Shown here piece by piece: positions 1 through 64,000 of a DNA stretch of 64,000 bases. The position numbers and the translations under genes are program-made. Each line of letters starts with the position of its first letter. Within the stretch, counting starts at the first letter, position 1. The notes under the pieces are model-generated. The model saw only the letters and a program-made list of their open reading frames with translations. It was not told where the DNA came from and searched no databases. Source of the DNA: an uncultured Alphaproteobacteria bacterium (lineage in GTDB: Bacteria > Pseudomonadota > Alphaproteobacteria > HIMB59 > GCA-002718135); the NCBI GenBank assembly GCA_902615845.1, contig CACMQS010000002.1, positions 62,001-126,000 on the forward strand, written 5' to 3'.

Positions 1-1051
1 TAACGGCACCTTTAAAAATATTTAAACCATTCATAAAATTTTTATCATTTTTTAACGCATCTTTAAAACCGTTCGATGCTAAGTTTTGAATAAATGGTAA
101 AGTGACTGCATTTAAAGCAAGCGTGGAAGTTCTAGGAACTCCACCTGGCATATTTGCAACACAATAATGAACAACATCATCAACAACATATGTAGGGTTT
201 GCATGAGTTGTTGGTTTACTAGTTTCAACACAACCACCTTGATCAATTGCAACATCAACAATTACAGATCCACTTTTCATCTCTTTTATCATGTCCTTAG
301 TTATAATCTTTGGAGCATTAGAACCTGGAACAAGTACGCCACCAATTAGTAAATCACATTCAGAAATATAATCTTTTAGATTTATTTTATCACTGTGTAG
401 TGGTTCTATTTTATCACCAAATTTTTCTTGTAATTCTTCTAATCTTTTTTCTGATTTATCAACGATGAAAACTTTTGCTTGCATACCTGTGGCAATTATT
501 GCTGCATTTTCACCCACAACACCTCCACCTAAAATTAAGACTTTTCCAGGTTGAACCCCAGGAGCACCTCCTAAGAGTAAACCACTTCCACCCTTATGTT
601 TTTCAAGTGAATAAGCACCAGCTTGAATCGACATTCTGCCGGCTACAGCACTCATAGGTGCAAGAAGTGGTAACTTATTATTATGATCACTTACTGTTTC
701 ATAAGCTATACAAATCGAATTTGAATCAATTAAACCCTTTGTCAATTCTGGAGCTGCTGAAAGATGTAAATAAGTAAACAAAATTTGGTTTTCTCTTATC
801 ATTGCTACTTCATTCATTTGGGGCTCTTTAACTTTTACAATCATTTCAGAATCATTGAAAATATCCTCTGCTGAATTTACAATTTTTGCACCTGATAATT
901 CATAATCACTATTGGAAAATCCGGCACCAATACCGGCATCTTTTTGAATTAGAACTGTATGTTTATTCTTTACTAATTCTTTAACACTTTGCGGAGTAAG
1001 CCCAACCCTAGACTCCTGAGCTTTTATCTCAGAGGGGACACCTATTTTCAT
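1..1051 (-). CDS. ald: Alanine dehydrogenase (3' end beyond window start)
   Basis: Minus-strand translation from ATG at 1051 reads MKIGVPSEIKAQESRVGLTPQSVKELVKNKHTVLIQKDAGIGAGFS, typical of alanine dehydrogenase; open to window edge so absent from ORF track. Confidence 0.9.
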   Translation of the reverse strand, partial: MKIGVPSEIKAQESRVGLTPQSVKELVKNKHTVLIQKDAGIGAGFSNSDYELSGAKIVNSAEDIFNDSEMIVKVKEPQMNEVAMIRENQILFTYLHLSAAPELTKGLIDSNSICIAYETVSDHNNKLPLLAPMSAVAGRMSIQAGAYSLEKHKGGSGLLLGGAPGVQPGKVLILGGGVVGENAAIIATGMQAKVFIVDKSEKRLEELQEKFGDKIEPLHSDKINLKDYISECDLLIGGVLVPGSNAPKIITKDMIKEMKSGSVIVDVAIDQGGCVETSKPTTHANPTYVVDDVVHYCVANMPGGVPRTSTLALNAVTLPFIQNLASNGFKDALKNDKNFMNGLNIFKGAV

Positions 1052-2391
1052 TATCTGTCATGCATATAGTTTGAGATACCTGTTCTTAATTTTTCAATTA
1101 TCTCATCAATATGTTTTTTTTCACAAGTAAATGGAGGTGCAACAATTAAACAATCACCTGTTGCTTTCAAGCTTAAGCCTGCTTCAAATAATTTTTTAAA
1201 ACAAGCATATCCAGCTTTGCCTAAACGCTCATCCATTTTAATATCAATTCCTCCCATCATTCCATATCCTCTTATATCAGTAATGATATCTAAGTCTTTC
1301 AAGGTAAATAAACCATCTAAGAAATATGGAGACATATCTTTTGCTCTATTAAATAAATCTTCTTTCTCGATTATATCTTGCATTGCTAAACCTGCTGCCA
1401 TTGAAACAGGGATAGCAGAATAAGTATAACCATGAAAAAATTCTATAGCTCCTGTAGGTGAAGCATCAACAATAGTATCATAGATATGATCACGTGAAGC
1501 TACTGCTCCTAAAGGTACAACACCATTAGTAATTGCTTTAGCCATTGTCATGATATCAGGACAAACATCAAAAGCTTGAGCTGCAAATGGAGCGCCCATT
1601 CTTCCCCAGCCAGTAATAACTTCATCAAAAATTAAAAGAATTCCATGTTTGTCACAAATTTCTCTTAGTCTTTTTAAATATCCTTTTGGCGGAACTAAAG
1701 TTCCTGTTGATCCTGCTACTGGCTCAACAATACATGCAGCAATATTTTCTGCACCAATATTACCAGCAATTCTTTCAAGATCGTCTGCTAGATCAGCACC
1801 TGTTTCAGGTTCGCCTTTTACAAATAAATTTTCAGTTAAATGAGTATGTCTTAGATGATGTACATTTGGCATTAGAATATTTGAGAAAGTTTTTCTATTA
1901 GCAATCATTCCGCCAACAGAAATTCCCCCAATATTCATTCCATGATAACCTCTTTCTCTTCCTACTATGTGAGATCTATGGCCTTCTCCTTTTGCTTTAA
2001 AATATGCTATGGCTGTTTTAATTGCTGTTTCAACAGCTGATGAACCACAAATAGTAAAAAATATTTTATTTAAATCTTCTGGTGTATGTTTTGAAACTTT
2101 TCTAGCTAAATCAAATGAACCGCCAAAACCTTGTTGGAATGGTTGAACATAATCTAATTGTTCTAATTGTTTTGATACTGCTTCTCTTATTTCTGGTCTT
2201 GAATGACCCGCTGGACTACAAAATAGCCCTGAGCTAGCATCAATTAATTTATTTCCATAATGATCAGTATAATAAACACCTTCTGCCTTAACCATTAATC
2301 TTGGACTATTTTTATAATCTCTATTAGATGTAAATGGCATCCAATGTTCTTCTAATGAATTAGGTATTTCAGTTCTTTTTTCTAAGTCCAT
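1051..2391 (-). CDS. Class III omega-amino acid:pyruvate aminotransferase (candidate taurine:pyruvate aminotransferase)
   Basis: 446 aa with EEHWMPFTSNRDYK start, PLP-fold motifs (IFDEVITGWGRMG, TMAKAITNG); stop overlaps ald start; divergent phosphotransacetylase. Confidence 0.8.
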   Translation of the reverse strand: MDLEKRTEIPNSLEEHWMPFTSNRDYKNSPRLMVKAEGVYYTDHYGNKLIDASSGLFCSPAGHSRPEIREAVSKQLEQLDYVQPFQQGFGGSFDLARKVSKHTPEDLNKIFFTICGSSAVETAIKTAIAYFKAKGEGHRSHIVGRERGYHGMNIGGISVGGMIANRKTFSNILMPNVHHLRHTHLTENLFVKGEPETGADLADDLERIAGNIGAENIAACIVEPVAGSTGTLVPPKGYLKRLREICDKHGILLIFDEVITGWGRMGAPFAAQAFDVCPDIMTMAKAITNGVVPLGAVASRDHIYDTIVDASPTGAIEFFHGYTYSAIPVSMAAGLAMQDIIEKEDLFNRAKDMSPYFLDGLFTLKDLDIITDIRGYGMMGGIDIKMDERLGKAGYACFKKLFEAGLSLKATGDCLIVAPPFTCEKKHIDEIIEKLRTGISNYMHDR

Positions 2392-2509
2392 TTTTATCCT
2401 TCATAGAGATTGAGTATATGAAATTATCGATAAATCAAAGAATATTTCTTACACAATAAAGAAATATCATAGGAAAAATTGTAGCAGTGGTATAGAGAGA
2501 ATACCAAAT

Positions 2510-3409
2510 ATGAGCACATTACCAGAAGATCTTAAAAGTAAAGCTTTAGAGACTCCTAACATACCAGCAGCAGTTGTGTGCCCCAATCAAGAAAGCATAT
2601 TATCAGCTGTAATTGAAGGTAAGAATATGAACCTCATCGATCCAACTTTAATTGGAAATAAAAGTTTAATTACTGAAACAGCGAAAAAATTAAGTTTGGA
2701 TATTTCTAATTTTAATATTGTAGAGGCTAAAGATGAAGAGGATAGTGCTTCAATTGCTTGTCAAATTTCTAATGAAAATAAAAGTAAAATCATAATTAAA
2801 GGGAATCTTCATACTGATATTTTAATGCGCTCTTATTTAAAAAAAGAATTTAATTTACTTGATGGCAGAAGATTAAGTCATATTTGGCATATGACTACAA
2901 CGCAGCTTAAAAAACCCCTTTTTATTACTGATGGCGCCTTAAATGTTTTACCAAGAGTTGATATAAAATTACAAATTCTTAAAAATGCTGTTCAATTTTG
3001 TAATAAATTAAATATTACTAAACCAAAAGTTGCAATTTTATCAGGTACAGAAGATCCAATTGACAGTATGCCAAGTTCAGTTGATGCCAAAAAAGTTATG
3101 GAACTTGCGTTAGAAGAAAAAATTAATGCTTTTGTTCATGGACCGCTTGCTTTTGATAATGCTGTTTCTAAGGAAGCAGCTAAAATAAAAGGAATCAATA
3201 ATGATGTTGCTGGTGATGCTGATTTATTATTAGTACCTAATTTAGAAACTGGAAATTCTTTGTCCAAAATAATGGTTTATTTTATGAATGCTTGTGCGGC
3301 AGGAATAGTAATTGGTGGTAAAGTACCAGTTGTAGTCCCTAGCAGAGCAGATAGTAAAAATTCTAAACTTGCTTCAATTATGGCAGCTGTAGTTGCTGCA
3401 AATAACTAA
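2510..3409 (+). CDS. Phosphate acetyl/butyryltransferase family protein
   Basis: 299 aa; HGPLAFDNAVS, DADLLLVPNLETGNSLSK, GIVIGGKVPVVVPSRAD motifs of the phosphotransacetylase family. Confidence 0.85.
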   Translation: MSTLPEDLKSKALETPNIPAAVVCPNQESILSAVIEGKNMNLIDPTLIGNKSLITETAKKLSLDISNFNIVEAKDEEDSASIACQISNENKSKIIIKGNLHTDILMRSYLKKEFNLLDGRRLSHIWHMTTTQLKKPLFITDGALNVLPRVDIKLQILKNAVQFCNKLNITKPKVAILSGTEDPIDSMPSSVDAKKVMELALEEKINAFVHGPLAFDNAVSKEAAKIKGINNDVAGDADLLLVPNLETGNSLSKIMVYFMNACAAGIVIGGKVPVVVPSRADSKNSKLASIMAAVVAANN

Positions 3410-3432
3410 TTAGAAAATAAATTTTAGCTCGA

Positions 3433-4290
3433 ATGCTTTTAAGACATTACTTTTTAATTTTAATAATCACTTTTTTATTTGGAAGTGCCTACCCTGTTCA
3501 GAAAGTTATTTTTAATGAAAATGTACCCCCATTATTAATGGGAAGTTTAAGAATGTTAGTGGTTTTCATATGTCTTTTGCCTTTTTGGCGATTTAGAATT
3601 CCTGAAAAAAAATACTGGTTACCACTTCTCTTTTTTTCAATTTCTATGGGTTTTTTAGCAAATGTTTTTATGACATTATCTTTAAATGAAGCAAACATAG
3701 TTTCTCCGATAATTATTGGTTCTCAATTGGCTGTACCATTTGCAATATTATTAAGCTCATTTTTTTTAAAAGAGAAAGTAAGTATTAAAAAATGGGTGCT
3801 TATATTTATTTCTTTTTTTGGCATTATTTTGTTAGGCTTTGATCCTTTAATAAGAAATGAAATTTTTGCATTAATCTTAATAACGTTAATGGCATTCTTT
3901 TATGCTAGTGCACAGGTATTTTCCAGGTACCTTAAAGATTTAGAGGTCACTCTCACAAATGCAGTAATGGGATTAGTAGGATTTATGTTATTAATTATTT
4001 CATCATCAATATTTGAAGGACAAACGATAAACGAAATAAAAACTATTAGTTTTCAGTCATGGTTATTAATATTTCATTCAGGTATCTTTGTTTCAATTGC
4101 TGCACATATGTCGATGTTTTATTTGTATAGGATGTATCCTGTTAATAGAGTATTTCCATTTTACGCTTTATTTCCTGTATTTGGTGTGTTATTAACATTT
4201 ATAATTTTTTATGAAATACCAACTTTAATTACTTTTATTGGTGGTGTAATTGTAATCGTAGCAACTTATTTTATAAATAAAGAAAATTAA
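3433..4290 (+). CDS. DMT/EamA family transporter
   Basis: 285 aa, about 10 hydrophobic segments, EamA-like two-repeat pattern. Confidence 0.85.
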   Translation: MLLRHYFLILIITFLFGSAYPVQKVIFNENVPPLLMGSLRMLVVFICLLPFWRFRIPEKKYWLPLLFFSISMGFLANVFMTLSLNEANIVSPIIIGSQLAVPFAILLSSFFLKEKVSIKKWVLIFISFFGIILLGFDPLIRNEIFALILITLMAFFYASAQVFSRYLKDLEVTLTNAVMGLVGFMLLIISSSIFEGQTINEIKTISFQSWLLIFHSGIFVSIAAHMSMFYLYRMYPVNRVFPFYALFPVFGVLLTFIIFYEIPTLITFIGGVIVIVATYFINKEN

Positions 4291-4297
4291 TTTTTGA

Positions 4298-5065
4298 TTA
4301 TTTAGCTGTCCATCCTCCATCAATTACTAGTGATGAACCAGTCATCATTGATGCGGCATCTGAAGCAAGATACACTACAGCACTAGCAATATCACTTTCT
4401 GTTGCTACTTTTCCTAAAGGTATGTTTTCAATTACAGATTTTTTAAAACTTTTATCTTTAAAAAATTTTTTGACCATTGGTGTTTCCACAAATGTAGGAC
4501 AAACAGAGTTAACTCTAATGTTATATTTAGCCAAATCAATAGCCATCCCTTTGGTAAGACCTTCAACACCAAATTTAGTCATATTATAAACACTTCTAAG
4601 AGGAGCTCCAACTTTACCTAACTGAGAAGAGATATTTATTATTGATCCACCAATTTTTTTTCTATTTTTTGATTTAAGCATAACTTTTGTAGCTAATTGA
4701 GCAATATCGAATGATGCTTTAATATTAAGATCAACCACTTCACTCATATCTTTTCTTTTAATTTTGGTGAAATATTCAGGTCTATTTGTGCCAGCATTAT
4801 TTACTAATATGTCTAATTTATTGATTTTAAAAAATATTTTTTTTATTTCTTTTAAATTAGTTACATCACACACATAATAACTACATTTCTTTTTGAGTTT
4901 TTTAATTTTGTTTTGAACAATTAATAGATCTTTTTCTGTACGACTAAGAATAATTACATTTGCACCTGCTTCTGCTAACGCTATAGCACATGCTTTACCT
5001 ATGCCTTTGCCTGACCCTGTCACAAGAGCAGTCTTATTTTTTACATTAAAATTTTTTAGAAACAT
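4298..5065 (-). CDS. Short-chain dehydrogenase/reductase
   Basis: TGSGKGIGKACA Rossmann motif, NNAGTN, YNMTKFGVEG catalytic motif. Confidence 0.92.
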   Translation of the reverse strand: MFLKNFNVKNKTALVTGSGKGIGKACAIALAEAGANVIILSRTEKDLLIVQNKIKKLKKKCSYYVCDVTNLKEIKKIFFKINKLDILVNNAGTNRPEYFTKIKRKDMSEVVDLNIKASFDIAQLATKVMLKSKNRKKIGGSIINISSQLGKVGAPLRSVYNMTKFGVEGLTKGMAIDLAKYNIRVNSVCPTFVETPMVKKFFKDKSFKKSVIENIPLGKVATESDIASAVVYLASDAASMMTGSSLVIDGGWTAK

Positions 5066-5078
5066 TTGATCTGATTAT

Positions 5079-5738
5079 TTACAATGAAAAAATAGATTGA
5101 TCTAATAAATTCATTTTTTTAATACACATTTGAAAACTATCTTCCAAATGGTAATCACCTGGAAACCCAATGCATTTAATTCCAGCACTTACGGCAGAAT
5201 TACTACTTTCTTCAGTATCCTCTATTGCAAGACAATCTTCTGGCTGTAAATTTAATTTATCCAATGTAACTTTATAAATTTCTGGATGTGGTTTTTCATT
5301 TTTAACAAATGATTTATTACCAATGAATTCAAATTCTTCTTTTGAAATTTGACCGGAAAGACTTTCAAATACTGCATCGACATTATTTAAAGTTGTAGAA
5401 GTTGAGAAAGCAAGTTTAATATTATTATCTTTTGTATACTTAATTATTTCATCAACACTCTTTCTTAATTTTTGTTTATTCTGAATAATGTACGAGCTAA
5501 AGATTTCTGTTTTTCTATTTCTAATTTGTGAAGCATTTACATTAACATTATTTTTTTCTGCAAAATCCTCTATTCTTTTTGTACCACCAGATTGTTTAAG
5601 CAATAATCTATAATCCTCTTGATCCCAATACCAATCTAGTCCAGCTTCTTTAAAAGCTTCATTAAATGATTCTCTTTGCAAATCTGATGTTTCAATTAAA
5701 GTTCCTATTGAGCCAAATAATATTGCTTTATAATTCAT
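5079..5738 (-). CDS. HAD-superfamily phosphatase (CbbY/Gph-like)
   Basis: KAILFGSIGTLIETSDLQRESFNEAF, KPHPEIYKVTLDKL, AIEDTEESSNSAVSAGIKCIGFPG. Confidence 0.85.
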   Translation of the reverse strand: MNYKAILFGSIGTLIETSDLQRESFNEAFKEAGLDWYWDQEDYRLLLKQSGGTKRIEDFAEKNNVNVNASQIRNRKTEIFSSYIIQNKQKLRKSVDEIIKYTKDNNIKLAFSTSTTLNNVDAVFESLSGQISKEEFEFIGNKSFVKNEKPHPEIYKVTLDKLNLQPEDCLAIEDTEESSNSAVSAGIKCIGFPGDYHLEDSFQMCIKKMNLLDQSIFSL

Positions 5739-5777
5739 TTTATCCTTTCAATTTTATGGAACAAGAAATCATAAAAC

Positions 5778-6851
5778 TTATTTTATTGAGCCAAGTCCTC
5801 TAGAAATATTAATATCTCCAATGTTTCTCGCTTTGTTAAATTCTTTTATTCTATCAAAAACATTAACACCTATTTGCTGATAAACATCGAGAAGGTCTAC
5901 TAAAACCCAATTCTCTCTGATAAGACCATTTTCTAATCTCCAAAAATCTAGACTCCGCATTTCTATAATTTGATTTGATGGAGCAATACCCATCCATCCA
6001 TCTTGAGAAATTGTAGATCGCATATTTGGCCAACCAGTTTCACAGACATAATCGCCTTCATATATCCAATGTGTTTGCATATCCTGCAACCCCTCATTTT
6101 TTAAACTATCATTTGATGAGCCTCCCTTTCTATCAGGCATTGCACGCAAAAAAGGTATTTGATGCCAATGGCGAAATCCTTCGATACCCCTTGCTGTGCC
6201 AATTCCAACTGGTCCGTACCAATTAAATCTGGGGTGCCAATATTTATCTAAATTCATAACTTGTGGATTTGGATTACTAGGGTGTAAAACCATATCTCGA
6301 AGCATATTTATTACAATGTCAAAATTTTTTGATCCATCACCTTCTATCTTTAAACCGTCTCCTGTCATAGGAGATGGTGTGCATAAAAAAGATCCTAGCT
6401 GAGGACTCATTGGCCATGCATTTGCCTGCATCATCAATTCAGGTAGATCCCAAATTGATTGCATTTCTATAATTTGATTATTTTCTATTTGGAAAAACTC
6501 ATGATAACGCATATGAACTAAATTTCCTGTTGGCGGAATATCTAAAAATGATTTTAAAAAAGTTCCCATATAATTGCCCATAGTGCCTAACCAATCTTTA
6601 CCTTCAGGTGTTGTGCCTGCCATAACAATCATATCTCTTCTTTCAAGATCAGGAATGCTATCTAAAAGGGGGTTTATACAATTAGTTAACAATTTATCTA
6701 AACCATTAAATGTTCCAAAAGGATAGCAGAAATGAAACACCGAATTTTCAGAAAAATATTTAACTAGAGAATTTTTTATTGAATTTTTGTTAAAATTTTG
6801 AGTAGCTAATTGATAATTTTCAAAATTTTTTTTTAACTCTTCAGGTTTCAT
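5778..6851 (-). CDS. SnoaL-like / ester cyclase family protein, tandem-domain
   Basis: 357 aa; IPDLERRDMIVMAG and WYGPVGIGTARGIEGFRHWH motifs shared with the ORF at 15123-16217. Confidence 0.75.
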   Translation of the reverse strand: MKPEELKKNFENYQLATQNFNKNSIKNSLVKYFSENSVFHFCYPFGTFNGLDKLLTNCINPLLDSIPDLERRDMIVMAGTTPEGKDWLGTMGNYMGTFLKSFLDIPPTGNLVHMRYHEFFQIENNQIIEMQSIWDLPELMMQANAWPMSPQLGSFLCTPSPMTGDGLKIEGDGSKNFDIVINMLRDMVLHPSNPNPQVMNLDKYWHPRFNWYGPVGIGTARGIEGFRHWHQIPFLRAMPDRKGGSSNDSLKNEGLQDMQTHWIYEGDYVCETGWPNMRSTISQDGWMGIAPSNQIIEMRSLDFWRLENGLIRENWVLVDLLDVYQQIGVNVFDRIKEFNKARNIGDINISRGLGSIK

Positions 6852-6856
6852 AATTT

Positions 6857-7738
6857 TTAACCTTTAACTGCTCCAGCTGTTAATCCGCTAACAATCTGTC
6901 TTTGAAAAAACATTACAAGAAAGAATAATGGAGCAGTTGCTGAAACAACGGCAGCTACAGCATACATTACTTTACCTTCTTCCTGTACGGTACCTAAAAA
7001 GCTAGCAATTGCTGGGATCATTGTTTCATTTTCATCTGAAAGCAACATAGATGTAACTGTAAAATCATTGTAAGCAAGAAGGAAACTAAATAATCCAGTA
7101 GTTATTACACCCGGCCACATTATAGGAATGATCACATATCTAAATGCTTGAAATCTATTACAGCCATCGCACATAGCGCTTTCATCTAAATCTTTTGGTA
7201 TATTTAAAAAAAATGAATGTAACATCCACAGAGTAAAAGGCTGATTAATTGCAACAAGTACAATTATTGTTGTAGGTAAAATTCCCCAAACATTCCATGC
7301 AAAAAAAGGTTGAAGATATCCTGAAACTAAAGTCATATGAGGCATCGCACGAAAAATAAGACCTGCCATTAAAATCCAGAAGGCATATCGATAAGTAGAC
7401 CTTGCAAGAGCATAGCCTCCTAAAGTTCCAAATGTAAGAGAAATTAAAACTGTAAAAAATACTACTATGCTTGTGTTAATAACAGCGCGCCAAAATTCCT
7501 CTTCTATCCAAGAACCATAATATCCATCAATAGTAAAAAAATTACCTGTTTGTTTTTCAGTATGAAAGCCAAATATTGCATTTGCCCAGTCAGCTTTTGA
7601 AAAAAAATCAGCTTGTACTTTAAAAGACCCCCACAATGTCCAGATAAAAGGAAACATAGCAACAATCAACCAGAGAGCCACGAATACAAAAGCAATAATT
7701 CGAACTGGGGTTAATTTATTTTCAATTTTTGTATTCAT
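6857..7738 (-). CDS. Carbohydrate ABC transporter permease (MalG type)
   Basis: Multiple TM segments; EAA-loop-like DESAMCDGCNRFQAFRYVIIPIMWPG. Confidence 0.88.
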   Translation of the reverse strand: MNTKIENKLTPVRIIAFVFVALWLIVAMFPFIWTLWGSFKVQADFFSKADWANAIFGFHTEKQTGNFFTIDGYYGSWIEEEFWRAVINTSIVVFFTVLISLTFGTLGGYALARSTYRYAFWILMAGLIFRAMPHMTLVSGYLQPFFAWNVWGILPTTIIVLVAINQPFTLWMLHSFFLNIPKDLDESAMCDGCNRFQAFRYVIIPIMWPGVITTGLFSFLLAYNDFTVTSMLLSDENETMIPAIASFLGTVQEEGKVMYAVAAVVSATAPLFFLVMFFQRQIVSGLTAGAVKG

Positions 7739-7744
7739 AAATTT

Positions 7745-8779
7745 CTAACCCTTATTTTTTTCATTAAAATCTCTCCATGTTCGAATTAGCACTGGCAAAA
7801 GTAAAATTCCTACGCAAAAAATAGTAATCATAGATGTTGCTCCTGCTGCATTATATAGAGGGTAAGCACTTTCACGCAAATGATTCCATATTAACCAGGA
7901 TATTGAGGTAGCGTGGGCTTCTGCTCTAAAACTTATTATTGGTTCAAAAACTCTAAAATTATCCATTAAAAGTATTAAAGTTATAAAAATAGCAAGTGGC
8001 ATTAAATGAGGAATAACGACATGGCGTGTTCTTTGAAATTTAGATGCACCATCTATAGTTGCTGCCTCAATTGTTTCATGAGGAACTGTTTGAAGACCTG
8101 CATAAAAAACAATAAAACTAAACGGCATCAAATGCCATATACCATAGACCATCAACATGACCCAGGTAAGCACAGGTGATGCTTTCAAGCTCAGAGAATT
8201 ATCATTAAATATTTTTTGGAGTGTGGCTCCAATAACACCATCGCCATCAACCATCCAAAACAATATCAATGAACCAACAAGAGGTGTAACTATCATTGGA
8301 AGAAGAGATGCAAAAATTGTTGGACCTTTTAACAACTTAGGAAGATTATTGACTCCAAGAGCAACTAAAAAACCAAGAAATAAAACAAACGGAGTAACTA
8401 CAAAGGTGTAAGCAAGAGTAAAGCTAAGCGCTCTATATAAGGGATAATTATATATTTTTTTTAAAAAATCTATAAAACTATCCGAGCTATTCCAAGCCTC
8501 TCCTATTTCATCAAATGCAAAATGCATTCTGTTTGAATACGTTTTAAATCCATTAAATTTACCAAGAGGTGCTTTTTCTTTTAACTTCGCAGAAGCTTCA
8601 GTATCCACAGATGTTGTTGTCTCACATCCAAAAGGATCACAATTTTCTGAAACAATTATTACTTGTTTATGTTCTATATGTAGGGATTGAATAAAAACAG
8701 AAACTATAGGTATTGCAATAAATAAAAACATTACACTTAATGAAGGAAGGGTGAATAATAAGAATGTGCTGTGCTTCAT
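7745..8779 (-). CDS. Carbohydrate ABC transporter permease (MalF type)
   Basis: EAA-loop-like EAATIDGASKFQRTRHVVIPHLMP; TM segments; long periplasmic N-terminal insertion. Confidence 0.88.
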   Translation of the reverse strand: MKHSTFLLFTLPSLSVMFLFIAIPIVSVFIQSLHIEHKQVIIVSENCDPFGCETTTSVDTEASAKLKEKAPLGKFNGFKTYSNRMHFAFDEIGEAWNSSDSFIDFLKKIYNYPLYRALSFTLAYTFVVTPFVLFLGFLVALGVNNLPKLLKGPTIFASLLPMIVTPLVGSLILFWMVDGDGVIGATLQKIFNDNSLSLKASPVLTWVMLMVYGIWHLMPFSFIVFYAGLQTVPHETIEAATIDGASKFQRTRHVVIPHLMPLAIFITLILLMDNFRVFEPIISFRAEAHATSISWLIWNHLRESAYPLYNAAGATSMITIFCVGILLLPVLIRTWRDFNEKNKG

Positions 8780-8809
8780 TATGCTATTTTAAATTACATA
8801 GAAAGATAT

Positions 8810-8837
8810 AAGGGGTTTTCAAATTTGAAAACCCCTT
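8810..8837. terminator. Perfect 28-bp palindrome (AAGGGGTTTTCAAATTTGAAAACCCCTT) between solute-binding protein and permease genes
   Basis: Two self-complementary 14-nt arms read directly; followed by TTTA on + strand. Confidence 0.75.
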
Positions 8838-8859
8838 TTTATTGATTTATATTTATTGA

Positions 8860-10101
8860 CTACAGATAACCTGCGTCTTTAGCAGCTGTTTCGTAAACAG
8901 CCTCTACATCACTAAGTGCTTGTTCAGCACTTTCTGCTCCCTTTAAAAAATCAACTAGCTCTGCACCTAATGCATTGTGCAATAATCCCATTTGAGCAAA
9001 CATTGGATAAGATTTAGCGCCGCCTTGAGCAGTTGCAGACACTCCTGCTGCAGCTGGACCAGGTTTAAAACCATCAATTAACCAAATTGCATCATCATTA
9101 TTAGCAGCAACCATTTCTGAAGTCATACCACTTACAAGTGCTGCAAACGTTGCTTCCGCTTCACTGTCAGACACGTTAGTTGCTATAGTTATTCCATCCC
9201 ACCATAAAGTTGCTCCTGGTATTGAACCACCAGTAACAGTTGGAGCTGCAGATAGAACAGTATTTGAAGTCACCTCAGCTGAAGAACCTTCATTATCTAG
9301 TATAACTCCTCCACGAGAACCCCACATAAAGCCAATTGCAGCTTGACCAGCTTCCCATAATCCTTGCGTATCATCAGATGCCTGTGTTAAATGATCAGGA
9401 TGAGCATACTCAACTAGAGCTTTCATTGTTTCTAGAGCCGCAATACCTTTAGCGTTATTAATAGATGCTTCTGCACTACCTTGCTTAAAGAATTCTCCAC
9501 CATGTGCTAAGTATATAGTATTAAATACTTCTCCAACATTCCATCCTACTTTAAGATTCATTACAAGTGGATGCTCCATAATACCAGCTGAACGTATTTT
9601 TTCAGCAGCAGAAATTATTTCATCATAAGTTGCTGGCATTCCATCAACTCCAGCTTTATCTAAAATATCTGTTCTATAATACATGTGCTGAGAATTAGCC
9701 ATGAATGCTATAGCCATTATTTTACCATCAATAGTTATAAGTTGATTAGATTTTAAGTTGCCACCATATTTTTCAACTAGGTCATTTAATGGTCTAACTA
9801 GTCCATCATTCATTAACTGAACAAGAGTAGAGTTAGCTACAATCACTGATGTATACTCTGCTGGATCTGGTGTTTGAGCAGCGTTCATTATTTGGCGCGC
9901 TTCAGTAGTATGATTTCGAGTGAATTCAGAAGCAGATCCTGCACAATTGCTTTCAGCAGAATTTGCTATTGCGTGAATTGCTGGAAAATCACTTGCTAAA
10001 ATTCGGATGGATTGTCCATTAGGACCACAATCAGCCGCAAACAAAGATGAGCTGAAGAATAGTGCTGTTAATCCACCTAAAATTAATTTTTTTAAAAACA
10101 T
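8860..10101 (-). CDS. ABC transporter extracellular solute-binding protein
   Basis: Signal peptide (FLKKLILGGLTALFFSSSLFAADC), family 1 SBP-like sequence, upstream of malFG-type genes. Confidence 0.88.
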   Translation of the reverse strand: MFLKKLILGGLTALFFSSSLFAADCGPNGQSIRILASDFPAIHAIANSAESNCAGSASEFTRNHTTEARQIMNAAQTPDPAEYTSVIVANSTLVQLMNDGLVRPLNDLVEKYGGNLKSNQLITIDGKIMAIAFMANSQHMYYRTDILDKAGVDGMPATYDEIISAAEKIRSAGIMEHPLVMNLKVGWNVGEVFNTIYLAHGGEFFKQGSAEASINNAKGIAALETMKALVEYAHPDHLTQASDDTQGLWEAGQAAIGFMWGSRGGVILDNEGSSAEVTSNTVLSAAPTVTGGSIPGATLWWDGITIATNVSDSEAEATFAALVSGMTSEMVAANNDDAIWLIDGFKPGPAAAGVSATAQGGAKSYPMFAQMGLLHNALGAELVDFLKGAESAEQALSDVEAVYETAAKDAGYL

Positions 10102-10116
10102 GTTTCCTCCATATAT

Positions 10117-10146
10117 TACGTATAAAAAACAATTTTTTTACGCGTA
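10117..10146. promoter_or_regulatory. Candidate LacI-family operator region (TACGTA at 10117-10122 and TACGCGTA at 10139-10146)
   Basis: CpG-centred palindromes in the divergent SBP/LacI intergenic region. Confidence 0.4.
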
Positions 10147-10228
10147 TGTATATAACTATAATTATTAAAATGATATTGCATTACTTTGAATTAATATGCA
10201 ATGTAATGAATAAATTAATAGTGGATAA

Positions 10229-11233
10229 ATGAACATTCAGAAAGCAAAATTACCAACATCAAGTAGTGTGGCAAAGCTAGCAGGTGTGTCACAATCGGCT
10301 GTTTCACGATGCTTTACAAAAGGAGCAAGCATTTCTAATAGAACAAAATTGAGAGTTATCGAAGCAGCAAAAAAACTAGGATATAAACCACAGTCCTTTT
10401 CAACTAATTCTCTGAGTTTAGATGAGGGAGGTTTAGTTGGTGTTATATTACCATATATTACGAATAGATATTATCCTGAAGTGCTTATCGAATTACATGA
10501 AGCTCTAAGAGTATCAGGGTATAGAATTTTATTAATTACTACTGATGATGGTGAGGAATTAGATGATAATTTAATTCAACCCTACTTAAAAGAAAAGTTA
10601 GTTGCGATTGTTTCAGCAACAAAGCCTACTGATGCGTTTGTAGAAAACTGTTTAGCCAAACAAATTCAACTTATTGCATTTAATAGAAATTGGAAAATAC
10701 CTACACTGAGTTCTGTAGCTTGTGATCATAAGTATGGTGGAGAAGCGGCGGCAGAACATTTCGTTAATAATGGGCATACTAAAATAGGAATGGTTGAAGG
10801 ACCAATTGGATCATTTGTAAGTGAAGAAAGATGTAAAGGTTTCAAAAACTATTTAAATAATTTAGACAAAATTAAACTGTTTCATGAAAGAGGAAATTTT
10901 ACATATGAAGGAGGTTTAGATTCAGCAAAAAAACTTTTAAAAAATAATATTACAGCATTGTTTTGTGCTGATGATATTATGGCTTTTGGTTGTGTTGATT
11001 ATATTAAAAAAAATACAAAACTTAATATACCAGAAGAGATAGAGGTAATTGGATATGATGACATATCTTCAGCAAATTGGCATTCATATAATTTAACAAC
11101 AATTAGACAACCAGTAAGACAAATGTCTAAACTTGTAACCCAAATAATAGATGATAACATTAAGGATCCAGAGTTAGAGCCTATCAATCATTTAATTCAG
11201 GGTAAATTTATTTATCGAAATACAACTAGATAA
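10229..11233 (+). CDS. LacI family transcriptional regulator
   Basis: N-terminal HTH (SSVAKLAGVSQSAVSRCFTKGASISNRTKLRVIEAAKKLGYKPQ) plus periplasmic-binding-like domain. Confidence 0.93.
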   Translation: MNIQKAKLPTSSSVAKLAGVSQSAVSRCFTKGASISNRTKLRVIEAAKKLGYKPQSFSTNSLSLDEGGLVGVILPYITNRYYPEVLIELHEALRVSGYRILLITTDDGEELDDNLIQPYLKEKLVAIVSATKPTDAFVENCLAKQIQLIAFNRNWKIPTLSSVACDHKYGGEAAAEHFVNNGHTKIGMVEGPIGSFVSEERCKGFKNYLNNLDKIKLFHERGNFTYEGGLDSAKKLLKNNITALFCADDIMAFGCVDYIKKNTKLNIPEEIEVIGYDDISSANWHSYNLTTIRQPVRQMSKLVTQIIDDNIKDPELEPINHLIQGKFIYRNTTR

Positions 11234-11236
11234 AAA

Positions 11237-11928
11237 TTGGGTAAAGTAATTTTAATCCCTGGATACATGTGTAACAAAAATATTTGGGATGCACAAATAT
11301 CTATTCTAAAAAAAAGATATAATGTTTCCATTCCTTCTCTAAAGAATATTGCTACAGTTGATGATGCTGTACAAAAAATCATAAACAAAAATAAAAAAAA
11401 ATTTCTGTTATTGGTTTTTCAATGGGAGGATTTATTGCAATAAAATTAGCAATCGAGTATCCAGAAATATTAGATAAATTAGTTTTAATAGGAACTAATG
11501 CAAGAAATATTTCACAAAAAAGAAAGTTGCTTTTAGAAAAGTCATTAACAACCTTAAATAAAAATAACTTCGCAAAATTATTTTATAAAAAAAACTATAG
11601 TTCCTATTTTTCTAATAAAGATTTGAAAAATACATCATACCAAAATACTGTTTATTTAATGGCTAAACAATTAGGATATAAAACTTTTTTAGATCAAACG
11701 AATTTGATTCTAAAAAGACCTAATCAATTAAATAAACTAGATAAGATTGTATCAAAAACTCTTATTATTCGTGGCAAAAAAGATAAACTATCCTCTAATA
11801 TTATGAACAATGAATTAAATAAGAAAATAAAATATTCAGTTTATACAGAAATTAAAAATTCTTCTCATTTTGTAATGCTAGAGAAGCCAAAAACTTTTAA
11901 TAAAATTATTACTAATTTTTTATTTTAA
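11237..11928 (+). pseudogene. Alpha/beta hydrolase split by a frameshift in a poly-A run
   Basis: ORFs 11237-11443 and 11422-11928 are consecutive parts of one hydrolase; joining at A9 tract 11393-11401 with one added A gives KKISVIGFSMGGFIAIKLA (GxSxG). Confidence 0.8.
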
Positions 11929-11929
11929 A

Positions 11930-13060
11930 TCAAATCGTTTTAGATGCTATTTGAGTGCCCTTAACTAACGAAATTAATTTCTCATAACAAATTTTTTCAT
12001 CAACTTTTCCAAATCCAGCAAAAGTACTAAAACCACAATCTGTACCAGCCATAATTTGCTCCTTTGGTACAAAAGTAGAAAATTGTTTTAACCGATCAGC
12101 AACAACTTCCGGGTGTTCAACAAAATTTGAAGTAGAATCAATAACACCGGGCACAATAACTTTATCTCGTGGCAATTTAATCTTTTCAAAAACTTTCCAT
12201 TCATGAGCATGTCTTGGATTAGAAGACTCAATTAATAAATATTTACTTTTTGCCTTAAGTACTATTGGTAAAATTTTTTCCAAACCAATATCAAAGGTGT
12301 GAGGTCCTTCATAATTTCCCCAGCAGATATGCATTCTAATTTTGTGTTGTGGAACTGATGCCAGTGAAAGATTAAGAGCTTCAATTTGTTTTTCAGCTCG
12401 CAGCAAAAAACTTTTTTCATCTAATTCTTTAAAATTCATATGCCTTGCTAGGGCTAGATCTGGACAATCAACTTGCAAGAATAAATTATTAGAAGTAATT
12501 TGTTGATATTCTTCTGCCATAATCACGCTAAGCTTACTTAGGTACTCGTCATCATTTTTGTAAAATTTATTAGGTAAAAAAACATTTATGACTCCTGGTG
12601 AAGCAGCATTCATAAAGCCCTTAGTATGGTTATTAGCACTTAATGCAGAAGATAGATTATTTATATCTTTTAAAAGATCATCATTATTTTTAATAGAGAG
12701 TTCTCCAGTACAACAGGGTCGGGTATAAGTAGGTGTTCCCCCACTTTTAGCAATTTTATCTTTATATTCAGGAAATGCATCTAAGTCAGCTGGCGCTCTT
12801 CTTTCACTTTCACCGGAAAAACCATTAATTCTATCTTTAACATATGTAGCATAACTGATTTTACTCATTTCACCATCACTGACAAAATCAATACCTGTAT
12901 CAAGTTGTTTTTTGACAATGTCACTTACATTTTGTTTTACAACATCATCAAATTCATTTTCACTAAAACTACCTCCCTTATCTTTTGCAAAAAGTAATTC
13001 TGATAAAGCTTTAGAACGAGGTAAACTTCCTACATGTGTTGTTAGAATTTTCGTGTTCAA
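11930..13060 (-). CDS. Cobalamin-independent methionine synthase (MetE C-terminal domain)-like protein
   Basis: TTHVGSLPR start, VDCPDLALARH, HICWGNYEGPH, MAGTDCGFSTFAG; stand-alone 376 aa. Confidence 0.82.
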   Translation of the reverse strand: MNTKILTTHVGSLPRSKALSELLFAKDKGGSFSENEFDDVVKQNVSDIVKKQLDTGIDFVSDGEMSKISYATYVKDRINGFSGESERRAPADLDAFPEYKDKIAKSGGTPTYTRPCCTGELSIKNNDDLLKDINNLSSALSANNHTKGFMNAASPGVINVFLPNKFYKNDDEYLSKLSVIMAEEYQQITSNNLFLQVDCPDLALARHMNFKELDEKSFLLRAEKQIEALNLSLASVPQHKIRMHICWGNYEGPHTFDIGLEKILPIVLKAKSKYLLIESSNPRHAHEWKVFEKIKLPRDKVIVPGVIDSTSNFVEHPEVVADRLKQFSTFVPKEQIMAGTDCGFSTFAGFGKVDEKICYEKLISLVKGTQIASKTI

Positions 13061-13067
13061 TCTTTAG

Positions 13068-14039
13068 CTATCCTGTTTTCATCAAAATTTGTTTCCAAAT
13101 TTCAGTTTCATCAAACAAAATCCATTCATTTTTAATACCTCGTGGTCCAAATTCAACATGTGATATAGCCATGACATGAACTGCTGCTTGACTAGGTACT
13201 CCAAAATATCCCGAACCCGAATGAACACCATTAAGTGACCATCTAATAGCTGCCTTTCTGTACTGATTTGGTTCTTCTAAATAGCTAACATGATCAATTG
13301 AAAATGTTGCATCAGGAAATGATGACAATAGAGAAGTCCAAAAAGTTTTTACTTCTTCAACTCCGTAAGCTTTCAATCCGCCTGGTAATTCTTGATTTAT
13401 TGCTCTATCATATTTTTTATCAACTATATTAATATCTTTATTAAATATAGATTTTAGGACTTCTGCATATTCATAACCTGAATTTTTTTCCGGTAAATTT
13501 AATTGTGAATATTTTAAATCCAAAGGCGTATTTTTGTTAAAAGGAACTGCGCAATTTTCAACACCCCCTTGATTATCAATTATTTGTTTTGCATATTTTT
13601 TTGGATCTAAATTAAGTTGTCTTACGATTGCACCCTGATCTCTAACAAGCCATTCATCATACACTTGATTATCTTTGCATGCACAATCTGCAATTACTCT
13701 ATAAATAAGTTTTTTTCCTGTTGCTTTTCCATAAACACCATCATTCAAGTGGGTTGCTCTAGTTAAAATTCGGTGCGAAGATAAATACCCATCATGTTCA
13801 TTACCTATCCATATGACATCTTCACCTAAAAGTTGACGGTCAGGAAATTCTTCTAAAGTTGCATAAGTTGCTTTCACAACTGCATCAGGTCCATACACAA
13901 CTCCAGCAGGGGATCTAACTGGAATTCCTTTTGCATAATATTCTCTTATTGACTCAACATCCTTGTCTTCCCAAATTTGATATGTAATTTTTAGTATATA
14001 ATCGGGTAGATCTCTAAATTTTTGATCAAAACCCTGCAT
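13068..14039 (-). CDS. SnoaL/NTF2-like family protein (tandem domains)
   Basis: 323 aa; two SnoaL-like halves, divergent from the 5778 and 15123 proteins. Confidence 0.65.
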   Translation of the reverse strand: MQGFDQKFRDLPDYILKITYQIWEDKDVESIREYYAKGIPVRSPAGVVYGPDAVVKATYATLEEFPDRQLLGEDVIWIGNEHDGYLSSHRILTRATHLNDGVYGKATGKKLIYRVIADCACKDNQVYDEWLVRDQGAIVRQLNLDPKKYAKQIIDNQGGVENCAVPFNKNTPLDLKYSQLNLPEKNSGYEYAEVLKSIFNKDINIVDKKYDRAINQELPGGLKAYGVEEVKTFWTSLLSSFPDATFSIDHVSYLEEPNQYRKAAIRWSLNGVHSGSGYFGVPSQAAVHVMAISHVEFGPRGIKNEWILFDETEIWKQILMKTG

Positions 14040-14042
14040 CTT

Positions 14043-15014
14043 TTAATTTTTTTGGCGCACTATATAAATGCTACCTTTATCGCTACTTATATTTTTAAGG
14101 CTTCTTGTAGAGTTTTTTGGAGGGGAGAAGGCATCTCTAGAGCCAATTAACACCTTTTTATCATTACATGTAATTTCCCATTCTCCCTCCAAACATAAAT
14201 AAACTTCAGATTTTGATGAGGTGTAAGAATGGATATGAGCATTATTACCTTCAAGAAGAGTAAGTCCAAATCCAGTTTTATGACTAATGTATGGTTTAAA
14301 TTCTTTATTATGAATAGTGAAATCATCTAAATAATTTAAAATAGAATTTGAATTATAATGTTCGTCATCTAGAAAATAATTTTTTTGATCTGCATAGCGA
14401 ATTACAAATTTTTCAATTTCCTCAGAAGTGTAATGATCAAATTGTGTTAATTCATTATCTGTGATTGGTTCTATTGCTTTTTTACCATCAGGTATTTGAT
14501 TTTTTTCTAAATCAATAAGAGAGTTATCATTTAAAAGAACCATTCCAGTTTCTTTTGCTTTTTTTAACAATGAAGGAGTCCATGTAATTACTCCTGGATC
14601 ATTTTCACCTAAAACTACAAACATTAATGCTTGTTGATCACTAACATTTTGAAATCCTCTAAACATATTAGTAGGAAATGAAGCGACATCTCCTTTATGT
14701 AAAATAACCTCACCCTCTTTTCCATCTGATCCCCAATAAAAACGCCATGAACCAGAAAAGATAATAAACACCTCAGCTGTTGTATGACTATGAAGCCCAG
14801 AACCATTCATCGGTGCAGCACTTACTGCCCCAATATTAAACCCATGCTCCTCAGCAATTTTTACATTTTGTTTAGAATCTTCACTTACGCCAGGACCCAC
14901 TAATGAGTAATTCAATCTATCTTGATGTCCTTTTAATTTACCCTCAACAAAAGGAACCTTACTTGGTATTAAATCATTAAATCTCGCAAGACGACTTTCT
15001 ATATTTATTGACAT
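14043..15014 (-). CDS. Cupin (bicupin) domain protein
   Basis: SGLHSHTTAEVFIIFSGSWRFYWG and AHIHSYTSSKSEVYLCLEGEWEIT motifs. Confidence 0.82.
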   Translation of the reverse strand: MSINIESRLARFNDLIPSKVPFVEGKLKGHQDRLNYSLVGPGVSEDSKQNVKIAEEHGFNIGAVSAAPMNGSGLHSHTTAEVFIIFSGSWRFYWGSDGKEGEVILHKGDVASFPTNMFRGFQNVSDQQALMFVVLGENDPGVITWTPSLLKKAKETGMVLLNDNSLIDLEKNQIPDGKKAIEPITDNELTQFDHYTSEEIEKFVIRYADQKNYFLDDEHYNSNSILNYLDDFTIHNKEFKPYISHKTGFGLTLLEGNNAHIHSYTSSKSEVYLCLEGEWEITCNDKKVLIGSRDAFSPPKNSTRSLKNISSDKGSIYIVRQKN

Positions 15015-15122
15015 ATTAAGAAAAATTATATTTTATGCATTTTTAATGAATATTATTCAAAATATTGAATAAATCAATTAAATATTGAGCCTAAACTGTG
15101 AGTAACTAAAACTAAGTAAATT

Positions 15123-16217
15123 ATGACAGAAATTGAAAATTTTAATACTGGAATAAAAAAAGAAGGAAGCACTGAAGTAATTAATTTAAATCCAAAGATA
15201 AATATAGCAAATAAAAAAAAAATCAGAATTCTTTTAAAAAATATAGCTGAATCCAATTCAGAAAATATTAATAAAAATATTAGTGATGCGTATCATGATG
15301 ATGCAGAAATAAGAACCTTCCATCCACTTAATGACTTAAAAGGCATTTCTGAAATAACAGAAAAATTATGGAAACCGCTTTTAAATGCATTTCCTGATCT
15401 TGAGAGAAGGGATAACCTAATTCTTGGGGGTTCTTTTCAAAACTCAGTTTTTGTTTCAACAATAGCTCATTTAACTGGGACTTTTGTTAATCCATGGCTT
15501 AATGTTCCTGCTCATGGCAAAACTATACATTTAAGAATATGTGAAGCGCATCAAATTAAAGATAATAAAATCATTCAATCACATATTTTGATTGATACTC
15601 TAGATTTTATTCGTCAGGCAGGATTTTGGCCAATAAATAAATCATTAGGAGTAGAAGGAATGTGGCCTGGTCCTATAACCGGTGATGGTACAACATTTGA
15701 AAATATGGATGATGAGTTGTCCATCAATTCGATGAATCAAGCTTTAACAATGCAGAGAAGTTTAAATATAAAACCAGAAACAGATCCTGGATCAACGCAT
15801 GAATACGTTAGAGATAAATTACTAAATCATCCTCAAAAAGAATTCTGGCATCCTAAAATGATGTGGTACGGACCTTGCGGTATTGGTACAGCAAGAGGTT
15901 TAAAAGGATATGTTGATCACCATCAATTACCTTTTAGGTTTACATTTAAAGAGAGAGATTATTGGAAAATTGGTCATTATATAGAAATAGCTGATGGTAA
16001 TTATTCAATGACATCAGGCTGGCAAAGTATTGAGTGTATACATGGTTCTAATGAGTGGCTAGGCTACCAAGGTACTGGTAAAGCTGTCACAATAAGAGTT
16101 ATGGATTTTTATTTACATCATGAAGGGCGAATTAGAGAAAATTGGGTACCAATGGACATAGCACACATATTAGATCAAATAGGCATTGATATCTTTAAAT
16201 TAATTCATAAAAAATAA
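15123..16217 (+). CDS. SnoaL-like / ester cyclase family protein, tandem-domain
   Basis: 364 aa; [58 protein letters not shown] match the 5778-6851 paralogue. Confidence 0.75.
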
Positions 16218-16219
16218 TT

Positions 16220-17542
16220 ATGGCAATTGAATATTTAAAAAAAGGTTTAGATGAAAAACAAAGAATTGAAGATAATGATAAAGTAAAAAAAATTGTTGAG
16301 GAAACATTAAGTAAAATTGAATCAGAAGGTGATAAATATGTTAGAGAATTATCACAAAAATTTGATAACTATTCTCCAGATAGTTTTAGATTAAGTGAAG
16401 ATCAAATAAATCAATTAATGAGTGAAGTCTCTGACGAAGACAAAGAAGATATTAAATTTGCTCAAAAACAAGTGCGATCATTTGCAGAAGCACAACTTAA
16501 AACTTTAAGTGAATTAGAAGTAGAAACGCATCCAGGTGTTATTCTTGGTCATAAAAATATACCAGTACAAGCAGTTGGATGTTATGTACCTGCCGGAAAA
16601 TTCCCAATGGTAGCTTCTGCTCATATGTCAGTTGTTACAGCCTCTGTTGCTGGGGTTCCAAGAATTGTTGCTACTACTCCACCTTTTAAAGGTAAGCCAA
16701 ATCCAGCTGTCGTTACAGCAATGAAAATGGGCGGTGCTCACGAAATTTATGTTCTGGGAGGAATGCAAGGAGTTGGTGCAATGGCTATTGGTACAGAAAC
16801 TATTGAACCTGTAGATATGCTTGTTGGACCTGGCAATGCATTTGTTGCTGAAGCGAAAAGACAATTGTATGGCAAAGTTGGTATCGATTTATTCGCTGGT
16901 CCAACTGAAACAATGGTAATTGCAGATGAAACTGTTGATGGTGAAATATGTGCAACTGATCTATTAGGACAAGCAGAGCATGGATATAATTCGCCAGCTG
17001 TCATGATAACGAACTCAAGAAAACTTGCAGAAGAAACATTTAAAGAAATTGATAGAATTTTAGAAATTTTACCTACTAAAGAAACAGCAAGTACAAGCTG
17101 GAGAGATTATGGAGAAATAATTTTATGTGATACCTATGAGGAGATGTTATCTAAAGCAAATGAAATAGCTTCAGAACACGTTCAAGTTATGACAAAAAAA
17201 GATGATTGGTTTTTAGAAAATATGACATCTTATGGAGCCCTATTTTTGGGTGCTAGAACTAATGTTGCTAATGGTGATAAAGTCATAGGTACTAACCATA
17301 CTCTTCCTACCAAAAAAGCTGGAAGATATACTGGTGGTTTGTGGGTTGGTAAGTTCATTAAAACCCATACTTACCAAAAGATTACAACAGATGAAGCAGC
17401 TACACTTATTGGGGAATATGGATCAAGACTTTCACATCTCGAAGGATTTATCGGTCACGCTGAACAATGTAATGTTAGAGTGAGAAGATATGGTGGTCTT
17501 AATATTGAGTATGGAAAACCAGCTTCAAAATTAAAAAATTAA
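16220..17542 (+). CDS. HisD-like dehydrogenase; candidate sulfopropanediol 3-dehydrogenase (HpsN-like) rather than histidinol dehydrogenase
   Basis: HisD-fold motifs ([59 protein letters not shown]); no other his genes nearby; 2-nt gap to upstream SnoaL gene. Confidence 0.8.
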
Positions 17543-19413
17543 ATTTTATTATATTGTTTTAAATAAAGAATGACTTCATCTGCTAATTCTTCTGCAGATT
17601 TTATTTTTGTTTCCAAAATGATTTCAGGTGATGACGGTATTTCATAATTAGAGTCAATACCTGTAAAATTTTTTAATTTGCCAGATCTAGCTTTTTTGTA
17701 CAAACCTTTTGGATCTCTTTTTTCACACTCCTCAATCGAGGTATCAACATATATTTCTATAAATTCATCACTTTCTACTAATGCACGAGCCATTTTTCTT
17801 TCAGATTTAAAAGGTGAAATAAAAGAAACAATTGTTATTAGTCCTGCATCAACCATTAATCTGGATACTTCTGAAATTCTCCGTATATTTTCAACACGAT
17901 CTACATTAGTAAATCCTAAATCTTTATTTAATCCATGTCTAACATTGTCACCATCTAATAAGTAAGTATGCTTTCCAAGTTTATGCAACTTTTGCTCGAT
18001 TATATTAGCTATAGTAGATTTTCCTGACCCTGATAATCCTGTAAACCATAAAACACATGGCTTTTGTCCATTTATAGAGGATCGTAAATTTTTATTTATT
18101 GACATTTGATGCCATGAAATATTTGACGCTCTTCTCAGCTCATGCTCAATAACACCTGCTCCTACAGTTTGATTATTGAATTGGTCAATTATGACAAAAC
18201 TACCTAATTTTTTGTTATATTTATAGGGATTAAAAATAGTATTTTTATTTAATGCAACTTTGGTGTATCCAATTTCATTTAAGTTCAAAAATTTTGAAGC
18301 AATTTTTTCGAATGAATTAATATTTATTTTATGAACTAAATCTGTAATTTTCCCTATTGTTTGAAAGTTTATAAATTTAAAGATATAATTTCTTTCAGGT
18401 ATCATTTGTTCTTTATTCATCCAAATAATATGAGATGCAAATTGATCAGATAAAAAATAATTATTGTTTTTAATAGAGCATAATAAATCACCTCTAGAAA
18501 TATCAACTTCTTTGTCCAATGTTAGTGTTACCGCTTGCCCCTTAACGGCAAAGTCACTTTCTCCTTTTGGAGTTAATATTTTAATAATTTTAATTCTCTC
18601 CTTGCTTGAAAAGACGTGAACCTCATCATTAACTTTTATTTTTCCTGAAGTGATTGTTCCGCTATATCCTCTAAATTCAGAGCTCAATCTATTAACAAAT
18701 TGTATTGGTAATGAAAAAATTTCTTCTTCTAAAGGCTCCTTTAAGCTAATTTCTTCAAGCTCTTCAATTAAAGATTTTCCATTGTACCAAGATATGTTTG
18801 TATTTTTTTGAAATACATTATCACCAACTAAAGCAGATATTGGAATAAACTTTCGTAAATTAAAATTAAATTCTCTTGCAAAGTTTTTAAAAGAAGCAAT
18901 TATATCTTTAAATTTTTTTTCATCATAATTGATTAAATCCATTTTATTTACTGAAACTATAATATTTTCAATTCCGAGAAGAGATAAAATAAATGTGTGT
19001 CTTTTTGTTTGGTCAAGAATACCTTTAGTTGCGTCAACTAATATAATACCAACATCTGAGTTCGATGCTCCTGTAACCATATTGCGTGTGTATTCCTCAT
19101 GACCAGGAGTATCGGCAATAATAAATTTACATTTTTCAGTCTCAAAATAACGATAAGCAACATCTATAGTTATTCCCTGCTCTCTTTCAGCTTGTAAACC
19201 ATCAATTAATAATGCTAAATCAATTTGCTTACCTTGAGTGCCATACTTTTCACTTTCAATCTTAGTTTGACTTAACTGATCACTGTAAATATTTTTTGAA
19301 TCAAATAATAGTCTGCCAATGAGTGTTGATTTACCATCATCAACGGAACCACAAGTTAAAATTTTTAATTGTTTTTTATTATTTTGATTTTGAAAAAAAG
19401 TTTCTATGTCCAT
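17539..19413 (-). CDS. cysNC: Bifunctional sulfate adenylyltransferase subunit 1 / adenylylsulfate kinase
   Basis: GTPase motifs ([27 protein letters not shown]) plus C-terminal APS kinase ([18 protein letters not shown]). Confidence 0.95.
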
Positions 19414-20312
19414 TAAAAATAACCTTCTTGTTTTTTTTTCTCCATAGATCCAATTTGATCATTATCAATAAGCCTTCCTTGTCTTTCTGAATATTTTGAC
19501 TCTAGTAATTCAATAATGATTTCTTCAACAGTAGTTGCATCAGACTCCACAGCAGCAGTTAATGGATAGCAACCCAATGTTCTAAATCTTACTTTTTTTT
19601 GTTCTATTTTTTCATTTTCTTTAATTTTTAAACGATCATCATCAACCATAATTATCATATCATTTCTACTAATAATTGGTCTTATTTTGGAAAAATATAG
19701 CGGCACTAGTGGAATGTTTTCTTGATAAATGTATTGCCAAATATCTATTTCAGTCCAATTAGATAATGGAAAAACTCTAACACTTTCACCTTGATCTATT
19801 TTAGTATTGAACAAATTCCAAAGCTCTGGTTTTTGATTTTTTGGATCCCAGCGATGTTTTTTATCTCTAAATGAAAAAATTCTTTCTTTTGCTCGTGATT
19901 TTTCTTCATCTCTTCTAGCACCTCCAAATGCAGCATCAAATTTATATTTATCTAATGCTTGTATTAAGGACTGTGTTTTCATTATATCTGTATGAATTTT
20001 TGATCCACTAGAAATAGGATTTATATTATTACGCACTCCTTCTTGGTTGATATGAACTAATAAGTCCAAATCATACTTCTTAGCAATATCATCTCTAAAT
20101 TTTATCATTTCTTTGAACTTCCATGTTGTATCAATATGCATTAACTTGAAAGGAATTTTACTCGGATAAAATGCTTTTTGAGCTAAGTGAAGCATTACAG
20201 ATGAGTCTTTACCTATTGAATAAAGCATTACAGGATTGACAAATTCTGAAGCTACCTCTCTTATTATGTGTATACTTTCAGACTCTAATTTATCTATATG
20301 TGATAATTTCAT
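19413..20312 (-). CDS. cysD: Sulfate adenylyltransferase subunit 2
   Basis: [44 protein letters not shown]. Confidence 0.95.
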
Positions 20313-20313
20313 A

Positions 20314-21117
20314 TTAATTTAGTTTAGCAACATTCCCATAAGCTAAGAAATTTGGATTAATAATATTCTCCTTAGTATTGTACAAAATTTCAGTATTATC
20401 AAATGATTTTAATTTACCACCAGCTTCCTCTAAAATTACATGTCCTGCTGCAATATCCCATTCAGAAGTTGGACCTAATCTAGGATAAATATCTGCAGTT
20501 CCTTCTGCTATAATACAAAACTTTAATGAACTTCCAATTGAAATAAGCTCATACTGTGAAAAATTTTTTTCAACCCACGTATGAAATTCTTTATTTGAAT
20601 GCGAACGACTTCCAATAATTTTAATTTTAGAAACAGCATTCTTATTTATATTGATTTTTTTAAATTCAGTTAGTGTATTTATATTATCTTGAGTAATTAA
20701 TTTGTAGGAACCATTATTTTTTATTCCATAATACAATAAAGATTTCTCGGGTGCATAGATAACTCCAAAAATGGGTGAATTATTTTCAATTAATGAAATA
20801 TTTACAGTAAATTCACCATTTCTATTTATAAATTCTTTAGTTCCATCAAGTGGATCAATAAGCCAATATTTGTTCCATACTCTTCTTGTCTCCCAATTGA
20901 CTAAACTCTCTTCAGTAAGAATGGGAAAATTTTTTTCTATTTCTATCAATCTTTTTTTAATGAGATTATTAGAATTAATGTCTGCTTCTGTGATAGGTGA
21001 ATTATCTACTTTTAAATCTACATTAAAATTTTTATTGTATATTTTTAATATTTCTTTACCAGCATCTATGGCAATATTTAAAATATCTAAAACAACTTCT
21101 TGGTTATTTAAATTCAT
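20314..21117 (-). CDS. cysQ: 3'(2'),5'-bisphosphate nucleotidase
   Basis: [44 protein letters not shown]. Confidence 0.92.
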
Positions 21118-21123
21118 ATTTTG

Positions 21124-22035
21124 TCAGATATAAATATAATAGATATAGCCTAAATATAACATTAGACCCACACTTCCGTATAACCTACCAAGCTTTTTAA
21201 AAATTAACATAAAAACTAAAATAACAAAGGTTATCAACAGCATAAAATATAAATCCTGTCTTGCTAAAATTTCCGGCATTCTAAAATTTCCAAAAAACGA
21301 ACTTATACCTAAAACACCGAGAACGTTATAAATGTTTGAACCTAAAATATTTCCTAATGCAAAATCTACTTTTCTTTTTAATGCTGACATTATACCAATA
21401 ACCAACTCAGGTAGAGAAGTTCCAAAAGCTATTAACGAAAGTCCAATTACTGCTTCCGATACTTGCAATTTCTTAGCCAAACTAATTGCAGAATTTACAA
21501 ATAAATCTGAACCATAAATTAAAAATATAATTCCAAATATTATTAATATTAATGAAACAAATATTGAATATTCATCCTTATCTATATCCTCAACAAGGAT
21601 AAATCCTTTTTTAATTTGAAAATACATTATAAAAGTCAAAGCTATTAGAGATATGATTCCAAATAAATAATTAAAATAAAAATAACTCATAATTATCAAA
21701 CAAATACCCAGAGCTATATTAATCCATGCCTGATTAATTTGGTTGTTGTTAATGTTTTTTATAGGTACAATGATCGTTGTTGCTGCCATTACTAAGATTA
21801 GATTTGCTATATTACTTCCTACAACAGCACCTAAAGCTAAATCTGAGTGATTATTTAAGATTGCATTAATACTACTTGCAAGTTCGGGAAGAGAGGTACC
21901 TGCAGCCACTATTACAACGCCTATAGCAAAAAGAGAAATATTTAGTTTTTTTCCAAAACTAACAGACCCTCTTATTAAGATTTCAGCTCCGACAACTAGA
22001 ATTGCTAAGCCAAGTATTAATATTAATATATCCAC
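21124..22035 (-). CDS. Calcium/sodium antiporter (CaCA family)
   Basis: Duplicated AAGTSLPELASSI / AFGTSLPELVIGI alpha-repeat motifs and TM segments. Confidence 0.9.
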   Translation of the reverse strand: MDILILILGLAILVVGAEILIRGSVSFGKKLNISLFAIGVVIVAAGTSLPELASSINAILNNHSDLALGAVVGSNIANLILVMAATTIIVPIKNINNNQINQAWINIALGICLIIMSYFYFNYLFGIISLIALTFIMYFQIKKGFILVEDIDKDEYSIFVSLILIIFGIIFLIYGSDLFVNSAISLAKKLQVSEAVIGLSLIAFGTSLPELVIGIMSALKRKVDFALGNILGSNIYNVLGVLGISSFFGNFRMPEILARQDLYFMLLITFVILVFMLIFKKLGRLYGSVGLMLYLGYIYYIYI

Positions 22036-22107
22036 TAATGAAATTATAATTGTTTAAAGTTAGTTACATAATAATTTAACAAATATATACTTAAATAATT
22101 AAAATTT

Positions 22108-23721
22108 TTGCAAACTATGAATGAAAGCTTTGATTATATTATTATTGGTGCTGGAACAGCTGGTTGTATATTAGCAAATAGACTAACTGAAAATGAAAAC
22201 ATTAAAGTACTTTTAATTGAAGCTGGAGGAAAAGACACTAATCCTTGGATACATATTCCAGGTGGTTATTTTAAAACAATGCATAATCCAAAAACTGATT
22301 GGTGCTTCACAACTGAAGAGGAAAAATATTGTAATAATAGAAAAATGCTTATTCCAAGAGGAAAAACATTGGGTGGAAGTTCATCAATTAACGGAATGCT
22401 ATATATAAGAGGACATGCAAATGACTACAATTACTGGAGACAATTAGGAAACATTGGTTGGTCATGGGAGGACGTATTACCATATTTCAAAAAATCTGAA
22501 GATTACAGAATTTCTAAAAGTGAATTTCATGGTACAGACGGACCTATCAAAGTAGAAAAAATAAGATCAAATTTTAAATTATTGGATCTATTTTTAGAAG
22601 CTTCTCAAGAATTTGGATACAAAAAAAATGAGGACTTTAATAACGGTGACAATGAAGGAATGGGTTATTTCCCTATGACAATTGATAAAGGTTTTAGATG
22701 TAGTTCAGCTGTTGCCTTTCTTAATCCTATCAAAAATAGAAAAAATTTAAAAATTTTAACAAATGCTCATGTTAAAAACATAAGCTTTGAAAACTTAAGA
22801 GCAAAAGAAGTAAATCTATGGAAAGATAATCAAGAACTTTCATTTTCTGTAAATAAAGAGGTTTTATTGTCTGCAGGAACAATTGGATCTCCTCACATAT
22901 TACAGACTTCGGGTATCGGTCCAGGTAAATTATTAAATGAAAATAATATTAATATTATAAAAGAAATTAGTGGTGTTGGGAGAAATTTAACTGATCATTT
23001 AATGTTAAGACCAGTGTACAAAATTAAAGACTTGGAAACATTAAATGACATATATCATAGTTTTTCCAAAAAATTTTTAACAAGTTTAAATTATTTAATT
23101 TACAGAAAAGGACCATTAACGGTTGGGGCAAGTTATTTGTGTGGCTTTATTAAAAGTGATTCTTATTTAGAAAATCCTAATTTACAATTTCATATTTCTC
23201 CAGCTAGTACAGATTTATTAGGAAAAGCAGGGCTACACAAATTTCCAGCATTTACTCCAACAATTACAAATATTCGTCCAACAAGTAGAGGATCTATAGA
23301 AATTAATTCTTCAGATACAAGAATTTATCCTAAAATAAAAATGAACTACTTATCTACTGATGAAGATAGGGAAATTGCAGGTAAGTCTTTAAAAATTGTA
23401 AGAAAAGTTGTTTTAGAATCAAAGGCATTTAAAAATTATGCACCTGAAGAATATAGACCGGGAATACAATTTAAAGATAATGAATCTCTCGCTAAGGAAG
23501 CTGGTAAATTTGCAAACACTATTTTTCATCCAGTAAGTACATGTAAAATGGGTAATGATGAAAACTCAGTAGTAAGTGATAATCTTAAAGTAAAAGGAAT
23601 AAATAACTTAAGAGTTGTTGATGCATCTGTGATGCCAACTATAACATCAGGTAATACAAATGCTCCTACTATGATGATTGCTGAAAAAGCATCAGACTTA
23701 ATTATTAACGATCAAAAATAA
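22108..23721 (+). CDS. GMC family oxidoreductase (choline dehydrogenase-like)
   Basis: FDYIIIGAGTAGCILANRL FAD motif, GGSSSINGMLYIRG, C-terminal VDASVMPTITSGNTNAPTMMIAEKASD. Annotated from internal ATG at 22117 or upstream start. Confidence 0.92.
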   Translation: MQTMNESFDYIIIGAGTAGCILANRLTENENIKVLLIEAGGKDTNPWIHIPGGYFKTMHNPKTDWCFTTEEEKYCNNRKMLIPRGKTLGGSSSINGMLYIRGHANDYNYWRQLGNIGWSWEDVLPYFKKSEDYRISKSEFHGTDGPIKVEKIRSNFKLLDLFLEASQEFGYKKNEDFNNGDNEGMGYFPMTIDKGFRCSSAVAFLNPIKNRKNLKILTNAHVKNISFENLRAKEVNLWKDNQELSFSVNKEVLLSAGTIGSPHILQTSGIGPGKLLNENNINIIKEISGVGRNLTDHLMLRPVYKIKDLETLNDIYHSFSKKFLTSLNYLIYRKGPLTVGASYLCGFIKSDSYLENPNLQFHISPASTDLLGKAGLHKFPAFTPTITNIRPTSRGSIEINSSDTRIYPKIKMNYLSTDEDREIAGKSLKIVRKVVLESKAFKNYAPEEYRPGIQFKDNESLAKEAGKFANTIFHPVSTCKMGNDENSVVSDNLKVKGINNLRVVDASVMPTITSGNTNAPTMMIAEKASDLIINDQK

Positions 23722-25491
23722 TTATTGAACCACTGTATCTTTAGGATCAATTCCAGCAACTTCAACTGGTGCTTTCATAGCATCTCTTCTAAAAGGTTCT
23801 CCTAGTTCTTGATTTAACATAACTTCTATAAAAGTAGTTACGCCTTCCATTTGATCTTTGCAAGATTGTTGTAAAGCTTCTGTTAGTTCCTCTTGAGTGT
23901 AAACTTTAACACCTTTAAATCCACATGCTTCTGCAATCTTTGCATAGCTTAATTTAGGATCAAGTTCTGTTCCAACAAAATTATTATTATACCATAGTGT
24001 AGTATTTCTTTTCTCAGCTCCCCATTGATAATTTCTAAAAATTATCATTGTAATGTTTGGCCAACCTTCTCTATTACAAGAAGTCATTTCACTCATACTA
24101 ATTCCAAATGCGCCATCCCCTGCAAAGCCAACAACTGGTGTATTAGGACAACCTATCTTTGCTCCAATTACAGATGGAAAACCATATCCACATGGTCCAA
24201 ATAAACCAGGTGCCAAATACTTTCTACCATTCTCAAATGTTGGATATGCATTACCGATTGCACAATTATTTCCTATATCACTTGATATAATTGCATCTTC
24301 AGGAAGACCTGCTTGAATAGCTCGCCATGCCATTCTTGGTGACATTTTTTCTGGCTCTCTATCTCGTGAATCTTTATTCCAAGATGTGCCAGGATCATCT
24401 TCTTCATGATCAAGGCCAGTTAATGTTTGTAGCCAAGCTGACTTTGTTTTATGAATTAACTCTTCTCTTTCTTTTCGATCTTGATCTCCTGCATGTGTTG
24501 TAAGGTTTTCTAAAATTTGTTCTGCAACTAGTTTTGCATCTCCACAAATACCAACACTTATTTTTTTTGTTAAACCAATACGATCAGAATTTATATCAAC
24601 TTGAATGACATCTGCATTTTTTGGCCAATAATCTATTCCATAACCTGGTAAAGTTGAGAAAGGGTTTAATCTTGTGCCAAGTGCTAAAACTACATCTGCT
24701 TTAGATATTATTTCCATAGCTGCTTTAGACCCATTGTATCCTAAAGGACCAACCGCAAGAGGATGTTTGCCCGGAAAACTATCATTATGCTGATATCCGC
24801 AAGCAACTGGAGCACTTAATTTTTCTGCTAGTTTTTTACAATCATCAATAGCGTCAGCTAAGATCACTCCAGCACCAGATAAAATAACTGGGAATTTTGC
24901 ATTAGATAAAAGATTTGCGGCTTCTTTAATTGCTTCAACTCCACCAGAAGGCCTTTCAAATTTAATAATAGGTGGCAAATCAATATCAATAATTTGGGTC
25001 CAAAAATCTCTTGGTATATTTAATTGAGCAGGAGCAGATCCTTTTATAGCTTTTGAAATAACTCTATTTAAAACCTCTGCAACTCTAGATGGATCCCTTA
25101 CTTCTTCTTGATAACAAACCATATCTTTAAATAAGTTCATTTGCTCAACTTCTTGGAACCCCCCTTGACCAATGGTTTTATTAGCTGCCTGAGGAGTAAC
25201 CAAAAGCATTGGAGTATGATTCCAAAAAGCAGTCTTTATAGGTGTGACCAAGCCAGTTATACCAGGTCCATTTTGTGCAATACACATTGCAATTTTACCA
25301 GTTGATCTAGTATAGCCATCAGCCATAATTCCGCCGTTTGACTCATGAGCAACATCCCAAAATGTTATTCCAGCTTTAGGAAAAAGATCTGAAATAGGCA
25401 TAAATGCAGATCCAATTATTCCAAAAGCGTGTTGAATACCGTGTTTTTGTAAAACTTTTACGAAAGCTTCCTCTGTTGTCATTTTTGCCAT
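23722..25491 (-). CDS. xsc: Sulfoacetaldehyde acetyltransferase
   Basis: MTTEEAFVKVLQKHGIQHAFGIIGSAFMPISDLFPKAGITFWDVAHE and GQGGFQEVEQMNLFKDMVCYQEEVRDPSRVAEV are characteristic of Xsc. Confidence 0.93.
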   Translation of the reverse strand: MAKMTTEEAFVKVLQKHGIQHAFGIIGSAFMPISDLFPKAGITFWDVAHESNGGIMADGYTRSTGKIAMCIAQNGPGITGLVTPIKTAFWNHTPMLLVTPQAANKTIGQGGFQEVEQMNLFKDMVCYQEEVRDPSRVAEVLNRVISKAIKGSAPAQLNIPRDFWTQIIDIDLPPIIKFERPSGGVEAIKEAANLLSNAKFPVILSGAGVILADAIDDCKKLAEKLSAPVACGYQHNDSFPGKHPLAVGPLGYNGSKAAMEIISKADVVLALGTRLNPFSTLPGYGIDYWPKNADVIQVDINSDRIGLTKKISVGICGDAKLVAEQILENLTTHAGDQDRKEREELIHKTKSAWLQTLTGLDHEEDDPGTSWNKDSRDREPEKMSPRMAWRAIQAGLPEDAIISSDIGNNCAIGNAYPTFENGRKYLAPGLFGPCGYGFPSVIGAKIGCPNTPVVGFAGDGAFGISMSEMTSCNREGWPNITMIIFRNYQWGAEKRNTTLWYNNNFVGTELDPKLSYAKIAEACGFKGVKVYTQEELTEALQQSCKDQMEGVTTFIEVMLNQELGEPFRRDAMKAPVEVAGIDPKDTVVQ

Positions 25492-25624
25492 GATAAAACC
25501 TTTAATATATTATTCTTACCTACATTAAATTAATTATTTAATGAACTACAATTATATTGTTAATTATTTATTAATTTTATAAAATTACTATTTAATGAAA
25601 AAATAATTATTTACGATTGATAAA

Positions 25625-27457
25625 ATGACGCTTCTTGGACAAGAAATTATTAAGGCCACATCTAAAACTTTACCAAATCAACCTGGTGTTTACCAAATGC
25701 AGGATGATAAAGGTAATATTTTATATATTGGAAAAGCAAAAGTATTATCAAATAGAGTAAAGAATTACCTATCTCTGAATAACCTAACCAGAAGAATTCA
25801 AAGAATGGTTAGTCTAACTAAATCAATGAACTTTTTTGTAACCAATACAGAATTAGAAGCAATCATCCTTGAATGTAATTTAATTAAAAAACATAAACCA
25901 AGATTTAATGTTCTTTTAAGAGACGATAAATCATTCCCTTATATATTTATTTCATCAGAACATGATTTTCCTAGAATCGAAAAACACCGCGGTCCTCAAA
26001 AGAAAAGGGGGAGATATTATGGGCCATTTGCAAGTCCAGATGCAGTAAATAGAACTATAAATACCATACAACGAATATTTCTTTTAAGGTCATGCACAGA
26101 TAAAGAGGTAAATGTAGGAAATAAATTGTGCTTCAATTATTATCTTAAAAGATGTTCTGGTCCTTGTGGAGGAAAAATTTCGAAAGAAGCCTACTCAAAA
26201 TTAATAGAGGCAGCAGATGATTTTCTAAGTAGTGGTAACTCTCAAAAAATACAAAAAAATTTTACAGATCAAATGTATAAAGCGTCAAAAAAAAATAATT
26301 TTGAATTAGCTGCATCTCTAAGAGATAGACTTAAAGCTTTAAGGCATATTGAACAAAATAATTCAATTAAGATTAAGGATATAAAAAATGCTGACATTTT
26401 TGCAATAACTTCAAATGAAGGAAAAACATGTATTTATGGAAGTTTTTTTAGAAATAATACATCTTATGGTGGCAAAGCTTTCTACCCAGATCATGACAGC
26501 TTATTGGATCATGAAGAAATAATGTTAGGTTTCCTAAATATATTTTATGCAGAAAAAGATATTCCTGAAACAATTATTACTAACATAACTATTGATAAAA
26601 AAAATAATTCACAAATTTTAGGAAAAAATTTTGATAAAACAAAATTCATTAAACCATTAAAGGGGCCTAAAAAAAATTTACTTAAATTTGCAGAAAAAAA
26701 TTCTAAAATAAACCTAGATATTAAATTAAATAAACTAAGATCTTTCGATAATTTTAATTCAGAAATTAAAAAAATATTTAAACTCAAAGATGAAATTATA
26801 AAAATAGAAGCTTACGATAACAGCCATACATTTGGAAAACATCCTATAGGTGTAATGGTTGCCTATAATCAAAATGGATTTATAAAATCTAATTATAGAA
26901 AATTTAATATTCGATTTGATCTTGAAGAAAACAAAAATAAAGTTGATGATTATTATATGATGAAAGAAATGCTTATTAGGAGGTTTAATAATTCAAAATT
27001 TCAAGATGAATTAGATTTGCCAAATTTACTGCTTATAGATGGAGGGAAAGGGCAATACAATTCTGCAAAAAAGGTTTTAGATAGTTTAAAAATAGATATA
27101 CCAATTATCTCTATGGCCAAAGGTGAAGAAAGAGATGCAGGTAGAGAAATTCTTATACATGATAAATTTACACATAGATTAAATGAAAATAATCCTCTTC
27201 TCCACTTTTTACAAAATATTAGAGATGAAGTGCACAGATTTGCGATAACAACGCATCGATCAAAAAGAGCGAAGATGAGCGTCAGATCCGTGTTTGATGA
27301 TATAGAAGGAGTAGGTCCTGAAAGAAAGAAGATTTTAAAAAAACACTTTGGTACAGTGGAAAAATTAAAATTAGCTAGTTTAGATGAATTAAAAGAGGTT
27401 AAATCAATACCTGAGTCAATTCTAACAAAAATTTATGAATATTTTCATAGCGTTTAA
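25625..27457 (+). CDS. uvrC: Excinuclease ABC subunit C
   Basis: GIY-YIG domain (PGVYQMQDDKGNILYIGKAK), NKLCFNYYLKRCSGPCGG, C-terminal HhH. Confidence 0.97.
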   Translation: MTLLGQEIIKATSKTLPNQPGVYQMQDDKGNILYIGKAKVLSNRVKNYLSLNNLTRRIQRMVSLTKSMNFFVTNTELEAIILECNLIKKHKPRFNVLLRDDKSFPYIFISSEHDFPRIEKHRGPQKKRGRYYGPFASPDAVNRTINTIQRIFLLRSCTDKEVNVGNKLCFNYYLKRCSGPCGGKISKEAYSKLIEAADDFLSSGNSQKIQKNFTDQMYKASKKNNFELAASLRDRLKALRHIEQNNSIKIKDIKNADIFAITSNEGKTCIYGSFFRNNTSYGGKAFYPDHDSLLDHEEIMLGFLNIFYAEKDIPETIITNITIDKKNNSQILGKNFDKTKFIKPLKGPKKNLLKFAEKNSKINLDIKLNKLRSFDNFNSEIKKIFKLKDEIIKIEAYDNSHTFGKHPIGVMVAYNQNGFIKSNYRKFNIRFDLEENKNKVDDYYMMKEMLIRRFNNSKFQDELDLPNLLLIDGGKGQYNSAKKVLDSLKIDIPIISMAKGEERDAGREILIHDKFTHRLNENNPLLHFLQNIRDEVHRFAITTHRSKRAKMSVRSVFDDIEGVGPERKKILKKHFGTVEKLKLASLDELKEVKSIPESILTKIYEYFHSV

Positions 27458-27484
27458 AAAATTCTTCATCTACAAAGAATAGAA

Positions 27485-28027
27485 ATGAATATATCAAATA
27501 TTCTAACTATGATTAGAATTGCTATAATCCCAATTATAGTTCTTTGTATATATCTTACGAATCCATACTTTGGCTGGATTGCCTTTATATTATTTTGTTT
27601 AGCTGGAATAACAGATTACTTTGATGGTTATTTAGCAAGGCTAAGAAATGAAGTAACAAATTTTGGAACATTTTTAGATCCAATTGCAGATAAATTATTA
27701 GTAGCGGCAGTTATTCTTATTTTAACTTCTAAAGGTGTAATTAAAGACTGGGATACCATTCCAGCCCTTATAATATTATTAAGAGAAATAACAGTATCAG
27801 GTTTAAGGGAATACTTAGCTGGGATAAAAATTAGCATACCAGTTTCAAGAATTGCAAAAGCAAAAACCTTTCTTCAACTAGCTGCACTTGGATTACTTAT
27901 TTTATCTGAGAGTAATCTAAATTTATTATTTGTTATTTATTTAGGTAAGACTTTTCTATGGATTGCTGGAATTCTAACTCTCTATACAGCCTATGATTAT
28001 ATTAAAGGATCAATAAAGCATTTTTAA
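27485..28027 (+). CDS. pgsA: CDP-diacylglycerol--glycerol-3-phosphate 3-phosphatidyltransferase
   Basis: CDP-alcohol phosphotransferase motif DYFDGYLARLRNEVTNFGTFLDPIADK. Confidence 0.95.
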   Translation: MNISNILTMIRIAIIPIIVLCIYLTNPYFGWIAFILFCLAGITDYFDGYLARLRNEVTNFGTFLDPIADKLLVAAVILILTSKGVIKDWDTIPALIILLREITVSGLREYLAGIKISIPVSRIAKAKTFLQLAALGLLILSESNLNLLFVIYLGKTFLWIAGILTLYTAYDYIKGSIKHF

Positions 28028-28028
28028 A

Positions 28029-28274
28029 ATGAGAATTCGATATTTTGCTTGGATTAAGGATATAACAAATAAAGATGACGAAATAATTAATGTAAATCAT
28101 CCTAAAACCATACAAGAATTAAAAAAATATTTAGAAAATTTATATCCAGAGCTAAAAAAACATTTTTTACAAGATGTTTTAAGATTTGCAGTTAATCAGG
28201 AATACGTTTCAGAAAATTTGAATTTAAAACCAATTGATGAAATTGCAATCTTTCCACCAGTTAGTGGTGGGTAA
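28029..28274 (+). CDS. moaD: Molybdopterin synthase small subunit
   Basis: 81 aa ubiquitin-like ending FPPVSGG; followed by moaE. Confidence 0.9.
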   Translation: MRIRYFAWIKDITNKDDEIINVNHPKTIQELKKYLENLYPELKKHFLQDVLRFAVNQEYVSENLNLKPIDEIAIFPPVSGG

Positions 28275-28690
28275 TGATAAAAATACAAAAAAAAAATTTT
28301 AATTTAGAAGAAGAAATTGAGAAAATTAAAAATAAACATTCAGACATAGGGGCACTAACTTCTTTTGTTGGCTATGTTAGAGATTTAAATAACAACAAAG
28401 ATGTTAAACATTTAAATTTAGAAGTTTATGAGGAAATGGCATTTAAAGAATTATCAAAAATTGAAAGTAACGCGACTAAAAAGTGGAACTTAATTGATAC
28501 TTTAATAATTCATAGATATGGAAAATTAATAGTTAATGAAAAAATTGTTTTAGTTTGTTGTTTTTCACACCATAGAAAAAATAGTTTTCAAGCTTGTGAT
28601 TTTATCATGGATTATTTAAAAAAAGATGCTCCATTTTGGAAAAATGAATTTTATTATAAAGATGATGAATGGTTAGAAAATTCTAGCTAG
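28274..28690 (+). CDS. moaE: Molybdopterin synthase catalytic subunit
   Basis: FVGYVRD, EVYEEMAFKEL, IIHRYGKL, DAPFWKNEF motifs. Confidence 0.93.
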   Translation: MIKIQKKNFNLEEEIEKIKNKHSDIGALTSFVGYVRDLNNNKDVKHLNLEVYEEMAFKELSKIESNATKKWNLIDTLIIHRYGKLIVNEKIVLVCCFSHHRKNSFQACDFIMDYLKKDAPFWKNEFYYKDDEWLENSS

Positions 28691-29567
28691 CGTTTTTAAC
28701 CATATCGCTAAAATCATTCATAAATTTAAAAGTAGTAGTATTATCGCCGGTATTATATTTAAAATCATCAATGGATTTAATAGGAGTAATTTCTGCAGCA
28801 GTTCCTGTTAAAAAAGCTTCATCATAATTTCCAATTTCATCAGGCATTAAATGCTTTTCTGTTATTTTAAAACCTTGATTAGTTGCCATTTCAATAACTG
28901 TTTGACGTGTAATCCCATTAAGAAAACAATCTGGAATAGGAGTATGGATATTGTTATCTTTAATAAAAAAAATATTTGCTCCTGTGCCTTCAGCAACATA
29001 ACCTCTATAATCTAACATCAAGGCATCATGATAACCTTTTTTTTCTGCAAATTCTTTTGACAGAGTACAAATGATATAAGGCCCAGAAGCTTTAGCTTCA
29101 TATGGAGAAGTATCTGGTGCAGGTCTTTTCCAAGGAGAAGTAATTAATCTCAAACCTGCTTTTTGATCTTCAATTTTAAAATAAGTTGCCCAATCATCCC
29201 AAACAGCAATCGCTACATTGATATTTGATTTACCTGTTGATAAACCCATTTGATCTCCACCTCTCCAAGCAAGTGGTCTTACATAACAATTTTTATAATT
29301 CATTTTATTAATAAGTTCGTATTTTGCTTTATTAATTTGATCATGCGTGAAAGGGATTTCCATTCCAATTATTTCAGCAGATTTAAAAAACCTTTTAGTA
29401 TGCTCCTCTGATTTAAAAATCTTACCATTGTAGGCCCTTTCTCCCTCAAACACTGCGCTTGCATAATGAAGACCTTGGGAGATTACATGGGAATTTGCAT
29501 CTTGCCATGGAATTATTTTACCATTCATCCAAATCCATCCATCCCTATTTTCAAATGATTTAAGCAT
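28683..29567 (-). CDS. ilvE: Branched-chain amino acid aminotransferase
   Basis: WMNGKIIPWQDANSHVISQGLHYASAVFEGERAY; GYVAEGTGANIFFIKD. Confidence 0.95.
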   Translation of the reverse strand: MLKSFENRDGWIWMNGKIIPWQDANSHVISQGLHYASAVFEGERAYNGKIFKSEEHTKRFFKSAEIIGMEIPFTHDQINKAKYELINKMNYKNCYVRPLAWRGGDQMGLSTGKSNINVAIAVWDDWATYFKIEDQKAGLRLITSPWKRPAPDTSPYEAKASGPYIICTLSKEFAEKKGYHDALMLDYRGYVAEGTGANIFFIKDNNIHTPIPDCFLNGITRQTVIEMATNQGFKITEKHLMPDEIGNYDEAFLTGTAAEITPIKSIDDFKYNTGDNTTTFKFMNDFSDMVKNAS

Positions 29568-29626
29568 ATTTTTTATTAACTTTTTTTAATGACAATTGAC
29601 TATCAGTGATGCATAATTAAGTCAAT

Positions 29627-30112
29627 ATGGCTGACCTAAATAAATTGTTAACACCTCTTTTTTTAAATGAGGTGGAAATTAGAAAAATTATAGAGCTATT
29701 ATTTTTCTCATATAGAGATTTTACAGAAGGTCCTGATAAAATTTTGGAAAAAATAAATTTTGGTAGAGCACATCATCGAGTAATATATTTTGTTGGAAAG
29801 CAAAAAAATCTTACAATTAAGGAACTTCTTTCAATATTGAAAATAACTAAACAAAGTTTGTCTAGAGTATTGAATCAGCTTGTAAACGAAAAATATATTA
29901 TATTATCTGTAGGTGATGATAAACGTACTAAGAAATTAATACTTTCTAAAAAAGGTCAAGAATTAGAAAAAAAATTATCTGAAATTCAAATAAGGAAAAT
30001 ACGTAATGTTTTATTAAAATTTAATGAAATGGATATAAATGGTTTTAAAAAAATACTGTATGAAATGGTCGATGATAAAAATAAAGAAAAGTTTGATGAA
30101 ATAAATAGATAA
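29627..30112 (+). CDS. MarR family transcriptional regulator
   Basis: Winged-helix sequence LTIKELLSILKITKQSLSRVLNQLVNEKYI...DDKRTKKLILSKKG. Confidence 0.88.
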   Translation: MADLNKLLTPLFLNEVEIRKIIELLFFSYRDFTEGPDKILEKINFGRAHHRVIYFVGKQKNLTIKELLSILKITKQSLSRVLNQLVNEKYIILSVGDDKRTKKLILSKKGQELEKKLSEIQIRKIRNVLLKFNEMDINGFKKILYEMVDDKNKEKFDEINR

Positions 30113-30114
30113 TA

Positions 30115-30795
30115 ATGAATAAAAATATCTTGATTGTTGACGATGATAAAAGATTGAGAGAACTGCTAAAAGATTATTTAACCGAAAAAAATTTACAAGT
30201 TTATCAAAGTGAGGATTACAATGAAGCAAAAGAAATTTTATCTCTTGTTTTGTTTGATTTAATCATCCTTGATAGAATGATGCCAAGTGGTGATGGCATA
30301 GAGCTTATTGAACATATAAAACAATTTTCTAATACGCCGATAATCATGCTTACAGCAATGGGAGAAGACAAAGATAAAATTGATGGATTAAAAATTGGTG
30401 CTGATGATTATTTATCTAAACCATTTGAGCCAGAAGAATTATTTTTAAGGATTAAAAATTTACTAGATTTATTTGAAAACCTTAAAAACAAAAAAATTAA
30501 GATTTCGTTTGGAGAATTTACCTTTGATACATCTAATTTTAGATTACAAAAAAATGATAGATTAATTTATTTAACAGAAGGAGAAAATAATTTACTTGTA
30601 AAATTAATAAATAAAAGAAATGATATTGTTTTAAGAGAGGAATTAGCAGACCAGGAATTTGATGAAACTGAACTTAGAAAAGTTGATGTACAAGTTACGC
30701 GTTTAAGACAAAAAATTGAAACAAATGCAAAACAACCTCAATTTATCAAAACTATTAGAGGTAAAGGATATAAATTAATTTGTAATGAAACTTAA
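30115..30795 (+). CDS. OmpR-family response regulator
   Basis: Receiver domain (ILIVDDDKRLREL, LIILDRMMPSGDG) plus trans_reg_C domain. Confidence 0.93.
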   Translation: MNKNILIVDDDKRLRELLKDYLTEKNLQVYQSEDYNEAKEILSLVLFDLIILDRMMPSGDGIELIEHIKQFSNTPIIMLTAMGEDKDKIDGLKIGADDYLSKPFEPEELFLRIKNLLDLFENLKNKKIKISFGEFTFDTSNFRLQKNDRLIYLTEGENNLLVKLINKRNDIVLREELADQEFDETELRKVDVQVTRLRQKIETNAKQPQFIKTIRGKGYKLICNET

Positions 30796-32087
30796 TGATT
30801 AAAAAAATAATACCTTCTACGCTAATTGGAAGATCAATAATTATCATCTTTGTACCTATAATTATTATAGTCCTGCTTACTTCTTTTGTTTTCTATCAAA
30901 CCTCATGGAGTATTATTTCTAAGAGACTAACGGAGTCTGTGGCTGCTGATATTAATGTTTTAGTAAAATTAATTAATAATGATCTGACTGATAATGCGAT
31001 TAATATAGCAAATCAGGATTTTAAAATGAAAATCAATATTATTAGTAATAAACAATTATTGTCTTCAAAATTTAGTTTAAATTCAGGAATATTATCTAAT
31101 AGATTAAAACAATCCTTAAGTAATTTGAAAAAAAAATTTGATTATGATTTGTCTAATCTTGAAGAAGGCGTTCTAATATATATTCAAATTGAGGAAGATA
31201 TTTTAGAAATTAATGTTGATAAAGATAGACTATATAGTGAATCTGCTTTTGTCTTTCTGCTTTGGATGATTTTTGCTTCTATTATTCTTTTTTTTATGTC
31301 TTACTTTTTAATGAGTAGACAATTAAGACCGCTTAAAAGACTGGCGATAATTGCTGAGACATTTGGAAGAGGTTTAGATGCTCCAGATATCAAGACTGCG
31401 GGCGCATATGAAATAAGACAAACGGCCAATGCTTTCAATCAGATGAGGACAAGAATTAAAAGATTTTTAAAGCAAAGAACAGAAATGCTAGCCGGTGTTA
31501 GCCATGATCTTAGAACTCCTTTAACAAGAATGAAATTACAAATTTCATTATTGAAGGATGAAAAAGCAAAATCTGAACTAGAAGTAGATGTTAATGAAAT
31601 GACTTCAATGTTAGATAGTTATGTCAGTTTTGTAAAAACAGAATCACCTGAACCAATAGAAATAATTGTAATAAATGAATTAATTGGTGATATTTTAAAA
31701 ACTGTAGAAAAAAATGGTGTTGAGTTAACTATAAAGGAAAAAAACACTATTCAAACTTCTGGAAGACAAATCCAACTTAAAAGAGCTTTCAATAACATAA
31801 TTGATAATTCAAAAAGATATGCAAAAAAAATTGAAATAATTCTTTATACAAATGAAAAAGATTGTGTCATTGAATTTAATGATGATGGTCAAGGTATACC
31901 AAGAGATAAATATGAAGATGTATTTAAACCATTTTTTACTTTAGATCCCTCCAGGAACAAACTTAAAGGAGAAAGTGGTTTAGGATTAACTATTACAAGA
32001 GATATTATTAGATCACATGGAGGTGATGTTAAGTTATCTGACTCAAATCTAGGAGGTCTTCAACTTAAAGTTTTACTTCCTCTTTGA
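30795..32087 (+). CDS. EnvZ-like sensor histidine kinase
   Basis: HAMP-like region, GVSHDLRTPLTRMKLQ H-box, GESGLGLTITRDIIRSHGG G-box. Confidence 0.93.
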   Translation: MIKKIIPSTLIGRSIIIIFVPIIIIVLLTSFVFYQTSWSIISKRLTESVAADINVLVKLINNDLTDNAINIANQDFKMKINIISNKQLLSSKFSLNSGILSNRLKQSLSNLKKKFDYDLSNLEEGVLIYIQIEEDILEINVDKDRLYSESAFVFLLWMIFASIILFFMSYFLMSRQLRPLKRLAIIAETFGRGLDAPDIKTAGAYEIRQTANAFNQMRTRIKRFLKQRTEMLAGVSHDLRTPLTRMKLQISLLKDEKAKSELEVDVNEMTSMLDSYVSFVKTESPEPIEIIVINELIGDILKTVEKNGVELTIKEKNTIQTSGRQIQLKRAFNNIIDNSKRYAKKIEIILYTNEKDCVIEFNDDGQGIPRDKYEDVFKPFFTLDPSRNKLKGESGLGLTITRDIIRSHGGDVKLSDSNLGGLQLKVLLPL

Positions 32088-32089
32088 TT

Positions 32090-32437
32090 TTAAAATAATT
32101 TACCACCATTATTTACCGGTTTATCTGGAGACAATAAAACTGGTTCATTTTCTAAATCTGGCACACCAAGAACTAATACTTCTGAAATAATTTTACCAAT
32201 TTGTTTGGGTTTAAAATTTACAACAGCAATAACTTGTTTATTAATTAATTCATCACTTTTATAATATTTTTGTAATTGTGCAGAGGTTTTTTTTATACCA
32301 ACTTTTTCACCAAAATCTATTTTCAAAATTATAGATGGTTTTTTAAGTTCATTATATTCATAGGCTTCAATTACTGTTCCTATTCTTATATCTACATCTT
32401 CAAATTCTTTGTAATTTATAAAATTATGAGAGTTCAT
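32090..32437 (-). CDS. tRNA-binding domain protein (CsaA-like)
   Basis: DIRIGTVIEAYEY...NKQVIAVVNFKPKQIGKIISEVLVLG. Confidence 0.88.
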   Translation of the reverse strand: MNSHNFINYKEFEDVDIRIGTVIEAYEYNELKKPSIILKIDFGEKVGIKKTSAQLQKYYKSDELINKQVIAVVNFKPKQIGKIISEVLVLGVPDLENEPVLLSPDKPVNNGGKLF

Positions 32438-32970
32438 GAAAATTTTATAACTTTTTCAATAGTGTTTAAATATTTATCTAAGGCACTCATAGTTTTTTCT
32501 AAACTTTCATTTTCATCATTAAACCAAGTAAATAGAGTTATATAATAAAGAGCAAAAATAATTTTTATTTTTATAACACCCTGAATACCACTAGGATTAA
32601 TATTTGCAAAAGTAGCAATTAAAATTTTGCTCTCAATTAATTTAGGAATAAGTTTTAATACTCCTTGTGGTCTAGTCATAAAATGATTAATAATATTCTT
32701 TACAGAACTTCTGTATTCATTCAATATATCATAACGTGCCATCATTATTTCAAACAACATATCTCTCTGTGATGACTTTTCTATATTAGCAAGATTTTTT
32801 TTTAATTGAAAATCAAAGAAGTCATTAATATTCAAAATTAAATCAATTTTATTATTCATATTTGGCACTTTAGTATTAGATAAAAAATTTTTAAGATTAA
32901 TGTCTCTTAATTTTTTTTTCTCTAAATATTGTAAAGTCTTTTTTGCTAGAGATATTTTATTTTGATTCAC
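32434..32970 (-). CDS. COQ9 family protein
   Basis: SQRDMLFEIMMARYDILNEYRSSVKNI typical of COQ9 family; TetR-like fold. Confidence 0.75.
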   Translation of the reverse strand: MNQNKISLAKKTLQYLEKKKLRDINLKNFLSNTKVPNMNNKIDLILNINDFFDFQLKKNLANIEKSSQRDMLFEIMMARYDILNEYRSSVKNIINHFMTRPQGVLKLIPKLIESKILIATFANINPSGIQGVIKIKIIFALYYITLFTWFNDENESLEKTMSALDKYLNTIEKVIKFS

Positions 32971-33782
32971 TGACCTTCACCTTGTTGTTTTGCTCTTGTA
33001 TATGCTGCCTTAAAAACTTGATTAAAGATTTTATCAACCTTATTTATTTTCATTTTCTTGATTCCTGCTTCGGTTGTACCACCTATAGTTGCAACAGTTT
33101 CAACCATTTTTTCAGCAGAAATATTATTTGAGTTTAGTAGATTTAAAGAACCTCTAAAAGTTTCATTAATTAAAATTTTAGCTGTTTTTTTGGAAAAACC
33201 TAAATTAATTGCAGATTTTTCCATAATATCAATTAATTGAAATATGAAACCCGGACCACTCCCTGATACTGCTGTTGCTTTGTCTATAAAAGTTTCACTA
33301 TTAAAAAAAAGAGTTTTGCCACTTAAAGAGAACAATTTATCAATCTCTTTAATTTCTTTTTTATTAATAGATTTATTCGTATAAATGCAATGAACACCCT
33401 CTCCTATTAAAGCAGGTATGTTTGGCATTACTCTTACAATTTTGCTAATATTTAATAAATTTTTTTTAAAAATTTCTGTTTTTTTGCCAGCTATAACACT
33501 TATTGCTATAGATTTTTTATTAAAATTTGCATTTTTTAATTCTTTAAAGACATTTGTTAATTCAAGAGGTCGAGTTGCAAATATTATATAATCAAAATTA
33601 TTTTGGTTATTAATGTCATCAATTGATTTAAAAAATTTTATTTTCTTATTTCTATTTCTTTTTTTAAGAATTGAATATTTTTTTTTATCTATAACACTGA
33701 TGGTGTAATTCTTAAAATTGGACCATCCAGACATTAAAGATCCTCCCATATGACCACATCCAATTAATAAGATATTTTTCAT
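32967..33782 (-). CDS. proC: Pyrroline-5-carboxylate reductase
   Basis: LIGCGHMGGSLMSGW, RVMPNIPALIGEG, TAVSGSGPGFIFQLID. Confidence 0.94.
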   Translation of the reverse strand: MKNILLIGCGHMGGSLMSGWSNFKNYTISVIDKKKYSILKKRNRNKKIKFFKSIDDINNQNNFDYIIFATRPLELTNVFKELKNANFNKKSIAISVIAGKKTEIFKKNLLNISKIVRVMPNIPALIGEGVHCIYTNKSINKKEIKEIDKLFSLSGKTLFFNSETFIDKATAVSGSGPGFIFQLIDIMEKSAINLGFSKKTAKILINETFRGSLNLLNSNNISAEKMVETVATIGGTTEAGIKKMKINKVDKIFNQVFKAAYTRAKQQGEGQ

Positions 33783-33814
33783 CTATCTATAATATAGCAG
33801 TTTTATTATAAAAA

Positions 33815-34303
33815 TTAAGCTCTACCAATAACTTCAAAATTAGAAAATTTTATAGCTTCTTTAGGAGGAATATCGTCAAAGAGAACTTGCTGAAAACTTG
33901 GATAAAATTTTTCACATTCATAAATTCCAATATCAACAAGATCTTCAAATTTTTTGTGTAATGTTTCTGTTGAATTATTTGATAATAAAGTATGTCTAAA
34001 AGCTGGAATACCATTTTTACTTGTTATATCAAAATGCCCAATCCATAAATTCTCATTTATAAGTCCTAGTAGTTCGTACGCCTTATTGAGTTTAGTTTCA
34101 GGAAACTTAATATCAAAAGTTATTGAAAAACTTAGCGCGTTAATATTTTCTGACCAAGTGAAATATAATCTGTAAGCGCACCAATGGGATGCTATCTCAG
34201 CAACCAATTCATGATCGGCAGCTCTACTAAAATTCCATTTTTTTTGATGAATAACATCCTCAATGATATCTATAGGATTTAACAATATATTCTCATTTTC
34301 CAT
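33815..34303 (-). CDS. YbjN domain-containing protein
   Basis: 162 aa; pattern WCAYRLYFTWSENINALSFSITFDIKFP and LGLINENLWIGHFDI. Confidence 0.75.
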   Translation of the reverse strand: MENENILLNPIDIIEDVIHQKKWNFSRAADHELVAEIASHWCAYRLYFTWSENINALSFSITFDIKFPETKLNKAYELLGLINENLWIGHFDITSKNGIPAFRHTLLSNNSTETLHKKFEDLVDIGIYECEKFYPSFQQVLFDDIPPKEAIKFSNFEVIGRA

Positions 34304-34411
34304 ACACTATATAGTCATGGCACATATAAATAGTACTATATCTTGATTACTAGATTGGAGTCGTATTTTGCAAGGCAAAATCTTTAAAAAATGTGAATTA
34401 GTTGAGGATTC

Positions 34412-34702
34412 CTACCTATTTGATTTCTTTTTAGAAGTTTTTTTCTTTTTGACTGTTTTTTTCTTAGATTTTACTGAACTTGAAGATGTTTTTTTTAATT
34501 TTTCATTTTCCATCATAACTTTTTGCACCATTTTTTTCAGTGCATCAAATTCATCTTTTTTAACGAGGTTCATTTTTTTTATTATTTTGTTAACTCGTAA
34601 AGATACAATTGTCTCAATCTCCTCTTTAACACCTGAAAAAGTGCTCATAGCATCAACCGCAAATTTTGATAAATCGGAAAGTATTTTGTTTCTATCAACC
34701 AT
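34412..34702 (-). CDS. UbiK/BMFP-domain accessory factor
   Basis: 96 aa with coiled-coil region VKKDEFDALKKMVQKVMMENEKL and Lys-rich tail. Confidence 0.75.
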   Translation of the reverse strand: MVDRNKILSDLSKFAVDAMSTFSGVKEEIETIVSLRVNKIIKKMNLVKKDEFDALKKMVQKVMMENEKLKKTSSSSVKSKKKTVKKKKTSKKKSNR

Positions 34703-34725
34703 GTTATAATATTAAATATAGATAA

Positions 34726-35517
34726 ATGAATTTTATTCAACCATCAATAGATCCTGTCATCTTATCAATCGGTTTCATCGAGATAAGGTGGTACAGTTTA
34801 GCATATATCTTGGGATTTCTATTAGGAATTTATATTATTAAAAGATTAAACACAATTTATGGAAATCAATACAGTAATAAAAATATAGATAGCTTTCTTA
34901 TTTGGGCAGTATTAGGTGTAATTATCGGAGGGCGAACAGGTTATGTGATTTTTTATCAACTTAATGAATTTTTAACTAATCCTTTTTATCTATTTGAAAT
35001 TTGGAATGGAGGAATGTCATTTCATGGTGGGTTGACGGGTATAATAATAAGTACTTTAATTTTTGCAAAAATTAACAGAAAAAGTTTTTTCTACCTATCT
35101 GATTTAGTTTCAATCGTTGCTCCTATTGGATTATTCTTTGGGAGAATTGCAAACTTTATTAATACAGAACTAATAGGTAGACAAACTGATTTTTATATTT
35201 CAGTTATTTATCCATCAATAGATAATATACCAAGGCATCCTTCTCAAATATATGAAGCTTTTCTCGAAGGAATTATTTTATTTCTCATATTATTAATCTA
35301 TTTTTATAAGATAAAAAAATACAAAATTTACGGAGCAATTAGTGGTCTCTTTTTAATATTTTATTCCTTATTTAGATTTATAATTGAATACGTCAGAGAA
35401 CCAGATTTGCACCTAGGATTATTTTTTAATTTTATCTCAATGGGTCAAATACTATGTATACCTTTTTTTATTTTTGGAATATTGATAATTATAAATGTTA
35501 AGCAAAAGAAAAATTAA
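34726..35517 (+). CDS. lgt: Prolipoprotein diacylglyceryl transferase
   Basis: IEIRWYSLAYILGF, GGMSFHGGLTG, FFGRIANFINTELIGR, RHPSQIYEAFLEG. Confidence 0.96.
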   Translation: MNFIQPSIDPVILSIGFIEIRWYSLAYILGFLLGIYIIKRLNTIYGNQYSNKNIDSFLIWAVLGVIIGGRTGYVIFYQLNEFLTNPFYLFEIWNGGMSFHGGLTGIIISTLIFAKINRKSFFYLSDLVSIVAPIGLFFGRIANFINTELIGRQTDFYISVIYPSIDNIPRHPSQIYEAFLEGIILFLILLIYFYKIKKYKIYGAISGLFLIFYSLFRFIIEYVREPDLHLGLFFNFISMGQILCIPFFIFGILIIINVKQKKN

Positions 35518-36547
35518 TAAAGTAAAACTTCTTAACAATAAAAAAAATTTTCGTTTAGATAAATTTATAGAAACGGCTCTTTTTGGAAATAATGGTTATT
35601 ACCTAAGAAACAAACCTATAGGAAGAAAATTTGACTTTGTTACATCACCAGAAATTTCACAAATGTTTGGAGAAATTATTGGCGTGTATTTAGTTTATAA
35701 TTGGAAGGAAAAAATTAACACAAAATTTAATTTAATTGAATTAGGACCAGGAAATGGAACCTTATTTAAAGATATTGAAAGAACTGCAAAAATACTCCCT
35801 AACTTTTTCAAAAACGCTAATGTTAAATTAATAGAAATAAATAAAGAATTAAGAAAAATACAAGAGAAAAATTTAAATTATTTTAAACAATCAAAAATTA
35901 GATGGTCAAAAGCTTTAAATTTCAAATCTAAACTGCCTTCAATAATATATGCAAATGAATTTTTTGATTGTTTTCCTGTAAGGCAATTTTTAAATAATAA
36001 TAATAATTGGTTTGAAAGATATGTGAAATTCAATGAAAAGGAAAATAAATATTATTCTATAAATAAACGAGTAATTAGTAAAAAAATATTAAATTATTTA
36101 AATGAATACAAAAGACAAAAAATTTATGAAGTTTCTTTTTCAAGAAATAAATATTTCAACCAAATTTGCAAATATCTAAAAAAAAATAGAGGTTTATGTA
36201 TTTTAATCGATTATGGATATAATAAAAAATTAAAAAGCTTTACGTTACAAGCAATATATAATCATAAAAAAACCAGTATATTTGAAAATATAGGGCAACA
36301 AGACATTTCAAGTCATGTAAATTTCAATGAATTAATTGAAATAGCAAAACAAAACAAATTACAAATCAACGAATTTGTTACACAAAGAGATTTCTTATTA
36401 AAATATGGAATACTAGAACGAAAGAAAAAATTGCTAACTAAAAGTATAAATTTAAATAAAAATTTATTAGATGAAGAAGTGGATAGATTAATTAATGTTG
36501 ATAGGATGGGAAACTTATTTAAGTGTCTTGTTGTTTCTAACTTATGA
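35495..36547 (+). CDS. Class I SAM-dependent methyltransferase (MidA/NDUFAF7-like)
   Basis: DFVTSPEISQMFGEIIGVYL, LIELGPGNGTL, ANEFFDCFPVRQF. Confidence 0.9.
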   Translation: MLSKRKINKVKLLNNKKNFRLDKFIETALFGNNGYYLRNKPIGRKFDFVTSPEISQMFGEIIGVYLVYNWKEKINTKFNLIELGPGNGTLFKDIERTAKILPNFFKNANVKLIEINKELRKIQEKNLNYFKQSKIRWSKALNFKSKLPSIIYANEFFDCFPVRQFLNNNNNWFERYVKFNEKENKYYSINKRVISKKILNYLNEYKRQKIYEVSFSRNKYFNQICKYLKKNRGLCILIDYGYNKKLKSFTLQAIYNHKKTSIFENIGQQDISSHVNFNELIEIAKQNKLQINEFVTQRDFLLKYGILERKKKLLTKSINLNKNLLDEEVDRLINVDRMGNLFKCLVVSNL

Positions 36548-37308
36548 TAATTAAAAATTATTTTACACATGCAAAAACTAAATCTTTTGTTAAAGCTGGT
36601 TTTTTTACAAGAAATGGTGGAGTTTCAAAAAAAGAAAACTATTCATTGAACTGTAGCTTAAACCGCAAAGATACAAAGGTAAATGTAAATAAAAATATTG
36701 ATATCTGTCTTAAAAATTTAAAGATTAAAAAAAAAATTAAATTAATTAGTCAAATACACTCCAAAAAGATTTTAGAAATTAATAAAAAAAATATAGGTAA
36801 AAAATATTCTGGAGATGGATTAATCACAAGCGATAAGCAAATAGCTTTAGGAGTTTTAACTGCAGATTGCTGTCCAATTTTTATTTTTGATAAAAATAAA
36901 AAATATATTTGCGCTCTTCATTCAGGCTGGAAAGGGGCATTAAAAAATATAGCTGCTAAAGGTATAGAGTATTTTGTTAAACAAAAAATAATTAAAAGAA
37001 ATATTGTTGTTCTTATTGGTCCTTGTTTGAGCTTTAAAAACTTTGAAGTATCAAAAGATTTCAAAAGTAAGTTTATAAGCAAAAATAAAAAATACTCTAT
37101 TTTCTTCAAATACAAAAATAAAGACAAAGATTTATTTAATTTAAGAAGATTAATTAACTATCAATTTAAGGAATTGGGTATTAAAAATATATACAATATT
37201 AACAAAGATACCTTCTCAAATAAGAAAGTGTTTTTTAGCCATCGAAGGGAATCACAAAAATTTAAAGATACTGGAAGAATGCTCAATATCATTGCATTTA
37301 ATGATTAA
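36544..37308 (+). CDS. pgeF: Purine nucleoside phosphorylase / laccase-domain protein (PgeF-like)
   Basis: FFTRNGGVSKKENYSLN, TADCCPIFIFD, CALHSGWKGALKNI. Confidence 0.92.
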   Translation: MIIKNYFTHAKTKSFVKAGFFTRNGGVSKKENYSLNCSLNRKDTKVNVNKNIDICLKNLKIKKKIKLISQIHSKKILEINKKNIGKKYSGDGLITSDKQIALGVLTADCCPIFIFDKNKKYICALHSGWKGALKNIAAKGIEYFVKQKIIKRNIVVLIGPCLSFKNFEVSKDFKSKFISKNKKYSIFFKYKNKDKDLFNLRRLINYQFKELGIKNIYNINKDTFSNKKVFFSHRRESQKFKDTGRMLNIIAFND

Positions 37309-37355
37309 TTTTGGTTGATCTATTATTATTCTAATATAGTAATTAATTTGATTAT

Positions 37356-38291
37356 ATGAAAATAATCGCCTGTAATAGTAGCAAATCCCTAGCAGAAAAA
37401 ATTTCTAAACATATTGATGTGCCATTAGCAGATGCCTCTGTTAGAACTTTTAATGATAGAGAAATATTTGTGGAAATAAATGAAAATATCAGAGGTGAAG
37501 ATGTGTTTATTATTCAATCGACATCGCATCCGGCTAATGACCATTTAATGGAACTTTTAATTACAATAGATGCAGCAAGGAGGGGATCAGCAAAAAGGAT
37601 TACTGCTGTTATCCCATATTATGGATATGCAAGACAAGATAGAAAGACTGGACCTAGAACACCAATCACTGCCAAACTTGTAGCAAATTTAATTACATCC
37701 GCGGGTGCTGATAGGGTATTAACAATGGATTTACATGCTGGTCAAATTCAAGGTTTTTTTGACATTCCTTTAGATAATATTTTTTCTGTAAGACCGATAA
37801 TCGATGATGTTAAAGAAAGATTTAATGGAAACAAAAATTTAGTTGTTGCTTCACCTGATGTTGGTGGTGTTGTTAGAGCTAGAGCTTTTGCTAAAAGATT
37901 AGAGGCTGGACTGGCAATTGCCGATAAAAGAAGAGAAAAAGCTGGTGAGTCTGAAGTAATGAACATCATCGGAGATGTAAAAGATAAAACTTGTATCTTA
38001 CTAGATGATATAGCGGACTCTGCAGGCACGTTATGCAACGCTGCTGAAGCTCTGAGTAAAAATGGAGCTAAAGAAATTTACTCTTATATTGTTCACGGTG
38101 TATTATCTGGAGATGCGCTAAAAAAGATTGAAAATTCAAGCATAAAAGAATTAGTATTAACAGATACAATAGAGCCTTCTAAAGAGGTAAAAAGCACAAA
38201 AAACATTAGACATATTAGTATTGCTCCTTTAATGGGTGATGCGATTAAAAGGATTAACACTGATACTTCAGTGTCTGCCCTTTTCGATTAA
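37356..38291 (+). CDS. prs: Ribose-phosphate pyrophosphokinase
   Basis: [34 protein letters not shown] motif [13 protein letters not shown]. Confidence 0.97.
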
Positions 38292-38305
38292 ATTTTTTTT
38301 ATTTT

Positions 38306-38983
38306 ATGAGTGATTTTAAAGCGATAGAAAGAAATAAAGATATTGGTTCAAATCATAGTCTTTTAATGAAGGGATTAGTCCCTGGTATTATTTACGGCAA
38401 AGGAACTGAGCCTAAAAAAATTGCTCTAGAAGATAAAACACTCAAAAAATTAATGGGTACTGGTTCTTTTTATTCAACAATTATCGATCTTGATGTCGAT
38501 GGAAAGAAAGAAAAAATACTTCCTAAACAATTGCAATATCACCCTGTTAGTGATCGACTTATACATTTTGATTTTTTAAGAGTACAAGAAAATACAAAAG
38601 TAAACGTTGAAATTCCTGTTGAATTTTTAAATCAAGATAAATGTCCTGGTTTGAAAAAAGGTGGAGTTTTAAATACTGTTAGAAGACTTGTTGAACTAAC
38701 ATGTAACGCAAATAATATACCTAGCAAACTAGAATTTGATTTAATTGAAAGTGAAATAGGTGATGCAGTAAAAATTAGTAATATTCAACTACCTGAGGGA
38801 GTTGCTCCCACTATTTCAGATAGAGATTTCGTAATAGCTACTTTAGTTCCACCAACTGTAGAAGTTGAAACTAAAACTGAAGAAACAACTGAAGAAGGTG
38901 CAGCAGAAGGTGATGAAGAGAAATCAGAGGAAAAGAAGGAAGAATCTTCTGATAATAAAGAAGAAAATAAAGAATCTAAGTAA
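38306..38983 (+). CDS. rplY: 50S ribosomal protein L25/general stress protein Ctc
   Basis: GLVPGIIYGKGTEPKKIAL, HPVSDRLIHFDFLRV; acidic C-terminal tail. Confidence 0.95.
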   Translation: MSDFKAIERNKDIGSNHSLLMKGLVPGIIYGKGTEPKKIALEDKTLKKLMGTGSFYSTIIDLDVDGKKEKILPKQLQYHPVSDRLIHFDFLRVQENTKVNVEIPVEFLNQDKCPGLKKGGVLNTVRRLVELTCNANNIPSKLEFDLIESEIGDAVKISNIQLPEGVAPTISDRDFVIATLVPPTVEVETKTEETTEEGAAEGDEEKSEEKKEESSDNKEENKESK

Positions 38984-39004
38984 CTTTACTTTATATTTCA
39001 TTAT

Positions 39005-39565
39005 ATGTTTTTAATTTGTGGACTTGGTAACCCAGGTGTAAATTATAAAAATACCAGACATAATGTAGGTCTCCATGTAGTGGATAATATAATCTCATAT
39101 TTTAATTTGGATAAAATCAAAGAAGATAAAATAAAAGAATTATATTCAGGTGTAATTAATAATCAAAAAATCTTTGTGTTAAAACCTCTTACATTCATGA
39201 ATTTATCTGGAAAAGCTGTTTCAGAAATTGTGAATTTTTATAAAATAAAATTAGACCATACTTTTGTTATACATGATGACCTTGATTTAGAATTATCAAA
39301 AGTAAAAATAAAACAAGGTGGTGGAAACGGAGGTCATAATGGATTGGAAAGTATTGACCAATTTATAGGGGAAAATTATTTTAGAATACGTATTGGAATT
39401 GATCATCCTGGACATAAAGATTTAGTTTCAAGTTATGTTTTAAATAAGTTTTCAAAATCAGAAGAAGAAATAATAAATAAAAAAATTGATAAAATGGTTA
39501 AAAATATAGAATTAATATTTTCAGATATTCCTCTATTTTTAACAAAAATAAGTGAGCAAAATTAA
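39005..39565 (+). CDS. pth: Peptidyl-tRNA hydrolase
   Basis: LICGLGNPGVNYKNTRHNVGLHVVD; FVIHDDLDLELSKVKIKQGGGNGGHNGLES. Confidence 0.97.
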   Translation: MFLICGLGNPGVNYKNTRHNVGLHVVDNIISYFNLDKIKEDKIKELYSGVINNQKIFVLKPLTFMNLSGKAVSEIVNFYKIKLDHTFVIHDDLDLELSKVKIKQGGGNGGHNGLESIDQFIGENYFRIRIGIDHPGHKDLVSSYVLNKFSKSEEEIINKKIDKMVKNIELIFSDIPLFLTKISEQN

Positions 39566-39567
39566 TT

Positions 39568-40668
39568 ATGGGATTTAAGTGTGGGATAGTTGGATTACCA
39601 AATGTTGGTAAATCCACTTTATTCAATGCGCTTACCCAATCAAATAAAGCGGAAGCTGCAAATTATCCATTTGCAACTATTGAACCAAATATAGGAAGAG
39701 TTGCAGTACCCGATGACAGATTAGATAAACTTGCAATCATTGGAAAAAGTGAAAAAATAATCCCATCTTTCATGGATTTTGTTGATATTGCAGGATTAGT
39801 AAAAGGAGCCTCACAAGGAGAAGGTTTAGGAAATAAATTTTTAGGACATGTAAGAGAAGTTGATGCAATAGCACATGTTGTTAGATGTTTTGAAGATACT
39901 AATATTACTCATGTATCATCAAAAATTGATCCATTAGATGATATTGAAACAATAAATTTAGAATTGCAATTGGCTGATCTTGAAAGCTTAAATAATAAAA
40001 AAACTAGTTTAGAAAAAAAATTAAAAGCAAACGATAAAGAAACTAAACATCAATTTGAGATAATAAATAAAATCTTACAAATGCTAGATGCCAATAGTAT
40101 CTTAAAAATTGAGGAATTTGCTAGTAATGAAATTGACTTTGTAAATAGTCTTAACTTAATTAGTCTAAAGCCAACTATGTACATATGTAATGTAGATGAA
40201 GAATCAATTCATACTGGAAACGAATTATCAAAAAAAGTCGTCGAGTTTGCCAAAAAAAATAGTCATTCTGTAGTTTTAATCTCTGCATCAATAGAAGCAC
40301 AAATAGCAGAATTAGATAATGAAGAAGAAAAACTTGAATTTCTTAAAGAACTTAATTTAGATCAAACAACATTGAATAAGGTTATAAAATCAGGATATGA
40401 ACTTTTAGGTTTGATAAACTATTTTACATGTGGTCCAAAAGAAACAAGATCATGGACAATAAAAAAAGAAACACTTGCACCTCAAGCTGCTGGAAAAATT
40501 CACACTGATTTTGAAAAAGGATTTATTAGAGCAGAGACTGTCTCTTATGAAGACTATATAGAAAATAATGGTGATGCTGGAAGTAGAGATTCAGGTAAGC
40601 TAAGACAAGAAGGTAAAGATTATATCGTCAAAGATGGTGATGTAATGAACTTTTTATTTAATATCTAA
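39568..40668 (+). CDS. ychF: Redox-regulated ATPase YchF
   Basis: GIVGLPNVGKSTLFNALT, IEPNIGRVAVPDDRLDKL, TGS-like C-terminus. Confidence 0.97.
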   Translation: MGFKCGIVGLPNVGKSTLFNALTQSNKAEAANYPFATIEPNIGRVAVPDDRLDKLAIIGKSEKIIPSFMDFVDIAGLVKGASQGEGLGNKFLGHVREVDAIAHVVRCFEDTNITHVSSKIDPLDDIETINLELQLADLESLNNKKTSLEKKLKANDKETKHQFEIINKILQMLDANSILKIEEFASNEIDFVNSLNLISLKPTMYICNVDEESIHTGNELSKKVVEFAKKNSHSVVLISASIEAQIAELDNEEEKLEFLKELNLDQTTLNKVIKSGYELLGLINYFTCGPKETRSWTIKKETLAPQAAGKIHTDFEKGFIRAETVSYEDYIENNGDAGSRDSGKLRQEGKDYIVKDGDVMNFLFNI

Positions 40669-41414
40669 GTGACGTCTCGCCAAAGTCTGTTTTTTGCTAA
40701 GTAAACAATTGTTCCTAGAATAATAAAGAATAATATTACTTTGATTCCTAAATTTTTTCTTTCTTCCATTTCTGGTTCAGCAGCCCAGTGAAGAAAATGT
40801 GTTACATCAGCCGATAACTGTTCTGCATTATTATCAGTACCATCATCATAATCTACACTTCCATCGGCTATAGGTGCTGGCATGGCTATTTGATTGCCAG
40901 CCATCCATTTATTGTACCACATTCCATTACCGACCTCCATTCCCTTTGGAGGTTCAACATAACCTAAAAGAAGGTTATAAATATAATCAACTCCATATTT
41001 TCTAGCTTTTGTAATTACACTTAAATCTGGAGGATAAGCTCCATTATTATTTGCTCTTGCTTCATTATCATTGGCATATGGATTGACAAATCTATCTGCT
41101 GGTCTTGCCGGTCTTTCAAACATTTCACCATCATCATTTGGACCGTCTAATACAGTATATTCAGAAGCAATTACTTTTACTTGAGCCTCAGAAAAACCAA
41201 CATCAATAAGATCTCTGTAATATAGCAGTTTCATTGAATGACATCCTGCACATACTTCTCTATAAACTTTATAGCCCCTTTGAATTGCAGCTCTATCAAA
41301 AGTTCCCGTTACACCTTTAAAAGACCAATCATGTTTTGGCATTTTTTCAGTACTCATTTCTGCAGCAAATAAATTTGAAGAGAATAATAAAAAAATAATA
41401 AGTAATAGGCGCAT
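40665..41414 (-). CDS. petC: Cytochrome c1
   Basis: Signal peptide, CAGCHSMKLLYYRDL heme motif, C-terminal anchor. Confidence 0.95.
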   Translation of the reverse strand: MRLLLIIFLLFSSNLFAAEMSTEKMPKHDWSFKGVTGTFDRAAIQRGYKVYREVCAGCHSMKLLYYRDLIDVGFSEAQVKVIASEYTVLDGPNDDGEMFERPARPADRFVNPYANDNEARANNNGAYPPDLSVITKARKYGVDYIYNLLLGYVEPPKGMEVGNGMWYNKWMAGNQIAMPAPIADGSVDYDDGTDNNAEQLSADVTHFLHWAAEPEMEERKNLGIKVILFFIILGTIVYLAKNRLWRDVT

Positions 41415-42706
41415 TATAGATTTGTATCTTTTTGCATTGCTGGTGAAGGAATTCCTTTTTCTCCTCCACCAATATTAGGAGTTATATTTTTAGCATAAAC
41501 ATCACTAATACTGAGCGGAAGCTTACTTGGCTTCTCTATCCAACCAACAAAAGGTGTAATGATAAAGAAAAAACCAAAGTAGTAAAGTAAACCTACTCTT
41601 GCAATTAAAAGATATAAACCTTCAGCAGGAAGCATACCAACGTAGCCTAATGCAAAGAAGTTAACAAAAAAGCCCATCATAAACCACTTATATATTGGTC
41701 TATAATTACAGCTTCTCACTTTTGATCTATCAAGCCAAGGTAGAACAAAGAGAATTACTATCGCACCAAACATTAGAAGAACTCCTCCTAATTTATCAGG
41801 TACTGCTCTTAAAATTGCATAAAAAGGTGCAAGATACCAGTTTGGAACAATGTGAGCTGGAGTAACGAGTGGATCAGCTGGAATATAATTATCAACTTCA
41901 GCCATAAGATTTGGTCCAAAGAATATTACTGCAGAAATAGCAACACCAAAAGCACACATAGCTACTGTATCTTTAATTAACATATATGGAAAAAAGTTTA
42001 CTGAGTCATTGTTAGTTTTAATATCAATCCCATCAGGGTTATTTGAACCATGAACATGGACTGCAGCAACATGTAATCCCACAACACCAAAAATAACAAA
42101 TGGTAAAACATAATGAAGAGCAAAGAAACGGTTCAAAGTAGCATTTCCAACATTGTAATCACCAAGAAGCCATGTCTTTAATCCCTCACCAATAAATGGA
42201 ATTGCACTAAATAAATTTGTTATAACTGTAGCTCCCCAATAAGACATTTGTCCCCACGGTAATGTGTAACCAAGAAAAGAAGTTGCCATCATTAATAAAA
42301 ATATAAATACACCTAAAATCCAATTAAGCTCTCTTGGATATTTGTAAGAACCAAAATACATTGCTCTTACTATATGAATATAAACTATGATGAAGAAAAA
42401 AGCTGCACCATTGGAATGGATGTATCGCATTAACCAACCGTAATTGACATCTCGCATTATTCTTTCAACACTATCAAATGCCATATCAGTATGTGGTGTG
42501 TAATTCATCGCAAGAAAAATTCCGCTTACTATCATTGTAACAAGTGTAATTGTTGCTAATGCACCAAAACTCCAAAAATAATTACAATTTTTAGGCATTG
42601 GATAATCACCGTATTCTTTTTTGAAATAAGAAATAATTGGTAAACGAAATTCTATCCAATTAAGGACAGGGTTTTTAAACTGATGTACTTTTCGATTCTT
42701 ATCCAT
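41414..42706 (-). CDS. petB: Cytochrome b
   Basis: MRYIHSNGAAFFFIIVYIHIVRAMYFGSYK, PHIVPNWYLAPFYAILRAVPDKLGGV-type sequence. Confidence 0.97.
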   Translation of the reverse strand: MDKNRKVHQFKNPVLNWIEFRLPIISYFKKEYGDYPMPKNCNYFWSFGALATITLVTMIVSGIFLAMNYTPHTDMAFDSVERIMRDVNYGWLMRYIHSNGAAFFFIIVYIHIVRAMYFGSYKYPRELNWILGVFIFLLMMATSFLGYTLPWGQMSYWGATVITNLFSAIPFIGEGLKTWLLGDYNVGNATLNRFFALHYVLPFVIFGVVGLHVAAVHVHGSNNPDGIDIKTNNDSVNFFPYMLIKDTVAMCAFGVAISAVIFFGPNLMAEVDNYIPADPLVTPAHIVPNWYLAPFYAILRAVPDKLGGVLLMFGAIVILFVLPWLDRSKVRSCNYRPIYKWFMMGFFVNFFALGYVGMLPAEGLYLLIARVGLLYYFGFFFIITPFVGWIEKPSKLPLSISDVYAKNITPNIGGGEKGIPSPAMQKDTNL

Positions 42707-42707
42707 G

Positions 42708-43235
42708 TTATCCTATCTTTATAGTATTATCATTTAAAAAGGTATAGGGCGGAACGTCCAAGTTTTTGGGAGCTGGCCCTTTTCTTATTCTACCTGACGT
42801 ATCATAATGTGAACCATGGCATGGGCAATACCAACCATCGTACTCACCTTTCATATCAGAAACTTTCTGACCAAGCGGAACACAACCTAAGTGTGTACAT
42901 ACTCCCACTAAAACTAACCATTCTTCTTTTTGTACTCTATCTGCATCATCTTGTGGATCTCTTAAATCAGAAGCTTGAACCATTTTAGCTGCATCAATCT
43001 CATCTTTTGTTCTTTTTTTAATGAAGACTGGTTTTCCACGCCATTTTATTGTTATACTTTGACCTTCTTCAATAGCACTAATATCTACTTCAGTTGATCC
43101 TGCAGCTAATGTGTCCTCTGCTGGACTCATACTTTTTAGAAAAGGCCATATAAAAGCAGCTGTTCCAACAGCACCAAGCGTTACGGTGCTAAGTTGTAGG
43201 AAATCTCTTCTCTTATTTTTGGGTTTTTTAGCCAT
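42708..43235 (-). CDS. petA: Ubiquinol-cytochrome c reductase Rieske iron-sulfur subunit
   Basis: CTHLGCVPL and [14 protein letters not shown] cluster motifs, TAT-like N-terminus. Confidence 0.97.
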
Positions 43236-43330
43236 TTATTGTGAATTTCTTATATCTTAATTACTCAAAAAAATACTTTTTAAATATGTGCCAGCGTGAC
43301 GCAAGTAAAAAAATAATATAGTAAAAAAAC

Positions 43331-43777
43331 ATGAGAATTGCTCTATTTGAACCCGACATACCACAGAATGCAGGAAACATATTTAGACTAGGTGCCTGTC
43401 TTGGAATACCAGTAGACATAATAGAGCCAGCTGGCTTTGTGATTGATGATAAGAGATTAAAAAGAGCATCAATGGATTACTATGATTATCTAAAATTAAA
43501 AAAACATTTAAGTTGGGAAAAATTTTATGAGTGGTCAAAAGATAATTCATATCGACTCGTTCTTCTAACAACAAAAAGTAAAAAAAGTTATTTCGATTAT
43601 AAATTTCAATCAAATGATATTATTTTATTTGGCAGAGAAAGTGCAGGAGCACCTGATTTTGTTCATAGCTCTGTCGATGAAAGATTAATAATACCAATGA
43701 TAAAGGGGCCTAGATCGATTAATCTTAGTAGTTCAGTTGCTATTGTAGCTGGTGAAATGTTACGTCAATTAGCTTAA
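43331..43777 (+). CDS. trmL: tRNA (cytidine/uridine-2'-O-)-methyltransferase
   Basis: ALFEPDIPQNAGNIFRLGACLGIPVDIIEPAGF, LFGRESAGAP, IPMIKGPRSINLSSSVAI. Confidence 0.95.
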   Translation: MRIALFEPDIPQNAGNIFRLGACLGIPVDIIEPAGFVIDDKRLKRASMDYYDYLKLKKHLSWEKFYEWSKDNSYRLVLLTTKSKKSYFDYKFQSNDIILFGRESAGAPDFVHSSVDERLIIPMIKGPRSINLSSSVAIVAGEMLRQLA

Positions 43778-44631
43778 GCTAAGCTTCCCATCTTTCCTTC
43801 TTGATAGTCCATCATTGCTTGCTTGATTTCTCCCTCAGTATTTGCCACAAAAGGACCATAACGTGCTATAGGTTCTTTAAGTGGCTTACCTGCTAAAACT
43901 AGGTAGGATCCTTTTTCTGATATTGATGTAAGTTGAATCTCATCACTTGATTGATCAAAATAAATCATATCACCTTTATTAGCAATTTTATCTTGCTCAT
44001 TGAACTGCAACTGACCATCAATAATATAGATCATAAGATTTTGTTCTTTATCAACATTAAACTTTGTCATATCTGGTTTTGAAAATTGAATATCAAATAT
44101 TGATACAGGTGAATATGTTTGAACTTTGGATTTGGTTTCATTTATTTCACCCACAAGAACTTTAATTTCTATATTTGCATTTTCAGATACTGTTGGAATA
44201 GTATTTCTTTTAATATGTTGGTACCAAGGTTTAACTTTTTTATTTTTTTGTGGAAGGTTAACCCAGATTTGTAAACCTTGCATGATACCGCCACTCTTCT
44301 TGAATTTTTCTGTTACTAATTCAGAGTGAATTAAACCTGAACCAGTTGTCATCCATTGTACATCACCAGTTTCAATTTCCGCTTGTCCGCCAAATGAGTC
44401 TCTGTGTTCTACCTCACCACCAAGCATGTAAGTAATTGCCTCAAATCCACAATGAGGATGCGCAGGTACGCCAGTTGCTCCTCCTGGCTCATAATTAATT
44501 GGGCCGAAATGATCAAAAAGAAGAAATGGATCATTTTCTCTCATTCCTGGGACAGGGAAAGCTCTGGTTACAGGTATCCCGTCTCCCTCAAAAGTCTTCA
44601 TACATTGTTTAATTTCTAATGCTTTTCTCAT
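43774..44631 (-). CDS. Pirin family protein
   Basis: FLLFDHFGP, PAHPHCGFEAITYMLGGEVEHRDSFGG, MTTGSGLIHSE. Confidence 0.95.
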   Translation of the reverse strand: MRKALEIKQCMKTFEGDGIPVTRAFPVPGMRENDPFLLFDHFGPINYEPGGATGVPAHPHCGFEAITYMLGGEVEHRDSFGGQAEIETGDVQWMTTGSGLIHSELVTEKFKKSGGIMQGLQIWVNLPQKNKKVKPWYQHIKRNTIPTVSENANIEIKVLVGEINETKSKVQTYSPVSIFDIQFSKPDMTKFNVDKEQNLMIYIIDGQLQFNEQDKIANKGDMIYFDQSSDEIQLTSISEKGSYLVLAGKPLKEPIARYGPFVANTEGEIKQAMMDYQEGKMGSLA

Positions 44632-44671
44632 TTGTATTTTAAATTATTATAAAAAATATATAGGTATGATT

Positions 44672-44755
44672 ATGAAAAATCAAAATCCAAACCCACCAAA
44701 GTGTGGTTGCAGCTGCAGCTGTTGTTGCACTTGTGAAGGTGGAGATTGCTGTTAA
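44672..44755 (+). CDS. Putative Cys-rich metal-binding micro-peptide MKNQNPNPPKCGCSCSCCCTCEGGDCC (27 aa)
   Basis: Read directly; not in ORF track (below size cutoff). AGG at 44662-44664 is 7 nt upstream of ATG at 44672; in-frame alternative ATG at 44666; TAA at 44753-44755. Confidence 0.65.
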   Translation: MKNQNPNPPKCGCSCSCCCTCEGGDCC

Positions 44756-44822
44756 TAATACATTCTAAATTAAACAAAATTCAGAAATAAATAATTATAA
44801 TTTAATTTTTTTTAAAATTTTA

Positions 44823-45230
44823 CTATTTTAAATTAATAATAATATCTGACTTACTATTTATTGGAGGAAATCTACCAACGATATTAGATCTATATATTTC
44901 AGGTCTATGTCTACGTCTCAAAAAACCATCATCAGATTTGCTATAGGATAATAGCAGTTCCTCTATTGAATCAATATAAGCAGAATTTTCAGGATCTATA
45001 TCTCCAAACACATAGGTAAAACAATTTTCTGCGGTAAAGGATACAATACATGAACGTTTACAATTACTCATGCAATTTACACCTCTTAAAGTTACATTTT
45101 TTGTATTTTTAAATTTATCAATTAATTTTTGTGCAAGTTTTTCTCCTGCAAGTTTATTATTATTTTGAGCTTTATTAAGGGTACATGTGAGACAAACAGA
45201 TAATATTATTTCTTTTTGTTTTTTTGACAT
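44823..45230 (-). CDS. DUF1636-like metal-binding protein
   Basis: SVCLTCTL and GVNCMSNCKRSCIVSF Cys motifs typical of DUF1636 family. Confidence 0.75.
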   Translation of the reverse strand: MSKKQKEIILSVCLTCTLNKAQNNNKLAGEKLAQKLIDKFKNTKNVTLRGVNCMSNCKRSCIVSFTAENCFTYVFGDIDPENSAYIDSIEELLLSYSKSDDGFLRRRHRPEIYRSNIVGRFPPINSKSDIIINLK

Positions 45231-45251
45231 TTTTATTCTAAATTTAATAAT

Positions 45252-45506
45252 CTAATGGGTGTGGTTTGTTAGATTATTAATATCTGACTCCTCTATTTCT
45301 TCTATTGATTTTGCAACTCGCCAATTTTTCATTGATCCGTCTTCATTTCTTGCAGTAATTACAGTTTCGATTGGTGGACAATCAGGCTCATGACAACTGA
45401 GCTCAGCAATACTTATTATAGTATTTTCTGGTAATTTATATTTCTTGGAAATTAAATGTTTAAGATTTCTTATTTTTTCAACATTTTGAGTTTTACGATT
45501 AAACAT
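45252..45506 (-). CDS. Conserved hypothetical with ELSCHEPDCPPIETVI motif and C-terminal NHTH
   Basis: 84 aa ORF between DUF1636-like and WD40 genes. Confidence 0.65.
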   Translation of the reverse strand: MFNRKTQNVEKIRNLKHLISKKYKLPENTIISIAELSCHEPDCPPIETVITARNEDGSMKNWRVAKSIEEIEESDINNLTNHTH

Positions 45507-45516
45507 ATTTTCTCCT

Positions 45517-46554
45517 TTAATTGTCTGCCCATAAAGATGATAAAAGAATAGAACCTTTCATATCCCCAATTAATATTTGTGAATTATCACTAGATATCGC
45601 TATTGTTGAAACTTCCGAACCTGTTGAACTTCTAATCATAATTGGTTTTTTACTTTCATCAATTTCTGCTAATAAAACTGACCCATCTGTAAAACCGGTG
45701 AAAACAGCTTTTTCTCCATTTAGTGCTTTAACAAATGTTGCAAGTTCTTTACCACCGTTTGCAACAACAATTGGCTTTCTCCCCATTGGTCCTTCTTTAC
45801 CATCAAATGGCCAGCAAACTGCATCACTGGATCCAGATGTTACCAAATACGGTGTATCACCAACCCAAGTAAAACTTTTAATTTTTGATGGATAACCTCT
45901 CATTGCTAAATCAGCTTTGTCGTTTATGCGCCAACCATGAATTTGATTTTCTTGCATTGCAGTTACAATATATTTTGTATCTGGGCTAAACGTTACAGTT
46001 CCATGCGATCCTTTCCATGTAAAATTTGATGCTGTCCATTTATTATTATTAAGTTTCCACACTGTTACTCCACCGTATCTTGAGACCGCAAGACGCTTAC
46101 CTTTATTATCAAATGCTAATCCAGCAACAGTACTTTGATGCTCTAAAGTTTGTGGTTTATCTTTGTTTTTTGTCCAAATATAAACAGTCTTTCCTGATGA
46201 ACAAACTTTAGTATCTTTGTGGGAAGCTACACAGTCAACCCACTTTGAACCAAAATTAAAAATTTCATCAATATTTCCATCAGATGATATTTTTAGAAAA
46301 CGTCCATCTTCTCCTCCCGTTAACACATGATCTTCATAATTTGTCATACTCAACACTACACCCTTATGTGCTTTAACAGTTTTAGGATCAGATCCAGATT
46401 GAAAAAATCTTACAGTACCGTCTCCAAATCCTACCGCTATTTGATCACGAATTGTAACTGCTTCTGTAGCTGGGGCTCCAATATTAAAAATTGAACCTCT
46501 TCTTTCAAGTTCAGTTTTATTTGATTCTTGAAGTGTTTCTAAATCAGCGTTCAT
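45517..46554 (-). CDS. WD40 repeat protein
   Basis: Repeated beta-propeller pattern (VKAHKGVVLSMTNYEDHVLTGGEDGRFLKI etc.); stop/start overlap with CobW gene. Confidence 0.85.
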   Translation of the reverse strand: MNADLETLQESNKTELERRGSIFNIGAPATEAVTIRDQIAVGFGDGTVRFFQSGSDPKTVKAHKGVVLSMTNYEDHVLTGGEDGRFLKISSDGNIDEIFNFGSKWVDCVASHKDTKVCSSGKTVYIWTKNKDKPQTLEHQSTVAGLAFDNKGKRLAVSRYGGVTVWKLNNNKWTASNFTWKGSHGTVTFSPDTKYIVTAMQENQIHGWRINDKADLAMRGYPSKIKSFTWVGDTPYLVTSGSSDAVCWPFDGKEGPMGRKPIVVANGGKELATFVKALNGEKAVFTGFTDGSVLLAEIDESKKPIMIRSSTGSEVSTIAISSDNSQILIGDMKGSILLSSLWADN

Positions 46555-47522
46555 GCTGATTTACAATTATCAAAGCCTTCCTTAAGATTCATATTATCAA
46601 GATCACGACCAATAAATACTACTCGAGAACTTCTATCTTTTCCTTTAGGCCAAGGTCCCATTGGTGAAGCATCCATGAGCATGTGTACTCCTTGAAATAC
46701 ATATCGCTCTTCTTCACCTTTAAAGTTCAAAATTCCTTTTGATCGAAGTATGTCCTGACCCTTAGTCCTGAGTAAATTTCCAAACCAATCTTGGAACTTA
46801 TCCATATCTAATGGTGTATCAGATACAAAGGATAGACTAGTAACATCATCATCATGTTCATGATCATGATCTGATTCAAGAAAGTCAGGTTCAATATCTA
46901 ATACTCTATCTAGACTAAATGCATTTAAGCCTACGATTTCATCAAGAGGTGCATCACAACGTGTTGTTTTAATAATCTTAGCAAAAGGATTAATTTTTCT
47001 AATACGATCATTAACTTTTACAATGTCATTATCTCCAACAAGTTCAACTTTATTTAACAAAATTACATCAGCAAAAGCAATTTGTTCTTCTGCTTCATGA
47101 TGATCGACTAATTGAGAACTTAGATGAACAGCATCGGCAACTGTAACAATTGCATCTAATTTTGTACGATCAGCAACATCTTGATCAACAAAGAAGGTTT
47201 GTGCTACTGGTGCTGGATCTGCTAAACCAGTTGTCTCAACAATAATTGCATCAAGCTTATCAGCACGTTTCATTAAGCCACTTAGAATTCTAATTAAATC
47301 ACCTCTAACAGTGCAACAAATGCACCCGTTGTTCATTTCAAATACTTCTTCATCAGCATCAACAACAAGATCATTGTCGATACCTTGTTCACCAAATTCA
47401 TTAACTATGACAGCATATTTCCTTCCATGCTGTTCAGTTAATATTCGATTTAAAAGAGTTGTTTTTCCAGCTCCAAGAAACCCTGTTAAAACAGTAACTG
47501 GAACCTGAGAAGTATTTTCCAT
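46551..47522 (-). CDS. CobW/COG0523-family GTPase (candidate zinc chaperone)
   Basis: TGFLGAGKTTLLNRIL, NNGCICCTVRGDL, His/Asp loop ESDHDHEHDDD. Confidence 0.93.
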   Translation of the reverse strand: MENTSQVPVTVLTGFLGAGKTTLLNRILTEQHGRKYAVIVNEFGEQGIDNDLVVDADEEVFEMNNGCICCTVRGDLIRILSGLMKRADKLDAIIVETTGLADPAPVAQTFFVDQDVADRTKLDAIVTVADAVHLSSQLVDHHEAEEQIAFADVILLNKVELVGDNDIVKVNDRIRKINPFAKIIKTTRCDAPLDEIVGLNAFSLDRVLDIEPDFLESDHDHEHDDDVTSLSFVSDTPLDMDKFQDWFGNLLRTKGQDILRSKGILNFKGEEERYVFQGVHMLMDASPMGPWPKGKDRSSRVVFIGRDLDNMNLKEGFDNCKSA

Positions 47523-47546
47523 ATCAATTTCCTTATAATTAGTTTT

Positions 47547-47579
47547 ATAAATTCCACCTTAATACAAGGTGGAATTTAT
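47547..47579. terminator. Hairpin between znuA and cobW (ATAAATTCCACCTT-AATAC-AAGGTGGAATTTAT)
   Basis: Perfect 14-bp stem, 5-nt loop, read directly. Confidence 0.75.
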
Positions 47580-47593
47580 TTAAATATTAAAAT

Positions 47594-49111
47594 TTAACAG
47601 CCTTTAAGCTCGTCCCCGAGATTACTTATCAACGTAAAGTAAAGTGACTTACTAGCATCAATGTTAGCACCTAAAGGATCAAAAACTCCTGTTTTGATAT
47701 TCATGTCCTCAGCTATTGTTGTAATAATCTTTGGATTAAATTGAGGTTCAGAGAAAATACATTTTATTCCCTTATCCTTAATAACATCCTGAATATCAGC
47801 TATTTGCTTTGCACCAGGTAAAACATCAGTATTCAATGTTAAAGCTCCTGCAGCTCTTACACCAAATCTTTCTTCAAAGTATTGGTAGGCGTCATGGAAG
47901 ACAACAAATTTTGCATCAGAATTAATATCTGTACCAACATCGCTAATAAGCTGATCTAAAGCTTTAATTGTTGCTTCAGCATTTGCTTCATATTTCTCTT
48001 TATTGGCAGGATCTAAATCACCTAACTCATGAGCTATTTCATGAACCATTTCTTTGGCATTCATTGGATCTAACCAAATGTGAGCATCAAATTCACCGTG
48101 TGCATGGCCGTGATGATCATGATGATCGTGACCATCCATTTCTGGTTCTTGAGCAATTGGTTCTATATCTGCACCAGAGGTATCTTTGAAGAAATGTTCA
48201 TTTGCTTCAAACTCAAAAGGCATATGCTCTGTGAAGAAAGCATATTTTCCATTCTCAGCTATTTCAACTGTAAACACGGTCATATTTTGAGAATCATCAA
48301 AATTTAAAGAGTATGCAATCTCCTTAGCAACAAGAGTTCCACCATTTGTTTTTTTTGCGGAAGTTTTACTTTCTAAAAGTTCTTCAGCCGTTTCCTCAAC
48401 TGCTTCAATATCATCAGCCGCTAGTAATACTAACTTCATAGCAGGGTCAGCATAATCGCCATCAACTTTAGCAGCAGACCACTTATATGTTCCCGCTTTT
48501 AGATCAAATAATCCTGCCCATTCAAAAGCATGTGCACCGTGTGCGTGATCGTCATGGTCATCATGATCATCGTGGTCATCGTGATCATCGTGGTCATCAT
48601 GATCGTCATGATCATCGTGGTCATCATGATCGTCATGATCATCGTGGTCATCGTGGTCGTCGTGATCATCATGGTCATCGTGATCGTCGTGGTCGTCATG
48701 GTCATCGTGATCGTCGTGGTCGTCATGGTCACCAAAAATTGATTCTTCTCTAAATTTTAATTTAGCAATTGAATCAAGTTCCATAAATTCAATTACTTCT
48801 GCATCCTTTGCAATTGAGTCTAGGGGTTCTTCCATTGATGTTTCAATACCCTCTCCAATCCAAAAAATGACATCTGCTTCCTCAAGCATTTTCGCATGAG
48901 AAGGTTTCATTGTAAAACTATGTGGTGATATACTTCCATCAATTATAAGTCCAGGTTCTCCTACTCCCTCCATAACATTTGAAATCAATGAATGTAGTGG
49001 TTTAATTGTGGTAACAACTTTTAGCTCTGCTCTAGCAGATGCAGTTGCAACAAGAATTCCTGAAAACAAAATAATCTTAGAAATATGTAGAAAAAAGTTC
49101 GTTTGTTTCAT
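47594..49111 (-). CDS. znuA: Zinc ABC transporter substrate-binding protein with expanded His/Asp region and inserted domain
   Basis: Signal peptide, VVTTIKPLHSLISNVMEGV, DAHIWLDPMNAKEMV, VFHDAYQYFEERFGVRAAGALTL. Confidence 0.93.
   Translation of the reverse strand: MKQTNFFLHISKIILFSGILVATASARAELKVVTTIKPLHSLISNVMEGVGEPGLIIDGSISPHSFTMKPSHAKMLEEADVIFWIGEGIETSMEEPLDSIAKDAEVIEFMELDSIAKLKFREESIFGDHDDHDDHDDHDDHDDHDDHDDHDDHDDHDDHDDHDDHDDHDDHDDHDDHDDHDDHDDHDDHAHGAHAFEWAGLFDLKAGTYKWSAAKVDGDYADPAMKLVLLAADDIEAVEETAEELLESKTSAKKTNGGTLVAKEIAYSLNFDDSQNMTVFTVEIAENGKYAFFTEHMPFEFEANEHFFKDTSGADIEPIAQEPEMDGHDHHDHHGHAHGEFDAHIWLDPMNAKEMVHEIAHELGDLDPANKEKYEANAEATIKALDQLISDVGTDINSDAKFVVFHDAYQYFEERFGVRAAGALTLNTDVLPGAKQIADIQDVIKDKGIKCIFSEPQFNPKIITTIAEDMNIKTGVFDPLGANIDASKSLYFTLISNLGDELKGC
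48545..48730 (-). repeat. Tandem 9-bp repeat encoding about 20 DHD units in ZnuA
   Basis: 186 nt, 62 residues of DHD periodicity, with 27-bp higher-order duplicates. Confidence 0.95.
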
Positions 49112-49145
49112 AAAAGTATTCCTATTTGAATTAAGTCTGTTAAAT

Positions 49146-49169
49146 AATGTAATGTTATAATATTACATT
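49146..49169. promoter_or_regulatory. Candidate Zur box AATGTAATGTTATAATATTACATT
   Basis: 24-bp near-perfect palindrome (8-bp outer arms identical, one mismatched pair) in the znuA/znuC divergent region; resembles the known Zur consensus core GTTATAnTATAAC. Confidence 0.8.
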
Positions 49170-49188
49170 TTGGATTGTAAATAGAAAA

Positions 49189-49929
49189 ATGAGTAAAGAT
49201 AATTTATTGGTAAGTCTAGAGAACGCAGGTATTTATAAGTCACCAAAATGGTTGATAAGAGGTGTATCTCTTGAGGTAAAAAATGGTCAAATAGTTACAC
49301 TAATTGGACCCAATGGTTCTGGAAAAACTACAACAGCTAAAATGGTCCTTAATATTCTTGAACCTGATGAAGGTTCATTGAAACGGTATACAAATAAAAT
49401 AGCATATGTTCCTCAGAAAATTAATATTGATTGGACTATGCCATTACGTGTTTTAGATTTTATGCGATTAACCAATAATCTCAGTAATAATGAAATTATT
49501 GAATCCTTAAATCAAACTGGTGTAGAAAAACTTTTCAAGGAACAAATACATGGTCTATCTGGTGGCGAATTTCAACGTGTCCTTCTAGCGAGAGCAATTG
49601 CAAAAAAACCAGAATTACTAGTTTTAGATGAACCTGTGCAGGGAGTTGATTTTAATGGAGAAATTGACCTTTATAATATTATAAAAAATATTTCAGCAAA
49701 CCTAAATTGTGGAATTTTATTAGTCTCCCATGACTTGCATTTTGTAATGTCTGCAACAGATCATGTAGTTTGTTTAAATGGACATATATGTTGTTCAGGA
49801 AAACCAAGTTCGGTTATAAAAGATAAAGCTTATATAGAATTATTTGGTGAGCATAGATCAAAAACTTTAACATATTATCAGCACGATCATGATCACACAC
49901 ATGCTTCTGACGGAAGTGTATCAAGTTAA
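49189..49929 (+). CDS. znuC: Zinc ABC transporter ATP-binding protein
   Basis: LIGPNGSGKTTTAKMVL Walker A, LSGGEFQRVLLARAI, His-rich C-terminus YYQHDHDHTHASDG. Confidence 0.95.
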   Translation: MSKDNLLVSLENAGIYKSPKWLIRGVSLEVKNGQIVTLIGPNGSGKTTTAKMVLNILEPDEGSLKRYTNKIAYVPQKINIDWTMPLRVLDFMRLTNNLSNNEIIESLNQTGVEKLFKEQIHGLSGGEFQRVLLARAIAKKPELLVLDEPVQGVDFNGEIDLYNIIKNISANLNCGILLVSHDLHFVMSATDHVVCLNGHICCSGKPSSVIKDKAYIELFGEHRSKTLTYYQHDHDHTHASDGSVSS

Positions 49930-50732
49930 TGTTAGATGATTTTTTTACTAGAGCATTAGTTGCTGGTATCGGTATTGCAATAATTACAGGACCACTAGGT
50001 TGCTTAGTAATTTGGAGAAGGCTGTCTTATTTTGGTGATACTTTAGCTCACTCTGCCTTGTTAGGAGTAACTTTAGCTTATGCCTTTAGTTTAAATATTG
50101 CCTTTTCCGTATTTGTAATATCTGCAGTTATTGCTCTACTTCTTCTCAACTTACAAAAGAGGACTAGATTAGCTGGTGATTCATTACTTGGATTATTAGC
50201 TCACTCTACTCTTGCAATTGGTTTGGTGTTAATGGGTTTTTTATCAAGTATTCGTTTTGATATTATGGGATTACTTTTTGGCGATATCTTAGCAGTAACT
50301 CTTCAAGATATTGCCTTAGTTTGGATTGGTGGTTTTATAATTTTAGGAATTTTGTATTTTATTTGGAAATCGTTATTTTCTGCTACAGTTAATTATGATC
50401 TAGCTTCAGCAGAAGGAATGAAACCGAACATATATAATATGATCTTTACCCTTCTTCTTGCTGGAGTTATCGCATTGTCTATAAAAATGATTGGAACTCT
50501 TTTAATAACTGGTCTACTTATAATACCGGCTGCCGCATCAAGAAATATAACTAACAATCCAACACAAATGGTATTTGTAGCTATATTAATTGGTATTTTA
50601 TCAGTCACAATTGGCTTATTTACCTCTTTGGAATTGAATACCTCTTCGGGACCATCAATTATTGTTATAGCAATAATATTATTTATTATTTCTCTTATTC
50701 CACTAGAGTTGAGAGGTAAGTTGCAAAAATGA
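49929..50732 (+). CDS. znuB: Zinc ABC transporter permease
   Basis: Multi-TM; VIWRRLSYFGDTLAHSALLG, GTLLITGLLIIPAAASRN. Confidence 0.95.
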   Translation: MLDDFFTRALVAGIGIAIITGPLGCLVIWRRLSYFGDTLAHSALLGVTLAYAFSLNIAFSVFVISAVIALLLLNLQKRTRLAGDSLLGLLAHSTLAIGLVLMGFLSSIRFDIMGLLFGDILAVTLQDIALVWIGGFIILGILYFIWKSLFSATVNYDLASAEGMKPNIYNMIFTLLLAGVIALSIKMIGTLLITGLLIIPAAASRNITNNPTQMVFVAILIGILSVTIGLFTSLELNTSSGPSIIVIAIILFIISLIPLELRGKLQK

Positions 50733-50746
50733 AAACAATTTGGTAA

Positions 50747-51160
50747 TTGAGATTTATGGGATTGGCATCGGATAATTTAACTAAGAATCAAAAAACAGTT
50801 CTTGGAGTTTTAGAAAACTCTTCTGAACCGATGAAGGCGTACACAATTCTTTATGATATACAAAAAATGGGAATAAAATCTCCTCTGCAAGTTTACAGGG
50901 CACTCGATAAATTGATTGAAATTGGAAAAGTTCACAAAATAGAAAGTAGAAATTCTTACGTTGCTTGTAAACATGAAGGATGTAATGCAAAAACTTCTAC
51001 ATCTTTTTTGATATGTGAAAACTGTGATAGTGTAACTGAGCTAACTGGAAATAATTTATTTTCTTATTTTTCAAAACAAGCAGAAAAAAATAACTTCAAT
51101 TATAAAAAACATAATTTAGAAATATTTGGTTTGTGCGAAAATTGTAAACTAAAAAACTAA
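50747..51160 (+). CDS. zur: Fur-family regulator, zinc uptake regulator
   Basis: Fur winged helix, CKHEGCNAKTSTSFLICENCDSVTEL and CENCKLKN; follows znuCB. TTG start at 50747 or ATG at 50756. Confidence 0.9.
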   Translation: MRFMGLASDNLTKNQKTVLGVLENSSEPMKAYTILYDIQKMGIKSPLQVYRALDKLIEIGKVHKIESRNSYVACKHEGCNAKTSTSFLICENCDSVTELTGNNLFSYFSKQAEKNNFNYKKHNLEIFGLCENCKLKN

Positions 51161-51951
51161 TTTATTAAATTATCAATCTTATTCAGACATTTATTTAATC
51201 CAAGGTCGTATTTTGTTCGTATAAAATGCTCTTGCACTATTTCAACCCATTTGAATTTTTGTAACGTTTGATGAGATATGTAAAAACAATTTAATGGAAA
51301 AGACATATTAAACATTTTTAATATTTCTTGTCTTATTACATCGTTGGTCAACACTGCCAAAGATTCGTGAATATATTTTTCTACAATCTTTTGATCACTT
51401 AAAGATGTTTTAGGTAAATTAAATAAACCTCTAAACCTAAAGTATCGATAGATTCTTAAGTAATCTTCTTTTATTCTATCCTCTATTTCACCAATAAAAC
51501 AAATTTTACTTTCATTTAAATCTGATTGACCATTGTAATAATCATGGAGTTTATTATTGTTTCCAACATATAAAGCATTGAAAGTAAAATCTCTTCTGGC
51601 TGAATCTTTTTTCCAGCTGTTGGTGTAAATTACATTTGTATGTCTTCCCATTTGATTAATATCTTCACGTAAAGTTGTAATTTGTATTTTTCGATTATGA
51701 GGATAAGCAATTATAGATCCATATTGAATAGCAAAATCATCATACTCAATATTGTTATCTTTTAGTAATGACAAAACATCTTCAGGCTCCAAAGTTGTCG
51801 CTGTATCAATATCTTTGATCTCTCTTTCAAGAAGAGCATCTCGTATACACCCTCCTACTAATCGAATTTCAATATTATTTTCTTTAAAGATAGATATTAA
51901 AAACTTAACATGCTCCAGATTCAATAAATTCGTAATTTTATTTATTTCCAT
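51157..51951 (-). CDS. CCA tRNA nucleotidyltransferase / poly(A) polymerase family
   Basis: RLVGGCIRDALLEREIKDIDTAT; SARRDFTFNALYV; DLNESKICFIGEIEDRIKEDYLRIYRYFRF. Confidence 0.92.
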   Translation of the reverse strand: MEINKITNLLNLEHVKFLISIFKENNIEIRLVGGCIRDALLEREIKDIDTATTLEPEDVLSLLKDNNIEYDDFAIQYGSIIAYPHNRKIQITTLREDINQMGRHTNVIYTNSWKKDSARRDFTFNALYVGNNNKLHDYYNGQSDLNESKICFIGEIEDRIKEDYLRIYRYFRFRGLFNLPKTSLSDQKIVEKYIHESLAVLTNDVIRQEILKMFNMSFPLNCFYISHQTLQKFKWVEIVQEHFIRTKYDLGLNKCLNKIDNLIN

Positions 51952-51992
51952 TATCTAGCTATTTCTTCAAAACAATTTATATTACAATAACA

Positions 51993-52601
51993 ATGTCGAC
52001 TTCTTCAAAAGAAAATGCTACAGAAATATTTGAGGGTATAAAGAAAAATTTAACAAGAGGAGTTAAAGATAGAAAACACACCTTTCACACGCCAGTCTTT
52101 AGTAATATTGATAGTGAAGGTGGAATTGATTCTAGAGTTGTAGTCTTAAGAAAGTTTGATCCCAATAGCATGACACTAAATTTTCACACAGACTTTAGAT
52201 CTCCGAAGGTTCCTAATTTAAAAAAAAATAGTAGTTCTCAATTTGTTTTTTATGATCATAAATTAAAAATTCAAATGCGAATCAAAACAACGTCTTTGGT
52301 TAATAATCAAAATGATAAAGCTAAAGAAATGTGGGATAAAACAAGATTGTTTAGTAGAAAATGTTACTTAACATTGAAAGATCCAAGCTCAATCACTGAA
52401 TTTCCAGAAGATGGTATCCCTGAACACTTAACCGGAAAGGAACCAAGTCATGAAGAAAGTGAAAAAGGATATAAAAATTTTACAGTAGTTGAAAATAAAA
52501 TTAATGAAATTGATTGGCTTTATTTAGAAATTTCAGGTCATCGTAGATTAAAATTAACATTTAAAAATAATGAACCAGAATATAATTGGTTAATACCTTA
52601 A
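51993..52601 (+). CDS. Pyridoxamine 5'-phosphate oxidase family protein
   Basis: DSRVVVLRKFDPNSMTLNFHTDFRSPKVPNL; flavin-binding split-barrel pattern. Confidence 0.82.
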   Translation: MSTSSKENATEIFEGIKKNLTRGVKDRKHTFHTPVFSNIDSEGGIDSRVVVLRKFDPNSMTLNFHTDFRSPKVPNLKKNSSSQFVFYDHKLKIQMRIKTTSLVNNQNDKAKEMWDKTRLFSRKCYLTLKDPSSITEFPEDGIPEHLTGKEPSHEESEKGYKNFTVVENKINEIDWLYLEISGHRRLKLTFKNNEPEYNWLIP

Positions 52602-53428
52602 TATAATTTAAAATTATCAATAATTCTAATCTCACCAATATATAAAGCAATAAATAATCTAGCTTCAAAATAATTTTTTGTTATTTCTAAATTATTTTCA
52701 TTTCTTATCTCTAAATAGTCAATTTTATTTATATTATTTTGAAGAAACTCTATTTTTAATTGATCTAAATTATTAATTTCATTTTGTTTTAACAGATTAA
52801 TATGTTCTTTAATTTTATTTCCTAATACATCAAAAATTTTTAATTGATCATTAGAAAATTTAGAGTTCCTTGAAGATAAACTCATACCTGTTTTATCTCG
52901 TACAGATGGGCATTGAATTATTTTAATATTGTGATGATTAATTTTTACTAAATCTTGTATTATTTTTACTTGCTGAAAATCCTTCTCACCAAAATAACTA
53001 TTCGTTGGTTTAATCAAATTAAAAAAAAGATCCACAACAGTAGTAACTCCATCAAAATGGCCAGGTCGAAATTTATCACATAAAATATTTCTAAAATTGT
53101 TTACAATTTTTTTCTTTGCCAATCCTTTAGGGTATATCTCTTGAATGTCAGGTAAGAAGAGTGCATTACAACCAATATTTTCTAATTTAGAAATATCTTC
53201 ATCAATTGTCTTTGGATAAGAATTGAAATCATTTTCATTGTTAAATTGAGTAGGATTAATAAATATTGAACAGATTACAAATTCGTTATGTAATTGTGCT
53301 TCTCTAATGAGAGATAAATGTCCATCGTGTAAGTTTCCCATTGTTAAAACTAAACCAATAGACTGACCCTTGTCTTTGATTGAAACTAAATTTGGCTCTA
53401 ATTCACTAGCTTTTTTGAAAATTTTCAT
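52598..53428 (-). CDS. panC: Pantoate--beta-alanine ligase
   Basis: LVLTMGNLHDGHLSLIREA, SIFINPTQFN, FGEKDFQQVKIIQDLV. Confidence 0.95.
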   Translation of the reverse strand: MKIFKKASELEPNLVSIKDKGQSIGLVLTMGNLHDGHLSLIREAQLHNEFVICSIFINPTQFNNENDFNSYPKTIDEDISKLENIGCNALFLPDIQEIYPKGLAKKKIVNNFRNILCDKFRPGHFDGVTTVVDLFFNLIKPTNSYFGEKDFQQVKIIQDLVKINHHNIKIIQCPSVRDKTGMSLSSRNSKFSNDQLKIFDVLGNKIKEHINLLKQNEINNLDQLKIEFLQNNINKIDYLEIRNENNLEITKNYFEARLFIALYIGEIRIIDNFKLY

Positions 53429-53489
53429 CGATTACATAAGTAAATATTTGACTTATATAATGAATTCGTATTAGGCCCAGAGATTTATT

Positions 53490-53624
53490 ATGAAACGCAC
53501 TTACCAACCTAGTAGAGTAATTAGAAAAAGAAGACACGGTTTTAGAGCTAGAATGGCAACTAAAGCAGGTCGTCAAATCATTAATAGAAGACGTGCAAAA
53601 GGAAGAGCTCAATTAAGCGCTTAA
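53490..53624 (+). CDS. rpmH: 50S ribosomal protein L34
   Basis: Translated directly: [44 protein letters not shown]; below ORF track cutoff. Confidence 0.98.
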
Positions 53625-53633
53625 AAAGGCCAA

Positions 53634-53963
53634 ATGGCCCAAAAATTATTTACAATTAAGAAAAGATCGACTTTCGTTATGATACGAAACCAGGGAGAAT
53701 TTATAAAAGGTAAAAATATGAATATCCAAATTTTACACAATCAAGATCTAGAAAATTCTATAGGTGTAGGATACACAGCTTCCAAAAAAATTGGCAACGC
53801 AGTAAAAAGAAATAGAGCAAAGAGAATAATGAGAGAATTAGCTAGAAAAATTATTATTAATGGTAAAATTAATTCATATTATGTGTTAATAGCTAAAACG
53901 TCATTGCTCGAAGAGAAATTTGATAAACTTTTATTAGAACTTAAGGGAAAGATAAATGGTTAG
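53634..53963 (+). CDS. rnpA: Ribonuclease P protein component
   Basis: [26 protein letters not shown]; follows rpmH. Confidence 0.96.
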
Positions 53964-54201
53964 TAAATATATTTCATTACCTTTAATCATAATAATTAGA
54001 TTATACCAGTTATTGATTTCCCCAATACTTGGGCAGAATTGTCGGTATTTACCAACCTGCTCTGAGTATTCTATTAAAGCATTAAAGGAACATGGGTTAT
54101 TTAAAGGATCAATTTTATCGGTGAAAAGAGTTTCAAAATGTCATCCCTGGGGTTCCCACGGATTTGATCCAGTACCAAAAAAATCTGAGTTAAATAAATG
54201 A
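53956..54201 (+). CDS. yidD: Membrane protein insertion efficiency factor YidD
   Basis: [44 protein letters not shown]. Confidence 0.96.
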
Positions 54202-55925
54202 ACGAACAAAGAAATTTATATTTGGCTATTGGTATTTCAATTGCGATAATTATTTTTTTTCAATTATTATTTCCAACTCAACCAATTCAAACAACATCCT
54301 TTGAAGAAGATGAAGTCTTAGAGCCTGCAACATCCATTGATGGACAAAGCAGCCAAGCTGTTTCAGAAATACAAAGTAGAGATGAAGCTTTAATTCAAAC
54401 CGACAGAGTTATTTTTGAAAATGCATCTATTAAAGGTTCTATAAATCTAAAAGGAGCAATTTTAGATGACCTCATATTATCAAAATATAAAACTAGCTTA
54501 AAACCTGATTCGAATAATATACAGCTTTTGTTACCGGATGGGACTGCTAATCCATATTATATTGAAACAGGTTGGAAAGAGCTAAAAAATTCTAACATTG
54601 AATTACCTAATTTAGAAACAAATTGGAAAACTAACTCTACCACTCTAAGCCCCTCAAGCCCTGTTACACTTAGTTGGACGAATAATAAAAATATAACTTT
54701 CAAAATCAACTATCAAGTTGATGATGAGTATATGTTTACAATTACACAGGAAATAGAAAATAACAGTGGTGAAGATATTGAAGTTTTTCCATACAGATTA
54801 ATCAAAAGAATAAACACACCAGATACAATTAATTTTTTTATACTTCACGAGGGTTTAATTAGTCTAATAAACGACGAATTATTGGAAAAAAATTATGATG
54901 ATATTGCCGATGATTGTAATTCATCAATGCAAACAAAAAAAGAGTTTTGCGATAATAAAACACAAGGAGGTTGGTTAGGTTTTACAGACAAATATTGGAT
55001 GTCTGCTTTAATTCCTGATGCTGACCAATCCATTAACGTCAATTATAGATACGGAAATAATGGACGTGATAGCTATAGGGCAGGTTATGTTGGTCAAATA
55101 TATAAAATTAACTCGGGTGAAAATATATCTTACGGCGGAAAATTATTTGTGGGTGCAAAAAAATTAAATGTCTTAAGTGCTTATGACGAAAATCTCTCTA
55201 TACCAAGATTTACTGATGCAATTGACTGGGGCTGGTTTAGTTTTTTAACTAAACCTGTTTCATATGCCATTAATTGGTTTTTTGGTTATGCAGGTAATTT
55301 TGGTCTAGCAATAATTGCCTTTACCATTTTAATGCGTTTAATTTTATTCCCACTGGCACAAGCATCTTTTAAATCTATGGCAAAGATGAAAAAACTTCAG
55401 CCTGATATGCAAAGATTAAAAGAAACATATCCAAATGACAGACAAAAAATGCAGCAAGAACTAATGGCCTTGTATAAAAGAGAGGGTGCTAATCCTGTTG
55501 CGGGTTGTCTACCAATTTTAGTACAAATACCAATTTTCTTCTCTTTGTATAAAGTGTTGTTTGTTACGATAGAGATGTATCACGCTCCTTTTTATGGATG
55601 GATTCATGATCTATCTGCGCCAGACCCATTAGGCTTAATGACAATATTTGGATTAGTTCCTTGGGATGTGCCACCTATACTGTCAATAATTGATATTGGT
55701 ATTCTTCCTATCATTATGGGCTTCACTATGTGGTTACAGCAAAAACTAAATCCTGCTCCCGCTGATCCAACACAGGCTAGAATTTTTGCATTACTTCCAT
55801 TTGTATTTACTTTTGTACTAGCTGGTTTTGCAGCTGGTTTAGTTTTATATTGGTCAGTGAACAATATTTTATCAATTGCGCAGCAATGGTATATTCAAAG
55901 AAGAATTTTAGCCAAAAATGGCTAG
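54198..55925 (+). CDS. yidC: Membrane protein insertase YidC
   Basis: Periplasmic domain plus [48 protein letters not shown]. Confidence 0.97.
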
Positions 55926-56538
55926 CTTAAATAAAAATTTAAATAACTTTTTTAATAATAATAAGTTTTTAGGTTCCTTTCAGTCATTTAAAGACATTCC
56001 CTATTCAGATATAAAAAAAGAATGTTGTTTTATAGGTAGATCTAATGTTGGAAAATCTAGTTTAATAAATTCATTAACTAAAACAAAAAAACTAGCGAAA
56101 ACTAGTAAAACTCCAGGAAGAACACAGGCTATAAATGTTTTTTTAATTAGTGAAAAAATAAATATGATCGATTTACCCGGTTATGGTTTTGCCAAAGTAT
56201 CAAAAGTTGTACGAGAAAACTTAATGACCTTGATTGAAGAATATATAGAAAATAGAGATACACTTGATCATGTTTTTTTACTAATTGACTCAAAAGTTGG
56301 TATCAAAAATTCTGATATTGATATGTTGGATTTATTAAGTGATTGCTCAAGAAAATTTTCCATAATTTTAACTAAAATAGATAAAATATCTAATAACCAT
56401 TTAGAATATCAAAAAAAATCAATTTTAAGTTTAATGCAAAATTATAAAAAATCATTTACGAAAATATATCAATCTGAGACCAAAAAAAATAATGGTATTA
56501 CAGAGATTCAAAGATCTATATACGGGATATCACAATAA
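55918..56538 (+). CDS. engB: Ribosome biogenesis GTP-binding protein YihA/EngB
   Basis: CCFIGRSNVGKSSLINSLT, TSKTPGRTQAIN, IDLPGYGFAKVSK. Confidence 0.96.
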   Translation: MASLNKNLNNFFNNNKFLGSFQSFKDIPYSDIKKECCFIGRSNVGKSSLINSLTKTKKLAKTSKTPGRTQAINVFLISEKINMIDLPGYGFAKVSKVVRENLMTLIEEYIENRDTLDHVFLLIDSKVGIKNSDIDMLDLLSDCSRKFSIILTKIDKISNNHLEYQKKSILSLMQNYKKSFTKIYQSETKKNNGITEIQRSIYGISQ

Positions 56539-56540
56539 AT

Positions 56541-57452
56541 ATGAAATTTGATTTTTTATCAGAGAGTGATCAGGCTTATTTTATTCATAAAGCCTCAACC
56601 TTAGTTGAAGCTCTTCCATACATTCGAGAACATAGTGGTGATACCATTGTAATAAAATACGGTGGACATGCAATGGGAGATAAAAAACTGTCTGAGAGTT
56701 TTTCAAGAGATATTGGGTTATTAAAAGAAGTAGGTGTGTCACCAATTATTATTCATGGTGGAGGACCTCAAATTGGTGAGAGACTTAAATCAAAAAATAT
56801 ATCAACACAATTTGTTGAAGGATTACGAGTTACTGATAAAGAAACAATTAAGGTAGTTGAGGAAGTTTTATCTAAGGATATCAATTCAGAAATAGTAGAA
56901 TCTATAAGTGCCTCTGGAGGAAAAGCGATAGGAGTATCTGGTAATGATAACTTAGTCACTGCAACTAAATTGAATGTGGAAATTAAAGATAGTGATTCAA
57001 ATATCGAAAAAATAGTTGATATTGGTTTTGTTGGACAACCAAAACAATTAAACAAAGATATGCTAACTAGCTTTATAAAAAATGGTCAAATACCTGTCAT
57101 ATCTCCTTTAGGTAAGGATGAAAATAATTTTACATATAATATTAATGCTGACACTGTTGCGGGTTTTATAGCAGGTGAGTTACAAGCAAGTAAATTATTA
57201 TTACTAACCGATGTACCTGGAATTTTAGACAAAGATGAAAAATTAATATCATCAATAACTTTAGAAGAAGCTAAAAATATTGCTAATAAAGAATATATTT
57301 CTGGAGGTATGAAGCCGAAAATTAATACATGTATTGATGCAATGAAAAAAGGTGTTAAAAAATCTACTATTTTAGATGGAAGAATTCCTCATTCAGTAAT
57401 ATTAGAGTTATTCACTGAACATGGAATTGGTACACAAATAACAAGTAATTAA
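56541..57452 (+). CDS. argB: Acetylglutamate kinase
   Basis: IVIKYGGHAMGD, IIIHGGGPQIGERL, GGMKPKINTCIDAM. Confidence 0.96.
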   Translation: MKFDFLSESDQAYFIHKASTLVEALPYIREHSGDTIVIKYGGHAMGDKKLSESFSRDIGLLKEVGVSPIIIHGGGPQIGERLKSKNISTQFVEGLRVTDKETIKVVEEVLSKDINSEIVESISASGGKAIGVSGNDNLVTATKLNVEIKDSDSNIEKIVDIGFVGQPKQLNKDMLTSFIKNGQIPVISPLGKDENNFTYNINADTVAGFIAGELQASKLLLLTDVPGILDKDEKLISSITLEEAKNIANKEYISGGMKPKINTCIDAMKKGVKKSTILDGRIPHSVILELFTEHGIGTQITSN

Positions 57453-58127
57453 ATGAGCTTTAAAGATAACATCAATACCTGGATATTTGATCTAGATAAC
57501 ACACTGTACTCTGCAGACAGTGGAATTTTTCAGCAAGTACATAAGTTAATGGGTGAGTTTGTAGCTAAAAATTTAAATATGGAATTAGCTGAAGCAAAAA
57601 AACTACAAGCAAAATATTACAAGCAACATGGCACTACATTAAGAGGTATGATGGATAATCATGGTGTAGATCCTGATTATTTTTTAGAAGAAGTTCATAA
57701 GTTAGATTACTCAATTGTTGGTCCAAATCAAAATCTTAATGATGAATTATATAAACTTGAGGGAAGAAAAATTATTTATACAAATGCTAATAAGCAACAT
57801 GTCTTAGATGTGTTAGAGAAAATAAATTTAACAAACTTTTTTGATGAAATATATGATATTAAAATGGCTAATTATATTCCTAAGCCAGAAATTTCTCCCT
57901 ATGAAAAAATTATCGACTTATTTGATATCGAATCAAATAAATCCGCAATGTTTGATGATATTGCAAAGAATTTAGTTCCAGCAAAAAAAGTTGGTTTTAC
58001 ACCTGTCTGGGTTGATGCTGGTTATGAAAATTTTTCCGATGATATTGAAGCATCTAAAGAATATTTAGATTTTCAAACAAGAGATTTGAGTTTATTTTTA
58101 AAAGATGTAAATGAGGGTAAAATATGA
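57453..58127 (+). CDS. HAD-family pyrimidine 5'-nucleotidase
   Basis: [51 protein letters not shown]. Confidence 0.92.
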
Positions 58128-58948
58128 GTGATCTGGAAAGAATTATAAATGATGCCTTTGAGGAGAGAGATAATATTAATGTCAATACTGTAGGTGATAT
58201 TAGAAATGCAGTAGATGAAACTTTAAACAAACTTGATAGTGGAAACTTAAGGGTTTGTGAAAAAATTAATAATAAATGGCAAGTTAATCAATGGATTAAA
58301 AAGGCAATTCTTTTAAGTTTCAGATTAAATGATAATGAAATCATTAAAGCATCGCATGCTACTTGGTTTGACAAAGTAGAAAGTAAAACTGCAAATTGGA
58401 CTAAAGATAATCATCTGAAAGCAGGATTTCGATATGTACCAGACGCTGTTGTAAGAAAATCCGCATTTATTGCTAAAGGTGTTGTTTTAATGCCTTCTTT
58501 TGTAAATCTTGGTGCATATGTTGACGAAGGAACAATGATTGATACTTGGGCAACAGTTGGCTCATGTGCACAAATAGGTAAAAACTGTCATATTTCTGGA
58601 GGCGCTGGTATTGGCGGTGTACTTGAACCTCTTCAAGCAAATCCTGTGATTATTGAAGACAATTGTTTTATTGGAGCTAGAAGTGAAGTGGCTGAAGGTG
58701 TTATTGTTGGTGAAGGTGCGGTTTTATCAATGGGTGTATTTATTGGAGCATCTACAAAAATAGTCGATCGATCAACTGGGGAAATTCATATGGGAAAAGT
58801 TCCAGCGTATTCAGTTGTGGTACCAGGTACATTACCAGGAAAAAAAGAAGGGGATATTAATCCTTCTTTATACTGTGCAGTTATTGTTAAAAGAGTTGAT
58901 GAAAAAACTAGAAGCAAAACATCAATCAATGATCTTTTAAGAGATTAA
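58124..58948 (+). CDS. dapD: 2,3,4,5-tetrahydropyridine-2,6-dicarboxylate N-succinyltransferase
   Basis: [45 protein letters not shown]. Confidence 0.97.
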
Positions 58949-60126
58949 TGTCAGAAATTAATTTTGATCCAGTTACTCTTACACAATCCTTAGTTAAATG
59001 TGCAAGTGTAACTCCAAAAGATGAGGGAGCTTTAACAGTCGTTGAAAATCATCTAAGTGCTATAGGATGTGACTGTCATCCATTAATTTTCTCTGGAAAC
59101 AATTCTTATGAAGTAAAAAATTTATTTGCAACGATAGGAAATGAAGGAAAGCATTTTGCTTATGCTGGTCACACAGATGTAGTTCCAGTAGGAAATGAAA
59201 ATTCTTGGAAATATCCTCCTTTTTCAGCAAGAATAGATGATGGTAAACTTTATGGAAGAGGTAGTGAAGATATGAAAAGCAGTGTTGCTTGTTTCATCAG
59301 TGCCGCTAAAAGATTTGTAGATAAATATAAAAATATTCCAGGTAAGATTTCATTTATTATTACAGGAGATGAAGAAAGAGATTCTGTAAACGGCACACCA
59401 AGAATTCTAGAATGGGCAAGTAAACAAAATTATAAATTTGATCATTGTCTTGTTGGTGAACCAACTTCTAAAAATGAGGTCGGCGATAAAGTAAAAATTG
59501 GAAGAAGAGGATCAGTTAGTTTCTTTTTTCAGGTAAAAGGTATTCAAGGACATACTGCAAATTCTCATTTAGCTGAAAATTCTTCACATCACTTAGTGAA
59601 TTTATTAAATAGTATATTAGAAGAGCCGCTAGATGAAGGTAATGAAAATTTTTTACCAACATCAGTTCAAATTGCTACTATTGATATTGGCAATCCTGTT
59701 CAAAACGTAATTCCGGAATTAGCTAAAGCAACAGTTAATATTAGATTTAATGATATGCACTCATCTGACTCACTTATAAAATGGATTGATAATAAAATAG
59801 AAAAGATTTTCTCTAAACTGGAAAACGCTAGTTGCACTTATACTTATGATGCAACAGCTGAGTCATTTTTGAATAAAGCCGGTGATTTATATAATATTAT
59901 TTCAAAATCAATTTCTGATGTCACAGGCAGAAATAGCCCACCTGAGCAAGCAACCGATGGTGGTACATCTGATGCAAGATATATAAAGAACTATTGTGAA
60001 GTAGTAGAGTTAGGTCTTAGAAATCAAACTCTTCATAAAGTAGATGAATTTGTTTTTGTTGAAGATATTATTAAATTAGAAAATATTTATTTTAGAATTT
60101 TAGAAAATTATTTTGATGTTAATTAA
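58948..60126 (+). CDS. dapE: Succinyl-diaminopimelate desuccinylase
   Basis: FAYAGHTDVVPVG, YGRGSEDMKSSVACF, TGDEERDSVNGT. Confidence 0.96.
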   Translation: MSEINFDPVTLTQSLVKCASVTPKDEGALTVVENHLSAIGCDCHPLIFSGNNSYEVKNLFATIGNEGKHFAYAGHTDVVPVGNENSWKYPPFSARIDDGKLYGRGSEDMKSSVACFISAAKRFVDKYKNIPGKISFIITGDEERDSVNGTPRILEWASKQNYKFDHCLVGEPTSKNEVGDKVKIGRRGSVSFFFQVKGIQGHTANSHLAENSSHHLVNLLNSILEEPLDEGNENFLPTSVQIATIDIGNPVQNVIPELAKATVNIRFNDMHSSDSLIKWIDNKIEKIFSKLENASCTYTYDATAESFLNKAGDLYNIISKSISDVTGRNSPPEQATDGGTSDARYIKNYCEVVELGLRNQTLHKVDEFVFVEDIIKLENIYFRILENYFDVN

Positions 60127-61055
60127 TATCCATCAGATGGATTAACATCTGATTTTATATTTTTATTTTTTCTTAGTTTTTTATATTTGGAGTACATATA
60201 TTTAACAGATGGCTCTATAGCTGTTACACCTGCAACGTGTGGAGTAATAGTTACATTTGGCAGTTTCCAAAATTGACTACTTGATTTTAAAGGTTCATTT
60301 TTAAAGACATCTAAATAAGCATAAAAATTTTTGTTTTTCTTTAAATGATTTAGAAGATCTTTCTCTTCAATTGCATTTCCTCTGCCTATATTTATTAAAC
60401 AAGAATTTTTTTTCATATTCTTTAAAAACTTTTTATCTATTATGTTATTTGTTTGAGATGTTGATGGTAGAATAGAAATAATAACATCAGAGCATTTGAT
60501 AAAACTTATAATATTTTTACCCGTATATATTTTTACATTTTTTACTTTTGCTCGATTTTTTTTATATGCAATAACATTATAATTTAATTTATTTAGTAAT
60601 TTTGCAATATGATTTCCAAGAAAGCCTAAACCTAAAATACCCACTGTTAAATTTTTATTATCAATTGGTGTCCTTTCTCCAGACCAGTATTGTTTGATTT
60701 GAGAATTTTGAAAAATTTTAAAATTTAATTGATAATTTAGTATTTGAGCTAAAGAATAATTGGCAATTCTCTCCCCCATTTCTTCATCTTTTATTCTGAT
60801 TATGGGAATTTTTTTATTATAATTTTTAAGTTTTAGAATGTGATCTACTCCAGCTCCCATAGAGAAAATAACTTGGAGATTTTTTAGTCTTGAAAGAATA
60901 TTATCTGGTAGATTCCAAATGATTGCACAATTTACATCATAAAAATTTTTATAATCTTTTATAGAAATTATTTTTTCATTTTTAAAATATTTTTTTATTG
61001 TTTTTTTCCAAACATCAATTTTATCAAAAGTTGTGTTATGAAATAAAATAGTCAT
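60123..61055 (-). CDS. D-2-hydroxyacid dehydrogenase (glyoxylate/hydroxypyruvate reductase A-like)
   Basis: VGILGLGFLGNHIAKLLNKLNY, NIGRGNAIEEKDLLNHL, ITPHVAG. Confidence 0.9.
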   Translation of the reverse strand: MTILFHNTTFDKIDVWKKTIKKYFKNEKIISIKDYKNFYDVNCAIIWNLPDNILSRLKNLQVIFSMGAGVDHILKLKNYNKKIPIIRIKDEEMGERIANYSLAQILNYQLNFKIFQNSQIKQYWSGERTPIDNKNLTVGILGLGFLGNHIAKLLNKLNYNVIAYKKNRAKVKNVKIYTGKNIISFIKCSDVIISILPSTSQTNNIIDKKFLKNMKKNSCLINIGRGNAIEEKDLLNHLKKNKNFYAYLDVFKNEPLKSSSQFWKLPNVTITPHVAGVTAIEPSVKYMYSKYKKLRKNKNIKSDVNPSDGY

Positions 61056-62155
61056 TGAATATCATCTATTAACTTATTGTATTTTACTACTTGTTTTTCC
61101 CAGATTAATTCATTTTCTGCTCTATTTTTTGCATTTTGTCCTAATTCAATTCTATTTTGTTTGTTCTCAACTAAATTTTTAATTGATTCATCTAATTCAT
61201 TAAAATTATTAATAATTAAACCTGTTTTATTATGCAATACAGCTTCAGGAGTACCTCCAACATTTGAGGCAATTGAAGGAATTCCATATTGTGCTGCTTC
61301 AATGTAGGCGATTCCAAAACCTTCAATAGAATTTGCATGAGTTTCATCTATTGTCGGCATGATCATAATATCAGTCTTAGAAAAAATGAATTTTTTTTGA
61401 TTTTCATTTATTGTTCCAACTAACTTCACATTTGATTCTAGATTATAATTTTTTATTTCTTTCTTTATATTCTCTAACTGATCACCTTCACCAGCAATTA
61501 TATATTGAATATCTGGATAAATTTTTTTTAAATTAAAAATAGATTTAAGAATATACGAATGTCCTTTTCTTTTTTCTAGTCTGGCAAGAGTAAGCAACGT
61601 TGGATAACTATCATCTAAATCTATTGCTTGTTCTATAATATTCTTAGTAGATTTTACACCTGGATAGATAACCTCAATTTTTTTAAAGTTTTCACTTATT
61701 TTTGAAAGTAAGTTTTTAGTATATGATGAATTGACCACCAATGCGTTTGCTAATTCTAAAACTTTCTTTATTCGTTTATGATGATTATCGTTTTTGATTA
61801 TTATTTCGTTTCCGTGAACAAGACTAATAATTGGGATTTTTTTTTCTTTCAAAAAATTAATTGGTAGCTCAAGACTTTTCCAGCTATCAGTGATGACTGC
61901 TTCAACATTATTTGAAGAACAAATATTTTTAAGTTGATTAAATTTTTTTCTTTTTCTTAAAAATTTTAAACCCTTAAATCTTAATATTGAAAAATTTTTA
62001 TTGTTTTTATCAAATTTTAAATCTTTAGCACTGTTTTGTTGGTCAGCTAAAACCTTTACATCGTGTTTATGACTTAAATTTAATGCTATGTCATACATTA
62101 ATGTTTCAATTCCCCCTACTCTAGATGGAAAACATTGTGTTAAAATTATTATCAT
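61052..62155 (-). CDS. Glycosyltransferase family 4 protein
   Basis: FPSRVGGIETLMYDIALNLS, ARLEKRKGHSYILKSI, EGFGIAYIEAAQYGIPSIASNVGGTPEAV. Confidence 0.92.
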   Translation of the reverse strand: MIIILTQCFPSRVGGIETLMYDIALNLSHKHDVKVLADQQNSAKDLKFDKNNKNFSILRFKGLKFLRKRKKFNQLKNICSSNNVEAVITDSWKSLELPINFLKEKKIPIISLVHGNEIIIKNDNHHKRIKKVLELANALVVNSSYTKNLLSKISENFKKIEVIYPGVKSTKNIIEQAIDLDDSYPTLLTLARLEKRKGHSYILKSIFNLKKIYPDIQYIIAGEGDQLENIKKEIKNYNLESNVKLVGTINENQKKFIFSKTDIMIMPTIDETHANSIEGFGIAYIEAAQYGIPSIASNVGGTPEAVLHNKTGLIINNFNELDESIKNLVENKQNRIELGQNAKNRAENELIWEKQVVKYNKLIDDIQ

Positions 62156-62358
62156 TGGAAGTTATAATATTATAGAATCTATGAAGTATTAATGTACAAA
62201 GTCAATCAGGAACAATTAATTTTAATTATTATTAAATAATTTAAGTACATTTAAATTTTTAAAATATTTATATATGCATTTTTTGCATATTAAAATTCAT
62301 ATTTTTATACTTTGATTGCATAAAATAATTACTATTTTTGTATTGAAAGGAATAAAAA

Positions 62359-62535
62359 ATGATTAATGTTTTTAACTTTTTTAACAAAGTGTACGAGGAT
62401 TTAAGCGACAAAAACTACAATAATGATGAGGATTTAGTTAAATATTTCAAATCTGAATATGGAAAAGAATGGAAAATTGAATTAGACAAGCATCTCCTAA
62501 GAACTGAATTTGATATCAATAAGAAAGCCGCATAA
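62359..62535 (+). CDS. Small hypothetical protein, 58 aa
   Basis: MINVFNFFNKVYEDLSDKNYNNDEDLVKYFKSEYGKEWKIELDKHLLRTEFDINKKAA; GAAAGG SD-like sequence upstream, terminator-like hairpin at stop; below ORF track cutoff. Confidence 0.65.
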   Translation: MINVFNFFNKVYEDLSDKNYNNDEDLVKYFKSEYGKEWKIELDKHLLRTEFDINKKAA

Positions 62536-62546
62536 TTGGCGGCTTT
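62524..62546. terminator. Hairpin AAAGCCGC-ATAATTG-GCGGCTTT, likely bidirectional
   Basis: Perfect 8-bp GC-containing stem between convergent genes; the 58-aa ORF stop codon lies in the loop. Confidence 0.75.
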
Positions 62547-62548
62547 AA

Positions 62549-64000
62549 CTAAACTTCAGAAGTTACCTTTTTAAGCCAATCTCTTTCTTGTTTATCAAGG
62601 TGGGTGTGCAATGTTTCATACACTTTTCTATGATATTTATTTAGCCAGTGTATTTCAATTTGATCAAGCATGCTACTCTCAATGAGATCCAAATCTATTG
62701 GACACCACGAAATGTTTTCAAAATATAATTTCTTATCATTATTCTCTTTTATCACGACTAAATTTTCTGTTCTTATACCATATTCATTTTCTTTATAGTA
62801 TCCAGGTTCATTGGATAAAATCATTCCTGGAAGCAACTCAACGCTATCAAACATTGATTTTTTAGCAATACGTTGTGGGGCTTCATGGACACTCAAAAAA
62901 CTTCCTATACCGTGACCGGTACCATGATCATAATCTAAATTAATTTCTTGTAGACTTTTTCTTGCTAGATGATCAATATCAGTTCCTCTTGTTCCCTTTT
63001 CAAAAACATGATTTGATAATGCAATATGACCTTTAAGAACTCTCGTAAATCTATCTTTTTGTTCTGTTGTTGCTTCACCTAAAATTATAGTTCTTGTTAT
63101 ATCGGTTGTTCCATCAAAATATTGCCCTCCTGAGTCAACAAGATAAATATTATTATCTGAGAAAGATGATTTTCCTTCTTCAGTAACACGGTAATGAGGA
63201 AGGGCTGCATTTTGATCAATTGCTGATATTGTATCAAAAGATAGAGAATGAAATAATTCATTTTTTCTTCGCAGATTTTCTAAATGATGTGCAACACTTA
63301 TTTCATCATTTGATTTAGGATCCATGATATTTTTTAACCAATAAATATATTTGGTAATACTAACACCATCTCTTATATGTGCTTTTTTTGCCCCATCAAG
63401 TTCAGTTTCATTCTTGATAGCTTTTAACAAAATACATGGATTTGCTAAATTTTTAGTATTTATTTTTTGTTTTCTTAAAAGGTCTAAAAAATAAAAAGTA
63501 GTGGAATTAAAATCTAAACCAATTGATTCAGATGAATTAATGTTATTAAAAATTGATCCGATATTTTCAATATTATTAATATTTATTAGTGTTTGGATTT
63601 CTTTTTTTAGAATTTCTGGCATTGAAGACTCTTTAATATACAAAGAGTGTTTATTATTTTTTGAAATTAGAAGATAAGAATAAAGCAACGGTGTATATTT
63701 TATATCATCTGCTCTTAAATTTAATAGCCAAGCAATATTATCAAGCCCAGAAACAAAGTAATGATCAATTTCATTTTGATCTAAAAATTTTTTTAAAATA
63801 TCTAATTTCTCACTTCTGCTCTGACCAGCAAAACTTGTTGGATGATCAAATATATCTGTATACTGAGTTTTTGGTTGATTTTCCCATATTAAATCAACAA
63901 AATTTTTATCTATTAGTTGGAGTTGAGATTTTGAATTCTCTAACATTTTAACCACTTTTTCAATTTCTATAATTGAATGAAGAGTTGGATCTAATGCAAT
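62549..64000 (-). CDS. Xaa-Pro aminopeptidase (5' end beyond window)
   Basis: HGTGHGIGSFLSVHEAPQRI, LSNEPGYYKENEYGIRTENLV. Reading frame stays open upstream of the track's start (IALDPTLHSIIEIEKVVKML), so the true N-terminus is outside the window. Confidence 0.92.
   Translation of the reverse strand: MALDPTLHSIIEIEKVVKMLENSKSQLQLIDKNFVDLIWENQPKTQYTDIFDHPTSFAGQSRSEKLDILKKFLDQNEIDHYFVSGLDNIAWLLNLRADDIKYTPLLYSYLLISKNNKHSLYIKESSMPEILKKEIQTLININNIENIGSIFNNINSSESIGLDFNSTTFYFLDLLRKQKINTKNLANPCILLKAIKNETELDGAKKAHIRDGVSITKYIYWLKNIMDPKSNDEISVAHHLENLRRKNELFHSLSFDTISAIDQNAALPHYRVTEEGKSSFSDNNIYLVDSGGQYFDGTTDITRTIILGEATTEQKDRFTRVLKGHIALSNHVFEKGTRGTDIDHLARKSLQEINLDYDHGTGHGIGSFLSVHEAPQRIAKKSMFDSVELLPGMILSNEPGYYKENEYGIRTENLVVIKENNDKKLYFENISWCPIDLDLIESSMLDQIEIHWLNKYHRKVYETLHTHLDKQERDWLKKVTSEV

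Follow-up and report, generated by a model that had tools for sequence, protein, structure and literature searches.

The presence of a short, very Cys-rich open reading frame (ORF) beside a set of zinc homeostasis genes raised the question of whether this ORF, within the 64,000-nucleotide stretch of alphaproteobacterial DNA that we analysed (referred to as the window), is a genuine gene and, if so, what its product might do. Translation of positions 44672-44755 on the plus strand yielded a 27-aa peptide, MKNQNPNPPKCGCSCSCCCTCEGGDCC, followed by a stop codon. Its Cys residues occupy positions 11, 13, 15, 17, 18, 19, 21, 26 and 27, thereby making up one third of the chain, and all nine fall within the last 17 residues, exactly as an earlier sequence-only reading of this locus had claimed. 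They follow the pattern CxCxCxCCCxC...CC, and the chain contains neither aromatic residues nor His. Nine Cys in 17 residues was the maximum over all stop-free six-frame stretches of the window, and simulated windows (Markov-1, n=60) reached maxima of only 4-7. Composition alone is weak evidence for a gene, because Cys-dense stretches without a start codon occur elsewhere, as in a 1.41-Mb relative, where one nine-Cys stretch lacks a Met and is apparently out of frame; it is conservation that carries the case. The neighbours named by the sequence-only reading (pirin and DUF1636 genes on the minus strand, cobW, znuABC and zur) were all correctly recognised, as borne out by the ORF list and Pfam searches, and the locus comprises the following features:

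43774-44631, minus strand: pirin gene (PF02678/PF05726), divergent neighbour, with murJ in its place in some relatives
44632-44662, plus strand: candidate promoter read from the sequence, with TTGTAT at 44632-44637 and AATATA/TATATA at 44655-44662
44662-44664, plus strand: possible Shine-Dalgarno sequence AGG
44672-44755, plus strand: 27-aa nine-Cys peptide ORF (ATG to TAA), by translation and by its conserved frame and Cys
44823-45230, minus strand: DUF1636 gene (PF07845), convergent neighbour and last gene of the zinc operon
45252-45506, minus strand: 84-aa ORF of the same zinc operon (ORF list), with no match in a Pfam search
45517-46554, minus strand: WD40-repeat gene of the same zinc operon (Pfam search)
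46551-47522, minus strand: cobW-family (COG0523) gene for a putative zinc metallochaperone GTPase (PF02492/PF07683)
47594-49111, minus strand: znuA (PF01297), which opens the minus-strand operon and contains a long Asp/His-rich repeat
49151-49169: Zur box between znuA and znuC
49189-51160, plus strand: znuC, znuB and zur (Fur family; ORF list and Pfam)

The window probably stems from the AEGEAN-169/HIMB59 clade (SAR11 subclade V), whose genomes are streamlined and have a GC content of about 29.5% (PMC10308909). The peptide was found in 111 of the 163 genomes of the order, 75 belonging to the family of the window and 36 to a second family (two of the eight genera). Of the pirin homologues at 77 public loci, mostly from single-cell genomes labelled 'uncultured Alphaproteobacteria', those of nearly all close relatives likewise had the peptide upstream in divergent orientation. 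The pN/pS ratio amounted to 0.07 in the window's family (35 unique ORFs) and 0.076 in the second family (10 unique ORFs), with 22 of 34 and 19 of 23 variable columns, respectively, located at third codon positions. A comparison of the window's peptide with its second-family form, MDNNKPKPDCGCSCSCCCTCGDGCCQ, revealed that both families keep all nine Cys and the CGC-S-C-x-CCC-x-C core, that the Ser residue is retained while its codons are AGY in one family and TCN in the other, and that the last spacer goes from 4 to 3 residues without the loss of any Cys (overall length 26-27 aa). Across the variants of both families, position 16 is S, G or P and position 20 is T or A, and the NPNPPK and EGG segments are highly conserved as well. 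The Cys themselves are nearly invariant over the 35 and 10 unique ORFs, the exceptions being a Cys11-to-Phe change in locus L082 and a frameshifted peptide end in locus L079, the latter of which may be a single-cell amplification error. The residues just before the start differ among loci (IGMIM, IGIIM, IGEIM and IGVIM), and GTG replaces ATG at the start position in one locus, which together support the start codon. The sequence-only reading was to be abandoned if neither frame nor Cys positions were conserved in relatives; instead, both proved to be under strong purifying selection, and the dN/dS check that it had proposed over the ORF returned a dN/dS-like ratio of about 0.07. We are confident that the 27-aa ORF is a genuine conserved protein-coding gene.

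Outside these two families no real homologue was found: 387 alphaproteobacterial genomes yielded nothing beyond weak matches in composition, and 399 genomes of the phylum gave, besides the copy in the window, only Gly-Cys repeats, Cys runs and a 15-residue out-of-frame stretch. The single match in 2.9 million viral contigs was rejected, as it was the antisense of a poly-Gln phage protein. We found no description of the peptide in the literature searched, including papers on trace metals and on the genomics of the clade. The peptide is not essential throughout the order, because it is absent from a complete 1.41-Mb second-family genome (G037), in whose six frames no comparable Met-started, Cys-rich short ORF was detected. 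In the examined members of the window's family that lack the peptide, the ZnuB match is missing from the assembly or lies on a contig that is short or ends before the expected place (G029, G035, G067 and G079).

The candidate promoter is squeezed between the start codons of the pirin gene and the peptide gene. The sequence before the peptide differs by arrangement of the locus, and in each arrangement a -35/-10-like pair could be discerned by eye, which ends about 6-11 nt ahead of the start codon. The Shine-Dalgarno sequence put forward by the sequence-only reading does exist, 7 nt from the ATG, but is kept only in the arrangement with pirin on that side; the AGG is missing from the remaining arrangements and from the second family, where a -10-like hexamer is located about 6-11 nt from the ATG. 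The peptide gene would thus appear to be driven by a promoter of its own, with a 5′ leader so short that the mRNA is nearly leaderless.

In every assembled case from the window's family, the peptide gene and the minus-strand zinc operon meet tail-to-tail at the operon's 3′ end, and the neighbour on the opposite side is divergent from the peptide gene. The flanks came in five combinations, with pirin or murJ on one side and DUF1636 (missing in some peptide-carrying relatives), the 84-aa ORF or znuA on the other, indicating that the association of the peptide with the zinc operon was maintained through changes in the other flank and in an internal cassette. This cobW-WD40-ORF84-DUF1636 cassette behind znuA (44823-47522 in the window; L018, L032 and L123) is full, without DUF1636, or wholly missing in close relatives. 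The Asp/His repeat of znuA (DDH units) also varies strongly in length, with ORFs of about 321 to 530 aa (L046, L032, L123 and L130), and one znuB copy (G014:C1:518-1318; L166) carries an internal TAG that is either a sequencing error or decay, being otherwise 99% identical to znuB of the window. Where the peptide gene adjoins znuA (L123 4985-5100 and L124-L128), its final codons together with the stop make up an inverted repeat (GGGTGTT...AACACCC) that may be a terminator for both the peptide gene and znuA; this repeat is absent from the window copy.

Second-family genomes have the peptide gene away from the zinc genes, though ZnuB is widespread among them; the peptide gene there is convergent with a gene for an Anbu-type proteasome, and a circularly permuted ATP-grasp gene lies nearby. 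The zinc linkage of the peptide is therefore family-specific. The peptide and Anbu occur together in 29 second-family genomes and are both missing from 10, while one genome has a truncated Anbu match without the peptide; no Anbu was found in the window's family. This co-occurrence is weak evidence of a functional tie, because it concerns one linked locus in related genomes. The Anbu-type proteasome and ATP-grasp genes as such (L131-L142) are present in 30 of the 40 second-family genomes and absent from the rest.

The Zur box between znuA and znuC (AATGTTATAATATTACATT) has motif equivalents at the same place in both families. Before the peptide gene, in contrast, no Zur box was detected in any lineage, the best site scoring 5.3 bits versus at least 19 for the znuA-znuC sites, and no other recognised metal-responsive element was found upstream. 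Zur control of the peptide was rejected, given that its candidate promoter is without a Zur box. The link to a zinc island that had been proposed from the window thus stands throughout the window's family, but neither extends to the second family, with its Anbu-adjoining gene, nor is reflected in a Zur box before the peptide. The second-best Zur-like site (CATGTTATAATATTAAATA, 13.8 bits), located at 34700-34718 of the window, where it is flanked by a 96-aa ORF and a likely lgt gene, probably arose by chance.

As to function, we consider it reasonably probable that the peptide is a cytosolic, His-free, single-cluster, metallothionein-like thiolate buffer for zinc or Cu(I). Its nine Cys thiolates would wrap one metal-thiolate cluster, presumably of the Zn3Cys9 type (or a cluster of Cu(I), should the native metal be copper), and the cluster peptide would in turn buffer the free metal level of cells that possess a high-affinity zinc importer and neither P1B nor CDF exporters. 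Metal binding, cluster stoichiometry and cytosolic location are predictions, and it is the linkage in the window's family that suggests zinc as the metal, zinc being favoured over copper only by this linkage in one family. Heavy-metal P1B ATPases (TIGR01525) and CDF exporters (PF01545) were each absent from all 61 genomes of the order that were searched, including the complete G037, while each model matched 14 of 14 controls, and this absence strengthens the metal-buffer reading. Because G037 lacks the peptide as well as both exporters, such a buffer would not be an obligatory substitute for efflux. RND pumps related to the CzcA model yielded only matches below the cut-off, and a heavy-metal RND pump was rejected as a candidate on that ground. 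The 61 genomes were equally devoid of YcaO cyclodehydratases (five controls matched) and MNIO (DUF692) enzymes (two controls matched). With nine conserved thiols, no His and neither YcaO nor MNIO, this short, soluble chain would be best explained as a metal-thiolate cluster peptide. Against a buffer stand the lack of an upstream Zur box or other recognised metal-responsive element, the second-family location beside Anbu and away from zinc genes, the case of G037, the existence of the RND pumps with sub-threshold CzcA matches, and the lack of a sequence match to any metallothionein model.

These same observations bear on several other explanations. Rather than a bulk buffer, the peptide might be a metallochaperone or exchange partner passing zinc to or from a protein such as the CobW GTPase or Zur, an idea that draws on how constantly it adjoins the zinc operon in the window's family and on how well its non-Cys residues (NPNPPK and EGG) are conserved. 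However, it persists where cobW-WD40-ORF84-DUF1636 is missing and lies away from zinc genes altogether in second-family genomes, and nine Cys exceed what the delivery of a single ion needs, which makes this role unlikely. About equally unlikely is a thiol scavenger that would act against electrophiles, reactive oxygen or soft toxic metals (Hg, Cd and As) instead of in essential-metal homeostasis: the extreme thiol density, the lack of a Zur box and a second-family location that is not metal-linked would all suit it, but the strict spacing of the nine Cys surpasses the needs of a thiol reservoir, and the zinc linkage in the window's family speaks against it. The second-family location could also point to a partner or substrate of the adjacent Anbu/ATP-grasp system, since all 29 second-family genomes with the peptide that entered this comparison carry Anbu and 10 have neither. 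Yet Anbu turned up in the second family alone while the peptide is conserved in both, and one linked locus inherited by a clade would give an equal pattern, so that we attach very little weight to this option.

The sequence-only reading had considered a RiPP precursor, in which a Cys/Ser/Thr-rich core is enzymatically modified (to azole, thioether or oxazolone-thioamide), and the composition of CGCSCSCCCTC indeed resembles that of azole-type (TOMM) cores. Methanobactin, bufferins and TOMMs are likewise short, Cys-rich, genome-encoded peptides, some of them copper-binding, but they need an MNIO or YcaO enzyme, neither of which occurs in the 61 relatives. Only ten residues precede the would-be core, positions 16 and 20 tolerate Gly or Pro and Ala, respectively, and no maturase or exporter is common to both genomic locations; in the immediate neighbourhood, neither a radical-SAM nor a lanthionine synthetase partner was seen at either one. 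A RiPP precursor is accordingly disfavoured and, in our estimate, quite improbable. A metal sensor peptide, also considered at the time, is unsupported, as the zinc island's minus-strand operon offers no same-strand downstream gene. The Cys-codon runs of the ORF resemble those of attenuator leaders and might suggest a leader peptide or another cis-regulatory ORF. This explanation is contradicted by gene order, with no close same-strand gene downstream and the next genes convergent in every arrangement, and residues besides Cys are conserved too; we regard it as extremely improbable. Finally, Cys-dense stretches do arise by chance, like the nine-Cys stretch of the 1.41-Mb relative, but a functionless chance ORF is ruled out because both families, at a pN/pS of 0.07, conserve the frame, the start codon, the length and all Cys, and its probability is next to nil. 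The earlier interpretation as a whole is partly supported: a metal buffer is still the best reading, the zinc link is limited to one family, the RiPP option is disfavoured and the sensor option is without support.

Taking the metal-buffer reading one step further, the peptide could represent a previously undescribed metallothionein family, ultra-short at 26-27 aa, devoid of His and built around one nine-Cys cluster. Such a family, which may be the smallest in bacteria, would supply an efflux-poor, streamlined oceanic lineage with its intracellular zinc or copper buffer. We put this forward tentatively, as somewhat short of an even bet. Metal would then enter via ZnuABC, would not leave via P1B or CDF exporters, and would be stored in a peptide barely larger than the metal cluster itself. 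If metal-binding, the peptide would rank with the smallest metallothioneins of bacteria, overlooked since ORFs of 27 codons are skipped by gene callers. It would also show by what means abundant open-ocean bacteria control free metal without the usual exporters for zinc and copper. For metal homeostasis in streamlined marine genomes it offers an explanation that can be tested directly, and for cluster chemistry a compact natural peptide.

How the peptide relates to known metallothioneins was assessed by features; no Pfam or NCBIfam model and no PDB chain matched it at E<=10. It shares with the metallothionein class a small size, a very high Cys content (with CxC and CC motifs), few or no aromatic residues, and Cys positions under strong selection. 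In contrast to SmtA/BmtA-type proteins, it neither matches a curated model nor has His ligands, there being no His in any variant, and at 27 aa it is probably too short for their zinc-finger fold. SmtA, BmtA and PflQ2 MT are small and Cys-rich like the peptide; they bind several Zn or Cd ions, and PflQ2 MT of Pseudomonas combines nine Cys with a Zn3Cys9His cluster (PMC7387436); theirs, however, are clusters with His ligands and, in SmtA, a zinc-finger fold. Marine Synechococcus WH8102 offers a parallel in physiology: it takes up zinc via ZnuABC, has no known zinc efflux pumps and stores zinc in the metallothionein BmtA (PMC9337993), but its BmtA has Zur boxes whereas the peptide gene has none. 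Similar features occur in the small fungal metallothioneins of Neurospora crassa, Agaricus bisporus and Yarrowia lipolytica, which are very short or single-cluster, with CxC runs and seven to nine Cys. The Yarrowia protein also lacks His and has a CCC motif of which every Cys can coordinate Cu(I) (PMC13107397). These proteins are eukaryotic and the metal studied in them is Cu(I), and the likeness to the peptide is one of features. The peptide may work like a metallothionein yet stand outside any described family, and its likeness to known metallothioneins is best read as convergence. The same number of Cys is found in the vertebrate metallothionein beta domain, where a nine-Cys stretch folds round three divalent ions; this domain is part of a longer protein with other Cys spacing and is compared here by count only. 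In human MT3 its nine Cys suffice for Zn3Cys9 (PMC13107397), a beta cluster whose ligands are nine Cys and no His.
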